From assembly GCA_016927955.1 (NCBI GenBank), contig JAFGLR010000004.1:1-43658 (forward strand): 43,658 nt of DNA, written 5' to 3'. Both the position numbers and the translations under genes were made by a program. This document shows positions 1 to 43,658 of the stretch, in pieces (the first letter of the stretch is position 1; every line of letters starts with the position of its first letter). Under the pieces are notes generated by a model. It ran no database searches and was not told where the DNA came from. It saw nothing but the letters and a program-made list of their open reading frames with translations. The stretch is from Dehalococcoidales bacterium (GTDB lineage Bacteria; Chloroflexota; Dehalococcoidia; Dehalococcoidales; JAFGLR01).

Positions 1-73
1 CCGCCCGCTATTCACCGACGACAAGCCCTTACTGCCCTATAATAAAAGTGTCTAACTTTTGGGGGTCACTTCA
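1..73 (+). mobile_element. Right end of a probable IS3-family insertion sequence (partial)
   Basis: Frame 1 opens with a short tail (PPAIHRRQALTAL, stop at 40-42) that resembles the C-terminus of IS3-family transposases, which often end soon after a 'GY-x-PPA' segment. About six bases later, 48-73 reads as a terminal inverted repeat. Its reverse complement starts TGAAGTGACCCCC and continues into AAAAGTTAGACAC, the form typical of IS3/IS150-group ends (TG...CA termini). The rest of the element would lie left of the window. The family assignment rests on 13 residues and one terminal repeat, so it is tentative. Confidence 0.45.
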
Positions 74-130
74 CAGATATACCCGCCTCTTTTGTTTTTA
101 GCATCGCCCTCACAAAACATGACACTTTCG

Positions 131-139
131 TGGTATTAT
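131..139 (+). promoter_or_regulatory. Extended -10 promoter of pyk, nearly leaderless
   Basis: TGG-TATTAT (131-139) is an extended -10 element ending 10 bases before the pyk ATG at 150. The predicted transcription start is near 146. There is no Shine-Dalgarno sequence and no good -35 box. A second TATAAT at 146-151 overlaps the start codon itself and cannot serve this start. Confidence 0.4.
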
Positions 140-149
140 TATTCGTATA

Positions 150-1583
150 ATGATTCCATACCATTTTAACCGACGTACCAAAATAGTATGCACCTTAGGT
201 CCTGCCACCGATACACCGGAAATGATAGAGAGGCTTATCCGGGCAGGAATGGATGTAGCCAGGCTGAATCTTTCCCACGGAACATTGGTACAACACGCCC
301 ACTACCTTAAGACTATAAAAAGGTTAAACCGTAAATACGAGCTCAACGTGGCAGTTTTGATGGATTTACCCGGCCCTAAATATCGTATAGGTCGTATAAC
401 AAACAATCAGGTAATCTTAAAAAAAGGGGCAACGGTTATCCTCACCATTCAAGACATAGAAGGTAATGCCGAAAGGTTACCGATTAACCTGCCGGAACTA
501 CCCCAGGACGTACGCCGTGGCGATATAATATTGCTGGCAGACGGAAAGCTGTCATTAAAGGTAAACCAAACAGGCGAGACAGATATAAAGTGCCGTGTAT
601 TAATTGGAGGCTTGCTAGAAACCGGTAAAGGATTAGTCGTTCCCGGGAGACATGTTTCCGCTCCCTTCATTACCCCGGCGATGAAGCAGGATATTCTTTT
701 TGCTGCCCAGCAGAAACCTGATTTCCTGGCGTTATCCTTTGTCGGCGGCGCAGGAAATATTGAAGACGTTAAAATATTATTACGGGAAAATGGGGCTGAC
801 ATACCTATTATTTCTAAGATAGAACGTGAGGAAGCTGTACATAATCTCGATAGCATACTCGACGCCAGCGATGCCATTATGGTAGCCAGAGGCGACCTTG
901 GTGTTGAGATTCCTCTTGAAAAAGTTCCCCTTTTACAAAAAGACATCATCCTTAAATGCAACCGGGCCGGAAAACCCGTTATTACCGCAACTGAAATGCT
1001 CGAATCGATGATAAACACTGCCAGACCGACCCGTGCTGAGGCTTCTGATGTGGCCAATGCTATTTTTGATGGTACCGATGCCGTGATGCTATCGGCGGAA
1101 ACAGCTATCGGTAAATATCCTCTGGGAGCCGTCTCCATGATGGCTCGTATCGCCCTTGAAGCTGAAAAAAAGCTACCCTACGAACGTATATTAACTGAAA
1201 GAGGTGGTTGGATAGAGCCGGAAACCGATGAGCTTATCAGCTACAATGCTTGTCATACCGCCTTTAGTTTGAAAGCAGCAGCCATTGTTGCATATACACA
1301 ATCCGGCAGCACCGCCCGCAGAGTATCCCGTTTTCGTCCGCAAGCACCGGTACTGGCTATCAGCTCGACAGATAAAATCTGCGGACAGTTAAAAATATGC
1401 TGGGGAATTTTCCCCATACGCGGCCGAAAAATAACCAGGGTTTCCAATATGTTCGAAACTGCTGTAGTACAATGCCGCAACCTTAAAATAGTTAAGCCGG
1501 GAGATTTAATCATCATTACCGGAGGTATTCCCATCGGCCAGGCCGGAACAACAAATATGCTCAAAGTAGAGCTAATTAAATAA
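150..1583 (+). CDS. pyk: Pyruvate kinase
   Basis: Catalyses phosphoenolpyruvate + ADP to pyruvate + ATP, the last step of glycolysis, in the cytosol. The N-terminal beta strand TKIVCTLGPAT (residues 10-20) and ARLNLSHG (37-44) begin the TIM barrel. The B domain follows. ISKIE carries the catalytic lysine, ARGDLGVE follows it, and ATEMLESM with the RPTRAEASDVANA block forms the nucleotide and metal site. The 477-residue length is normal and there is no extra C-terminal PEP-utiliser domain. ATG 150 is the only start that keeps the barrel strand; it has no ribosome binding site and sits just behind a -10 box. The gene stands alone, about 75 bp from a probable IS end. Confidence 0.95.
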   Translation: MIPYHFNRRTKIVCTLGPATDTPEMIERLIRAGMDVARLNLSHGTLVQHAHYLKTIKRLNRKYELNVAVLMDLPGPKYRIGRITNNQVILKKGATVILTIQDIEGNAERLPINLPELPQDVRRGDIILLADGKLSLKVNQTGETDIKCRVLIGGLLETGKGLVVPGRHVSAPFITPAMKQDILFAAQQKPDFLALSFVGGAGNIEDVKILLRENGADIPIISKIEREEAVHNLDSILDASDAIMVARGDLGVEIPLEKVPLLQKDIILKCNRAGKPVITATEMLESMINTARPTRAEASDVANAIFDGTDAVMLSAETAIGKYPLGAVSMMARIALEAEKKLPYERILTERGGWIEPETDELISYNACHTAFSLKAAAIVAYTQSGSTARRVSRFRPQAPVLAISSTDKICGQLKICWGIFPIRGRKITRVSNMFETAVVQCRNLKIVKPGDLIIITGGIPIGQAGTTNMLKVELIK

Positions 1584-1653
1584 GCTATAGCAGTAATCGG
1601 ACCTGTTTCTCAATGCTATTTGTCCCATAAAAATAGCTTAACTACAGCGAATA

Positions 1654-1779
1654 TCAGGACAATAACCCGCTAAAATCAATTACGAAGCTGCTGTTTGCAG
1701 AAGAAACACAACCCACCACGACCGCCAGTGTTAACACAACAATGGCAACTAATAAAATAATACTTCTTCGCTCCAGCAT
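1654..1779 (-). CDS. 41-residue putative lipoprotein or single-pass membrane peptide
   Basis: A small reading frame starts MLERRSIILLVAIVVL. It has a positively charged N-terminus, an uninterrupted hydrophobic stretch (about residues 6-22) and a VVGC lipobox-like motif with Cys24, followed by a short Ser-rich tail. An AGGGGT Shine-Dalgarno sequence lies seven bases before the ATG, which supports real translation. It is downstream of and co-oriented with the gpmA-thioesterase pair, about 190 bp from the thioesterase stop, so it may have its own promoter. I recognise no family. It could equally be a membrane-retained peptide without lipid modification. It is too short for most gene callers. Confidence 0.5.
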   Translation of the reverse strand: MLERRSIILLVAIVVLTLAVVVGCVSSANSSFVIDFSGLLS

Positions 1780-1891
1780 TTTGGTTACCCCTGTAACTAG
1801 TTTCTAAATAATATACGTAATAATGCCGGATGCGTTACAATATTTACAAGAAGAATATTACAATTATTTGTTACCTAACTTAATACCCCGA

Positions 1892-1915
1892 CCGTAAGGT
1901 CGTGGGAAGTTTATT
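1892..1915 (-). terminator. Weak hairpin downstream of the thioesterase gene
   Basis: CGACC-GTAA-GGTCG forms a 5-bp stem with flanking C/G runs that extend it imperfectly. It lies between the thioesterase stop (1971) and the small lipoprotein start (1779). There is no clear T tract, so it may be an RNA hairpin that only partly stops transcription. Confidence 0.25.
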
Positions 1916-1970
1916 AAAAGACTTGATTATAATTATTGAATATTTACCGTTAACTATATAAATTGATAGT

Positions 1971-2402
1971 TTATCTTGAGGTTCTTATTTTTATTGCTTC
2001 TTGGTAAATTTCACGGTTTTCGGCGATATATTCTTCCGGCAAAACCATACCGTGAGCGTAAGGTCTGGTTTCTTTATTTACCGTAACAAAAGTAATCATA
2101 CCGGAAACGGCTGGAACTTTAATTAAATTAATATAGGCTCTTCCGTGAACAGTGATGCTGGTACGGCTCAGGTAAGCAACCTTACTTCGTATTTCCAGAA
2201 TATCACCGTTACCAGCCGGTTTCCTGAAATTCATGCCATGAATCTGGACGCAGACTATATCTTCCGGTTTTCCGGTCAAACGACAGGCAGCGATAAAACA
2301 GGTCTCAACAAACCATTCGGCCATTCTTCCGGCAAATAACGTACCGTGGTGCTGTAAATCTTCCGGCCTTATTAGGTGGGATATAATAGTTTCTTCCAGC
2401 AT
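1971..2402 (-). CDS. Acyl-CoA thioesterase, hotdog fold (YciA/BACH-like)
   Basis: Probably hydrolyses acyl-CoA thioesters to free acid and CoA in the cytosol. The 143-residue single-hotdog protein shows the family pattern: HHGTLFAGRMAEWFVETCFIAA-like helix region (residues 18-39), then GMNFRKPAGNGDILEIR and later ITVHGRAY strands. The residue usually Asp in the central helix is Glu here, as in part of the family. The ATG at 2402 is preferred over the in-frame GTG at 2417 because AGGAGGGG lies six bases before it and the GTG overlaps that site. The gene follows gpmA by about 30 bp on the same strand and is probably cotranscribed with it. Chain-length preference cannot be read from sequence. 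Confidence 0.82.
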   Translation of the reverse strand: MLEETIISHLIRPEDLQHHGTLFAGRMAEWFVETCFIAACRLTGKPEDIVCVQIHGMNFRKPAGNGDILEIRSKVAYLSRTSITVHGRAYINLIKVPAVSGMITFVTVNKETRPYAHGMVLPEEYIAENREIYQEAIKIRTSR

Positions 2403-2433
2403 ATTTCCCCTCCTCACCGCATTTACCGGTTAA

Positions 2434-3180
2434 TTATTTGGCCTTTCCCTGTTTTGCAACCGCTTCCATTGCCTTTTTCACAGCTTCTTCATCGCCGAGA
2501 TAATAATGGCGAATAGGACGCAGGTTATCATCCAGTTCATAGACCAGCGGAATACCGGTGGGAATATTCAGTTCAACAATGTCCTTCTCACCGACATTAT
2601 CCAGGTATTTCACCAGTGCCCGCAGGCTATTACCATGAGCAGAAATAAGCACTTGCTTCCCCGATTTTACGACTGGAGCTATGGTTTCATGCCAGTAAGG
2701 TAAAAACCGATTAACCGTATCTTTTAAGCACTCGGTCAGGGGTATATCTTTTTGGGGGAGGTCGACGTAACGCGGGTCGCTACCGGGATACCGGGGATCG
2801 GTCTTTTCCAGAGCGGGAGGCTGGATATCATAGCTCCGTCGCCAGATTAAGACCTGTTTCTCGCCAAACTTGGCTGCCATTTCCGCTTTATTCAATCCCT
2901 GTAAGGCACCGTAATGCCGCTCATTTAAACGCCAGGAAAAATATACGGGTATCCACATCAAGTCCATCTCGTCCTGTACCAGCCAGAGCGTACGAATAGC
3001 CCGTTTTAAAACGGACGTAAAGGCTATGTCGAAGATAAAACGCTGTTCTTTGAGTACTTTTCCCGCCTGTCTGGCCTCGGTGATGCCTTTCTCTGATAAA
3101 TCGACATCCGTCCAGCCGGTAAAACGGTTTTCTTTGTTCCAGATACTTTCGCCATGTCTTAAAATAACGAGTTTGAACAT
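2434..3180 (-). CDS. gpmA: 2,3-bisphosphoglycerate-dependent phosphoglycerate mutase
   Basis: Interconverts 3- and 2-phosphoglycerate in glycolysis and gluconeogenesis. The histidine phosphatase signature LRHGES is at residues 7-12, with His9 the phospho-acceptor. It is followed by [15 protein letters not shown], the acid/base region [13 protein letters not shown], and the second catalytic histidine in [11 protein letters not shown]. Its 248 residues match the dimeric/tetrameric dPGM type. A GGGGAG site lies before the ATG, and a -10-like TATAAT (minus strand, 3205-3210) lies upstream in the region shared with the divergent SemiSWEET-lepA-hemW group. Pairing with pyk nearby puts two lower-glycolysis enzymes in one neighbourhood. 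Confidence 0.95.
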
Positions 3181-3251
3181 TTACCATACTCCCCAATATC
3201 AGTAATTATATTTTAACACAAAGCACATTTTATCTCAGCCTGATTTACTTA

Positions 3252-3260
3252 TGTTATAAT
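3252..3260 (+). promoter_or_regulatory. Extended -10 promoter for SemiSWEET-lepA
   Basis: TGT-TATAAT at 3252-3260 fits an extended -10 element. The predicted start is near 3267, giving a leader of about 54 bases to the TTG at 3321. No convincing -35 box is visible at normal spacing. Confidence 0.4.
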
Positions 3261-3320
3261 AATTTCAGCTTCATACACCGGCCTACAAGATATCCGTAAG
3301 AAAGGAATGGTTAAAAGACT

Positions 3321-3593
3321 TTGGGATTAGAAGAATTATTCGGATTTATCGGCGGCACACTGATTAGTGCAGCTATGATTCCCCAGGTAATTCGTCTTTT
3401 TAAATTGAAAAGTGCCCGGGAAATCAGTCTTGTTTTTACCTTGCTCTTACTTTTAGGAGGTATTTTCTGGCTGATTTACGGTCTGATATTACTCAGGCCT
3501 TCTATTATTTACACTAATAGTGTCGCTATCAGTCTCTCCGGTTTAATGCTATTCGCCAAACTGAAATGGGGACAAACACCCAAGAATGAATAA
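3321..3593 (+). CDS. SemiSWEET-type PQ-loop transporter
   Basis: A 90-residue membrane protein with three predicted helices (about 4-22, 37-57, 62-80) and the PQ-loop motif at Pro21-Gln22, followed by a basic loop (RLFKLKSAREIS). Bacterial SemiSWEETs dimerise to form a sugar uniporter; the substrate here is unknown. The start is TTG because an in-frame stop (3312-3314) lies just upstream and the next ATG would remove helix 1. The AAAGGA sequence is about 15 bases upstream, further than ideal. A seven-codon ORF (3307-3330) overlaps the start in another frame. The stop overlaps the lepA start by eight bases, implying coupled translation. Confidence 0.8.
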   Translation: MGLEELFGFIGGTLISAAMIPQVIRLFKLKSAREISLVFTLLLLLGGIFWLIYGLILLRPSIIYTNSVAISLSGLMLFAKLKWGQTPKNE

Positions 3594-5379
3594 CATACGT
3601 AATTTTTGTATTATTGCTCATATCGACCACGGTAAATCCACACTGGCCGACCGTATCCTTGAGCTGACCGGGGTGATTCACGCAACCGATGTTGCCCAAA
3701 TTCTCGATAATATGGACCTGGAGCGGGAACGCGGCATCACCATCAAGGCTAAGGCGGTTCGCATCCCATATACCGCTAAAAACGGAGCAAAATATATTTT
3801 AAACTTAATCGATACTCCGGGACATGTGGACTTCAACTATGAGGTTTCGCGCAGTCTGAAAGCCTGCGAAGGGGCTATTCTACTTGTAGATGCCACTCAA
3901 GGAGTGGAAGCACAGACCATCGCTAATGCTTATCTGGCTATTGATGCCGGACTCGAGATTATTCCGGCTATTAATAAAATCGACTTGCCTAATGCCATTA
4001 TCGACGAGTGTAAATTACAACTTGAAGAGATGCTGGGTCTGCCGTCGAAAGATGCCTTATTGGTATCGAGTAAGCTGGGCACCGGCGTACCGGAACTCCT
4101 AGAAACTATTGTTGAACGTGTACCGCCACCGAAAGGCGATAGTAACAATCCATTGAGTTGTCTCATTTTCGATTCTTATTACGATTCTTACCGCGGTGTT
4201 ATTCCGCATATCCGCGTTTTCGATGGTAAAATAACCGCTCATGACAAGATTATGATGAAATCCACCGGCAAGACTTTCGATGTCGATGAAGTGGGCTATT
4301 TTTTACCGGATTTAGCTTCTACTGAGTCTCTTTCCGCAGGCGAGGTTGGTTACCTCGGGGCAGTTATCCGCGATGTACATGATGCCAGCGTCGGTGACAC
4401 TATTATCTCACCGGCACATGCGGCAACACCGGCTATCCCCGGTTTCCGCCGTGCCCAATCGATGGTCTTTTGCGGCATATATCCTATCAATACCAGCGAA
4501 TATCCTAAACTTACCACTGCACTAGAGAAATTCCAGCTTAACGATTCTTCTTTAATTTACGAAAAGGAAAGTTCGGCTGCCCTTGGTTACGGTTACCGTC
4601 TCGGTTTCCTTGGTATGCTTCATATGGATATTACTATCGAACGGCTTAAGCGCGAATACGGTCAGGAATTGGTAGCCACGATGCCCTCTGTTATTTACAA
4701 AGTTGTAAAACATGACGGTGAATCGGTGATGATAGATAATCCATCTAAATTTCCCGAACTGCAACAAATCGAACACATCGAAGAACCGATGATTAGAACC
4801 CGGATTATTGTACCCTCCGATTACATCGGTCCGGTAATGGAACTTTCCGAGTCCAGACGCGGCACGATTGTCGGTATGGAACACCCGGATGTCCGCCGGG
4901 CTATGCTGACCTATGACTTCCCCCTCGCTGAAGTAATCTCCGGCTATTACGATAAACTCAAGAGCGTTAGCCGGGGGTTTGCCAGTATGGATTATGAATT
5001 TATCGGTTACCGTTCCGGCGACCTGGTAAAGGTAGACATTCTAGTCAAAGGCAACCAGGTAGACGCATTATCGTTTATCGCTACACGGGAACGGGCAATT
5101 ACGAAAAGCCGTTTATTGATACACCGGCTGCGAAAGCTCATCCCCCGGCACACCTTCGAAATTCCGCTTCAAGCAGTTATCGGCGGTAAGATTATCGCAC
5201 GGGAAGACATCGTTGCTACTCGCAAAGACGTTCTGGCTAAGTGCTACGGCGGTGATATTACCCGGAAACGCAAACTGCTGGAAAAGCAGCGTGAAGGCAA
5301 AAAGCGGATGAAGATGGTAGGCTCGGTGGAAGTACCGCAGGAAGCCTTTCTGATATTGCTCAAGCTGGAAGATGATTAG
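3586..5379 (+). CDS. lepA: Elongation factor 4 (LepA), ribosomal GTPase
   Basis: Ribosome-associated translational GTPase proposed to act in back-translocation or 30S biogenesis. The G1 motif AHIDHGKST is at residues 11-19, switch I RERGITI near 47-53, DTPGH at 76-80 and NKID near 130. The LepA-specific C-terminal domain ends in QREGKKRMKMVGSVEVPQEAFL-type sequence. The 597-residue length is usual. It overlaps the SemiSWEET gene by eight bases and has no separate Shine-Dalgarno site, so it is probably translated by coupling. hemW follows at 99 bp, a lepA-hemW order also found in many other bacteria. Confidence 0.97.
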   Translation: MNNIRNFCIIAHIDHGKSTLADRILELTGVIHATDVAQILDNMDLERERGITIKAKAVRIPYTAKNGAKYILNLIDTPGHVDFNYEVSRSLKACEGAILLVDATQGVEAQTIANAYLAIDAGLEIIPAINKIDLPNAIIDECKLQLEEMLGLPSKDALLVSSKLGTGVPELLETIVERVPPPKGDSNNPLSCLIFDSYYDSYRGVIPHIRVFDGKITAHDKIMMKSTGKTFDVDEVGYFLPDLASTESLSAGEVGYLGAVIRDVHDASVGDTIISPAHAATPAIPGFRRAQSMVFCGIYPINTSEYPKLTTALEKFQLNDSSLIYEKESSAALGYGYRLGFLGMLHMDITIERLKREYGQELVATMPSVIYKVVKHDGESVMIDNPSKFPELQQIEHIEEPMIRTRIIVPSDYIGPVMELSESRRGTIVGMEHPDVRRAMLTYDFPLAEVISGYYDKLKSVSRGFASMDYEFIGYRSGDLVKVDILVKGNQVDALSFIATRERAITKSRLLIHRLRKLIPRHTFEIPLQAVIGGKIIAREDIVATRKDVLAKCYGGDITRKRKLLEKQREGKKRMKMVGSVEVPQEAFLILLKLEDD

Positions 5380-5478
5380 AGCATTATTTTTCTTTCTCAT
5401 TTTGTTAAAGATTCTGTATTGGACTTGAACCGGGAACGATTAAAAGGGATTTTATAATCTATCACTATTGAGGGAAAA

Positions 5479-6585
5479 ATGCGGGGACTTTATATCCATA
5501 TCCCTTTCTGTGTAAAAAAGTGCGCTTACTGTGACTTTTATTCCGTCCCTTCAGCCGATGAATATATCGGCAATTTTGCAGATGCTGTCATCATCGAAGC
5601 TCAAAAATATAATAAACTCATTTGCAGTACGTTTTATATTGGCGGCGGTACGCCAAGCATACTGGGTACTGAAAACCTCAACCGGTTATTAAGCGGCATT
5701 TATGCGGCATTCGATTTGAGAAGGATGGCTGAGGCAACCATCGAAGTTAATCCTGATTCGGCTACCCCTGCCTTTTTAAAAACTGCTAAACGGAGAGGGT
5801 TTAACCGGGTATCTATCGGGGTGCAGTCACTTGTCGATACCGAATTAAAGAGTGTCGGCCGTATCCATACGGCCGACCAGGCTACCGCGGCCGTCATGAA
5901 CGCCAGACAGGCTGGTTTTAAATCAATCTCAGCCGACCTTATCATCGGCTTGCCGGAACAAAACTGGACGTCATTGCGTTTATCACTGGAATCCCTGACC
6001 GGACTGGAAATTCAGCACCTGTCCTTATATTGTCTTTCGCTGGAACCCGGTACGCCTCTGGCAGAGAACCCTCCGAAAAAGTTACCCTCTGATAATATCC
6101 AGGCCAAACTTTTCGATAAAGCCTGCGATTTCCTCGATAGACACGGCTTTATTCATTATGAGATTTCCAATTTCGCTAAGCCGGGGTACGAATGCAAACA
6201 TAACTTGAACTACTGGCGAGGTGGCGAATATGTAGGTTTAGGTCCTGCGGCGGCTTCGCATTTTGAAGGCAAACGGTACAAGAATAAAGCTGACCTTGAA
6301 GCATATTTAAACCGGCCTACCAAACAGGTTACCGAGGAAGAAACTTTACCTCCGGCAGAAAAAGCTGCCGAAGAAGCAATGCTACGATTAAGATTGCTTC
6401 AAGAAGGACTGGATATCGATGAAATGGCCGAAAGGTTCGGTGAACCTACCGTCCGTTCGCTAATGAAAAGATTAAATCGATTAGTTATCGAAGGGTCGCT
6501 GTTAAGAGAAGATGCCGGATACCGCCTTAACCCGGCAAAAGTACTGGTCTCTAATCCGATACTAGCGAGAGTGCTGGGGGATTAG
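5479..6585 (+). CDS. hemW: HemW-type radical SAM heme chaperone
   Basis: Radical SAM protein of the HemW family (formerly called oxygen-independent coproporphyrinogen III oxidase-like), thought to bind and insert heme. The iron-sulphur motif is Cys11-x3-Cys15-x2-Cys18 followed by DF, the HemW rather than HemN form. FYIGGGTPS, EVNPDS and IGVQS strands of the SAM barrel and the C-terminal HemN_C-like winged helix are present. It has 368 residues, as expected. GAGGG before the ATG is a good ribosome binding site, and a TATAAT at 5455-5460 suggests a possible extra promoter between lepA and this gene. Confidence 0.93.
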   Translation: MRGLYIHIPFCVKKCAYCDFYSVPSADEYIGNFADAVIIEAQKYNKLICSTFYIGGGTPSILGTENLNRLLSGIYAAFDLRRMAEATIEVNPDSATPAFLKTAKRRGFNRVSIGVQSLVDTELKSVGRIHTADQATAAVMNARQAGFKSISADLIIGLPEQNWTSLRLSLESLTGLEIQHLSLYCLSLEPGTPLAENPPKKLPSDNIQAKLFDKACDFLDRHGFIHYEISNFAKPGYECKHNLNYWRGGEYVGLGPAAASHFEGKRYKNKADLEAYLNRPTKQVTEEETLPPAEKAAEEAMLRLRLLQEGLDIDEMAERFGEPTVRSLMKRLNRLVIEGSLLREDAGYRLNPAKVLVSNPILARVLGD

Positions 6586-6596
6586 AGTATGAGTCC

Positions 6597-6616
6597 ATTC
6601 CGGCGAAAACCGGAAT
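6597..6616. repeat. REP-like palindrome (ATTCCGG-CGAAAA-CCGGAAT)
   Basis: A perfect 7-bp inverted repeat, 11 bases after the hemW stop. Short palindromes of the form 'CCATTCCGGCGAAA...CCGGAATCCAG' are dispersed in many bacterial genomes. Only one copy is visible in this window, so its repetitive status is inferred. Confidence 0.45.
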
Positions 6617-6667
6617 CCAGGTATAAAATTATTATTAGATATTATTTTATGGTCTAATGGACAACAT

Positions 6668-6692
6668 AACCGGTTAAACGGTTCTTTTTTTT
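6668..6692 (+). terminator. Possible hemW terminator
   Basis: AACCG-GTTAAA-CGGTT forms a 5-bp stem followed at once by a CTTTTTTTT tract. The stem is short, but the T run is long and the position, after hemW and before the epimerase promoter, fits. Confidence 0.45.
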
Positions 6693-6752
6693 AAACTAAT
6701 TATAAATGGTATACTATTACACGCGAAATAAAATAATATTAGGAAAAGTGAT

Positions 6753-7628
6753 ATGAAAATATTAGTTTTAGGCGGCACCAGATTTTTCGGGCGTGAGCTG
6801 ATAAGATATTTAGTCGAAGTCGGTCATAATGTTACTGTGGCGACCAGAGGCAGGCGGGAAATCCCATACTCCGAATCGGTTACTGCATTGAAAACAGACC
6901 GCTCGTCTCTATCGAACATCGTAACTGGACAAAACCAGACCTGGGACGTTGTCTACGACCAACTTTGCTTTTCCTCAAAAGACGCTCAGGTAGCAGTGGA
7001 GGCTTTTTCCGGTAAAATCGGGAAACTCATAATGACTTCAACAACTGCAGTATATCCCAACGGGCCTAATATGAGTGAAGCCGATTTCGACCCTCATAAA
7101 TATATTCTGAAAATGGGAACGAGAAACGATTTTAACTATGCAGACGGGAAAAGAAATGCTGAAGCCTATTACTTCCAAAAAGCATCGTTTCCTATTTTAG
7201 CCGTACGTCCTCCCTTCATTTTTGGTATTAACGACAATACCAACCGTTTAAAAGACCTGATTATTGCCGTACAAAATGAGCAAAAACTTAAAATGCCAAA
7301 CTTGAATGCACGTATTTCAATGATTGAAGCAACCGACATAGGCCGTATATTAGCAAAACTCGGGGAACTTAATATCACCGGAGGAATTAACGCGGCTTCA
7401 TTAAAACCCATAACGGTAAGGCAATTTCTTGAATTGATAGAACACACTACTAATAAAAAGGCTATATTCGCCGCCGCCGGTGAGCAGTCTTTTAATTCAG
7501 ACTTTTTAATGGAACACGATGCATCGGTCAATTCGGATTTACTGCGGTCTTATGGAATAGAAGCTCGTCCGATAGAGAGCTGGCTTGGTAATTTGATTAA
7601 CGCAATTCATAAAAATATATCACCCTGA
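6753..7628 (+). CDS. NAD-dependent epimerase/dehydratase (extended SDR)
   Basis: Short-chain dehydrogenase-like sugar-nucleotide enzyme of 291 residues. The Rossmann glycine motif is GGTRFFG (residues 7-13), a form common in atypical SDRs. TSTTAVYP supplies the active-site Ser/Thr region, and YADGK is the Tyr-x3-Lys pair near residue 130. VRPPFIFG matches the usual substrate-side strand. A TATACT box at 6711-6716 and AGGAAAAG before the ATG indicate a separate transcription unit. Substrate is not determinable; the context (hemW on one side, mutS convergent on the other) gives no pathway clue. Confidence 0.75.
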   Translation: MKILVLGGTRFFGRELIRYLVEVGHNVTVATRGRREIPYSESVTALKTDRSSLSNIVTGQNQTWDVVYDQLCFSSKDAQVAVEAFSGKIGKLIMTSTTAVYPNGPNMSEADFDPHKYILKMGTRNDFNYADGKRNAEAYYFQKASFPILAVRPPFIFGINDNTNRLKDLIIAVQNEQKLKMPNLNARISMIEATDIGRILAKLGELNITGGINAASLKPITVRQFLELIEHTTNKKAIFAAAGEQSFNSDFLMEHDASVNSDLLRSYGIEARPIESWLGNLINAIHKNISP

Positions 7629-7695
7629 TTGAATATATATTTAACGCAAACCGGTTGCTTACAAATTACCAGCTACAAACTACTAATTACTTTTT

Positions 7696-10260
7696 CTATC
7701 CCTCTTTAGCCTTCTGCTGTAACTCGTAAAGCTTGGTGAGAGCTTCCAGAGGCGAAATCGAATTGATATCTAGCTTCACCAGCTCTTCAATAATTGGTGA
7801 ATTTTGGCCTAACAGGGATAGCTGTAATGTCGAGGCTTCGGCAATAGGCTTTCTAGACCGCGATGATTTAACAGGTTTCGGTAATTCGGTTTCCAGTTCC
7901 GCCAGCACTTCGTGAGCACGGTGCACCACAGATTTCGGCAGTCCGGCTAATTGGGCAACGTGAATACCGTAGCTTTTATCCACACCGCCCGGTACAATTT
8001 TGTATAAAAAGATAACCTTACCGCCTTCTTCCGCCACAGCCACATTAAAGTTCTTTACGTGCGGTAACAAACCGGCTAATTCCACCAGTTCATGATAATG
8101 CGTGGCGAAAAGTGTCTTCGCCCCTAACCTCGGATGGTTATGAATATATTCGACCACAGCCCGGGCAATCGAAAGCCCATCATAAGTGCTGGTGCCCCGT
8201 CCGATTTCATCCAGAATTATCAACGACCGCGGTGTGGCATTATTTAATATATTGGCCGTCTCTACCATCTCTACCATAAAAGTAGACTGTCCGGCGGCAA
8301 TGTCTTCTCCGGCACCGATACGGGTAAATATCCGGTCGACTAACCCTATTTTCGCCGTACTCGCCGGGACGTAGCTGCCTATCTGGGCCATCAGCACAAC
8401 TAGCGCCACCTGCCGTAAATAGGTAGACTTACCGGACATGTTCGGGCCGGTCAATATGATAAGCTGGTTTTCTTCATTAGAAAGACTTGTCTCATTCGGA
8501 ATAAAGCTACCGCTGAGCAGTGTCCTTTCAACCACCGGATGGCGTCCTTGAGTAATGATAATTTCGTTCCCATTACTCAATTCCGGACGGACATAATTAT
8601 AACGTACCGCCGTTTCAGCCAAGCTGGATAATACGTCAGTATTAGCCAGTGCCCGGGCTAATTCTAAAATCGGTTCGCTGTAACCGGCTATTTGCCCGCA
8701 GACCTGCCGGAATAGACTCGTTTCCAATTCGGTGATACGTTCCTGGGCGTTTAATATCAGTGATTCGTATTCTTTCAACTCCGGAGTGATAAAACGTTCG
8801 CCGCCTACCAGTGTTTGCTTGCGGATATATTCGACAGGGACTTGTGATAAATTAGACTGGGATATCTCGATGTAATACCCGAAGACCTTATTATAACCGA
8901 CCTTGAGTGATTTAATACCTGATTTTTCCCTTTCCTGCTTTTCCAGATTAGCCAGATATTGCCGGGCGTTTTTCGAAGAAGAACGGATGGTATCAAGCTC
9001 TTCTGAAAAACCTGTCCTGATAACCCCGCCCTCTCCCAATATTGATGACGGCTCCTCTTCAATTGCCTTTTCAATAAGAGCGATTACATCCGGGCAGGGT
9101 TTGATTCCAGACGACAAAGCCTCATTACTAACAACCTTTTTAAGCTCCGGGATTAGTGCCAGACTGCGCCGTAATGAAATCAACTCCCGTGGTAAGGCAT
9201 TGTTACTAATAACCCGGTTAATCAGACGTTCCAGGTCGGCGATATTGTCCAGCAGAGAAATAGTCTGACTCCGGGAAAGAGAGTTTTCTACGAACCAGGC
9301 GATGCCGTCTTGACGCTGATTCAATTTATTGATATCAAGCAGTGGTTGCCCCAGCCATTTTTTCAGCAAACGGCCGCCCATTGCCGTGCGACAGAGGTCA
9401 ATAACCGAAAGTAGTGAACCTGCCGCCTCATCGGTAAGGTTGTTCTGGAATAACTCCAGATTACGCTGGGTTTGGGCATCCAGTGCCATATAAGTTTCGG
9501 TAGAATACGTCGCTAGACTATTCAGTTGAGCTAAGACGGTTTTCTGAGTTTCCTGCAGATATTGAATAACCGCCCCGGCTGCCCGTATGGCCAGTGGCAA
9601 ATGGGCACAACCATAACCATCGAGTGTTGCCACATTGAAGTGGTCGAGTAAAATTCGCCCGGTAATATCATATTCAAAATACCAATCGTCTATGCGAGTT
9701 ACGGGCACAGTCAGGTTGTATTTCGTAATGTCGGCATTTTTAGCGATAATACATTCCGCCGGTTTAAGACGTTCTATTTCAGGGATTAAGCGGCTTATCG
9801 GCAACTGTGTCACTGCGAATTCGCCGGTTGAGATATCGACGTAAGCCACCCCGACCTCTTTCTCATCCAAAACCAGACCAGCCAGGTAATTATTAGCCTT
9901 ACTGATGAGGAGATTAGGCTCAACTACCGTGCCGGGTGTAACGACGCGGATAACATCCCGTTGCACAATTCCCTTTGTTTCACCGGGCTTGGTCATCTGT
10001 TCACAGATAGCTACTTTATAGCCTCGGTTAATTAGCCTGGCGAGATAGTTATCTATAGCGTGATATGGAATACCGGCCATCGGGACTTTATGGCCTTTGC
10101 CCATTTCCCGGGAGGTCAATACAATTTCCAGCTCCCGGGCAGTAATACGGGCATCTTCATCGAATGTCTCATAAAAATCACCGAGACGGAAAAGAACAAT
10201 CGCCTGAGGATACTGGTGTTTGATACGAAGATATTGCTGACGGATTGGGGTTTCTTTCAT
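7696..10260 (-). CDS. mutS: DNA mismatch repair ATPase MutS
   Basis: Recognises mismatches and recruits MutL. The mismatch-reading motif GDFYETF (Phe29-Tyr-Glu31) is intact, so this is a MutS1 repair protein rather than MutS2. Connector, lever and clamp domains follow. Walker A (TGPNMSGKST) lies near residue 600, Walker B is ILDEIGRGTS, and ATHYHEL is present. Its 854 residues are normal. No mutL is in the window. The ATG has no Shine-Dalgarno site and sits nine bases after a TATATT -10 box, so the mRNA may be nearly leaderless. Confidence 0.97.
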   Translation of the reverse strand: MKETPIRQQYLRIKHQYPQAIVLFRLGDFYETFDEDARITARELEIVLTSREMGKGHKVPMAGIPYHAIDNYLARLINRGYKVAICEQMTKPGETKGIVQRDVIRVVTPGTVVEPNLLISKANNYLAGLVLDEKEVGVAYVDISTGEFAVTQLPISRLIPEIERLKPAECIIAKNADITKYNLTVPVTRIDDWYFEYDITGRILLDHFNVATLDGYGCAHLPLAIRAAGAVIQYLQETQKTVLAQLNSLATYSTETYMALDAQTQRNLELFQNNLTDEAAGSLLSVIDLCRTAMGGRLLKKWLGQPLLDINKLNQRQDGIAWFVENSLSRSQTISLLDNIADLERLINRVISNNALPRELISLRRSLALIPELKKVVSNEALSSGIKPCPDVIALIEKAIEEEPSSILGEGGVIRTGFSEELDTIRSSSKNARQYLANLEKQEREKSGIKSLKVGYNKVFGYYIEISQSNLSQVPVEYIRKQTLVGGERFITPELKEYESLILNAQERITELETSLFRQVCGQIAGYSEPILELARALANTDVLSSLAETAVRYNYVRPELSNGNEIIITQGRHPVVERTLLSGSFIPNETSLSNEENQLIILTGPNMSGKSTYLRQVALVVLMAQIGSYVPASTAKIGLVDRIFTRIGAGEDIAAGQSTFMVEMVETANILNNATPRSLIILDEIGRGTSTYDGLSIARAVVEYIHNHPRLGAKTLFATHYHELVELAGLLPHVKNFNVAVAEEGGKVIFLYKIVPGGVDKSYGIHVAQLAGLPKSVVHRAHEVLAELETELPKPVKSSRSRKPIAEASTLQLSLLGQNSPIIEELVKLDINSISPLEALTKLYELQQKAKEG

Positions 10261-10269
10261 GATAATTAT

Positions 10270-10275
10270 AATATA
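10270..10275 (-). promoter_or_regulatory. -10 box of mutS, nearly leaderless
   Basis: TATATT on the minus strand ends nine bases before the mutS ATG, so transcription should begin about two bases before the start codon. A TTGATA lies 19 bp upstream as a possible poor -35. Confidence 0.4.
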
Positions 10276-10369
10276 CCCAAGTGGATTTTTTAAATATCAA
10301 CGATAACTATATTGATAATAACAAATTTTACTATCATCGAAAAACAGTCTGAAATAACCAAATTGAGTC

Positions 10370-10606
10370 TTAGACTTGTGCCTCAAAACACGTTATACAC
10401 ACTACTTCAAGGTTAGAGGCAACATCCCCCTTATTTACATCGATATGTTTTATCTCCCAACCACCCCAGCCTTTTTTCCCCCGGTTTTCCCATACCAGCG
10501 GTTTAGCACATGGCACGTAAAAATGACTGTGCGTCCGCTTCTCGCACTCACACTGGCCACCGGCCCTTTCCCACACCTGTTTTAATACGTTATCCGGAAT
10601 TGCCAT
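10370..10606 (-). CDS. Small HNH-like zinc-binding protein
   Basis: A 78-residue protein with Cys19-x-Cys21, Cys33 and Cys70-x2-Cys73 as likely zinc ligands. The segment KHIDVNKGD...SNLEVVC (His54, Asn65) follows the beta-beta-alpha HNH pattern. The last His of HNH, normally just after the final CxxC, is replaced by Phe74-Glu75, so nuclease activity is doubtful. GGAGG nine bases before the ATG and a TTACAT-N17-TATAAT promoter support real expression. It lies beyond the rho terminator, so it is a separate unit. It may be a degenerate HNH nuclease or a structural zinc protein. Confidence 0.6.
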   Translation of the reverse strand: MAIPDNVLKQVWERAGGQCECEKRTHSHFYVPCAKPLVWENRGKKGWGGWEIKHIDVNKGDVASNLEVVCITCFEAQV

Positions 10607-10689
10607 AACAACGTTCCTCCATCCGGATTCGCCCGGTTCCGGATTAAATTACCCAGCGAGTTGTTCAGTTGTAACCTGATTTGCAATCA

Positions 10690-10718
10690 ATTATAGCTTA
10701 TAAATATATAAAATGTAA
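10690..10718 (-). promoter_or_regulatory. Sigma70-type promoter for the HNH-like gene
   Basis: On the minus strand TTACAT (10713-10718), a 17-bp spacer and TATAAT (10690-10695). The predicted start near 10683 gives a leader of about 75 bases. Confidence 0.5.
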
Positions 10719-10754
10719 TGCTTTTGTAAGTTATTTGTTTCTCATTTCAAAATC

Positions 10755-10797
10755 CGAAAAAATAAATGAGGCTCGCTTGAATCAAGCGAGCCTCATT
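10755..10797 (-). terminator. Intrinsic terminator of rho
   Basis: A perfect 16-bp inverted repeat (arms 10765-10780 and 10782-10797; AATGAGGCTCGCTTGA and its complement) is followed on the minus strand by TTTATTTTTT. It is 23 bp after the rho stop. The gene for Rho itself therefore ends at a Rho-independent terminator. Confidence 0.9.
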
Positions 10798-10819
10798 AAA
10801 AATATTTCGTTATGTTTGG

Positions 10820-12085
10820 TTAAAATTCACGGCTTAGATTAGCCAAAAATTCAGTATTGGTTTTCGTCTTATTCAAGCGTTCCATTACTCTAGACATCGC
10901 CTCGGAAAAGTCATTGGTGTTTTGTGAAATCATACCGACCATCCGGCGTAATAGCCAGATTTGCTTGAGGGTAGTTTCTTCCAATAACAATTCCTCACGG
11001 CGGGTACCGCTAGGTTCGATATTGATAGCCGGGAATATGCGACGTTCAGCCAGACGGCGGTCAAGATGCAATTCCATATTACCAGTTCCTTTAAACTCTT
11101 CATAAATAAGGTCGTCCATACGAGAACCGGTATCTACCAGACAGGTGGCAATAATGGTAAGACTGCCGCCCTCTTCCGTATTACGTGCCGCACCGAAAAA
11201 CCGTTTGGCCGGGTATAGAGCTACCGGGTCGATACCGCCGGATAGAGTCCGTCCGGATGACGGCATTGCCAGATTATAAGCACGCGTCAGACGGGTAATA
11301 CCATCGAGAAGAATAAATACATCCCTGCCGCTCTCAACCATACGTTTCGCCCGTTCCAGTGCCAGCTCGGCTACCCGGGTCTGGTTTTCTACCTGCTCAT
11401 CGAAAGTAGCTCCGATAACCTCGCCTTTTACAGAGCGCCTCATATCGGTAACCTCTTCGGGGCGCTCACCAATAAGACAAACAATCAGGTAAATATCACT
11501 GTAATTATTAGTGGCCGCATTAGCAATAGATTTTAGCAACATTGTTTTACCCGCTTTGGGCGGCGATACAATCATACCGCGCTGACCGCGGCCTATAGGA
11601 GCAATCATGTTAATCAAACGAGTAGATAAATTATCCGGCGACACCTCCAGGTTAATTAAACGATCAGGAAAAGTGGGAGTAAGCGAGGAAAAATAAGGCC
11701 GGCCGCGGGCTAATTCCGGGTCTAAATCATTAATCGCTTCAACACGAAGGAGACTGCTGTATTTTTCACCGTTCTTAGAAGGACGTCCCTGACCGATAAC
11801 CATATCTCCGGTACGTAAGCCGAAACGGCGAATCTGTGATTGAGAAACATAGATATCCGCCGAACTTGGCAAAAAGGTCTGTTGCCGTAAGAAACCATAA
11901 CCTTCCGGCATTAAATCCAGGATACCGCTGCAAAATATATTCCCTTGCTGCTCGGTCTGTGCCTGCAGCAGGCGCATAACCAGGTCCTGTTTTTTAGCAC
12001 CGGAGTAGTTGGAAAGGTTCATCTCCTTGGCTAGATTAATCAGGTCCTCCCGGCTTTTAGTCTCTAACTCCGTAATGTTTAACAT
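10820..12085 (-). CDS. rho: Transcription termination factor Rho
   Basis: Hexameric RNA-dependent ATPase that terminates transcription. The N-terminal Rho_N helical domain (residues 3-45) is followed by the cold-shock-like RNA-binding domain with GYGFLR (62-67) and DIYVS. Walker A is SPPKAGKT (174-181), and the Q-loop and R-loop regions follow (VRNxx-like [14 protein letters not shown]). The 421-residue length is normal and there is no large N-terminal insertion. GAGGTGATTT before the ATG is a strong ribosome binding site. It lies 144 bp downstream of fsa on the same strand. No rpmE (L31), a frequent neighbour of rho, follows. Confidence 0.97.
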
Positions 12086-12229
12086 AAATCACCTCGCTTA
12101 TCCCTTGCCTTAAATAAGGATACTTTTACTCCAGTTAAGAAGGGTTTGAATAATAGTTAAAAATAATTAATAGAACAGAACATTTAATGATATATTAAAT
12201 CACGACAGCCTAACTACATTAAGCTTTCC

Positions 12230-12889
12230 CTATTTTTTTGATTTCTGCGCCGCACTTTTCCAATCAGCCATAAAACGGGCGACGCCGTTATCAGTTAATG
12301 GATGTTGCATCATCTGTATTAGTACACTATAGGGAACCGTTGCGATATGAGCTCCGGCTTTAGCTGCGGCAATACAATGCTGCGGATGACGGATACTAGC
12401 AGCGATTACTTCCGTTGCATAATTATAATAATCATATACCGTAACAATGTCTTCAACAAGTTCCATACCATTATGCCCAATATCATCGAGCCTGCCGACG
12501 AAAGGACTAATGAAAGCGGCTCCTGCCGTTGCCCCCAAAATCGCCTGGTTTAAAGAAAAACAAAGCGTGAGATTAACTTTTATCTTTTCTTTAGCTAAAG
12601 TTGATGTTACTTCTAACCCGGCCAGAGTCGCTGGAATTTTTATTATTACGTTTGGAGCCCATTTTGCCATTTTTCGTGCCTGTTTCAACATTTCCGCTGG
12701 TTCTTCTGAAACCACTTCTACTGAAACCGGCCCGGCAATGATAGAACAAATTTCTTTCACCGCCGCCTCGTAGTCCGCCAGTCCCTCTTTCATCATCAAA
12801 GAAGGATTAGTAGTTACGCCACCGACAACACCCAACTTAGCACCTTGCCGGATTTGTTCGATATTAGCGGTATCCAGAAATATACGCAT
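12230..12889 (-). CDS. fsa: Fructose-6-phosphate aldolase / transaldolase-like protein
   Basis: A class I aldolase of the small transaldolase family (TalC/FSA/MipB). The 219-residue barrel begins MRIFLDTANI and has GGVTTNPSL (residues 23-31). Schiff-base Lys84 is in IIKIPAT, and the C-terminal sequence is typical of the family. FSA and short transaldolases are hard to separate by sequence, so the reaction may be fructose-6-phosphate cleavage or transaldol transfer for pentose interconversion. GGAG lies ten bases before the ATG. It sits between pyrG (43 bp upstream) and rho, probably in one transcript. Confidence 0.88.
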   Translation of the reverse strand: MRIFLDTANIEQIRQGAKLGVVGGVTTNPSLMMKEGLADYEAAVKEICSIIAGPVSVEVVSEEPAEMLKQARKMAKWAPNVIIKIPATLAGLEVTSTLAKEKIKVNLTLCFSLNQAILGATAGAAFISPFVGRLDDIGHNGMELVEDIVTVYDYYNYATEVIAASIRHPQHCIAAAKAGAHIATVPYSVLIQMMQHPLTDNGVARFMADWKSAAQKSKK

Positions 12890-12932
12890 CTAATTTATAC
12901 TCCGTTATTTATTAAATAATATCATTACAATA

Positions 12933-14573
12933 TTAAGATGAAAGCGGCAATGATGGCTGAGCACCTTCCCGTAAAACGTCCTTAGAAACCCCTATAAAAT
13001 CTCGGAAGAGCGGTTCCGGCCGGTTAGGCCGGGAGGTAAACTCAGGATGAAATTGGCAGCCTAACATCCAGGGATGGTCGACCAACTCACAAATCTCAAC
13101 CAGAACACCGTCAGGTGATAAACCGCATAGTACCATACCGCAGGCTGTTAGCTGTTCACGGAATCGGTTATTGAATTCAAAACGGTGGCGATGTCTTTCC
13201 TCAATCGTACTACGCCCATAAGCCTTAGACGCCCGAGTGTTGGGTATCAAATTACAGACATAGTTACCGAGACGCATCGTCCCGCCTTTACTGTTAACAC
13301 TTTTTTGGTTTTCCATCAAGTCAATTACCGGATATGTGGTATTGGGATTAAATTCAGTGGAGTTTGGTTCGTTCGTATGTAAACAATAACGGGCAAACTC
13401 AATTACCATAACCTGCATCCCCAAACACAAACCGAGGTAAGGGATTTTCTTTTCGCGGGCATATTTTGCCGCTTTTACCATACCTTCAATGCCACGAATT
13501 CCAAAACCGCCGGGTACGATAATGCCTTGTACATTACGTAAAAATATGTCCGGGTCGATGTCTTCTTTTTCTAACGTCTCCGATTGGACCCAAATCAGGT
13601 TAATTGCCCGGTTGTGATATATAGATGCATGGTGCAAGGCTTCACGTACCGAAAAATAAGCATCCTTCAGTTCAACATACTTGCCGACAAGAGCGATATT
13701 AACGGGTTCTCTCTGGGTATTCAACTTATTTAAGACCTCTTGCCATTGGCTTAATTCACAAGGCTTTGTTTTTAGACCAAGCTTTTCAATAACCAATTGT
13801 CCCACGCCATGTTCATTTAAAAACAACGGGACTTCGTAGATAGAATTTACGGTCGGCAACGGTATAACTGCCTTTTTCTCAACGTCACAGAAAAGAGAAA
13901 TTTTATCTCTAATCCCGTCCGGTATCGGATAATCGCTACGGCATATTATAATATCCGGCTGGATACCGATACGCCTTAACTCATTAACACTATGTTGCGT
14001 CGGCTTAGTCTTCAGCTCGCCGGTCGATAGTAAGTATGGCAAATAAGTCACGTGAACGAATAGAACATTATCCCGGCCAACATCGTTTCTCATCTGGCGG
14101 ATAGCTTCTAAAAACGGCTGGCCCTCAATATCACCGACCGTACCGCCTACTTCGATAAGGATAACATCTGCTTTTGACTTATCGGCAATCCGGCGAAAAC
14201 GGTCTTTTATTTCATTGGTCAGGTGAGGAATTATTTGAATGGTACCACCAAGAAAATCGCCTCGTCTCTCTTTGGCAATCACCGAACTATATATCTGTCC
14301 TGAAGTAACGTTAGATTCTTGAGTCAGATTAATATCGATGAACCGCTCGTAATTACCGAGGTCTAGGTCAGTTTCAGCACCATCCTGGGTAACAAATACT
14401 TCGCCGTGTTGGTAAGGAGACATCGTACCCGGGTCTACATTCAAATAGGGGTCTAGTTTTTGTACGGATACACTAACCTGACAACCTTTTAGAATGGTAC
14501 CGATAGATGCAACGGTAATGCCTTTACCTACGGAACTAACTACGCCGCCAGTTACAAAAATATATTTTGGCAT
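12933..14573 (-). CDS. pyrG: CTP synthase
   Basis: Makes CTP from UTP, ATP and glutamine. The synthetase domain begins PKYIFVTGGVVSSVGKGI and includes the phosphate loop near residues 10-20. The glutaminase domain from about residue 290 has GLCLGMQ with the nucleophile Cys near residue 382 and a C-terminal catalytic HPE (FHPEF). The 546-residue length is usual. The start lacks a clear Shine-Dalgarno site. pyrG is the first gene of the leftward pyrG-fsa-rho group and is divergent from guaB3, so CTP and guanine nucleotide synthesis genes share an intergenic region. Confidence 0.97.
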   Translation of the reverse strand: MPKYIFVTGGVVSSVGKGITVASIGTILKGCQVSVSVQKLDPYLNVDPGTMSPYQHGEVFVTQDGAETDLDLGNYERFIDINLTQESNVTSGQIYSSVIAKERRGDFLGGTIQIIPHLTNEIKDRFRRIADKSKADVILIEVGGTVGDIEGQPFLEAIRQMRNDVGRDNVLFVHVTYLPYLLSTGELKTKPTQHSVNELRRIGIQPDIIICRSDYPIPDGIRDKISLFCDVEKKAVIPLPTVNSIYEVPLFLNEHGVGQLVIEKLGLKTKPCELSQWQEVLNKLNTQREPVNIALVGKYVELKDAYFSVREALHHASIYHNRAINLIWVQSETLEKEDIDPDIFLRNVQGIIVPGGFGIRGIEGMVKAAKYAREKKIPYLGLCLGMQVMVIEFARYCLHTNEPNSTEFNPNTTYPVIDLMENQKSVNSKGGTMRLGNYVCNLIPNTRASKAYGRSTIEERHRHRFEFNNRFREQLTACGMVLCGLSPDGVLVEICELVDHPWMLGCQFHPEFTSRPNRPEPLFRDFIGVSKDVLREGAQPSLPLSS

Positions 14574-14768
14574 AAAAATTTACAACCAGAATATCCAGAG
14601 GGAAAATAGAGTTTTTTTTTAGGAAATAGAATTGCGAACTAAACCAGCGAACCTGTGGATTCCACTTACTTACTCAACTAATTATAGCAAAGAAAAGCCG
14701 TATCGTGTCAATAGTCAGAAAAATATTTTTTTACGCTCTAACAACTTACACGGTAATACGGACTAATC

Positions 14769-14797
14769 TTGACTTTTTACCCATATTATTGTTATAT
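14769..14797 (+). promoter_or_regulatory. Sigma70-type promoter of guaB3
   Basis: TTGACT (14769-14774), a 17-bp spacer and TTATAT (14792-14797). The predicted start near 14804 leaves a 27-base leader containing GGAGGA before ATG 14831. This shows that the upstream in-frame extension to 14705 is not translated. Confidence 0.7.
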
Positions 14798-14830
14798 TTC
14801 TTACTTAATAATATGGAGCGGAGGACGAGA

Positions 14831-15979
14831 ATGGCTAAACCTAAATTTAAAGAATTAAGACGTTGCTACGGCTTCGATGAAGTTGCTATCATGCCCGGTG
14901 ACATAACGGTTAATCCCGACCAAACTGATATCGAATTGACTATCGGCAACTTAAAGTTCGACGTACCGATTGTTGCAGCAGCTATGGATGCGGTCACTGA
15001 TGTTAATACCGCAATCCAATTAAGTAAAATGGGTATCCTGGCAGTGTTGCACGGCGAAGGAGTCCAAACCAAGTACGATAATCCACAAGAAATATTAGAC
15101 GAAATCGTACATGCACCGCAGGCGGAAATGGCATCAATTTTACAAAAAATATATTCCGCTCCTATTAAGGAAGATTTGCTTGCTAAAAGAATTGAAGCAA
15201 TTAAGAAAGCCGGGGCTATTTGTGCCGTCTCAGTTACCCCAGCCAACACCAAACGGCTGGTTCCGGTTATTACAGCCGCTAAAGCGGATATGCTGGTAGT
15301 TCAATCAACGGTAACTACCGCCAGACATGTTTCAAAGAGCTACAAGGGACTTGTATTATCAGAATTATGCCAATCTATACCGATTCCGGTTATCGTCGGC
15401 AATTGTGTCAGCTATAGTGCCTGTCTGGAAATTATGAGAGAGGGCGTTGCAGGGGTTCTAATAGGTATCGGACCCGGGGCAGCCTGTACTTCCCGCCAGG
15501 TACTCGGCGTCGGAGTTCCACAAGTCACTGCTACATTAGACTGTGCGATGGCTAGAGATACTTACTTTAAAGAATCCGGCCGCTACGTACCGATTATTAC
15601 TGACGGCGGTATGATTAACGGTGGTGATATGTGCAAAGCCTTTGCTTCCGGTGCTGATGCTGTTATGTTAGGTTCCATTTTCGCTCAGGCAAAAGAAGCC
15701 CCGGGTAAAGGTTACCATTGGGGTATGTCAACACCCTCACCTGTCTTACCGCGGGGTACCAGAATCAGAGTCGGAACTACAGCCAATCTGCAGCAGATAC
15801 TGTTTGGCCCGACCTCCGTTACCGATGGTACTCAAAACCTGGTTGGGGCACTCCGAACGGCAATGGGTTTCTGCGGCGCCTCTACAATCAAGGAATTCCA
15901 CAATGCCGAGGTTGTCGTAGCTCCGTCTATTACAACCGAAGGTAAAGCCTGGCAACGTGGTATGACCTGTTCCAGTTAA
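14831..15979 (+). CDS. guaB3: GuaB3-type IMP dehydrogenase (no CBS domains)
   Basis: IMP dehydrogenase/GMP reductase superfamily, GuaB3 subgroup, probably converting IMP to XMP with NAD. The 382-residue barrel starts MAKPKFKELRRCYGFDEVAI. The phosphate-loop and catalytic region is GIGPGAACTSRQVLGVGVP with Cys219, and ITDGGMINGGDM follows. The usual regulatory CBS pair is absent: the barrel runs without an insertion, as in GuaB3 proteins of actinobacteria and cyanobacteria, some of which are true IMP dehydrogenases. The start is set by GGAGGA seven bases before ATG 14831 and by the promoter at 14769. It ends at a strong terminator, so it is monocistronic. Confidence 0.85.
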   Translation: MAKPKFKELRRCYGFDEVAIMPGDITVNPDQTDIELTIGNLKFDVPIVAAAMDAVTDVNTAIQLSKMGILAVLHGEGVQTKYDNPQEILDEIVHAPQAEMASILQKIYSAPIKEDLLAKRIEAIKKAGAICAVSVTPANTKRLVPVITAAKADMLVVQSTVTTARHVSKSYKGLVLSELCQSIPIPVIVGNCVSYSACLEIMREGVAGVLIGIGPGAACTSRQVLGVGVPQVTATLDCAMARDTYFKESGRYVPIITDGGMINGGDMCKAFASGADAVMLGSIFAQAKEAPGKGYHWGMSTPSPVLPRGTRIRVGTTANLQQILFGPTSVTDGTQNLVGALRTAMGFCGASTIKEFHNAEVVVAPSITTEGKAWQRGMTCSS

Positions 15980-15998
15980 TAATTAACTATAATAAAAT

Positions 15999-16045
15999 AA
16001 AACCGCTCTGGTTAGACAAGCTTACCATGAGCGGTTTTATTTTAC
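15999..16045 (+). terminator. Intrinsic terminator, guaB3 side, probably bidirectional
   Basis: Arms AAAACCGCTC (15999-16008) and GAGCGGTTTT (16029-16038) with a 20-base loop, followed by ATTTTA. On the minus strand the hairpin is followed by ATTTTATT and could also end the convergent gene at 16066. Confidence 0.75.
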
Positions 16046-16065
16046 CTTGTTTAATCTGCTAAACC

Positions 16066-16815
16066 CTATTCGTCCTCTTCCTCATCTGATTCTTGAGTAG
16101 GAGTTGTATTTATGAAAGGCAACATTACATCTACCTTTTTCGATTTTCGCGGTAAGGGAAATATAATTTTATCGATTTCCTGACGTAACGTTCTAAATTT
16201 CCCACTCTCTCCGCCTTCGATAACCACACCATCCACACCTGCACTCCATAATATCTGTAATCCTGTTACGTTAATATCAGAAGGCACTGCCGCCAGCAAA
16301 GGTTTGGCCAGTAGATTGTCTAATCTTTGCAGTGCTATGAGATACTGCCAGTTAATAGAATACGGCCGGGGAGTAAACAATACGGCTTCTACCGGCAGGT
16401 CATCAATGGCTCTTATCTGAGTATCGGAAATAGATTCATCGATTTCTAATATCCTGCCAACTTTGGCCGGAGTTTCGAATATAATTGTCTCCGGTGAGAA
16501 GGCCAGAAAATCAGCTATCATGTTTTTCGCGTCCGCTTTTTCTGTTTGAGCCTTTTGTAACCAGCCGCCCCATAGCATATCCGGAACTTCATCCTTCAGC
16601 TTCGGGAGCGTGTTTAAAAGAGAACCGATTGAATCAGATATCAGAAAAACCGCATCAGCCCCGCTGACACAATCGGTAAGATTCTTCATTCCGGCATCAG
16701 TAATACTGGCTGCCAGTAATATTCCCGGCTTTTCCTGTACCGGTACCTTACCAAAACCTAAAGGTGCCGGAGATATCTGCGTACGATTCTTTAATTTTTC
16801 TATAAATTTACTCAT
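16066..16815 (-). CDS. Protein of unknown function, possible TIM-barrel-like
   Basis: A 249-residue soluble protein that I do not recognise. Alternating strands and helices such as GILLAASITD, GADAVFLISD, PVEAVLFTP and GLQILWSAGVDGVVIEGG resemble a beta/alpha barrel, the last being like a phosphate-binding end of such barrels. The tail is strongly acidic (QESDEEEDE). The start at 16815 is chosen because GAGAGGA lies just before that ATG. An upstream in-frame ATG at 16932 would pass through the promoter (TATACT at 16842-16847, minus strand) and overlap the divergent MBL gene. Its start region faces the MBL gene, so the two share a control region. Confidence 0.7.
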   Translation of the reverse strand: MSKFIEKLKNRTQISPAPLGFGKVPVQEKPGILLAASITDAGMKNLTDCVSGADAVFLISDSIGSLLNTLPKLKDEVPDMLWGGWLQKAQTEKADAKNMIADFLAFSPETIIFETPAKVGRILEIDESISDTQIRAIDDLPVEAVLFTPRPYSINWQYLIALQRLDNLLAKPLLAAVPSDINVTGLQILWSAGVDGVVIEGGESGKFRTLRQEIDKIIFPLPRKSKKVDVMLPFINTTPTQESDEEEDE

Positions 16816-16841
16816 TCTTTTCCTCTCTACACAATAGTTTA

Positions 16842-16847
16842 AGTATA
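16842..16847 (-). promoter_or_regulatory. Extended -10 promoter for the unknown protein at 16066-16815
   Basis: TGC-TATACT on the minus strand, with a TTGTTA at 19 bp as a possible -35. The predicted leader is about 20 bases and includes the GAGAGGA ribosome site. Confidence 0.45.
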
Positions 16848-16888
16848 GCAAATTATTACCGGATTGTAACAAGTCCTTCTGATATAGA

Positions 16889-16917
16889 TTGGCCGAACGG
16901 TGATAGTGTAATATACT
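16889..16917 (+). promoter_or_regulatory. Promoter of the MBL hydrolase gene, nearly leaderless
   Basis: TTGGCC (16889-16894), 17-bp spacer, TATACT (16912-16917). The -10 ends nine bases before ATG 16927, so the mRNA should have a leader of only about three bases. No Shine-Dalgarno sequence is present. Confidence 0.55.
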
Positions 16918-16926
16918 TATAGCGAT

Positions 16927-17607
16927 ATGCAAATCAAACCTGGCTTATACCAAATTACCACCGGCGGAATAAATAGCGTTAATTCGTTTCTCATTGTCGA
17001 AGAAAAACTTACCTTAATTGATACCGGTTTCGGCCACAGTTTCCGACAGATAATCGGATTCATCCGCAATATCGGTCGCTCTGAACAAGAACTCAGTCTA
17101 ATAATAATCACTCACAATCATCCTGACCATACAGGCAGTTTATTCAAGCTTAAGCAAATAACGAAAGCTCGGGTAGCAGTTCATCAAGCAGATATCGGCC
17201 CGTTACCATATAACAGTCTTACCGCCAGTCTAATAAAAAGCTTAAATCGAATAGGTATAGGAAGGAATATGCGTCTTGATACAACCGAAATTGATATTCC
17301 GCTGTACGGGGGAGAGGTACTACCGGTATTCGATGGTCTTGAAGTAATTAATACACCGGGGCATACTCCGGGTAGTATCAGCCTTTTTTCCCCGAAATAT
17401 AAAATTATTTTTGTAGGCGACTTAATAAATAACCGCTACACTCGATTGCGTATTCCGTGCCGAATTATCAATTATGACACCAGCACAGTAAAGAAGTCAT
17501 TACGCCAGATTAGTAATCTGGACTTTGATACATTATGTATCGGGCACGGCAAGCCGATAAAGCATGATGCCGCATTCTCTGTCCGGAAGCTTGCAGAGAC
17601 ACTTTGA
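16927..17607 (+). CDS. Metallo-beta-lactamase-fold hydrolase
   Basis: A 226-residue MBL-fold enzyme. The metal motif THNHPDHTG has His63, His65, Asp67 and His68; TPGHTPGS gives a later His, VGDLI the bridging Asp, and CIGHGKP the last His. The pattern is that of glyoxalase II-like and general thioesterase or lactone hydrolases, and no subfamily can be fixed. It is transcribed from its own nearly leaderless promoter. rsmD follows at 57 bp but has its own TATAAT. No membrane segment or signal peptide is seen, so it should be cytosolic. Confidence 0.85.
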   Translation: MQIKPGLYQITTGGINSVNSFLIVEEKLTLIDTGFGHSFRQIIGFIRNIGRSEQELSLIIITHNHPDHTGSLFKLKQITKARVAVHQADIGPLPYNSLTASLIKSLNRIGIGRNMRLDTTEIDIPLYGGEVLPVFDGLEVINTPGHTPGSISLFSPKYKIIFVGDLINNRYTRLRIPCRIINYDTSTVKKSLRQISNLDFDTLCIGHGKPIKHDAAFSVRKLAETL

Positions 17608-17664
17608 ATGTGTGGCTTTTGAGTTTCACCCTCATCTTAGTTATAATTCAATTGTCGTACGTTT

Positions 17665-18261
17665 ATGAGAGTAATTGCAGGAAAAGCTAAGGGACATCAG
17701 CTTAAAGTCCCGAAAACAGAAGTGGTCCGGCCGGCCACCGATCTGGTAAGAGGGGCGATTTTTTCCATATTGGAATCGATGGCAACCGATTGGTCGCGCG
17801 TGCTTGACCTGTACTCCGGCAGCGGAGCAATGGGAATTGAGGCACTTAGCCGAGGAGCCGATTCAGCTGATTTTGTTGACCGCCAGCGGCGTTGTTGTGA
17901 TATAATTAGGCAAAATTTAGCGAAAACAAAACTTGAAAATCAAGCTCACGTATATTGCTGCAGTGTTGTTAAAGCAATTGCGTTTTTAAAAGGAGAATAC
18001 GGGATAATCATACTTGACCCGCCGTATGCTAATACTGTTATCGGCGAAGTAATTATCCACTTGGCAGCATCGGAACTGGTCGGTAAAAATACGGTGGTAA
18101 TTATCACTCACTCCCCGCACTTGATTTTAAATACCGGTTACGGTTCGTTGAAAATGGTAAAAGAACACCGGCACGGCGATAGTTGTATTGCCATATATAA
18201 AAAGGAGGTTCAGTCTTGTCAACCACCATTGCAGTCTACCCCGGCAGCTTCGACCCTATAA
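17665..18261 (+). CDS. rsmD: 16S rRNA (guanine(966)-N(2))-methyltransferase RsmD
   Basis: SAM-dependent methyltransferase of 16S rRNA. It opens MRVIAGKAKGHQLKVP, then has the SAM glycine loop DLYSGSGAMGIEAL (residues 48-61) and the N6/N2-methylase motif DPPY (118-121). The 198 residues include a short low-complexity tail whose codons also hold the coaD ribosome site and start: the two genes overlap by 46 bases. There is no Shine-Dalgarno site; a TATAAT at 17642-17647 gives a leader of about 10 bases. rsmD-coaD pairing is widespread in bacteria. Confidence 0.93.
   Translation: MRVIAGKAKGHQLKVPKTEVVRPATDLVRGAIFSILESMATDWSRVLDLYSGSGAMGIEALSRGADSADFVDRQRRCCDIIRQNLAKTKLENQAHVYCCSVVKAIAFLKGEYGIIILDPPYANTVIGEVIIHLAASELVGKNTVVIITHSPHLILNTGYGSLKMVKEHRHGDSCIAIYKKEVQSCQPPLQSTPAASTL
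18201..18218 (+). promoter_or_regulatory. Shine-Dalgarno and TTG start of coaD inside rsmD
   Basis: AAGGAGG at 18201-18207 lies eight bases before the TTG at 18216. The following residues (TTIAVYPGSFDP) match the standard CoaD N-terminus, so the TTG is the true start despite the 46-base overlap with rsmD. Confidence 0.8.
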
Positions 18262-18710
18262 CTAACGGACATCTGGATATTGTCACCAGGGCGTCTAAGA
18301 TTTTCGATAGGGTCATTATGGGTGTCTATGAAATACCGGACAAGAACCTGCTTTTCACTACCGATGAAAGAGTCGAATTAGCCACTAAATCATGTACTCA
18401 TTTGAAGAATGTTGAGGTATGCAGCTTCGGGGGACTTACCGTTGATTTTGTTAAAAAGAGGAAAGCCCAGGTAATCGTCAGGGGGTTAAGAGCCGGCGCT
18501 GACTTCGACCATGAATTCGATATGGCTATGATGAATAAATACCTCAGGCCGGATGTTGAGCTGGTTTGCTTTATGTCAAGTTTCCGTTATCAATTCCTTA
18601 GTTCCAGTCTGTTGAAAGAAGTAGCTAGTTTAAAAGGAAACATCGACACCTTAGTTCCTACTCCGGTAATTAAGGCACTAAAACAGAAAATAAGCCAGGG
18701 CAAGCTTTAA
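18216..18710 (+). CDS. coaD: Phosphopantetheine adenylyltransferase
   Basis: Joins ATP and 4'-phosphopantetheine to dephospho-CoA, the penultimate step of CoA synthesis. The nucleotidyltransferase signature is YPGSFDPITNGHLDI, with TNGH at residues 16-19. RGLRAGADFDHEFDMAMMN and the C-terminal SSSLLKEVA motif (near residue 130) are typical. Its 164 residues are normal. It starts at TTG within the end of rsmD, behind a strong ribosome site, which suggests translational coupling of the two genes. The ferredoxin gene follows 51 bp later. Confidence 0.95.
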   Translation: MSTTIAVYPGSFDPITNGHLDIVTRASKIFDRVIMGVYEIPDKNLLFTTDERVELATKSCTHLKNVEVCSFGGLTVDFVKKRKAQVIVRGLRAGADFDHEFDMAMMNKYLRPDVELVCFMSSFRYQFLSSSLLKEVASLKGNIDTLVPTPVIKALKQKISQGKL

Positions 18711-18761
18711 CTTGCCCGTAAATACGCAAATAATTTAAAATAAATGAAGGAGGAATAATGA

Positions 18762-19025
18762 ATGGCTTATAAAATTACAGACGAATGTATTAGTTGTGGA
18801 GCTTGCCTGGAGGAATGTCCAAATAACGCTATCTCCGAGGGAGATACAATCAGCGTTATCGACCCTAACAAATGCACTGAATGCGTAGGCTCTTTTGAAT
18901 CTTCACAGTGTTCCAGTGTTTGCCCGGTAGATGCCCCTCAGAAAGACACGGCTCATGAGGAAACTAAAGAACAGCTTCTAGAGAAATGGAAGAAACTCCA
19001 TCCGGGTGAGACTCCGAAAGCATAA
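18762..19025 (+). CDS. 2[4Fe-4S] ferredoxin
   Basis: A small electron carrier of 87 residues with two cluster motifs. The first is Cys9-x2-Cys12-x2-Cys15-x3-Cys19-Pro. The second has Cys38-x2-Cys41-x8-Cys50-x3-Cys54-Pro, where the longer x8 spacing is the clostridial/Allochromatium-type loop. A charged C-terminal extension follows (about residues 60-87, rich in Glu and Lys). AGGAGGA eight bases before ATG 18762 is a strong ribosome site; another ATG four bases earlier opens only a five-codon frame. A strong terminator follows. The redox partner is unknown. Confidence 0.92.
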
Positions 19026-19045
19026 TAAAACTAAGTTTAGTTAGT

Positions 19046-19080
19046 AAACAGGCAGGATTTTATATCCTGCCTGTTTTTTT
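19046..19080 (+). terminator. Intrinsic terminator of the ferredoxin gene
   Basis: A 13-bp perfect stem (AAACAGGCAGGAT, 19046-19058, with its complement 19064-19076), five-base loop and a run of T. It lies between the ferredoxin and the convergent cvpA-like gene. Confidence 0.92.
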
Positions 19081-19570
19081 AATGAAAATACGATTTTATC
19101 GTATCAAATTCACCCGGTAAGAGAGATATAACCAGGGGTAAAGTATCTAAAAGAAACCGGCCTAATACAGAACCGCTAATAGCATTTCCACCTGCGCTGG
19201 TATATTTCACCCAGATAGCTAATATGGCACCGCAGAAGATTGCCCCAACCAACAGGCCGATAACAGCACCCACCAGGCGGTTTACCCAGCCTAATAATAT
19301 TGCAGATACAAACTTGGTTAATATCCAGGATAGAATCGCGGCAATTATCATTACAACCGCAAAAATAATAATATACGCCACTACTTTGGCAACCTGTTCG
19401 GAAGGTATAAAATTCATTACATTGGCTAATGATACATAGAAGCGTCCGGCAAGGAATATACCTAAAATCAACCCCGCTAACGACACCACCATTTTAATCA
19501 GCCCCGTCTTAAGGCCTAAAACGATACCAATGACTAATACGATAGCCAGAACAATATCAAGCCAGTTCAT
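19079..19570 (-). CDS. CvpA family membrane protein
   Basis: A 163-residue protein with four predicted membrane helices (about residues 5-21, 24-44, 63-87, 98-122) and the family opening NWLDIVLAIVLVIG followed by a glycine-rich second helix. CvpA proteins are inner-membrane proteins tied to colicin V production and envelope stress; the molecular role is unclear. GGAGGTGAC before the ATG is a clear ribosome site. It lies 128 bp downstream of proC on the same strand and is probably the last gene of leuS-proC-cvpA or a separate unit. Its stop lies inside the shared terminator. Confidence 0.8.
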   Translation of the reverse strand: MNWLDIVLAIVLVIGIVLGLKTGLIKMVVSLAGLILGIFLAGRFYVSLANVMNFIPSEQVAKVVAYIIIFAVVMIIAAILSWILTKFVSAILLGWVNRLVGAVIGLLVGAIFCGAILAIWVKYTSAGGNAISGSVLGRFLLDTLPLVISLLPGEFDTIKSYFH

Positions 19571-19698
19571 CAGTCACCTCCCAAGTGGTCTTTAGAGTCA
19601 GTATAGGCGAAAACTTAAAAATGGGCAAGAGGGAATAGGATAAATTAGTATTTCTGTGTTACGTTTTTCAACGTGATAGGAAATGATTATTTTAGGCC

Positions 19699-20499
19699 TT
19701 ACTTTCCCAGTTCTTTCGCCCGTTTGAGTGCGGCCTCGATAGCCTGAGTGACCAGACCGGTAAAGTTGCCTTTTTCAAACTGTTCGATGGCAGCGGCAGT
19801 AGTACCATCGGGAGAAGTAACCGCCCGCCTCAATTCGGCAGATGTCTTATCCGATTTCTGTAATAGATGGGTCGCTCCGACCAGCGTTTGTAAAGCCAGT
19901 TTTTCCGCTTCTTCAGTTGTCCAACCGACTTTTTCCGCAGCGGCAACGAACGACTCGACTAAGTAAAAGACATAAGCGGGGCCGCTGCCGGATATTGCGG
20001 TGGCCATATTCAGGTATTTCTCATCTTCAACAAATAATTCCTGTCCCATCGTCCCGAGAATGGTCTTTGCCTGCTTTTTCTGCTTCGCCGTTACCTCAGG
20101 CGTAGCCGTCCAGACAGTCATGCCCTCCCCGATTTGAGCGGGGGTATTGGGCATTGATCGAACGATTCTTTTATGATTCAAGCCTTCACTAATTTTCTTT
20201 ATAGTCGCACCGGCGATAATGGACAGAACTAACTGCGTGGCTTTTATTCTGTTATTTAGTTCGGACAATACGGTAGTTAATATCTGTGGTTTAATAGCTA
20301 GTATGATTACTTCCGCGCTATTAATAGCTGCCAGGGTTTCAGATGTTACAGCTACCTCATATTCTTTTTTCAAATATTTCCGGCGGGCTTCACTCACATC
20401 ACTAACCGTAATTTCTTTGGGTATACTTAATTTATTTGCAAGGACAGCCTTTAAAATGGCTTCCCCCATATTGCCGCCGCCGATAAAAGCTATTTTCAT
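19699..20499 (-). CDS. proC: Pyrroline-5-carboxylate reductase
   Basis: Reduces 1-pyrroline-5-carboxylate to proline with NAD(P)H. The Rossmann motif is IGGGNMGEAI (residues 6-15). ILAIKPQ, SIIAGATI and RSMPNTPA are family hallmarks, and the dimerisation helices with TAISGSGPAYVF and SPDGTTAAAI complete the C-terminal half. It has 266 residues, as usual. The ribosome site GGTGAGGG lies in the outer arm of an inverted-repeat element in the leuS-proC gap, so that structure could affect translation. Confidence 0.95.
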   Translation of the reverse strand: MKIAFIGGGNMGEAILKAVLANKLSIPKEITVSDVSEARRKYLKKEYEVAVTSETLAAINSAEVIILAIKPQILTTVLSELNNRIKATQLVLSIIAGATIKKISEGLNHKRIVRSMPNTPAQIGEGMTVWTATPEVTAKQKKQAKTILGTMGQELFVEDEKYLNMATAISGSGPAYVFYLVESFVAAAEKVGWTTEEAEKLALQTLVGATHLLQKSDKTSAELRRAVTSPDGTTAAAIEQFEKGNFTGLVTQAIEAALKRAKELGK

Positions 20500-20505
20500 A
20501 TTGTC

Positions 20506-20553
20506 ACCCTCACCTTAATCCTCTCCCTCGAGGAGAGAGGGAAAATACAAGGT
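20506..20553. repeat. Inverted-repeat element between leuS and proC
   Basis: The outer arms TCACCTT and AAGGTGA enclose an inner CCTCTC...GAGAGAGG palindrome around CCTCGAGG. Sequences of this kind ('CTCACC...CTCTCC...GGAGAGGG...GGTGA') are dispersed repeats in many bacterial genomes. The element covers the proC ribosome binding site (about 20506-20515). Only this copy is in the window. Confidence 0.5.
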
Positions 20554-20554
20554 G

Positions 20555-20574
20555 AAGCACGGTATACCGTGCTT
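20555..20574 (-). terminator. Palindrome after leuS, possible terminator or processing hairpin
   Basis: A perfect 20-bp palindrome, AAGCACGGTATACCGTGCTT, begins six bases after the leuS stop. The T tract on the minus strand is poor (CACCTTGTATTTT), so termination is uncertain and read-through into proC is likely. Confidence 0.45.
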
Positions 20575-20579
20575 TAATT

Positions 20580-23024
20580 TCATTTAACAACGATATTAAC
20601 CAGCCGGCCCGGTACGTATATTATGTTAACCGTTTCCTTACCATCGATGAATGATTTAACTTTAGGACTATCTCCGGCTGCTTTTTTAGCCTCGGCTTCC
20701 GAAATAGATGCCGGAACGTTAATCCGGTCGCGAAGTTTGCCGTTGACCTGGATAACCAGCGTAATCTCGTCTTCTTTCACTAGTGATTCATCCCATTTCG
20801 GCCAGCTCTCATTATGAATACTGCCGGTATGATTAGTTAGATACCACAACTCTTCGGTGGTGTGCGGGGCGGTAGGTGCTAAGACTTTCATTAATATTTC
20901 GGTAATATCTTTCCAATCTGCCGTTTGTATCGTACCCGTATCTTTGACTTTGATAAGGTAATTCGTGTATTCCATAAAGGCAGCAATCATTGTATTAAAT
21001 TGCATTTGGCTGATATCATTGGTAACTTTTTTAATCATCTGATGGGTAACCCGCAGCAATTCCCGCCTGATTTCTTCCGAGGCTTTGGTTGGGACAGGTA
21101 AATCTTCCAATATTAGATTCCAGATACGGTTCATCCAGCGACTTACACCGGCGATACCACTATCGTTCCAGTCACCACCCTGCTCCCACGGTCCGGCAAA
21201 CATCAAATAAGCCCGGACGACATCTGCCCCCATCGTCGAAACGTATTCATCAGGATTAACGACATTACCGCGAGATTTACTCATTTTCTGATGGTCGGCA
21301 ATAATTATGCCTTGATTAAATAACTTTAAAAATGGCTCGCCGAAATCTACCAAGCCCATGTCTCGAATAGCTTTGGTAAAAAAGCGAGCGTAAAACAAGT
21401 GCATTACGGCATGTTCCGCGCCGCCGGTATAAATATCGACCGGCATCCAGTATTTTACTTTGGCCGGATCAAAAGCCGAATCGGTACAATGAGGACTGGT
21501 ATACCGGAGAAAATACCATGATGAACACATAAATGTATCCATAGTGTCCGTCTCACGTTTCGCCGGCCCGCCGCACTTAGGGCATTTTGTGTTTACAAAA
21601 CTCTCGACATATTTCAGGGGTGATTCACCGGTAGGTCTGAATTCGGCATTTTCCGGTAGTAATACCGGTAAATCTTTCTCCGGTACCGGAACAATACCGC
21701 ATTTTTCGCAATAGACCATCGGAATAGGAGCGCCCCAATAGCGCTGGCGTGAAATCAACCAATCACGTAGCTTGTAACTGATAGTACGTTTACCCCAGCC
21801 TTTTTCCTGTAAATAATCGCAAACAGCACTCTTGCCCTGCTCATTGGGTATTCCGTTAAAGTTACCGGAATTTACCATCGTGCCGGCCTCAGTCCATGCT
21901 TCTTTTATAGCTTGCCCATCCCAATCCGGCGGAGCAATAACAATATGAATCGGGATATTATATTTCCGGGCAAAGGCAAAGTCACGGGTATCATGAGCGG
22001 GTACTGCCATTACAGCCCCGGTACCGTAGCCTAGTAATACGTAATCGGCAATCCAGATAGGTACTTTTTCACCGGTCAGGTGGTTGATACAGTAAGCCCC
22101 GGTAAAGACGCCATCCTTTTCTTTCTCGGTGGATAATCTTTCGATTTCCGTTTCCCGGCGTGATTTACTGATGTATTCATCCACGGCAGCTCGGTTTTCC
22201 GGTGTAGTTATTTTTTCCACCAGCGGGTGTTCCGGGGCCAATACCATAAACGTAACACCGTGTACAGTATCCGGACGGGTGGTAAAAACCCGGATTTCTT
22301 TCTGCTCTACCCCGGGACAATCCAGCCCGAAAGATATTTCCGCCCCCTCGCTCCGGCCGACCCAGTTATGCTGCATAATTTTAATACGTTCCGGCCAATC
22401 TATACCTTTATGGTCCTGTAATTCATCAGCGTATTTCGTAATGCGGAAAAACCATTGTTCTAAGCCACGGTGCACTACCGGCGTATTGCATCGTTCGCAT
22501 TCACCGTTAACTACCTGTTCGTTCGCCAGCACGGTCTGGCATTTGGGGCACCAGTTAACAGGTGCCTTTGTTTTATAAGCCAGTCCGGCTTCATATAGCT
22601 TCAGGAAAAACCACTGCGTCCATTTATAATATTCGGGCAGGCAGGTAATGATTTCCCGGTCCCAATCGTAAATAGAGCCCATCGTCTTGAGCTGCTTACG
22701 CATATTTTCGATATTCTGCATCGTCCATTTATAAGGATGGATACCGCGTCTTATTGCTGCATTTTCCGCCGGTAAACCGAAGGAATCAAATCCAATCGGG
22801 TGCAAAACATTAAAGCCCTGCATCCGCTTGAAACGAGCGTGAACATCGGATGGTGCCATAGCATACCAGTGGCCGATATGAAGGTCACCGGACGTATAAG
22901 GAAACATCGTCAGAGCATACCATTTCGGTTTAGGGCTGTTCTCATCGACTTTATAAAGCTTGTCGTCAGCCCATTTCTGTTGCCACTTCTTCTCAAATTC
23001 CTGGGGATTGTATTTTACTTCCAT
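20580..23024 (-). CDS. leuS: Leucyl-tRNA synthetase
   Basis: Charges tRNA-Leu. A class I synthetase of 814 residues with HIGH at 49-52 (DLHIGHWYA), a zinc-knuckle region (WCPKCQTV...CERC), the CP1 editing domain (about residues 220-410) and KMSKS near 580 (HQKMSKSRGNVV). A C-terminal anticodon-binding domain and a short extension end in GRLVNIVVK. The family's usual length is 800-870. A promoter and a structured leader lie upstream, and proC is 80 bp downstream, consistent with leuS-proC cotranscription. Confidence 0.97.
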   Translation of the reverse strand: MEVKYNPQEFEKKWQQKWADDKLYKVDENSPKPKWYALTMFPYTSGDLHIGHWYAMAPSDVHARFKRMQGFNVLHPIGFDSFGLPAENAAIRRGIHPYKWTMQNIENMRKQLKTMGSIYDWDREIITCLPEYYKWTQWFFLKLYEAGLAYKTKAPVNWCPKCQTVLANEQVVNGECERCNTPVVHRGLEQWFFRITKYADELQDHKGIDWPERIKIMQHNWVGRSEGAEISFGLDCPGVEQKEIRVFTTRPDTVHGVTFMVLAPEHPLVEKITTPENRAAVDEYISKSRRETEIERLSTEKEKDGVFTGAYCINHLTGEKVPIWIADYVLLGYGTGAVMAVPAHDTRDFAFARKYNIPIHIVIAPPDWDGQAIKEAWTEAGTMVNSGNFNGIPNEQGKSAVCDYLQEKGWGKRTISYKLRDWLISRQRYWGAPIPMVYCEKCGIVPVPEKDLPVLLPENAEFRPTGESPLKYVESFVNTKCPKCGGPAKRETDTMDTFMCSSWYFLRYTSPHCTDSAFDPAKVKYWMPVDIYTGGAEHAVMHLFYARFFTKAIRDMGLVDFGEPFLKLFNQGIIIADHQKMSKSRGNVVNPDEYVSTMGADVVRAYLMFAGPWEQGGDWNDSGIAGVSRWMNRIWNLILEDLPVPTKASEEIRRELLRVTHQMIKKVTNDISQMQFNTMIAAFMEYTNYLIKVKDTGTIQTADWKDITEILMKVLAPTAPHTTEELWYLTNHTGSIHNESWPKWDESLVKEDEITLVIQVNGKLRDRINVPASISEAEAKKAAGDSPKVKSFIDGKETVNIIYVPGRLVNIVVK

Positions 23025-23045
23025 TATCTTTTCCTATTCTAACCG

Positions 23046-23077
23046 GGTTTTATTACAGTTTACCCGATAATAAAACC
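23046..23077 (-). other. Hairpin in the leuS leader
   Basis: A perfect 10-bp stem (GGTTTTATTA with TAATAAAACC) and a 12-base loop in the leader of leuS, 21 bases before the ATG. There is no T tract after it, and no T-box features (no TGGNACCGCG motif), so it is not a recognisable T-box. Its A/T content means it is only moderately stable. Confidence 0.45.
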
Positions 23078-23094
23078 AGCCTGAAACAGCTTTA

Positions 23095-23123
23095 ATTGTA
23101 GCAAGAATGATATGAGTAAGCAA
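23095..23123 (-). promoter_or_regulatory. Sigma70-type promoter of leuS
   Basis: On the minus strand TTGCTT (23118-23123), 17-bp spacer, TACAAT (23095-23100) with an extended TGC. The predicted leader is about 64 bases and contains the hairpin at 23046-23077. Confidence 0.55.
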
Positions 23124-23205
23124 TTATAAAGGTTCTGTAGAAAGCTTGATTAATATTCTATCCAAACGCTTTTTCCCCTTCAGCTTTGACTTTCCAGCAT
23201 AAAAA

Positions 23206-23820
23206 ATGATACTTTTTATGTTAATGGCTGCTATTTTCGCATTCATAATTATTGTCATTTGTGTTTTTGGCGGGTTTGGTTTCGTTCTCTATCGCCGGTT
23301 AATGAGCACTGCCAGAGAGGGCAAGCCCTCTACCCGTTTACCTTTTAAGTGGAAGTACATTCTGGCACCATTGGTTCTGCTGGTTATTGCTGTTATTGCC
23401 GCTCTCCTCTATTACGGTAAACTCCCCTTCCAGATTCCTTATCATTTCGATAATACCGGCGCCGCCGATGGCTGGATACTGCCACAGTTTGCCGTGGCTA
23501 TCGGTATCGGTATCCAGGCTGTTTTAGTAGTGATTTCATTTTTTATCGTCCAAACTACCCGGCGCATGGCTACTCTGATTACCGCCGGAGAGTCCACAGT
23601 TAAACCTGAAACAATTATTACTATTACGGGCAATATACCGGCATTCCTGCAGCTCGTTTTTCTATTCCTGATGTTGAATATATTTCATTTTGCGGCTTTT
23701 AATAAATACCTGTTGCCGATGTGGGTATTTTTAGTCATCGTTATCGCACTGGCAACGGTTGGATTTATTGCATTTAGTATTTTTATTGCGGTGAAAGCTT
23801 TGCGGTCAGCGAAATCATAA
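23206..23820 (+). CDS. DUF1648-containing membrane protein
   Basis: A 204-residue membrane protein with about five predicted helices (near residues 4-28, 50-68, 91-115, 137-160, 168-196). The segment [16 protein letters not shown] after the second helix is the DUF1648 signature (P-x-H-x3-G-x2-D), found in SdpI-like and other small membrane proteins of unknown function. There is no Shine-Dalgarno site before ATG 23206, and a later in-frame ATG is at 23218. glyS follows 19 bp after the stop, so the two may be cotranscribed; no functional link is known. Confidence 0.7.
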
Positions 23821-23839
23821 TAATTGGAGGGAGGACGTT

Positions 23840-25237
23840 GTGGCTCAGACACCTGGTAAACTAGATATGGATAAGCTGCTATCGCTGGCGAGGCGGCGCG
23901 GCTTTTTATTTCAAAGCAGTGAGATTTATGGCGGATTAGCCAGTTGCTGGGACTATGGCCCTCTGGGTGTTGAATTAAAACGCAATGTTAAGCAGGCGTG
24001 GTGGCGTTCCATCGTCCAGGGACGTGATGACGTCGTCGGCCTGGACACCAGTATTTTAATGCATCCGAAAGTGTGGGAAGCCAGCGGCCATGTATCCGGT
24101 TTTAGCGACCCGATGGTGGACTGTAAAAGTTGTAAGATGCGCTTCCGCAAGGACGACCTGAAGGGCGATAAGTGCCCCTCTTGCGACGGCGAACTTACCG
24201 AGCCGCGAATGTTTAACTTGATGTTCAAGACCTTCATGGGCCCACTGGAGGAAGCCGCCGCCATCGTTTACCTGCGGCCGGAGACTGCCCAGGGAATGTT
24301 CGTAAACTTTGCCAACGTCCTGAATACCACACGCCGGAAAATCCCTTTCGGGATTGCCCAGCAGGGTAAATCTTTCCGTAATGAAATTACCCCAAGCAAC
24401 TTAATCTTCCGCACCCGTGAATTTGAGCAAATGGAGCTGGAGTTTTTCGTGAAACCCGGAACAGATACCGACTGGTTTAATTACTGGGTCAACGAACGTT
24501 TCGACTGGTATTGCAGGCTTGGTATAAAAAAGGAAAACTTGAATTTAAGCGTACACCCGAAAGAGGATTTAGCTCATTATGCCAAGTCCTGTACAGATGT
24601 CACTTATAATTTCCCGATGGGCTGGGGCGAACTGGAAGGTATTGCCAACCGGAGCGACTTCGATTTACAGCAACACGCCAAACACAGCGGGAAAACCCTG
24701 GACTTCTTCGATGAGGAAACCAAAGAGCGCTACGTCCCGTTTATCATCGAACCGTCCGCTGGTGTTGACCGGTCTTTACTGGCATTTTTATGTGACGCTT
24801 ATGAAGAAGAAATAGCCGAGGGTGAATTGCGGGTAGTATTACACCTGCATCCTGATTTAGCCCCGATAAAAGCGGCGATTTTACCGCTCAGCAAAAAGGA
24901 AAACCTGGCTTCGACCGCCAAACAGGTTTACAGCGACCTGCGTAAATCATGGAATGTGCAATATGATGATTCACAGAGCATCGGCCGGCGTTACCGCCGC
25001 CAGGACGAAATCGGCACGCCATTCTGTATTACGGTCGATTTCCAGTCGCTGGAGGACGGTCAGGTAACTATCCGCGAACGCGATAAGATGGACCAGATAC
25101 GTGTCCCCATAAAATCATTAACTCAAATATTAGCCGCAAAATTTAGCGGAGAAGATTTCCTGGAACTGCCTTACGGAGGTCAGGTCTGGAAACGTGCCGG
25201 TGAAAATAATTCCGCCGGTAAGAAAGATGAACCTTAG
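23840..25237 (+). CDS. glyS: Glycyl-tRNA synthetase, alpha2 (eukaryote-like) type
   Basis: Class II synthetase charging tRNA-Gly as a homodimer, one chain doing what GlyQ and GlyS do in other bacteria. It begins with the family segment [20 protein letters not shown]. Motif 2 appears as [10 protein letters not shown], motif 3 as [16 protein letters not shown], and a Cys-rich zinc loop (CKSCKMRF...CPSC) sits near residues 100-120. The C-terminal anticodon-binding domain has the ILPLSKKE and [14 protein letters not shown] segments. The 465-residue length is normal. The start is GTG, with GGAGGGAGGA just before it. Confidence 0.95.
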
Positions 25238-25274
25238 TATTTAATCTTATTATAATAGTGATGTAAATATACCG

Positions 25275-26087
25275 TTGAATAATACTAATAACAAAGATTA
25301 TTACGAAATACTGGGTAAAACTAATAAGGCCACCCAGCAAGAGATTAAAGAAGCCTATCGTAAACTCGCTTTTAAATACCATCCTGATAGAAATAAGGAT
25401 GACCCTGCCGCTAGCGACAAGATGAAAGCCATTAATGAGGCTTATGCTACACTTTCCAACCCCAACAAACGGCGGGATTATGATATGCTTCGTGACCGTT
25501 ATGGTTCCATGGCCTACGAACGGTACCGCCAAACCCACACCCAGGAAGATATATTCCGCGGCTCGGATATCGAACAGATATTACAGGAGTTCGCCAGGCA
25601 ATTTGGCTTCCGTAATGCGAACGAAATATTCCGTGATTTTTACGGGCCGGGTTTTCAGGGCTCCGGACAGCCCGGTTATTCTTTCCGGACATATGTCTAT
25701 AATGCGTCCCGAAACCGGCAGACCGGAAACCAGCAGACCATACCGCCCGGACAGTCGGGTTTTGCCAGCAGGATGATACAATTCATACTGGAAAAATTCT
25801 TACGTATCCAGATTCCGCAACGTGGTAAAGACATTTTTGATACTTTAAAAATCACACCGGAAACTGCAAAACAAGGCGGCGAGGTTAAATACCATTATGA
25901 TTATTCCGGTAAAGTTAAAGACCTGATAGTAAAAATTCCGGTGGATATAAAAGACGGTAAGCGAATCAGACTTAAAGAAATGGGAGCCCCAGGTAAAGCC
26001 GGCGGGCCGCCCGGCGATATGTACTTGATAATACAGATTAAGAAACCATTCTGGCAAAGGTTAAAAACCACGTTATTCAATAAATAA
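25275..26087 (+). CDS. J-domain co-chaperone without zinc finger (DnaJ/CbpA-like)
   Basis: Stimulates a DnaK ATPase. The J domain covers residues 8-75 with KYHPDRN (HPD at 36-38). A middle region rich in Gly, Phe, Arg and Gln follows (about 95-170), then a C-terminal substrate-binding domain with [19 protein letters not shown]. The CxxCxGxG zinc repeats of DnaJ are absent, so this is the CbpA/DnaJB type, and only one C-terminal beta domain is apparent (270 residues, shorter than CbpA). The likely start is TTG at 25275; a TATAAT at 25251-25256 gives a leader of about 12 bases. There is no Shine-Dalgarno site. Confidence 0.85.
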
Positions 26088-26135
26088 GCAGCTATTTGAC
26101 TTTATTCCGAACGCGTCATTAAAACTACCACCCGG

Positions 26136-27809
26136 TCAGAAATACTTTCGGCACCATCCTCCGATTCCAATCAGCCCGCAGCCGGCATAATTCAGCCATG
26201 AGTGCGGAGAAGAAAGCATGGATGTGCAATATTGGTTTAAGGTTACCGTACTGGTTATAGTAATCCCGAGATAAAACGGCGGTAACCAGGTTTTAATGAT
26301 TGTCGGTATTGCCGGGTTAAAGATAATAAATATCACAGCGTGTAATAAAAAATAAAAAATAATACCGGCATAAGACGCTTTCATCCCCGGTGTCACTCGT
26401 CCCAAACGGTATCGTTTCGCCCGCAAACGGTCCATGATATCGGAGAAAGCCATCCCGAGACCGATACATATCACAGGAGTTGTCGGTAAGAAATAAAATA
26501 CAAAGGTAACCCGGTTGGTAAATACATCCGACATCCATAGTAAATAAGTACCGAAAAACCACATCAAAGCGAACCTGGCCGGGGCATTTCCTTTCATCGC
26601 TTTAATAATCCAATATATGAAGACCGGTACTATCAAAAACTGAATCGTCCAGCTGATAAACGATACGTACTGAGGGTCGTAAGAATAGACAATGGCATTA
26701 GTGTACGGGAAAATAAACGGGTAAAGCCATGTCCACGGACGGCTTGATATAGATAGGGGCGGGTCGGTAAATTTATTAATCGAAGAAAGCACCATAAGGT
26801 CTTTAATCCGGTCAACCGGGTTTACGAATTGGCCGGTAATAAAATAATCGAACAGAATAGTAAAGAATACGAAAGCCACTGCGGCAATTACCACCGACCC
26901 CACCGCCCACGGCCACTTATCCCGCCGGAAAACCAGCCAGTGTGCGGCTACAGCAATTAGTCCGAATACACCCACTAACTTACAACAGGCACTAAGGGCA
27001 AAAGCCACTCCGGTTGAGAGGTATTTCGAGTGCAGATATAAAAGAAACCCAGCCAGCAAAAAAGTCACCTGATAAACGTCCAGTAACGCCAGACCGGAGT
27101 GGAGGAAAGTCATATTATCGAAAGACATCAGGAAAGCCGCCGCTACCGATGCCTTCCATGAAAGCTGCAATTTCTTGCAGATGAAATAAATCAGAATAAT
27201 ATTAATCGTGCCGAAAATAATCGAGAAAAACCGCCAGCCGATAGCATTATCGGTATACATATAAACAGTCAGCCCTTTTTCGTGTCCCGATGAAACAGTC
27301 CCAAAATGACGGCCGTCCGAAGCAACTCTTATCTCGTTGTTAGCAACATCCACATTCTCGATTTTTAATTGCTCGTCTTCTATGCGAATATAGTTAACGC
27401 CGCTTAGTAATGAGGCATCGTTAACTTTCAATACGAGGTCATTGCTGCTGATAGGCTCGGTAAGTATTACTCCTTTATCGGCTTCCGGGTTGGCAAACCC
27501 ATTGAAAATAAGTTCACCGGCAACGATAAAAAGTTTTGCCAGAGCAGGGTGTTCCTGGCGCATATCACCCGCTCCCCGGACTATCGACCTCGCATCGGTA
27601 ACATACCAGACCTCGTCCCAGACTATAGTGGGCGGGCGCGTTATAGAAAGAGCATGAAATACCAGGGTGACGATGATGATAGCTGATAACGGCAGGTACT
27701 CCCAATGGAGTATTTTATACCACATACTCCGGCGAGGTGCTTCGATAAGCTGCTCCGGTTTCAGGCAATAATTTTCAGCAGGGTAATTTTCAGGAATCGG
27801 CACTTCCAT
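26136..27809 (-). CDS. GT39-like protein mannosyltransferase with inserted beta module
   Basis: Membrane glycosyltransferase of the dolichyl/polyprenyl-phosphate-mannose protein mannosyltransferase type, with about ten membrane helices in 557 residues. The first outer loop has the catalytic acidic pair Asp65-Glu66 in TIVWDEVWY and EHPALAKLF with His87, as in GT39. Between this loop and the second helix (from about residue 190) lies an extra, roughly 75-residue, beta-rich module (about 112-185: YIRIEDEQ, HFGT, GHEKGL). It resembles beta modules in phage and surface proteins, not GT39. The role is probably glycosylation of exported proteins or of lipid carriers. It is convergent with the DnaJ-like gene and divergent from sbcD. 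Confidence 0.75.
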   Translation of the reverse strand: MEVPIPENYPAENYCLKPEQLIEAPRRSMWYKILHWEYLPLSAIIIVTLVFHALSITRPPTIVWDEVWYVTDARSIVRGAGDMRQEHPALAKLFIVAGELIFNGFANPEADKGVILTEPISSNDLVLKVNDASLLSGVNYIRIEDEQLKIENVDVANNEIRVASDGRHFGTVSSGHEKGLTVYMYTDNAIGWRFFSIIFGTINIILIYFICKKLQLSWKASVAAAFLMSFDNMTFLHSGLALLDVYQVTFLLAGFLLYLHSKYLSTGVAFALSACCKLVGVFGLIAVAAHWLVFRRDKWPWAVGSVVIAAVAFVFFTILFDYFITGQFVNPVDRIKDLMVLSSINKFTDPPLSISSRPWTWLYPFIFPYTNAIVYSYDPQYVSFISWTIQFLIVPVFIYWIIKAMKGNAPARFALMWFFGTYLLWMSDVFTNRVTFVFYFLPTTPVICIGLGMAFSDIMDRLRAKRYRLGRVTPGMKASYAGIIFYFLLHAVIFIIFNPAIPTIIKTWLPPFYLGITITSTVTLNQYCTSMLSSPHSWLNYAGCGLIGIGGWCRKYF

Positions 27810-27909
27810 TACTTATACCATTTGTTATTATTTTAACATTGATAATACCGCAAATAGAGTAATTTTGCTAATCATTTTCGAATGCTCTGAGTAAATAATT
27901 ATGCTAAAC

Positions 27910-27915
27910 TATAAT
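27910..27915 (+). promoter_or_regulatory. -10 box of sbcD, leaderless
   Basis: TATAAT ends six bases before ATG 27922, so transcription should start at the A of the start codon. It lies inside the in-frame extension to an earlier ATG (27901), which can therefore not be translated from this transcript. Confidence 0.55.
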
Positions 27916-27921
27916 ATAAAT

Positions 27922-29148
27922 ATGAAAATCATTCACTTTGCCGACCTTCATTTGGGCGTAGAGAACTACGGTCATACGAATCCTGAAACCGGTCTATCGA
28001 CCCGTTTCGAGGATTTTACGAAGGCCTTTGATTACCTGGTAGATTTCGCCATTAACCGCCAGGTCGACCTCGTACTTTTTTGCGGTGACGCCTATAAAAG
28101 CAGGGAACCAAGCCAGACGCAGCAACGCGAATTCGCCAAACGTATCAAACGGCTGGCAGAAACAGGCATACCTGTCTTTCTGCTGGTGGGTAACCATGAC
28201 TTACCGAATGCCATTGGACGGGCGACCTCAACGGAAATTTTCGATACCCTGTCAGTCAAGAACGTTTATGTTGCTAACAAACCTGCAGTGTTCCGCATTC
28301 CAACCAAAAACGGCACTGTCCAGATTGCTTCTCTCCCATGGCTGCGCCGGAGCAGCTTGCTTACCCGTGAAGAAATGAAAACTCTCGATACGGAGCAGTT
28401 GAAAAATAAAATGGAACAAGTACTGACCGACATTATCGAAAAGCATGTTAAAGAGCTTGACTCTTCAATACCGGCAATCTTAACGGCTCATGTCTGGATT
28501 ACCGGAGTGCTGCCCGGGTCCGAAAAGTCGATGTCTTTAGGGGTGGAACATGGCCTGTTATTAAGCAACGTCCAAAATCCGGCCTTCGATTATGTCGCTC
28601 TGGGACATATCCATAAACAGCAGGTACTGGCAAATAATCCCCCGGTGGTATATTCCGGCAGCTTAGAAAGAGTAGATTTCGGGGAGGAAGCAGACGATAA
28701 AGGTTTTTACGTTCTGGATATCGAAACTGATGATAGAGGGAAACGTAGCGTAAAATACGAGTTCCAAAATATTCCGGGACGCCGCTTTGTTACGGTAAAA
28801 GTAGATGTCGACGCAGACGACATGAATCCTACTGCAAAAGTAATTCAAACGTTAACCGCCCAGCCGTTAAAGGATGCCATCGTACGTTTGCAGATTACTA
28901 TGACGGAAGCCGGCAGCAGCCGGTTAAATGATAGTGAAATCAGAAACGCCTTGAAAGAAGCTCAATATTTTACGATTGCCCGAGATACCGCCAGAGAAAC
29001 CCGTCTCCGACTCGGCAAACTGACAGCCTCTGAGCTTACACCGATGGAAGCCCTGAAAATTTATCTGGAAACGAAAAATATATCACCGGAAAGAACCGTA
29101 GAGTTACTGAAATACGGTGAGAGAATGATAGAAGAAACGTCTAATTAG
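27922..29148 (+). CDS. sbcD: Exonuclease SbcD-type nuclease subunit
   Basis: Mre11-like calcineurin-fold nuclease, 408 residues, that degrades hairpin and blocked DNA ends together with the SbcC ATPase. Phosphoesterase motifs: FADLHLG (Asp8, His10), CGDAY, GNHD, LTAHVW and LGHIHKQ. The C-terminal region matches SbcD and contains a helical capping domain that would meet SbcC. The start is set at ATG 27922 because the family begins MKIIHFADLHLG and a TATAAT box lies just upstream. No sbcC follows in the window; the next gene is convergent after 16 bp, so the partner is elsewhere. Confidence 0.9.
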   Translation: MKIIHFADLHLGVENYGHTNPETGLSTRFEDFTKAFDYLVDFAINRQVDLVLFCGDAYKSREPSQTQQREFAKRIKRLAETGIPVFLLVGNHDLPNAIGRATSTEIFDTLSVKNVYVANKPAVFRIPTKNGTVQIASLPWLRRSSLLTREEMKTLDTEQLKNKMEQVLTDIIEKHVKELDSSIPAILTAHVWITGVLPGSEKSMSLGVEHGLLLSNVQNPAFDYVALGHIHKQQVLANNPPVVYSGSLERVDFGEEADDKGFYVLDIETDDRGKRSVKYEFQNIPGRRFVTVKVDVDADDMNPTAKVIQTLTAQPLKDAIVRLQITMTEAGSSRLNDSEIRNALKEAQYFTIARDTARETRLRLGKLTASELTPMEALKIYLETKNISPERTVELLKYGERMIEETSN

Positions 29149-29164
29149 CCGGTCTCTAAAGACT

Positions 29165-29596
29165 TTACGTTAATAATACCCAGATACAGGCTATAATTAT
29201 GCCTAGGGCCGCTCCTATAAATACCTGGAAAGGTGAATGGCCGACAAGTTCCCAGAGTTCTTTCCCTAACTCTTCACGGGGCTTCTGCAGACGGATTTCC
29301 CGCATTAGACGATTTAGAATAAAAGCCTGACGGCTTACCGCCCGGCGGACGCCGGCGGCATCATACATTACCACCATAGCCAGTATTGCTGCGATAGGGA
29401 AATACGGGTTATCGATACCGTATATTAAACCGATACTGGTTGCCAGAGCACTGACAGTCGACGAGTGAGACGAAGGCATACCGCCACTGGATACGAAATA
29501 GCTCCAATTAATCTCGTGGTCCCGCGCCCATCCTACAATAAATTTCACTATTTGAGCGATTGCCCACGCGGAAAAGCATATCAGCAGAATTTTCAT
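29165..29596 (-). CDS. DUF212 / divergent PAP2-family membrane protein
   Basis: A 143-residue membrane protein with about four helices (4-20, 43-60, 67-85, 120-141). It has the hallmark GGMPSSHSS (residues 38-46), which resembles PAP2 phosphatase motifs, and YDAAGVRRAV (78-87) and LGHSPF-like GHSPFQV. Bacillus YuiD and plant homologues belong here; the reaction is not established. AAAGG eight bases before the ATG gives the ribosome site. It is the last gene of the lysS-serS run, 24 bp after serS. Confidence 0.8.
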   Translation of the reverse strand: MKILLICFSAWAIAQIVKFIVGWARDHEINWSYFVSSGGMPSSHSSTVSALATSIGLIYGIDNPYFPIAAILAMVVMYDAAGVRRAVSRQAFILNRLMREIRLQKPREELGKELWELVGHSPFQVFIGAALGIIIACIWVLLT

Positions 29597-29619
29597 TGCT
29601 TAACCTTTTAGTTAACCGC

Positions 29620-30873
29620 CTAATATTTTTTAATAACATCCGTACCGAGATAAGTTCTCAGTACTTCCGGAACTGTTATACTGCCATCTGCCTGTTGATA
29701 ATTTTCCAAAATAGCAATCACAATACGCGGCAAAGCGAGACCCGAACCGTTCAGAGTATGGACGAATTGAGGTTTGGCGTCATTGGACGGGCGGTAACGT
29801 ATATTCGCCCGGCGAGCCTGGAAATCACCGCAATTAGAACATGAGCTGACTTCCAGCCATTCCTGGCAACCCGGTGCCCAGACTTCTATATCATATGATT
29901 TGGTCGAGCCGAAACCAATGTCCCCGGTACAGAGCTCGATAATCCGGTAAGGTAAGTCCAGCTTGCGGCAGACAGTTTCCGCATTCGCCAGTAGCGACTC
30001 TAATTCGTCATTAGAGTTTTCCGGCTCACAGAACTTGTAAAGTTCAACCTTATCGAACTGATGGCCGCGCTTGATACCGCGTACGTCTTTACCGGCGGAC
30101 ATTTTTTCGCGGCGGAAACAGGCAGTGTAGGCTACGTAATGAATAGGCAGGGAGCCGGGTAGTAATATCGTATCCCGGTGCAGGTTGGTCAAAGGTATTT
30201 CGGCTGTACCAACAAACCAGAAATCATCCTCGGCGTCGTGGTAAATGTTATCGGCAAACTTGGGTAACTGACCGGCAGCCACCATACATTCTTTTTTCAC
30301 CATAAACGGCGGGTAGATTTCCGTATAACCATGCTCGGTAGTATGCAAATTTAAAAAGAAATTAATAAGGGAGCGCTGCAGACGGGAACCGATGCCCCTT
30401 AACACGTAAAAACGGCTGCCTGAAAGTTTCGACCCTGCTTCAAAATCGATAATACCTAACTTTTCGCCCAAATCCCAGTGTGGTAAAGGAGTAAATGCTA
30501 ATTTCCTCGGCTCTTTCCAGAAGCGGATAACCTTGTTATCTTCCGAACTCGCACCGATGGGAACAGAAGGCTGGGGTATATTGGGCAATTGCAGTAACAG
30601 GTCTTTAATCTTTTCGTCTAATTGGTTTACCGTATCTTCCAACATCTTCATCTGGTCACGGCGGGCACGATTGGCGGCTAAGGAGGTTTCGTCTTGCTGC
30701 CTTTGTTTGGAAGCTTCCTTATGAATACGGCGCATTTCCTCCAGTTCGGTTGTCTTTTGACGACGTTCCACATCAGCCAGTAAAAGCTCATCGAGTGGAG
30801 CTTTATCGTGCCGGTTGGTGATAGCCTGCCGCACTAAATCCGGATTTTCTCTTATTAATTTTATGTCAAGCAT
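29620..30873 (-). CDS. serS: Seryl-tRNA synthetase
   Basis: Class IIa synthetase of 417 residues. The N-terminal coiled coil (about residues 30-100) contacts the tRNA-Ser long arm. Motif 2 includes CFRREKMSAGKDVRGIKRGHQFDKVE, and motif 3 is NGSGLALPRIVIAILENYQ. The start is ATG 30873 because the family begins MLDIKLIRENPD and AAAGGA sits seven bases before it. A longer in-frame extension to 30918 would overlap lysS by 41 bases. The gap to lysS is four bases, so the two synthetases are probably coexpressed. Confidence 0.96.
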   Translation of the reverse strand: MLDIKLIRENPDLVRQAITNRHDKAPLDELLLADVERRQKTTELEEMRRIHKEASKQRQQDETSLAANRARRDQMKMLEDTVNQLDEKIKDLLLQLPNIPQPSVPIGASSEDNKVIRFWKEPRKLAFTPLPHWDLGEKLGIIDFEAGSKLSGSRFYVLRGIGSRLQRSLINFFLNLHTTEHGYTEIYPPFMVKKECMVAAGQLPKFADNIYHDAEDDFWFVGTAEIPLTNLHRDTILLPGSLPIHYVAYTACFRREKMSAGKDVRGIKRGHQFDKVELYKFCEPENSNDELESLLANAETVCRKLDLPYRIIELCTGDIGFGSTKSYDIEVWAPGCQEWLEVSSCSNCGDFQARRANIRYRPSNDAKPQFVHTLNGSGLALPRIVIAILENYQQADGSITVPEVLRTYLGTDVIKKY

Positions 30874-30877
30874 ATTA

Positions 30878-32356
30878 TTATCCTTTTTCTTTGTGCTGCG
30901 GGAACAAAATAACTTCACGTATTGAAGGAGTATTAGTCAATACCATCACCAGACGGTCGATGCCGATACCCAGACCGCCGGTGGGCGGCATACCGTATTC
31001 CAATGCTTCGAGAAAGTCATCATCCACTGTCCATTCCTCATCACCGTAGCCTTCCCGGTCTTTTAATTGTTCTTCGAAACGCTGCCGCTGTTCCATGGGG
31101 TCGTTAAGCTCGGTAAAAGCATTCGCTATTTCAAAACAACCGGCAAAGGCTTCGAAGCGCTCGACGACTCTGGGATTATCCGTCTTGGTTTTAGCCAGCG
31201 GAGATAGAGATACCGGATAGTCCACCAGAAAACACGGCGCCACTAATTTCGGTTCGACATAGTTCGATACCAGTTCATCCACCAATTTCGCCCAGTTTTT
31301 CTTCGGGTCGACAGCCATCCCCATTTCCTGCATTTTACCCCGTAATAACTCCACTTTTGGATACTGCACAAAATCAATACCGCTGTGCTGTTTTACCGAT
31401 TCGCATAAATTAAGGCGCGGCCAGGGCGGATTAAAGTTCACTGTCTGCTCGCCGATTTTTACTTCGGTTGTCCCGTGTACCTGCTGGCAAACGGCAGAAA
31501 CCATATCTTCCACCATTTTCATTACGTCATTATAGTCGGCATAAGCCTCATAGCTTTCAAGTAACGTATATTCCGGATTATGTTTCACCGAAATTCCCTC
31601 GTTACGAAAGACCCGGCCGATTTCATATACCTTATCAAAGCCGCCCACGATTAATCTCTTTAAATGAAGCTCAAGAGCAATACGTAGGAAGAAGTCCTGG
31701 TCGAGAGCATTATGGTGGGTGATAAAAGGTTTTGCCAGCGCACCCCCGGCTGCAGGTTGCAGAACCGAAGTCTCAACTTCGATAAAACCGCGGCCGTTCA
31801 AATATTGCCTGATCGCCGCTATTATTTTGCTCCTGATTTCAAACCTTTGTTTAACCTCTGGATTACTGATAAGGTCCAGATAGCGCTGACGCTGACGGAT
31901 ATCAGCATCGGTTAAACCGTGCCACTTCTCCGGCAACGGCTGAAGAGACTTACTGAGCAATGTAAAGCCACTTAATTGAACCGTCGGTTCACCGGACTTG
32001 GTACGGATAACCATACCTTTAGCACCAATAATATCACCGATATCGAGCTCTTTAAATAACTCGTTGTCTTTCTCGTTAAAAGTATCTTTTTGATAAAGCA
32101 CCTGGATTTTACCGCTGCCGTCACGGATATCGAGAAAAGACACTTTACCCATCCCCCGCCGGGCTACCAACCGGCCGGCTATACTGACTTCTGCCTTTTC
32201 TGCCGTGCCTTCTTCCTGTTGTTTTAAAAAAGTAACAGCCTGCTCGGCGGTGTGAGTACGGTGATATGTCCGGGGATAAGGGTCGAAGCCAAGCTGGCGG
32301 ATTTTCGCCAGTTTCTCCAACCTTTGTTGTGATATGCGATCGCTTCTAGTAGTCAT
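30878..32356 (-). CDS. lysS: Lysyl-tRNA synthetase, class II
   Basis: Charges tRNA-Lys. The N-terminal OB-fold anticodon-binding domain (about residues 60-150) is followed by the class II core: motif 2 YEIGRVFRNEGI...HNPEYTLLESYEAY and motif 3 GLGIGIDRLVMVLTN. The 492-residue length is usual. The gene is followed by serS after four bases. Its ATG has no Shine-Dalgarno site and lies eight bases after a TATACT box, so an internal promoter splits this run and would give a nearly leaderless mRNA. recO upstream ends 41 bp before the ATG. Confidence 0.96.
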   Translation of the reverse strand: MTTRSDRISQQRLEKLAKIRQLGFDPYPRTYHRTHTAEQAVTFLKQQEEGTAEKAEVSIAGRLVARRGMGKVSFLDIRDGSGKIQVLYQKDTFNEKDNELFKELDIGDIIGAKGMVIRTKSGEPTVQLSGFTLLSKSLQPLPEKWHGLTDADIRQRQRYLDLISNPEVKQRFEIRSKIIAAIRQYLNGRGFIEVETSVLQPAAGGALAKPFITHHNALDQDFFLRIALELHLKRLIVGGFDKVYEIGRVFRNEGISVKHNPEYTLLESYEAYADYNDVMKMVEDMVSAVCQQVHGTTEVKIGEQTVNFNPPWPRLNLCESVKQHSGIDFVQYPKVELLRGKMQEMGMAVDPKKNWAKLVDELVSNYVEPKLVAPCFLVDYPVSLSPLAKTKTDNPRVVERFEAFAGCFEIANAFTELNDPMEQRQRFEEQLKDREGYGDEEWTVDDDFLEALEYGMPPTGGLGIGIDRLVMVLTNTPSIREVILFPQHKEKG

Positions 32357-32364
32357 AATTAATT

Positions 32365-32394
32365 AGTATATCGCAAAAAGATGGAGACTACCAA
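32365..32394 (-). promoter_or_regulatory. Promoter of lysS-serS, nearly leaderless
   Basis: On the minus strand TTGGTA (32389-32394), 18-bp spacer, TATACT (32365-32370). The -10 ends eight bases before the lysS ATG. Confidence 0.5.
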
Positions 32395-32396
32395 TA

Positions 32397-33173
32397 CTAA
32401 GCGCTATTACTTCGGGTCATTTGTTTCAAATCGTCCAGCCAGGCGACGGATTTTACTTCCCGTTCCAGAATATATTTGATATAGCGGCGGATTACTTCCT
32501 GCAATTCACCGGCTAATTGAGCATTAAGTTTTAGTTTAATAGCGGTCTCGTAATCGCTTTTCTGTAAAAGCCGGAGTACTTTTAAAGCATTTACGGAAAG
32601 CGGATAAAGGAACGTCTGGCTCTGACTACAATCCGGACAAAGGACACCGCCGGCAGCGGCGCTAAAATAATTGGCTACAGGTTCCAGAGATTTATGACAG
32701 GTAACGCATTTCTGTAACTCGGGACGGTACCCGGTGATATTGAGTAATTGCATTTCAAAATAACGCAATGTGATTTCTTTATTATTCACCTGGCAGAGCC
32801 GTTCCAGAGTGTCTATTAACAACCGGAAGACCTCGGCATTTTCCATATGCTCGACCGTAAACTGGTCGGTTAATTCAGCAATATATAAACCATAAGAGGT
32901 CAAATTCAAATCACTCTTCAAAGGCAGAAAGGCGTTAATCGTCTGGCTGCCAGTGATAGTATCCAGATTATGCCCCCGGGCAAAAGATACATTTGTATAG
33001 GTTAACAATTCGAGGTGACCGGATAGTTTGCTTTTCGGGCGGCGTACGCCTTTCGCCACGGCGTGGATTTTACCAAGCTGAAGAGTCAGTAAAGTTAAAA
33101 TGCGGTCAGCTTCACCGTGTTTGGTCTTTTTAATTATGATGGCTTGCGTCTCGTAATTACGTGGCTGCGGCAT
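32397..33173 (-). CDS. recO: DNA repair protein RecO
   Basis: Recombination mediator that loads RecA with RecF/RecR. It begins with an OB-fold (residues 8-80: AIIIKKTKHGEADRILTLL, with GKIHAVAKGVRRPKS), then helices and a C4 zinc site (Cys156, Cys159, Cys179, Cys182). Its 258 residues are typical. AGGAAG lies just before the ATG. It shares this leftward run with recR and dnaX, so two RecFOR-pathway proteins may be coexpressed. Confidence 0.93.
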   Translation of the reverse strand: MPQPRNYETQAIIIKKTKHGEADRILTLLTLQLGKIHAVAKGVRRPKSKLSGHLELLTYTNVSFARGHNLDTITGSQTINAFLPLKSDLNLTSYGLYIAELTDQFTVEHMENAEVFRLLIDTLERLCQVNNKEITLRYFEMQLLNITGYRPELQKCVTCHKSLEPVANYFSAAAGGVLCPDCSQSQTFLYPLSVNALKVLRLLQKSDYETAIKLKLNAQLAGELQEVIRRYIKYILEREVKSVAWLDDLKQMTRSNSA

Positions 33174-33212
33174 TTTCTTCCTGCCCCGGTAAACTCCGGA
33201 AAATGATTAGTC

Positions 33213-33536
33213 TCAACAGGGGGTGGTCGTAATAACCTCAATCCTGATTATCTTTACTATCGTTCCCCACTGGTGAGTGCTGGTTTGGTCATTTAATACC
33301 TCGACCGCCATTTTCACAACCTGACCGTCAGTCTTATATTTTGTCTCCAGATTAACGGGGTCATAATTATTGCCATCCGTACCGACAATTCCCCAGAATC
33401 CGCCTTCTAAATCTATATACCTTACGGTACCTTCGATTCCGATGGTGCCTGGTCGCGAAAGTACGGGTACCATTATTCCCACGATAACAGTCAGTATCAC
33501 TACTATATATACGAGGTTTTTCTTCAACCACATCAT
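33213..33536 (-). CDS. Membrane-anchored small OB-like protein
   Basis: A 107-residue protein with one N-terminal membrane helix (residues 7-26) and a conserved-looking outer domain (about 34-102): EGTVRYIDLEGGFWGIVGTDG, then NYDPVNL and later HQWGTIVKIIRIE. I have seen this strand pattern, with its 'LEGGFWGI', 'PxNL' and 'MWGT' marks, in small proteins of archaea and bacteria without a known function. It looks like a small beta barrel. GGGGAG precedes the ATG by 13 bases, and a second ATG follows at once. It lies between the lipocalin-like gene and recO. Confidence 0.6.
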   Translation of the reverse strand: MMWLKKNLVYIVVILTVIVGIMVPVLSRPGTIGIEGTVRYIDLEGGFWGIVGTDGNNYDPVNLETKYKTDGQVVKMAVEVLNDQTSTHQWGTIVKIIRIEVITTTPC

Positions 33537-33604
33537 AATGGCTATATAACTCCCCGGCTATATATTAGCGATTTGTTTTCACTCTGTCGACTAACTTAAA
33601 TATA

Positions 33605-34066
33605 CTAAAAACTATGATAACCGGACGACGGGTTAATCCGTTCCCAGACTAATACGCCGGTTACTCTTTCGCCTCCCATAGACATCGGCGGGGTACTGAG
33701 AGTTAACCGGTCATTTTCGGAGAATTCATAAAAACGTTTCAGGTTAATCCCTATAGCGTTAGGGAATAGATTACCTGTAATATGATGAATTACCAGCTTT
33801 TCTTTTTCGTCTACTTCAAAAGTACCGAAGTAAGCCTGGTAGCCATCGAAAGCTGCCTTAGCTTCTTCCGGCGTACCTTTTAAGTTATCCCGCGAGGCAA
33901 ATTTTGGTCTGTCCGGATTCATAATCTGGGCGGAAACATTACCGCCGGCACTGTAAATTATCAGACCGGCAGCATTTTTGCCCCATAAATAATTCACTTT
34001 TCCGTCTGTGCTGCGGAATTCGGCAGTAATAAGCTTCCAAGCACCAATAAATCGGTCTCGGGACAA
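33605..34066 (-). CDS. Lipocalin-like domain protein
   Basis: A 153-residue protein matching the lipocalin-like family (PF13924-type). The domain opens with FIGAWKLITAEFRSTDG (residues 6-22) and has GLIIYSAGGNVSAQIM and then FGTFEVDEKEKLVIHHITG; the family usually carries GxW in the first strand. No signal peptide is visible, so it may be cytosolic and bind a small hydrophobic ligand. The start is TTG at 34066, directly after the recR stop (TAATTG), behind AGGAG inside the end of recR. This implies coupling to recR. Confidence 0.7.
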   Translation of the reverse strand: MSRDRFIGAWKLITAEFRSTDGKVNYLWGKNAAGLIIYSAGGNVSAQIMNPDRPKFASRDNLKGTPEEAKAAFDGYQAYFGTFEVDEKEKLVIHHITGNLFPNAIGINLKRFYEFSENDRLTLSTPPMSMGGERVTGVLVWERINPSSGYHSF

Positions 34067-34675
34067 TTAAAACTCCTGGCGTCCTTCGAAAGCCCGGGTC
34101 AGTGTAACATCATCGGCATATTCCAGTTCCGTACCGAAAGGCAGACCACGGGCGAGACGCGTTACTTTAATGCCTAACGGGGTAATGACGCGCTGTAGAT
34201 ACAGAGCCGTCTGCTCTCCTTCTAAATTTGTATTGGTAGCCAGAATAACCTCCTGTACGGTATTACTCTGGAACCGGTCCAGCAACTCGCGAATACGAAT
34301 ATCACTTATCCCGACACCTTCGGTAGGTGAAATCGCTCCGTGAAGAACGTGGTAAACACCTTTATAAATACCGGTATGTTCGATAGCCAGAATATCCTGA
34401 GGCTGTTCTATAATACAGATTTTAGTTCGGTCGCGCTGCTCGTTACGGCAAAATACGCAGGGTTCGGTATCGGTTACATTAAAGCAAACCGAGCACAGTT
34501 TGACCTGCTGTTTTACATTTAAAATAGCATCGGCAAGCGATTTTGCCTGCTCCGGTTGTTCTCGTAATAGATAGAAAGCCAGACGCTGGGCACTTTTCGG
34601 CCCGATACCGGGCAATTTATTAAACTCTTGAATCAATCGGGAAATAGCTTCGGCAGTCGTTGAATTCTGGTTCAA
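34067..34675 (-). CDS. recR: Recombination protein RecR
   Basis: Ring-forming partner of RecO and RecF in gap repair. It begins with the helix-hairpin-helix [11 protein letters not shown] (residues 21-31). A C4 zinc motif follows (Cys61, Cys64, Cys73, Cys76), then the Toprim domain with [14 protein letters not shown] and [14 protein letters not shown], and the C-terminal walker-like [13 protein letters not shown]. Its 202 residues are normal. dnaX-ybaB-recR order is widely conserved, and here it is complete. Confidence 0.97.
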
Positions 34676-34686
34676 CTAATTACTCC

Positions 34687-34992
34687 TTACATCAAGCCGG
34701 GAATATTAAAACCGGCCGTAAGGCTGCCCATCTTCTGATTGGCCAGCTCATGTGACTTGGTATAAGCCTCTTTAATCGCAGCCAGCACCATGTCTTCTAA
34801 CATTTCTACTTCCTGAGAATCAACCACTTCAGGTGATATTTTAACGGCCTGGATTTCCTGTTGGCCGTTGATAGTCACCTTCACGGCACCACCGCCTGCA
34901 GTAGCTTCAAGAGTAGTTTGAGCCAATTCATCCTGTATTTTCGCCATTTTGGCCTGTAATTCCTGCGCCTGTTTCAAAATTCTCTGGTTCAT
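34687..34992 (-). CDS. YbaB/EbfC family nucleoid-associated protein
   Basis: A 101-residue DNA-binding dimer of the EbfC family, with an N-terminal helix-rich part (KQAQELQAKMAKIQDEL, residues 7-23) and a beta core containing GGGAVKVTINGQQEI. It binds DNA as a tweezer-shaped dimer and affects nucleoid structure. It starts with an ATG that overlaps the dnaX stop by four bases (ATGA), and recR follows 11 bp later, the standard dnaX-ybaB-recR cassette. Confidence 0.95.
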   Translation of the reverse strand: MNQRILKQAQELQAKMAKIQDELAQTTLEATAGGGAVKVTINGQQEIQAVKISPEVVDSQEVEMLEDMVLAAIKEAYTKSHELANQKMGSLTAGFNIPGLM

Positions 34993-36590
34993 TTTTCCTC
35001 CACGCTTGTAACTTGAGCGCCCATTTCAAGGGCTGCTTTTACCAGATGATTATCTTCCGGTCTATAAATACAAACAACTTTGCATGACCGTCCTAAATAG
35101 TCGCTAACCAATTTTACAGCAATTATTATGTTTTCCGGCTTCTCGATATTTTCCTTGTGTATCTTATACCGGAAGCTTAAAGTTACTTTGTCTCCCTGTA
35201 TTTCCACCGGTCTCGAACTGCGCAACAAAGCTACGGCATTTGTCCGTTTTACTTCTACCGGAGCATTATCCAGTATTTGCTTCCAGTTCTGTTTGAGTCT
35301 TTCGACCTCGCTACCTAAGGTTGAAGTAACAGGGCTATCTTCCACTGTTTGAACATGGTGTTTTTCTTCAGTAGGAGGTGGAGGGTTATTAACAGCGACC
35401 GGCTTAACATCAGTTTTCGCCGCTTTCGTCTTGATTTCCGAAGCCGGTAATGTTTCTTTAGTTGGTTTAACCGGTTCTTGGTTACTTATTTGAGTTGAGA
35501 CCATCTTCTTTTCTTCTGAAACCTGAATGGAATCGACTAACGCCAGTTCAAGAGGCATTGTCGAATAATTATCCATACCTATTTCAATCTGGTTAAAGGC
35601 CTTAACGGCTTTAATAATCTGGCTTAATGATGCATTAATACCCATTTCTTTAAAGCTAATAATATCTTCACCCGTTAGGTTCAAGGACTCCGTAACGTTA
35701 GTTTTAACCAGCATCAATGTTCGCAAGGCAGATGCAATTTCCCTAGTAAATTGTTTCAAATCCAGGCCGTCATTATTCACACTATGGACGGTCTTAATGG
35801 CGCCGGTGATATCGTTATTCACAATTTGCTTGACTAACTCTTTGGCCCGCCAGTCGCCTGTAATACCCAGAATAGCCTTAATCTGGGCCAGTTCAATATC
35901 CGTACCGTAGTAAGTAGTAAGTTGTTCCAGCAGGTTCAAAGCATCACGGAGACTGCCGGTGGCGCTTCCGGCAATCAAACGCAATCCATCCGGAGTAATA
36001 TTTATTCCCTCAGCTTGAATAACTTGCGTCAAACGCTTAACGATATCTGTCTGTGAAAGACGGTGGAAATCGAAACGCTGGCAGCGGGAAATAATTGTCG
36101 GTAATACTTTATGGGTTTCGGTAGTCGCCAATACGAACATGGCATGGGGTGGCGGTTCTTCCAGTGTCTTTAATAGAGCATTTGAGGCACTTGTACTCAA
36201 CATATGCACTTCATCTATTATGTAAACTTTGTACCGCGCTTCATTAGGAGCATAATTTACTTTTTCCCGGAGATCACGAATATTATCAACACCGGTATTG
36301 CTGGCTGCATCTATTTCAATGACATCTAAAGCCCGGCCTTCTGTAATCGCCTGGCACATTGAGCAGGTATTACACGGCTCTCCTTTTCCATTATTCAGAC
36401 AATTAACGGCTTTAGCTAATATCCTCGCCGCACTGGTTTTACCGGTACCACGCGGACCGCAAAAAAGGTAGGCGTGAGAAATACGGCCGCTTTTAAACGC
36501 ATTTGCTAATGTCCTTGTGACCTGCTCCTGCCCGACGAATTCAGACAGGCTTTGTGCTCGGTATTTTCTATAATAAACTTGAGAACCCAT
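34989..36590 (-). CDS. dnaX: DNA polymerase III subunit gamma/tau
   Basis: AAA+ clamp-loader subunit of 533 residues. Walker A is GPRGTGKTS (45-53), the zinc module Cys64, Cys73, Cys76, Cys79, DEVHML is Walker B and EEPPPHAMFVLATTE is sensor region. The C-terminal third (from about residue 385) is a Lys/Pro/Thr-rich linker and tau-like tail. The start is set to ATG 36590: the family begins near YYRKYR, and a TATAAT box (minus, 36600-36605) sits in the seven-codon in-frame extension to 36611. The gene opens the long leftward repair run. Confidence 0.95.
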   Translation of the reverse strand: MGSQVYYRKYRAQSLSEFVGQEQVTRTLANAFKSGRISHAYLFCGPRGTGKTSAARILAKAVNCLNNGKGEPCNTCSMCQAITEGRALDVIEIDAASNTGVDNIRDLREKVNYAPNEARYKVYIIDEVHMLSTSASNALLKTLEEPPPHAMFVLATTETHKVLPTIISRCQRFDFHRLSQTDIVKRLTQVIQAEGINITPDGLRLIAGSATGSLRDALNLLEQLTTYYGTDIELAQIKAILGITGDWRAKELVKQIVNNDITGAIKTVHSVNNDGLDLKQFTREIASALRTLMLVKTNVTESLNLTGEDIISFKEMGINASLSQIIKAVKAFNQIEIGMDNYSTMPLELALVDSIQVSEEKKMVSTQISNQEPVKPTKETLPASEIKTKAAKTDVKPVAVNNPPPPTEEKHHVQTVEDSPVTSTLGSEVERLKQNWKQILDNAPVEVKRTNAVALLRSSRPVEIQGDKVTLSFRYKIHKENIEKPENIIIAVKLVSDYLGRSCKVVCIYRPEDNHLVKAALEMGAQVTSVEEK

Positions 36591-36599
36591 AACTATATC

Positions 36600-36627
36600 A
36601 TTATACCGCATTCGTGTTCATTTCCAA
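36600..36627 (-). promoter_or_regulatory. Promoter of dnaX, nearly leaderless
   Basis: On the minus strand TTGGAA (36622-36627), 16-bp spacer, TATAAT (36600-36605). The -10 ends nine bases before ATG 36590, and no Shine-Dalgarno site exists. Confidence 0.5.
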
Positions 36628-36737
36628 AGAGCTAAAAAGCAGAAAAATAAATTACCAATAATATTTACCGTCTTTATTATGGAAGCCCGGTTAGTTATAA
36701 TTAGCGGTAAATATAAATATAAGGATGGCACTCATTT

Positions 36738-37814
36738 ATGAAAATACTCAGAGTAATTCCGTTAGTTTTAATATTACTTGTAACATTTTTACCGGCCTGT
36801 AGCGGAAAAACCACCAGTGTTCCAATGTCTAATTATGTTAATGAGATAGTCGGTTTTGCTGTCGATTATCCGCAAAACTGGACTACCGACCAGTCGTCAT
36901 CTTACCGGTTTTTAGCAGGTTCACCGGATACTGCCCCTGCGTCCGGTACTTTTAATAATAAAGCAGGCATTATCGCTACGGTAAGTATAGCCTTAACTCC
37001 GGAGGATAGTATATCTCTGGAAACCCGTTACCATAATTTTTACAATCAATTGTTGCAGGCAATAGGTGTCTCGGAATTCGAAGAGATATCAGCGGGAAAT
37101 ACTACATTCGGACAGAATATTTCTGGCTACGCAGGTAATTTTAAATTCACCGATAATGTGGGTGATTGGGACATAAACTGCTATATATCTGAAGTGCACG
37201 GTTCATATTGCTATTATTATTACATAATCTGGACTTATTCCCTCATTGATTCATCCAAAAGCAATGAAAGTATCTTAGCCTCGGTTTTAGATAGTTTCAG
37301 ATATGTTAATATCACGGTCACCCCGACCGCGCCAAAGAAACATTATGACGCAGCACCGCCAATGACTATCGACATCAATAAACAGTATACAGTTACGATG
37401 ACAACTGTTTACGGAGATATGGTATTCCAGCTATTTCCCATCGATGCTCCGCAGACGGTTAACAACTTTATATTCCTCGCCCGGGAAGGATATTTTGACG
37501 ATACCGTTTTCCACCGGGTGATAGATAACTTTGTCGTACAGGGAGGTGATCCTACCGGTACCGGTATGGGCAACCCGGGTTACTATATTCCTGATGAAAT
37601 CTCCAGCCGGCAGCACCTTGCCGGTACGCTTTCGATGGCTAATTCTGGAGCAGGTACAGATACTAACGGCTCCCAATTCTTCATCTGTTATGTTGACCAA
37701 CCGTCTTTAAACGGTAGTCATTCAGTATTCGGCCAACTGGTCCAGGGAACTGATGTACTCAACAAAATTCAGAAAAATGACAGGTTGATTAAAGTTACCA
37801 TAGAAGAAAAATAA
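36738..37814 (+). CDS. Lipoprotein with PsbP-like and cyclophilin domains
   Basis: A 358-residue exported lipoprotein with a signal peptide ending LPAC (Cys21). Residues about 32-190 form a domain opening VGFAVDYPQNWTTD, similar to PsbP or other lipid-anchored sensor folds. Residues about 218-358 form a cyclophilin peptidyl-prolyl isomerase with FHRVIDNFVVQGGDPTGTG and GSQFFICY, and conserved Arg and Phe residues of the active site. It should help fold or sort exported proteins on the outside of the membrane. An AAGGA lies 12 bases before the ATG. It is a separate unit, divergent from dnaX. Confidence 0.8.
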   Translation: MKILRVIPLVLILLVTFLPACSGKTTSVPMSNYVNEIVGFAVDYPQNWTTDQSSSYRFLAGSPDTAPASGTFNNKAGIIATVSIALTPEDSISLETRYHNFYNQLLQAIGVSEFEEISAGNTTFGQNISGYAGNFKFTDNVGDWDINCYISEVHGSYCYYYYIIWTYSLIDSSKSNESILASVLDSFRYVNITVTPTAPKKHYDAAPPMTIDINKQYTVTMTTVYGDMVFQLFPIDAPQTVNNFIFLAREGYFDDTVFHRVIDNFVVQGGDPTGTGMGNPGYYIPDEISSRQHLAGTLSMANSGAGTDTNGSQFFICYVDQPSLNGSHSVFGQLVQGTDVLNKIQKNDRLIKVTIEEK

Positions 37815-37926
37815 AACCGATAATAAAGTAACATATACCTTATGAATGATGTGTTATAGTACTAAAGAATAGTGCTTACTTATTGGTATCAGGCATAATC
37901 TTAACCTGAATATTTATCAAACCAAG

Positions 37927-37954
37927 TTGACAACACATTTATTTAATGTATAAT
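37927..37954 (+). promoter_or_regulatory. Consensus sigma70-type promoter of the riboswitch operon
   Basis: TTGACA (37927-37932), 16-bp spacer, TATAAT (37949-37954), both hexamers identical to consensus. Transcription should start near 37961, about 15 bases before the aptamer. Confidence 0.85.
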
Positions 37955-37975
37955 TGAGTATGTTTAAAAACTGAA

Positions 37976-38072
37976 TAAGTCACCGAGAAAGGCAAACCCC
38001 GGGAAATCGGGGGACGCAAAACCGCAGATCTAAATCCTGTATAGGATACGACAGCTGGGTTACCGTTAGACT
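37976..38072 (+). ncRNA. Cyclic-di-GMP-I (GEMM) riboswitch aptamer
   Basis: The aptamer core is nearly the known class I consensus. AGTCACCGAGAAAGG is followed by GGCAAACC (37991-37998), a stem CCGG-GAAA-TCGG with a GNRA-type loop, GGGACGCAAA (38011-38020) and ACCG. CTAAA (38030-38034) faces a TCCT...AGGA hairpin (38035-38046), and the 3' part ends CTGGGTTACCG (38055-38065). The GAAA loop and the CTAAA side match the tetraloop-receptor pair that docks the two arms. It binds cyclic di-GMP and controls the genes from 38143. The sequence match to the Vibrio cholerae Vc2 aptamer is from memory and was not computed. Confidence 0.88.
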
Positions 38073-38089
38073 GAATATTTCTAAACTTT

Positions 38090-38119
38090 AAAGCCTTTCT
38101 CACTGAGAAAGGCTTTTTT
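38090..38119 (+). terminator. Riboswitch expression-platform terminator
   Basis: A perfect 12-bp stem, AAAGCCTTTCTC (38090-38101) with GAGAAAGGCTTT (38105-38116), a three-base loop and T tract 38114-38119, 24 bases before ATG 38143. The 3' arm's GAGAAAGGC also occurs in the aptamer 5' strand (37985-37993), so the 5' arm can pair with either. Confidence 0.88.
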
Positions 38120-38142
38120 AATTTTAATAAAGGGGGTTCGCA

Positions 38143-38259
38143 ATGGGGACTTTACTGGTTATGAAGAAATCCTGCCCGGTATGCCGGCAAAAGACGCGTC
38201 CTGTCAAAATCAATAATATCTTGAAGGTATGCCCCAAATGTCATTGTCGGGTAAACTAA
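38143..38259 (+). CDS. 38-residue zinc-ribbon protein behind the c-di-GMP riboswitch
   Basis: A very short protein with Cys11-Pro-x-Cys14 and Cys30-Pro-x-Cys33-x-Cys35, a compact zinc ribbon similar in shape to the Com-like proteins of phage Mu and to small rubredoxin-like zinc ribbons. AGGGGG (38131-38136) lies six bases before ATG 38143; a second ATG (38161) would leave the zinc site intact. It is the first gene after the riboswitch terminator, 59 bp before the helical protein, so both should answer to cyclic di-GMP. Function is unknown; nucleic acid or protein binding is possible. Confidence 0.65.
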   Translation: MGTLLVMKKSCPVCRQKTRPVKINNILKVCPKCHCRVN

Positions 38260-38318
38260 TGCTACAGCCTTATCCTAAGACAACTAACACACAACATTTG
38301 AAAGAGGTGATGTGAAAT

Positions 38319-38765
38319 ATGGCAATTAAACATAAAGAAATGAAAAAGACGGTAAAAAAACAAGAAGACTATGGCAAAGCCGCCTCAATAAATGCGGAAG
38401 AGCGATATCGGGCCTACCGGCAAATTGTCAAGCAGGCATTTAATGAACGGAAAGCCACCGAGCAGCGGGCAATGGAAGCCTACCGTGTATCCATAGAAAA
38501 AGCCGGTAAAAGATACCATGATATTATCGAGGCAGCCCTGGAAAAATGCAAGCTAATCACGGATAACGCCTGGGAAGCCTCGTTGGAAGCATTAAAAACC
38601 AGCCCCACCGGTGAAACCAAACCTGTTAGGGGAACCTGGCCGAAAATTAAAGAGAACTCACGCAATTTTATCAGAGGGACCCGTGCTCATACAGTTAGAT
38701 ATTTCACTAAGACGAAGGTCTTCTTAAAAAATAAGGTAGGTTCTCTTAAAGTTGCCAATACTTAA
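38319..38765 (+). CDS. Basic helical protein of unknown function in the c-di-GMP operon
   Basis: A 148-residue soluble, Lys-rich protein. Residues about 5-95 are almost all helix or coiled coil, rich in Lys, Glu and Ala (EERYRAYRQIVKQAFNERKA and later IIEAALEKCK). A Gly/Pro/Thr linker (about 98-108) precedes a very basic tail (WPKIKENSRNFIRGTRAH). No membrane segment or signal peptide is seen. GAAAGAGGTGATG is a good ribosome site. I do not recognise the family. Position behind the c-di-GMP riboswitch and zinc-ribbon gene suggests a role in lifestyle control, surface assembly or nucleoid binding. A strong terminator follows. Confidence 0.65.
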   Translation: MAIKHKEMKKTVKKQEDYGKAASINAEERYRAYRQIVKQAFNERKATEQRAMEAYRVSIEKAGKRYHDIIEAALEKCKLITDNAWEASLEALKTSPTGETKPVRGTWPKIKENSRNFIRGTRAHTVRYFTKTKVFLKNKVGSLKVANT

Positions 38766-38806
38766 ACCGAACGAATTGAAGAAACCCGTTGCAACCTAAC
38801 AAGTAC

Positions 38807-38840
38807 ACAGGGGTTGCTAATTATAGCAGCCCCTGTTTGT
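38807..38840. terminator. Terminator between the c-di-GMP operon and carB
   Basis: Stem ACAGGGGTTGCT (38807-38818) with AGCAGCCCCTGT (38825-38836), one G-T wobble, six-base loop, followed by TTGTTAAC. On the minus strand the T tract is poor, so it mainly serves the rightward operon. Confidence 0.7.
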
Positions 38841-38851
38841 TAACGTAAGCC

Positions 38852-41800
38852 TTATTTTATATCGGCATGGTATTGCTGCAGTGATTTTACATTTGATTCA
38901 CCGCTGCAATACGCCACGATTCCTTTAACTGCCGCTGAAGCTGCAGTTAAAGAAGTAATATAAGGTACTTTATATTTTATAGCTGCTTTACGTATATAAG
39001 AATCATCATACTTACTCAGTTTACCGGCCGGTGTATTTATAACTAACTGGATTTCTTTATTTTTTATAGCATCGGTGATATTAGGGCGCCCTTCGTGTTC
39101 TTTAAGGATAGTCTCCGCATCAATGTTATGAGCCGCGAGGTAAGCCTGTGTACCAACGGTAGCCCTTAGTTTAAAACCCATTTTAATAAACTCCTGAGCT
39201 ACTTCAGCCAGGAAAGGCCGGTCACGTTCCGCAACCGTTATCAACACAGTACCACTCGTCGGCATCTGGTTCACCGCCTCCTGAGCTTTCCAATAGGCTA
39301 AGCCGAACGTTGGTGCCATACCAAGCACTTCTCCGGTAGATTTCATTTCGGGACCTAAAATAGGGTCTACTTCCGGAAACATATTAAAGGGGAATACTGC
39401 TTCTTTCACCCCGATATGGGGAATATTCCGCCGTTTCAAATTTAAACTGCTTATCGTCTGTCCCATCATTAACTGTGTTGCCAGATGTGCCATCGGAATA
39501 TTACAGACTTTAGATACCAGCGGCACTGTGCGGGAAGCTCTCGGATTTGCCTCCAGCACATAGACAATGTCTTTACATATAGCGTATTGAATATTCATCA
39601 CGCCGGTAACCTTGAGCTCATATGCAATACGGCGTGTATATTCCTCAATGGTATCAATATGCTTTTGCGGAATAGTTACCGGAGGAATGGCACAGGCTGC
39701 ATCACCGGAATGAACGCCGGCAAATTCGATATGTTCCATAACTGCCGGAATGAATACTTCAGTACCGTCAGACAGAGCATCCGCTTCGGTTTCGATAGCA
39801 TTTTCCAGATAACGGTCAATCAATATCGGACGGTCCGGAGTAACTCCAACAGCAGCAGTAACATATAATTTTAATTCTTCTTCATCGTGGACAATTTCCA
39901 TACCGCGACCGCCGAGTACATAAGAAGGTCTTACGATAAGCGGATACCCGATACGTTTCGCAACTTCCAACGCTTCATCCAGATTAATTGCGGTACCGGA
40001 TTCGGGCATCGGAATGCCGTATTTCTTCATCATCTGACTGAAACGGCCACGGTCGGAGGCAATATCGATAGAGTTTACGGAGGTGCCTAATATTTTTACT
40101 CCTAATTTTTCCAATTCTGCCGCAATATTGAGTGGAGTCTGTCCGCCGAATTGTACGATGACCCCTATAGGCTTTTCCTTCTGATAGATACTCAGGACAT
40201 CTTCTACGGTTAATGGTTCGAAATATAATTTATCCGAGGTATCATAGTCGGTGGAAACCGTCTCCGGATTACAGTTAACCATGATAGTTTCATATCCCAT
40301 ATCTCTCAAAGCAAATGCAGCATGGACACAGCAATAATCAAACTCAATGCCCTGGCCGATACGATTCGGACCGCCGCCAAGCACCATCACTTTAGGTTTA
40401 TTACTGGCCGAAGTCTCATCCGGGGCATTATAAGTTGAATAATAATACTTTGCATCTACCGCACCGCTAACCGGGACGAAATCCCAGGCTTCAGTTATGC
40501 TCAGCTTTATCCTCTGGTTACGGATATTCGATTCTTTAGTACCGAGCAACCTAGCTAGATATTTATCAGCAAAACCATCTTTCTTCGCTTGTATTAGCAA
40601 CTCATCCGGTAATTTCTTTCCCTTATATTTGATGATTTTCTCTTCTAATTCGACCATCTCTTTCATCTGCTCGATGAACCAGGGTTTGATAAAAGTCCGG
40701 CGGTATAATTCTTGAACGCTTGCCCCTTTACGCAGAGCTTCATACATAATGAATTGCCGTTCGCTGGTTGCGAAACTTAGCATTTTCATCAGTTCTTCCA
40801 GCGGTTTCTCGTTGAAATCTTTGGCAAAACCAAGACCAAAACGGCCGTTTTCCAGAGACCGGATGGCTTTCTGAAATGCCTCTTTATAGTTTTTACCGAT
40901 ACTCATCACTTCGCCGACAGCACGCATTTGAGTACCGAGTCTGTCTTCAGCATCGTGGAATTTCTCAAACGCCCAGCGGGAAAACTTTATCACGACATAA
41001 TCACCGGATGGGGTATATTTTTCCAAAGTACCGTCCCGCCAGTAAGGTAATTCATCAAGGGTCATACCGGCTGCCAGTTTAGCTGATACTAAAGCGATGG
41101 GAAAACCGGTAGCTTTTGAAGCCAGAGCGGAAGACCGGGATGTACGCGGGTTAATTTCAATAATTACGACACGCCCGGTTTTGGGGTCATGGGCAAACTG
41201 CAAATTGGTACCACCTATAATGCCTATTTTTTCCACTACTTTATAAGAAAAATCTTGCAGACGTTTTTGCAGTGATTCACTTATAGTGAGCATCGGAGCA
41301 GAACAAAAAGAATCACCGGTGTGGACCCCCATCGCGTCTATATTTTCAATAAAACAGACTGTTATAATCTGGCTCTTGGAGTCGCGTATAATTTCCAGCT
41401 CTAATTCTTCCCAGCCTTCGACCGATTCCTCGATTAAGACCTGCCCTACCATACTGGCAGCGATACCGCGACTGGCAACTACCCGCAGTTCTTCGACATT
41501 ATAAACCAGACCGCCACCCGTACCGCCCAGTGTAAAGGCCGGACGGACAATCACCGGATAACCGATTTTGGCAGCCAGAGCTTCCGCGTCTTCTATACTG
41601 TAAGCAATCTCGCTGCGGGGCACTTCGATGCCTAATTCATCCATCGTCTCTTTAAAAGCAAGACGATCTTCTCCGCGGCGGATTGCCTCCGGGTCCACCC
41701 CGATTACTTTAACATTATATTTATCGAGAACTCCGGAACGGGCTAAAGCTGAGCTTAAATTAAGACCCGTCTGACCGCCCAAATTGGGTAATATAGCATC

Positions 41801-42049
41801 AGGACGTTCTTTCTCGATTATTTTTACCATAGTTTCCATGTTGAGCGGTTCAATATAGGTAACATCAGCCATGCCGGGATCGGTCATAATAGTAGCCGGA
41901 TTAGAATTAACCAATACAATCCGGTAACCAAGTGATTTCAACGCTTTACATGCCTGGGTACCGGAATAGTCGAATTCACAAGCCTGCCCGATAATAATCG
42001 GCCCGGACCCTATAATCATCACTTTTTTTATATCATTGCGTAACGGCAT
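38852..42049 (-). CDS. carB: Carbamoyl-phosphate synthase large subunit
   Basis: Makes carbamoyl phosphate from bicarbonate, ammonia (from CarA) and two ATP for pyrimidine and arginine synthesis. Two homologous ATP-grasp halves are visible: the first opens KVMIIGSGPIIIGQACEFDYSGTQACKAL and contains VIVRPAFTLGGTGGG; the second begins near residue 555 with VMVLGGGPNRIGQGIEFDYC. The allosteric C-terminal domain (from about 935) follows. The 1065-residue length is normal. GGGAGATT before the ATG is the ribosome site. carA is not upstream: 720 bp without a carA gene precede it, so the glutaminase subunit is encoded elsewhere. Confidence 0.97.
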   Translation of the reverse strand: MPLRNDIKKVMIIGSGPIIIGQACEFDYSGTQACKALKSLGYRIVLVNSNPATIMTDPGMADVTYIEPLNMETMVKIIEKERPDAILPNLGGQTGLNLSSALARSGVLDKYNVKVIGVDPEAIRRGEDRLAFKETMDELGIEVPRSEIAYSIEDAEALAAKIGYPVIVRPAFTLGGTGGGLVYNVEELRVVASRGIAASMVGQVLIEESVEGWEELELEIIRDSKSQIITVCFIENIDAMGVHTGDSFCSAPMLTISESLQKRLQDFSYKVVEKIGIIGGTNLQFAHDPKTGRVVIIEINPRTSRSSALASKATGFPIALVSAKLAAGMTLDELPYWRDGTLEKYTPSGDYVVIKFSRWAFEKFHDAEDRLGTQMRAVGEVMSIGKNYKEAFQKAIRSLENGRFGLGFAKDFNEKPLEELMKMLSFATSERQFIMYEALRKGASVQELYRRTFIKPWFIEQMKEMVELEEKIIKYKGKKLPDELLIQAKKDGFADKYLARLLGTKESNIRNQRIKLSITEAWDFVPVSGAVDAKYYYSTYNAPDETSASNKPKVMVLGGGPNRIGQGIEFDYCCVHAAFALRDMGYETIMVNCNPETVSTDYDTSDKLYFEPLTVEDVLSIYQKEKPIGVIVQFGGQTPLNIAAELEKLGVKILGTSVNSIDIASDRGRFSQMMKKYGIPMPESGTAINLDEALEVAKRIGYPLIVRPSYVLGGRGMEIVHDEEELKLYVTAAVGVTPDRPILIDRYLENAIETEADALSDGTEVFIPAVMEHIEFAGVHSGDAACAIPPVTIPQKHIDTIEEYTRRIAYELKVTGVMNIQYAICKDIVYVLEANPRASRTVPLVSKVCNIPMAHLATQLMMGQTISSLNLKRRNIPHIGVKEAVFPFNMFPEVDPILGPEMKSTGEVLGMAPTFGLAYWKAQEAVNQMPTSGTVLITVAERDRPFLAEVAQEFIKMGFKLRATVGTQAYLAAHNIDAETILKEHEGRPNITDAIKNKEIQLVINTPAGKLSKYDDSYIRKAAIKYKVPYITSLTAASAAVKGIVAYCSGESNVKSLQQYHADIK

Positions 42050-42119
42050 ATCAATCTCCCTTAAATTCCACTCTGTTACCTAATCCATCGCTGAGATAAG
42101 AAGTACTAATTCTAGTATC

Positions 42120-42251
42120 TTAACAAGTATAATTAAGCTTTTCTTTTTCTAAAGCCGCTAGGGCGGGTGAAGGGTCATAGTATTCTTCTTCAATCACCCG
42201 CATTTGTTCAAAAGAGAAATAATGGATACATGTCATGGTATCTGACACCAT
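42120..42251 (-). CDS. Possible 43-residue small protein or gene remnant
   Basis: A short frame upstream of carB on the same strand, from ATG 42251 with an alternative ATG at 42236. Its acidic middle part (MRVIEEEYYDPSPALAALEKEK) is trimmed here to the start MVSDTMTCIHYF and the end LALEKEKLNYTC-like segment; it looks protein-like, but no Shine-Dalgarno site is convincing and no family is recognised. It could be a chance frame or the tail of a decayed gene. Confidence 0.2.
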   Translation of the reverse strand: MVSDTMTCIHYFSFEQMRVIEEEYYDPSPALAALEKEKLNYTC

Positions 42252-42674
42252 TAGAAAGTAACCTATTAATTTTAGTTCTGTTTTCTACCTTGGTTAAACT
42301 CTATCTAACGCTCTAATTTCCCGCCACTATCCATTGGGATTAACCAACCGAGAACCCTGTTGATAATTACTTGCCTGAACTGAAAAACAAAAAGAGTAAG
42401 CACTTACCGCGAAGAATTCAACTGTCAACATAATCTTTATAATTTTAACAAAGCATCAGTTTTTATACAATACCTATAAATCAGGTCAAATATATTTGAT
42501 ATACGGATTATTTGGGTCTATAGATATGCCGGAAAGCCATTTTCCAAATTTAGAGGAACGAAACAGGCTGGATTAATGAAACATATCAATCATTTATCTT
42601 TTAAATTCGTAGCTCATCCTGACTGGATTTACAGTTTAACTCCCTAAATAGACTTAGACATATATACTTATTTA

Positions 42675-42702
42675 TTGACTTATTACTATTTATTAGTATA
42701 AT
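42675..42702 (+). promoter_or_regulatory. Strong sigma70-type promoter of the surface-protein gene
   Basis: TTGACT (42675-42680), 16-bp spacer, TATAAT (42697-42702), the same spacing as the riboswitch operon promoter. The predicted start near 42709 gives a leader of about 62 bases with AAAGGGGG (42757-42764) before ATG 42771. No known riboswitch is recognisable in this leader. Confidence 0.75.
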
Positions 42703-42770
42703 GATGTAAAATATTAAGTATGTAATGGTTATGTATGTTATTCGTATAATATATCAAAGGGGGCGTAAAT

Positions 42771-43658
42771 ATGGAATCGAAACATAATACATTTTTTCTT
42801 ATTACCGGTATCATCCTTGTAGGTTTGATAGTTGGTGTGGTTCTGCTAGCGGTACAGGCGTCTAATAACATTAAGAGTTCTAATACCAGCATTGAGGCTT
42901 TAACAACCCAGGCAACGTCACTGCAAAGTTCATTGGCATCGACCAATTCTCAGATAGCTTCAATAACCGACCAGGTGAACGAGTCTATCTCGACATTGAC
43001 TGACAATATGTCTTTAAATAATCAAGAGGTTGCGGAATTAAATCAGGATTTAGCTGGTATTACCTCACAAATATCATCCTATAATAGCGAATTTGTATCC
43101 ATAAATAACCAATTAGATGACCTCGAAGATAGTGTATCCTCCGGCGATTCATCGATCGCTTCAATAGAAAATCAGTTATCAACTATTAGCTCTCAGATTA
43201 CCAGTCTACAAAATACCGTCACCTCGTTGCAGAGTTCCATTAATTCTCTTAATACAAGGGTAAGTGCTCTCGAATCAGCCGCCGCAAACACCAAGATAAC
43301 GCTTATTACGTCGTACAGTATTACCCAGGACTTTAACGAACGGACTCTATTAACTACTTTTTCCCCGACCGGAACCGGCACTCTTTATATAAGCGGGACA
43401 AGCAGTTCTTCAACAGGTTATATCAGACTTTATAACAACACTCTAAGCACCTTCACCGATTATACCTTCGGAACCGCAAAAACTATAACAACCGCTGTAA
43501 CTTACGGCTACACTTACTCCATATATTTCGGTAATACGGAACCATCCGGTACCGTTACTGCAACTCTAAGTGCGTATTATACGTATTCATCCTCTACTTA
43601 TACTACACTGTTCACTTCTAAAAATGTCACCCAGAACCATGGTACCCAGACTACACTC
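42771..43658 (+). CDS. Membrane-anchored coiled-coil surface protein (partial, runs off the window)
   Basis: At least 296 residues with no stop before the edge. Residues 7-28 form one membrane helix with a short basic N-terminus (MESKHNTFF), so the rest should be outside. Residues about 30-183 form a long coiled coil of heptad-like repeats rich in Ser, Gln, Asn, Ile and Leu (for example SLQSSLASTNSQIASI and SLQNTVTSLQSSINSL), with no Cys. From about 188 a Thr/Ser/Tyr/Gly-rich beta domain begins (TLYISGTSSSSTGYIRLYNN). It resembles adhesin or stalk proteins, but no family is recognised. AAAGGGGG precedes the ATG, and a strong promoter drives it. Confidence 0.75.
   Translation, partial: MESKHNTFFLITGIILVGLIVGVVLLAVQASNNIKSSNTSIEALTTQATSLQSSLASTNSQIASITDQVNESISTLTDNMSLNNQEVAELNQDLAGITSQISSYNSEFVSINNQLDDLEDSVSSGDSSIASIENQLSTISSQITSLQNTVTSLQSSINSLNTRVSALESAAANTKITLITSYSITQDFNERTLLTTFSPTGTGTLYISGTSSSSTGYIRLYNNTLSTFTDYTFGTAKTITTAVTYGYTYSIYFGNTEPSGTVTATLSAYYTYSSSTYTTLFTSKNVTQNHGTQTTL

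Follow-up and report, generated by a model that had tools for sequence, protein, structure and literature searches.

Within the window, by which we mean the whole stretch of 43,658 nucleotides that was analyzed, a promoter, a riboswitch, and two small genes lie in the same orientation and appear to form a single transcription unit, with the following features:

37927–37954, plus strand, putative sigma-70-type promoter, TTGACA-16-TATAAT
37981–38067, plus strand, c-di-GMP-I (GEMM-I) riboswitch aptamer, RF01051
37985–37993, plus strand, putative switching strand P, GAGAAAGGC, the aptamer 5′ strand, with the terminator 5′ arm as its alternative partner
38090–38119, plus strand, intrinsic terminator, with stem 38090–38101/38105–38116, 3-nt loop ACT, and U tract 38114–38119
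38130–38136, plus strand, ribosome-binding site of ORF1, AAGGGGG
38143–38259, plus strand, ORF1, 38 aa, zinc-ribbon-like peptide starting with the ATG at 38143
38303–38309, plus strand, ribosome-binding site of ORF2, AGAGGTG
38319–38765, plus strand, ORF2, 148 aa, basic, predicted all-helical protein starting with the ATG at 38319
38807–38836, plus strand, hairpin ending the unit, a probable terminator (−26.3 kcal/mol for 38796–38850)

The sequence-only reading had described the leader of this unit as a fully consensus promoter, a near-consensus GEMM aptamer, and a perfect terminator, and all three descriptions held up. The promoter hexamers, TTGACA starting at 37927 and TATAAT ending at 37954, match the consensus at 12 of 12 positions, although the spacer is 16 nt rather than the ideal 17. 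That reading had also proposed a covariance-model search with RF01051; the aptamer aligned to the complete model, positions 1–87, with a score of 82.9 bits (E 5.4e-15) against a gathering threshold of 35, and the Rfam search over the window detected no second family. The leader folded 4.4 standard deviations better than dinucleotide shuffles, and the terminator has an uninterrupted 12-bp stem followed by six U. The proposal of a c-di-GMP-I riboswitch preceding a pair of small genes in one orientation, neither with a known family, was well founded, but it gave no direction of switching.

The direction can be predicted from sequence shared by the aptamer and the terminator. Strand GAGAAAGGC (37985–37993) is the exact complement of the terminator 5′ arm GCCTTTCTC (38093–38101), giving nine contiguous Watson-Crick pairs, and part of the terminator 3′ arm is an exact copy of the same aptamer strand. 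The conserved GGC of the ligand core lies within GAGAAAGGC, so that an RNA with ligand in its aptamer could not form the antiterminator at the same time, and from this exclusion it follows that bound c-di-GMP should give termination. We compared the competing folds using energies that leave out tertiary contacts and the ligand. For the transcript to 38104, the antiterminator was the minimum-energy fold at −39.0 kcal/mol, versus −27.3 for a holo-like aptamer with the strand free; with the terminator 3′ arm transcribed, aptamer plus terminator gave −43.3 kcal/mol versus −41.4 for the competing fold. These values indicate that the outcome would depend on the ligand holding the aptamer first.

We propose that the leader is transcribed from the consensus promoter and that the aptamer would be the first element to fold. 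With c-di-GMP bound, GAGAAAGGC would be kept in the binding core, the two terminator arms would pair with each other, and transcription would stop upstream of ORF1. At low c-di-GMP, the free GAGAAAGGC would instead capture the terminator 5′ arm to form a 9-bp antiterminator, and RNA polymerase would continue into ORF1 and ORF2. Taking sequence and energies together, we consider it likely that this c-di-GMP-I riboswitch is an OFF switch acting by premature termination on the two-gene operon. The opposite behavior, in which c-di-GMP would block the terminator and turn the genes on, has precedents, in that GEMM-I relatives are known in both directions and pilM, which responds to cGAMP, is an ON switch (PMC9262584); however, the terminator 5′ arm can form 9 bp with the 5′ strand of the aptamer but no more than 5 with its 3′ strand, which argues that ligand would free the terminator arm rather than occupy it, and we regard an ON switch as very unlikely.

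The position that determines ligand selectivity is a G, as in c-di-GMP aptamers; it is window position 37991, the first G of the conserved GGC, and corresponds to G20 of Vc2 and G11 of Cd1 when the numbering is transferred by hand from PMC9262584. Binding of c-di-GMP by the aptamer is predicted. Aptamers for cGAMP (GEMM-Ib) match the same Rfam family and were originally annotated as c-di-GMP switches (PMC9262584), and the possibility that the window switch senses cGAMP instead must therefore be weighed. The genome of the window, G000, contains three GGDEF domains, all with RYGGEEF and a canonical GHxxGD, so that c-di-GMP is likely made in this organism. Hypr enzymes, which make cGAMP, deviate at GHxxGD, as PMC6456294 also indicates in part. 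With a selectivity position of the c-di-GMP type and a canonical motif in every one of the three domains, sensing of cGAMP seems extremely unlikely, and we retain c-di-GMP as the predicted ligand.

One further GEMM-I element occurs in G000 (C154:15422–15514), and its 5′ strand GAGAAAGGC and terminator arm GCCTTTCTC are identical to those of the window switch. The operon behind it comprises several prepilin-like genes together with genes for a PilC-like protein and for a T2SSE-type ATPase that carries MBG repeats and MshEN. G001, which is the nearest relative and was the one other member of the family available for comparison, has two GEMM-I elements with the same GAGAAAGGC/GCCTTTCTC platform, both upstream of prepilin-like genes. 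As the pilus operon of G000 has the same switch design, ORF1 and ORF2 are probably co-regulated with the type IV pilus and expressed, like it, when c-di-GMP is low. In the ATPase of this operon, a single 1155-aa protein (L011:11879–15346, G000:C154) combines six MBG_2 domains, MshEN, and a T2SSE/PilB-type ATPase. MBG_2 domains are associated with secreted proteins. MshEN domains are known to bind c-di-GMP (PMC5013675); the presence of one in the ATPase, together with a GEMM-I element before the operon, raises the possibility that c-di-GMP may control the G000 pilus at both the RNA and the protein level.

GEMM-I elements are common in the class, occurring in 83 of 393 Dehalococcoidia genomes, and rare in the order (4 of 156 genomes). 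We examined 94 loci, 39 of which have a terminator; at 8 of these 39, the aptamer 5′ strand and the terminator 5′ arm pair contiguously over at least 8 bp. When arms were permuted among loci, the mean was 3.8 and 8 was reached in 10 of 2000 permutations, a blunt control given that nearly every aptamer contains the AAAGGC core and that relatedness links the loci to each other. The first downstream genes at 89 loci, for which start codons and genes were picked by script and some are wrong, encode kinases, response regulators, sigma factors, TadE and prepilin-like proteins, subtilases, and GGDEF proteins. Among the 93 other GEMM loci, in downstream stretches of up to 3 kb and some far shorter, there was no ORF2-like protein (E<0.1) and no frame of less than 75 aa with two CxxC; no relative retained this pairing of switch and genes. 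Two further arrangements were noted in this survey. One contig (G290:C198) carries four GEMM-I elements (L035, L092, L065, and L112) in a span of about 7 kb, two of them on the same strand about 370 bases apart, and these are possibly tandem or repeated switches. At six loci (L049, L059, L062, L067, L070, and L090), a common terminator arm of another type (CTCTTCGGGC or CTCTCCGGGCA) lies just 3′ of the aptamer; this points to a second expression platform that is conserved among Dehalococcoidia GEMM loci.

The two genes had been characterized from their sequence as a 38-residue zinc ribbon and a 148-residue basic helical protein, and the lengths, the shared orientation, the excess of basic residues in ORF2 (34 K/R versus 17 D/E), and its predicted all-helical fold agree with that description. 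ORF1 contains two CxxC knuckles (CPVC-x15-CPKC), as expected of a zinc ribbon, and is predicted to bind metal. Searches of ORF1 against Pfam, NCBIfam, PHROG, and PADLOC gave no match that was above the cut-off or convincing. The frame is too short for codon usage to be informative, and its translation is thus only predicted. Matches to ORF1 at E<1 in 53 genomes of the order proved to be generic CxxC fragments; most lay within longer frames, and we did not treat them as homologues. ORF1 is most likely a small accessory zinc protein.

By codon usage ORF2 is a real gene: it scored 0.187 per codon, against 0.08–0.24 for 14 window genes, and its five other frames scored below 0. AlphaFold2, run on the single sequence, predicted one long, hendecad-like helix spanning residues 3–93 and a second helix at 107–141 (pLDDT 70.5); a Foldseek comparison of this single-sequence, moderate-confidence model with the PDB gave no match. 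Sequence searches against Pfam, NCBIfam, PHROGs, PADLOC, and PDB sequences yielded sub-threshold matches of coiled-coil type or none, and tblastn with ORF2 alone against GTDB r220 contigs, viral contigs, and plasmids found no homologue. The most likely role of ORF2 is that of a coiled-coil scaffold in the cytoplasm.

The search of the 156 genomes of the order gave no close homologue of ORF2; partial matches of about 30–36% identity were found in three genomes, and the same three were recovered with a profile, A1. All three matches belong to a coiled-coil family that A1 detects in 68 of the 156 genomes; as A1 had been built with ORF2 included, its match to ORF2 is circular. With a profile lacking ORF2, residues 6–92 scored 33.4 bits, and the best of 4001 decoys, one of those that retain the 11-residue periodicity, scored 27.6. 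ORF2 and the family have a similar 11-residue periodicity. The eight top-scoring decoys all preserve the periodicity of ORF2, so that distant homology is possible, yet periodicity alone could explain the score. ORF2 thus possibly has distant homology to this family, and we have not filed it as a member. The family itself has no Pfam entry and consists of hendecad-type coiled coils of about 150–200 aa in many genomes of the order (L123–L147; for example L017:4394–6113 and L019:2400–4089). A CetZ-like tubulin gene lies within the fetched flank at 20 of 24 family loci (in the single one scanned, the tubulin matched PF00091 and CetZ_C), and two genomes, G052 and G020, also encode a long repetitive coiled-coil protein next to the family gene. 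A brief literature search found no description of a coiled-coil partner of CetZ-like proteins; CetZ-like proteins themselves are already known in Dehalococcoidia (PMC9871819). ORF2 differs from the CetZ-neighbor family in having a basic C-terminal tail of its own, and there was no CetZ_C match in G000, the assembly of which is 92% complete. It is a speculation, and one that we consider quite unlikely, that ORF2 belongs to the family as a divergent member lacking CetZ, and that c-di-GMP would thereby directly switch a scaffold linked to the cytoskeleton or envelope along with the type IV pilus. We know of no riboswitch with an output of this kind.

The unit ends at the hairpin at 38807–38836, which sits between ORF2 and the convergent carB gene. 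G000 has two carB genes, one in the window (38852–42049) and one at L177 (G000:C4), with 74% identity over the C-terminal third, and several relatives carry solely a more distant carB type (about 45%). The bin is 6% contaminated and has two carB genes, and we therefore considered whether the contig is a contaminant. The leucyl-tRNA synthetase encoded here, however, is the sole full copy in the bin, and it is nearest to that of G001 (75%), a genome of the same family, so that a native origin of the contig is most likely.

The switch and the ORF1-ORF2 cassette were absent near carB at six loci in relatives and at the second carB of G000. This lack of synteny at the carB loci inspected, together with the lack of close homologues of either gene, would be expected if a functional riboswitch had lost its original target, such as a pilin gene, and now stood before ORF1 and ORF2 only incidentally, the two genes having no c-di-GMP-related role. 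The promoter, the aptamer core, the terminator, and both ribosome-binding sites are nevertheless intact, and the codon usage of ORF2 is normal. We consider such a relic unlikely, and prefer the reading in which the switch controls the two genes as an operon.

The suggestion that the locus was the best candidate for a new system in the window was overstated. Class I switches of Clostridioides difficile precede the small hypothetical proteins CD1424, CD1981.2, CD2309, and CD3368.2 (PMC11477304), three hypothetical-protein loci in that organism are repressed by c-di-GMP (PMC6200980), and the other GEMM-I element of G000 precedes an ordinary pilus operon. The window switch belongs to a known riboswitch class, within which it is ordinary, and is not a new system; the only unusual part is that its outputs have no close relatives. 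The second G000 element and those of G001, in contrast, precede type IV pilus or pilin-like genes. In a group that is poorly studied and mostly uncultured, the locus would extend c-di-GMP control to a second output besides the pilus, and it presents a clear expression-platform design, recurring in related genomes, in which the aptamer 5′ strand would serve as antiterminator.

The small-protein switches of C. difficile resemble the present one in having a class I aptamer upstream of small proteins; they belong to a different phylum. The closest mechanistic comparison is with Cd1, in the leader of the C. difficile flagellar operon, which shares with the window switch the aptamer class, a terminator-based platform, and mutual exclusion of ligand pocket and antiterminator; the OFF direction is proven in Cd1 and predicted here. 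In Cd1 it is the 3′ strand of the aptamer that pairs with the terminator to make the antiterminator (A+T; PMC9262584), whereas here the 5′ strand would pair directly with the terminator arm (P+T). Class I switches of C. difficile behaved as OFF switches in vivo, although transcript levels at one of them seemed to depart from this (PMC6200980), and the direction predicted for the window switch is thus the usual one for class I in that organism.
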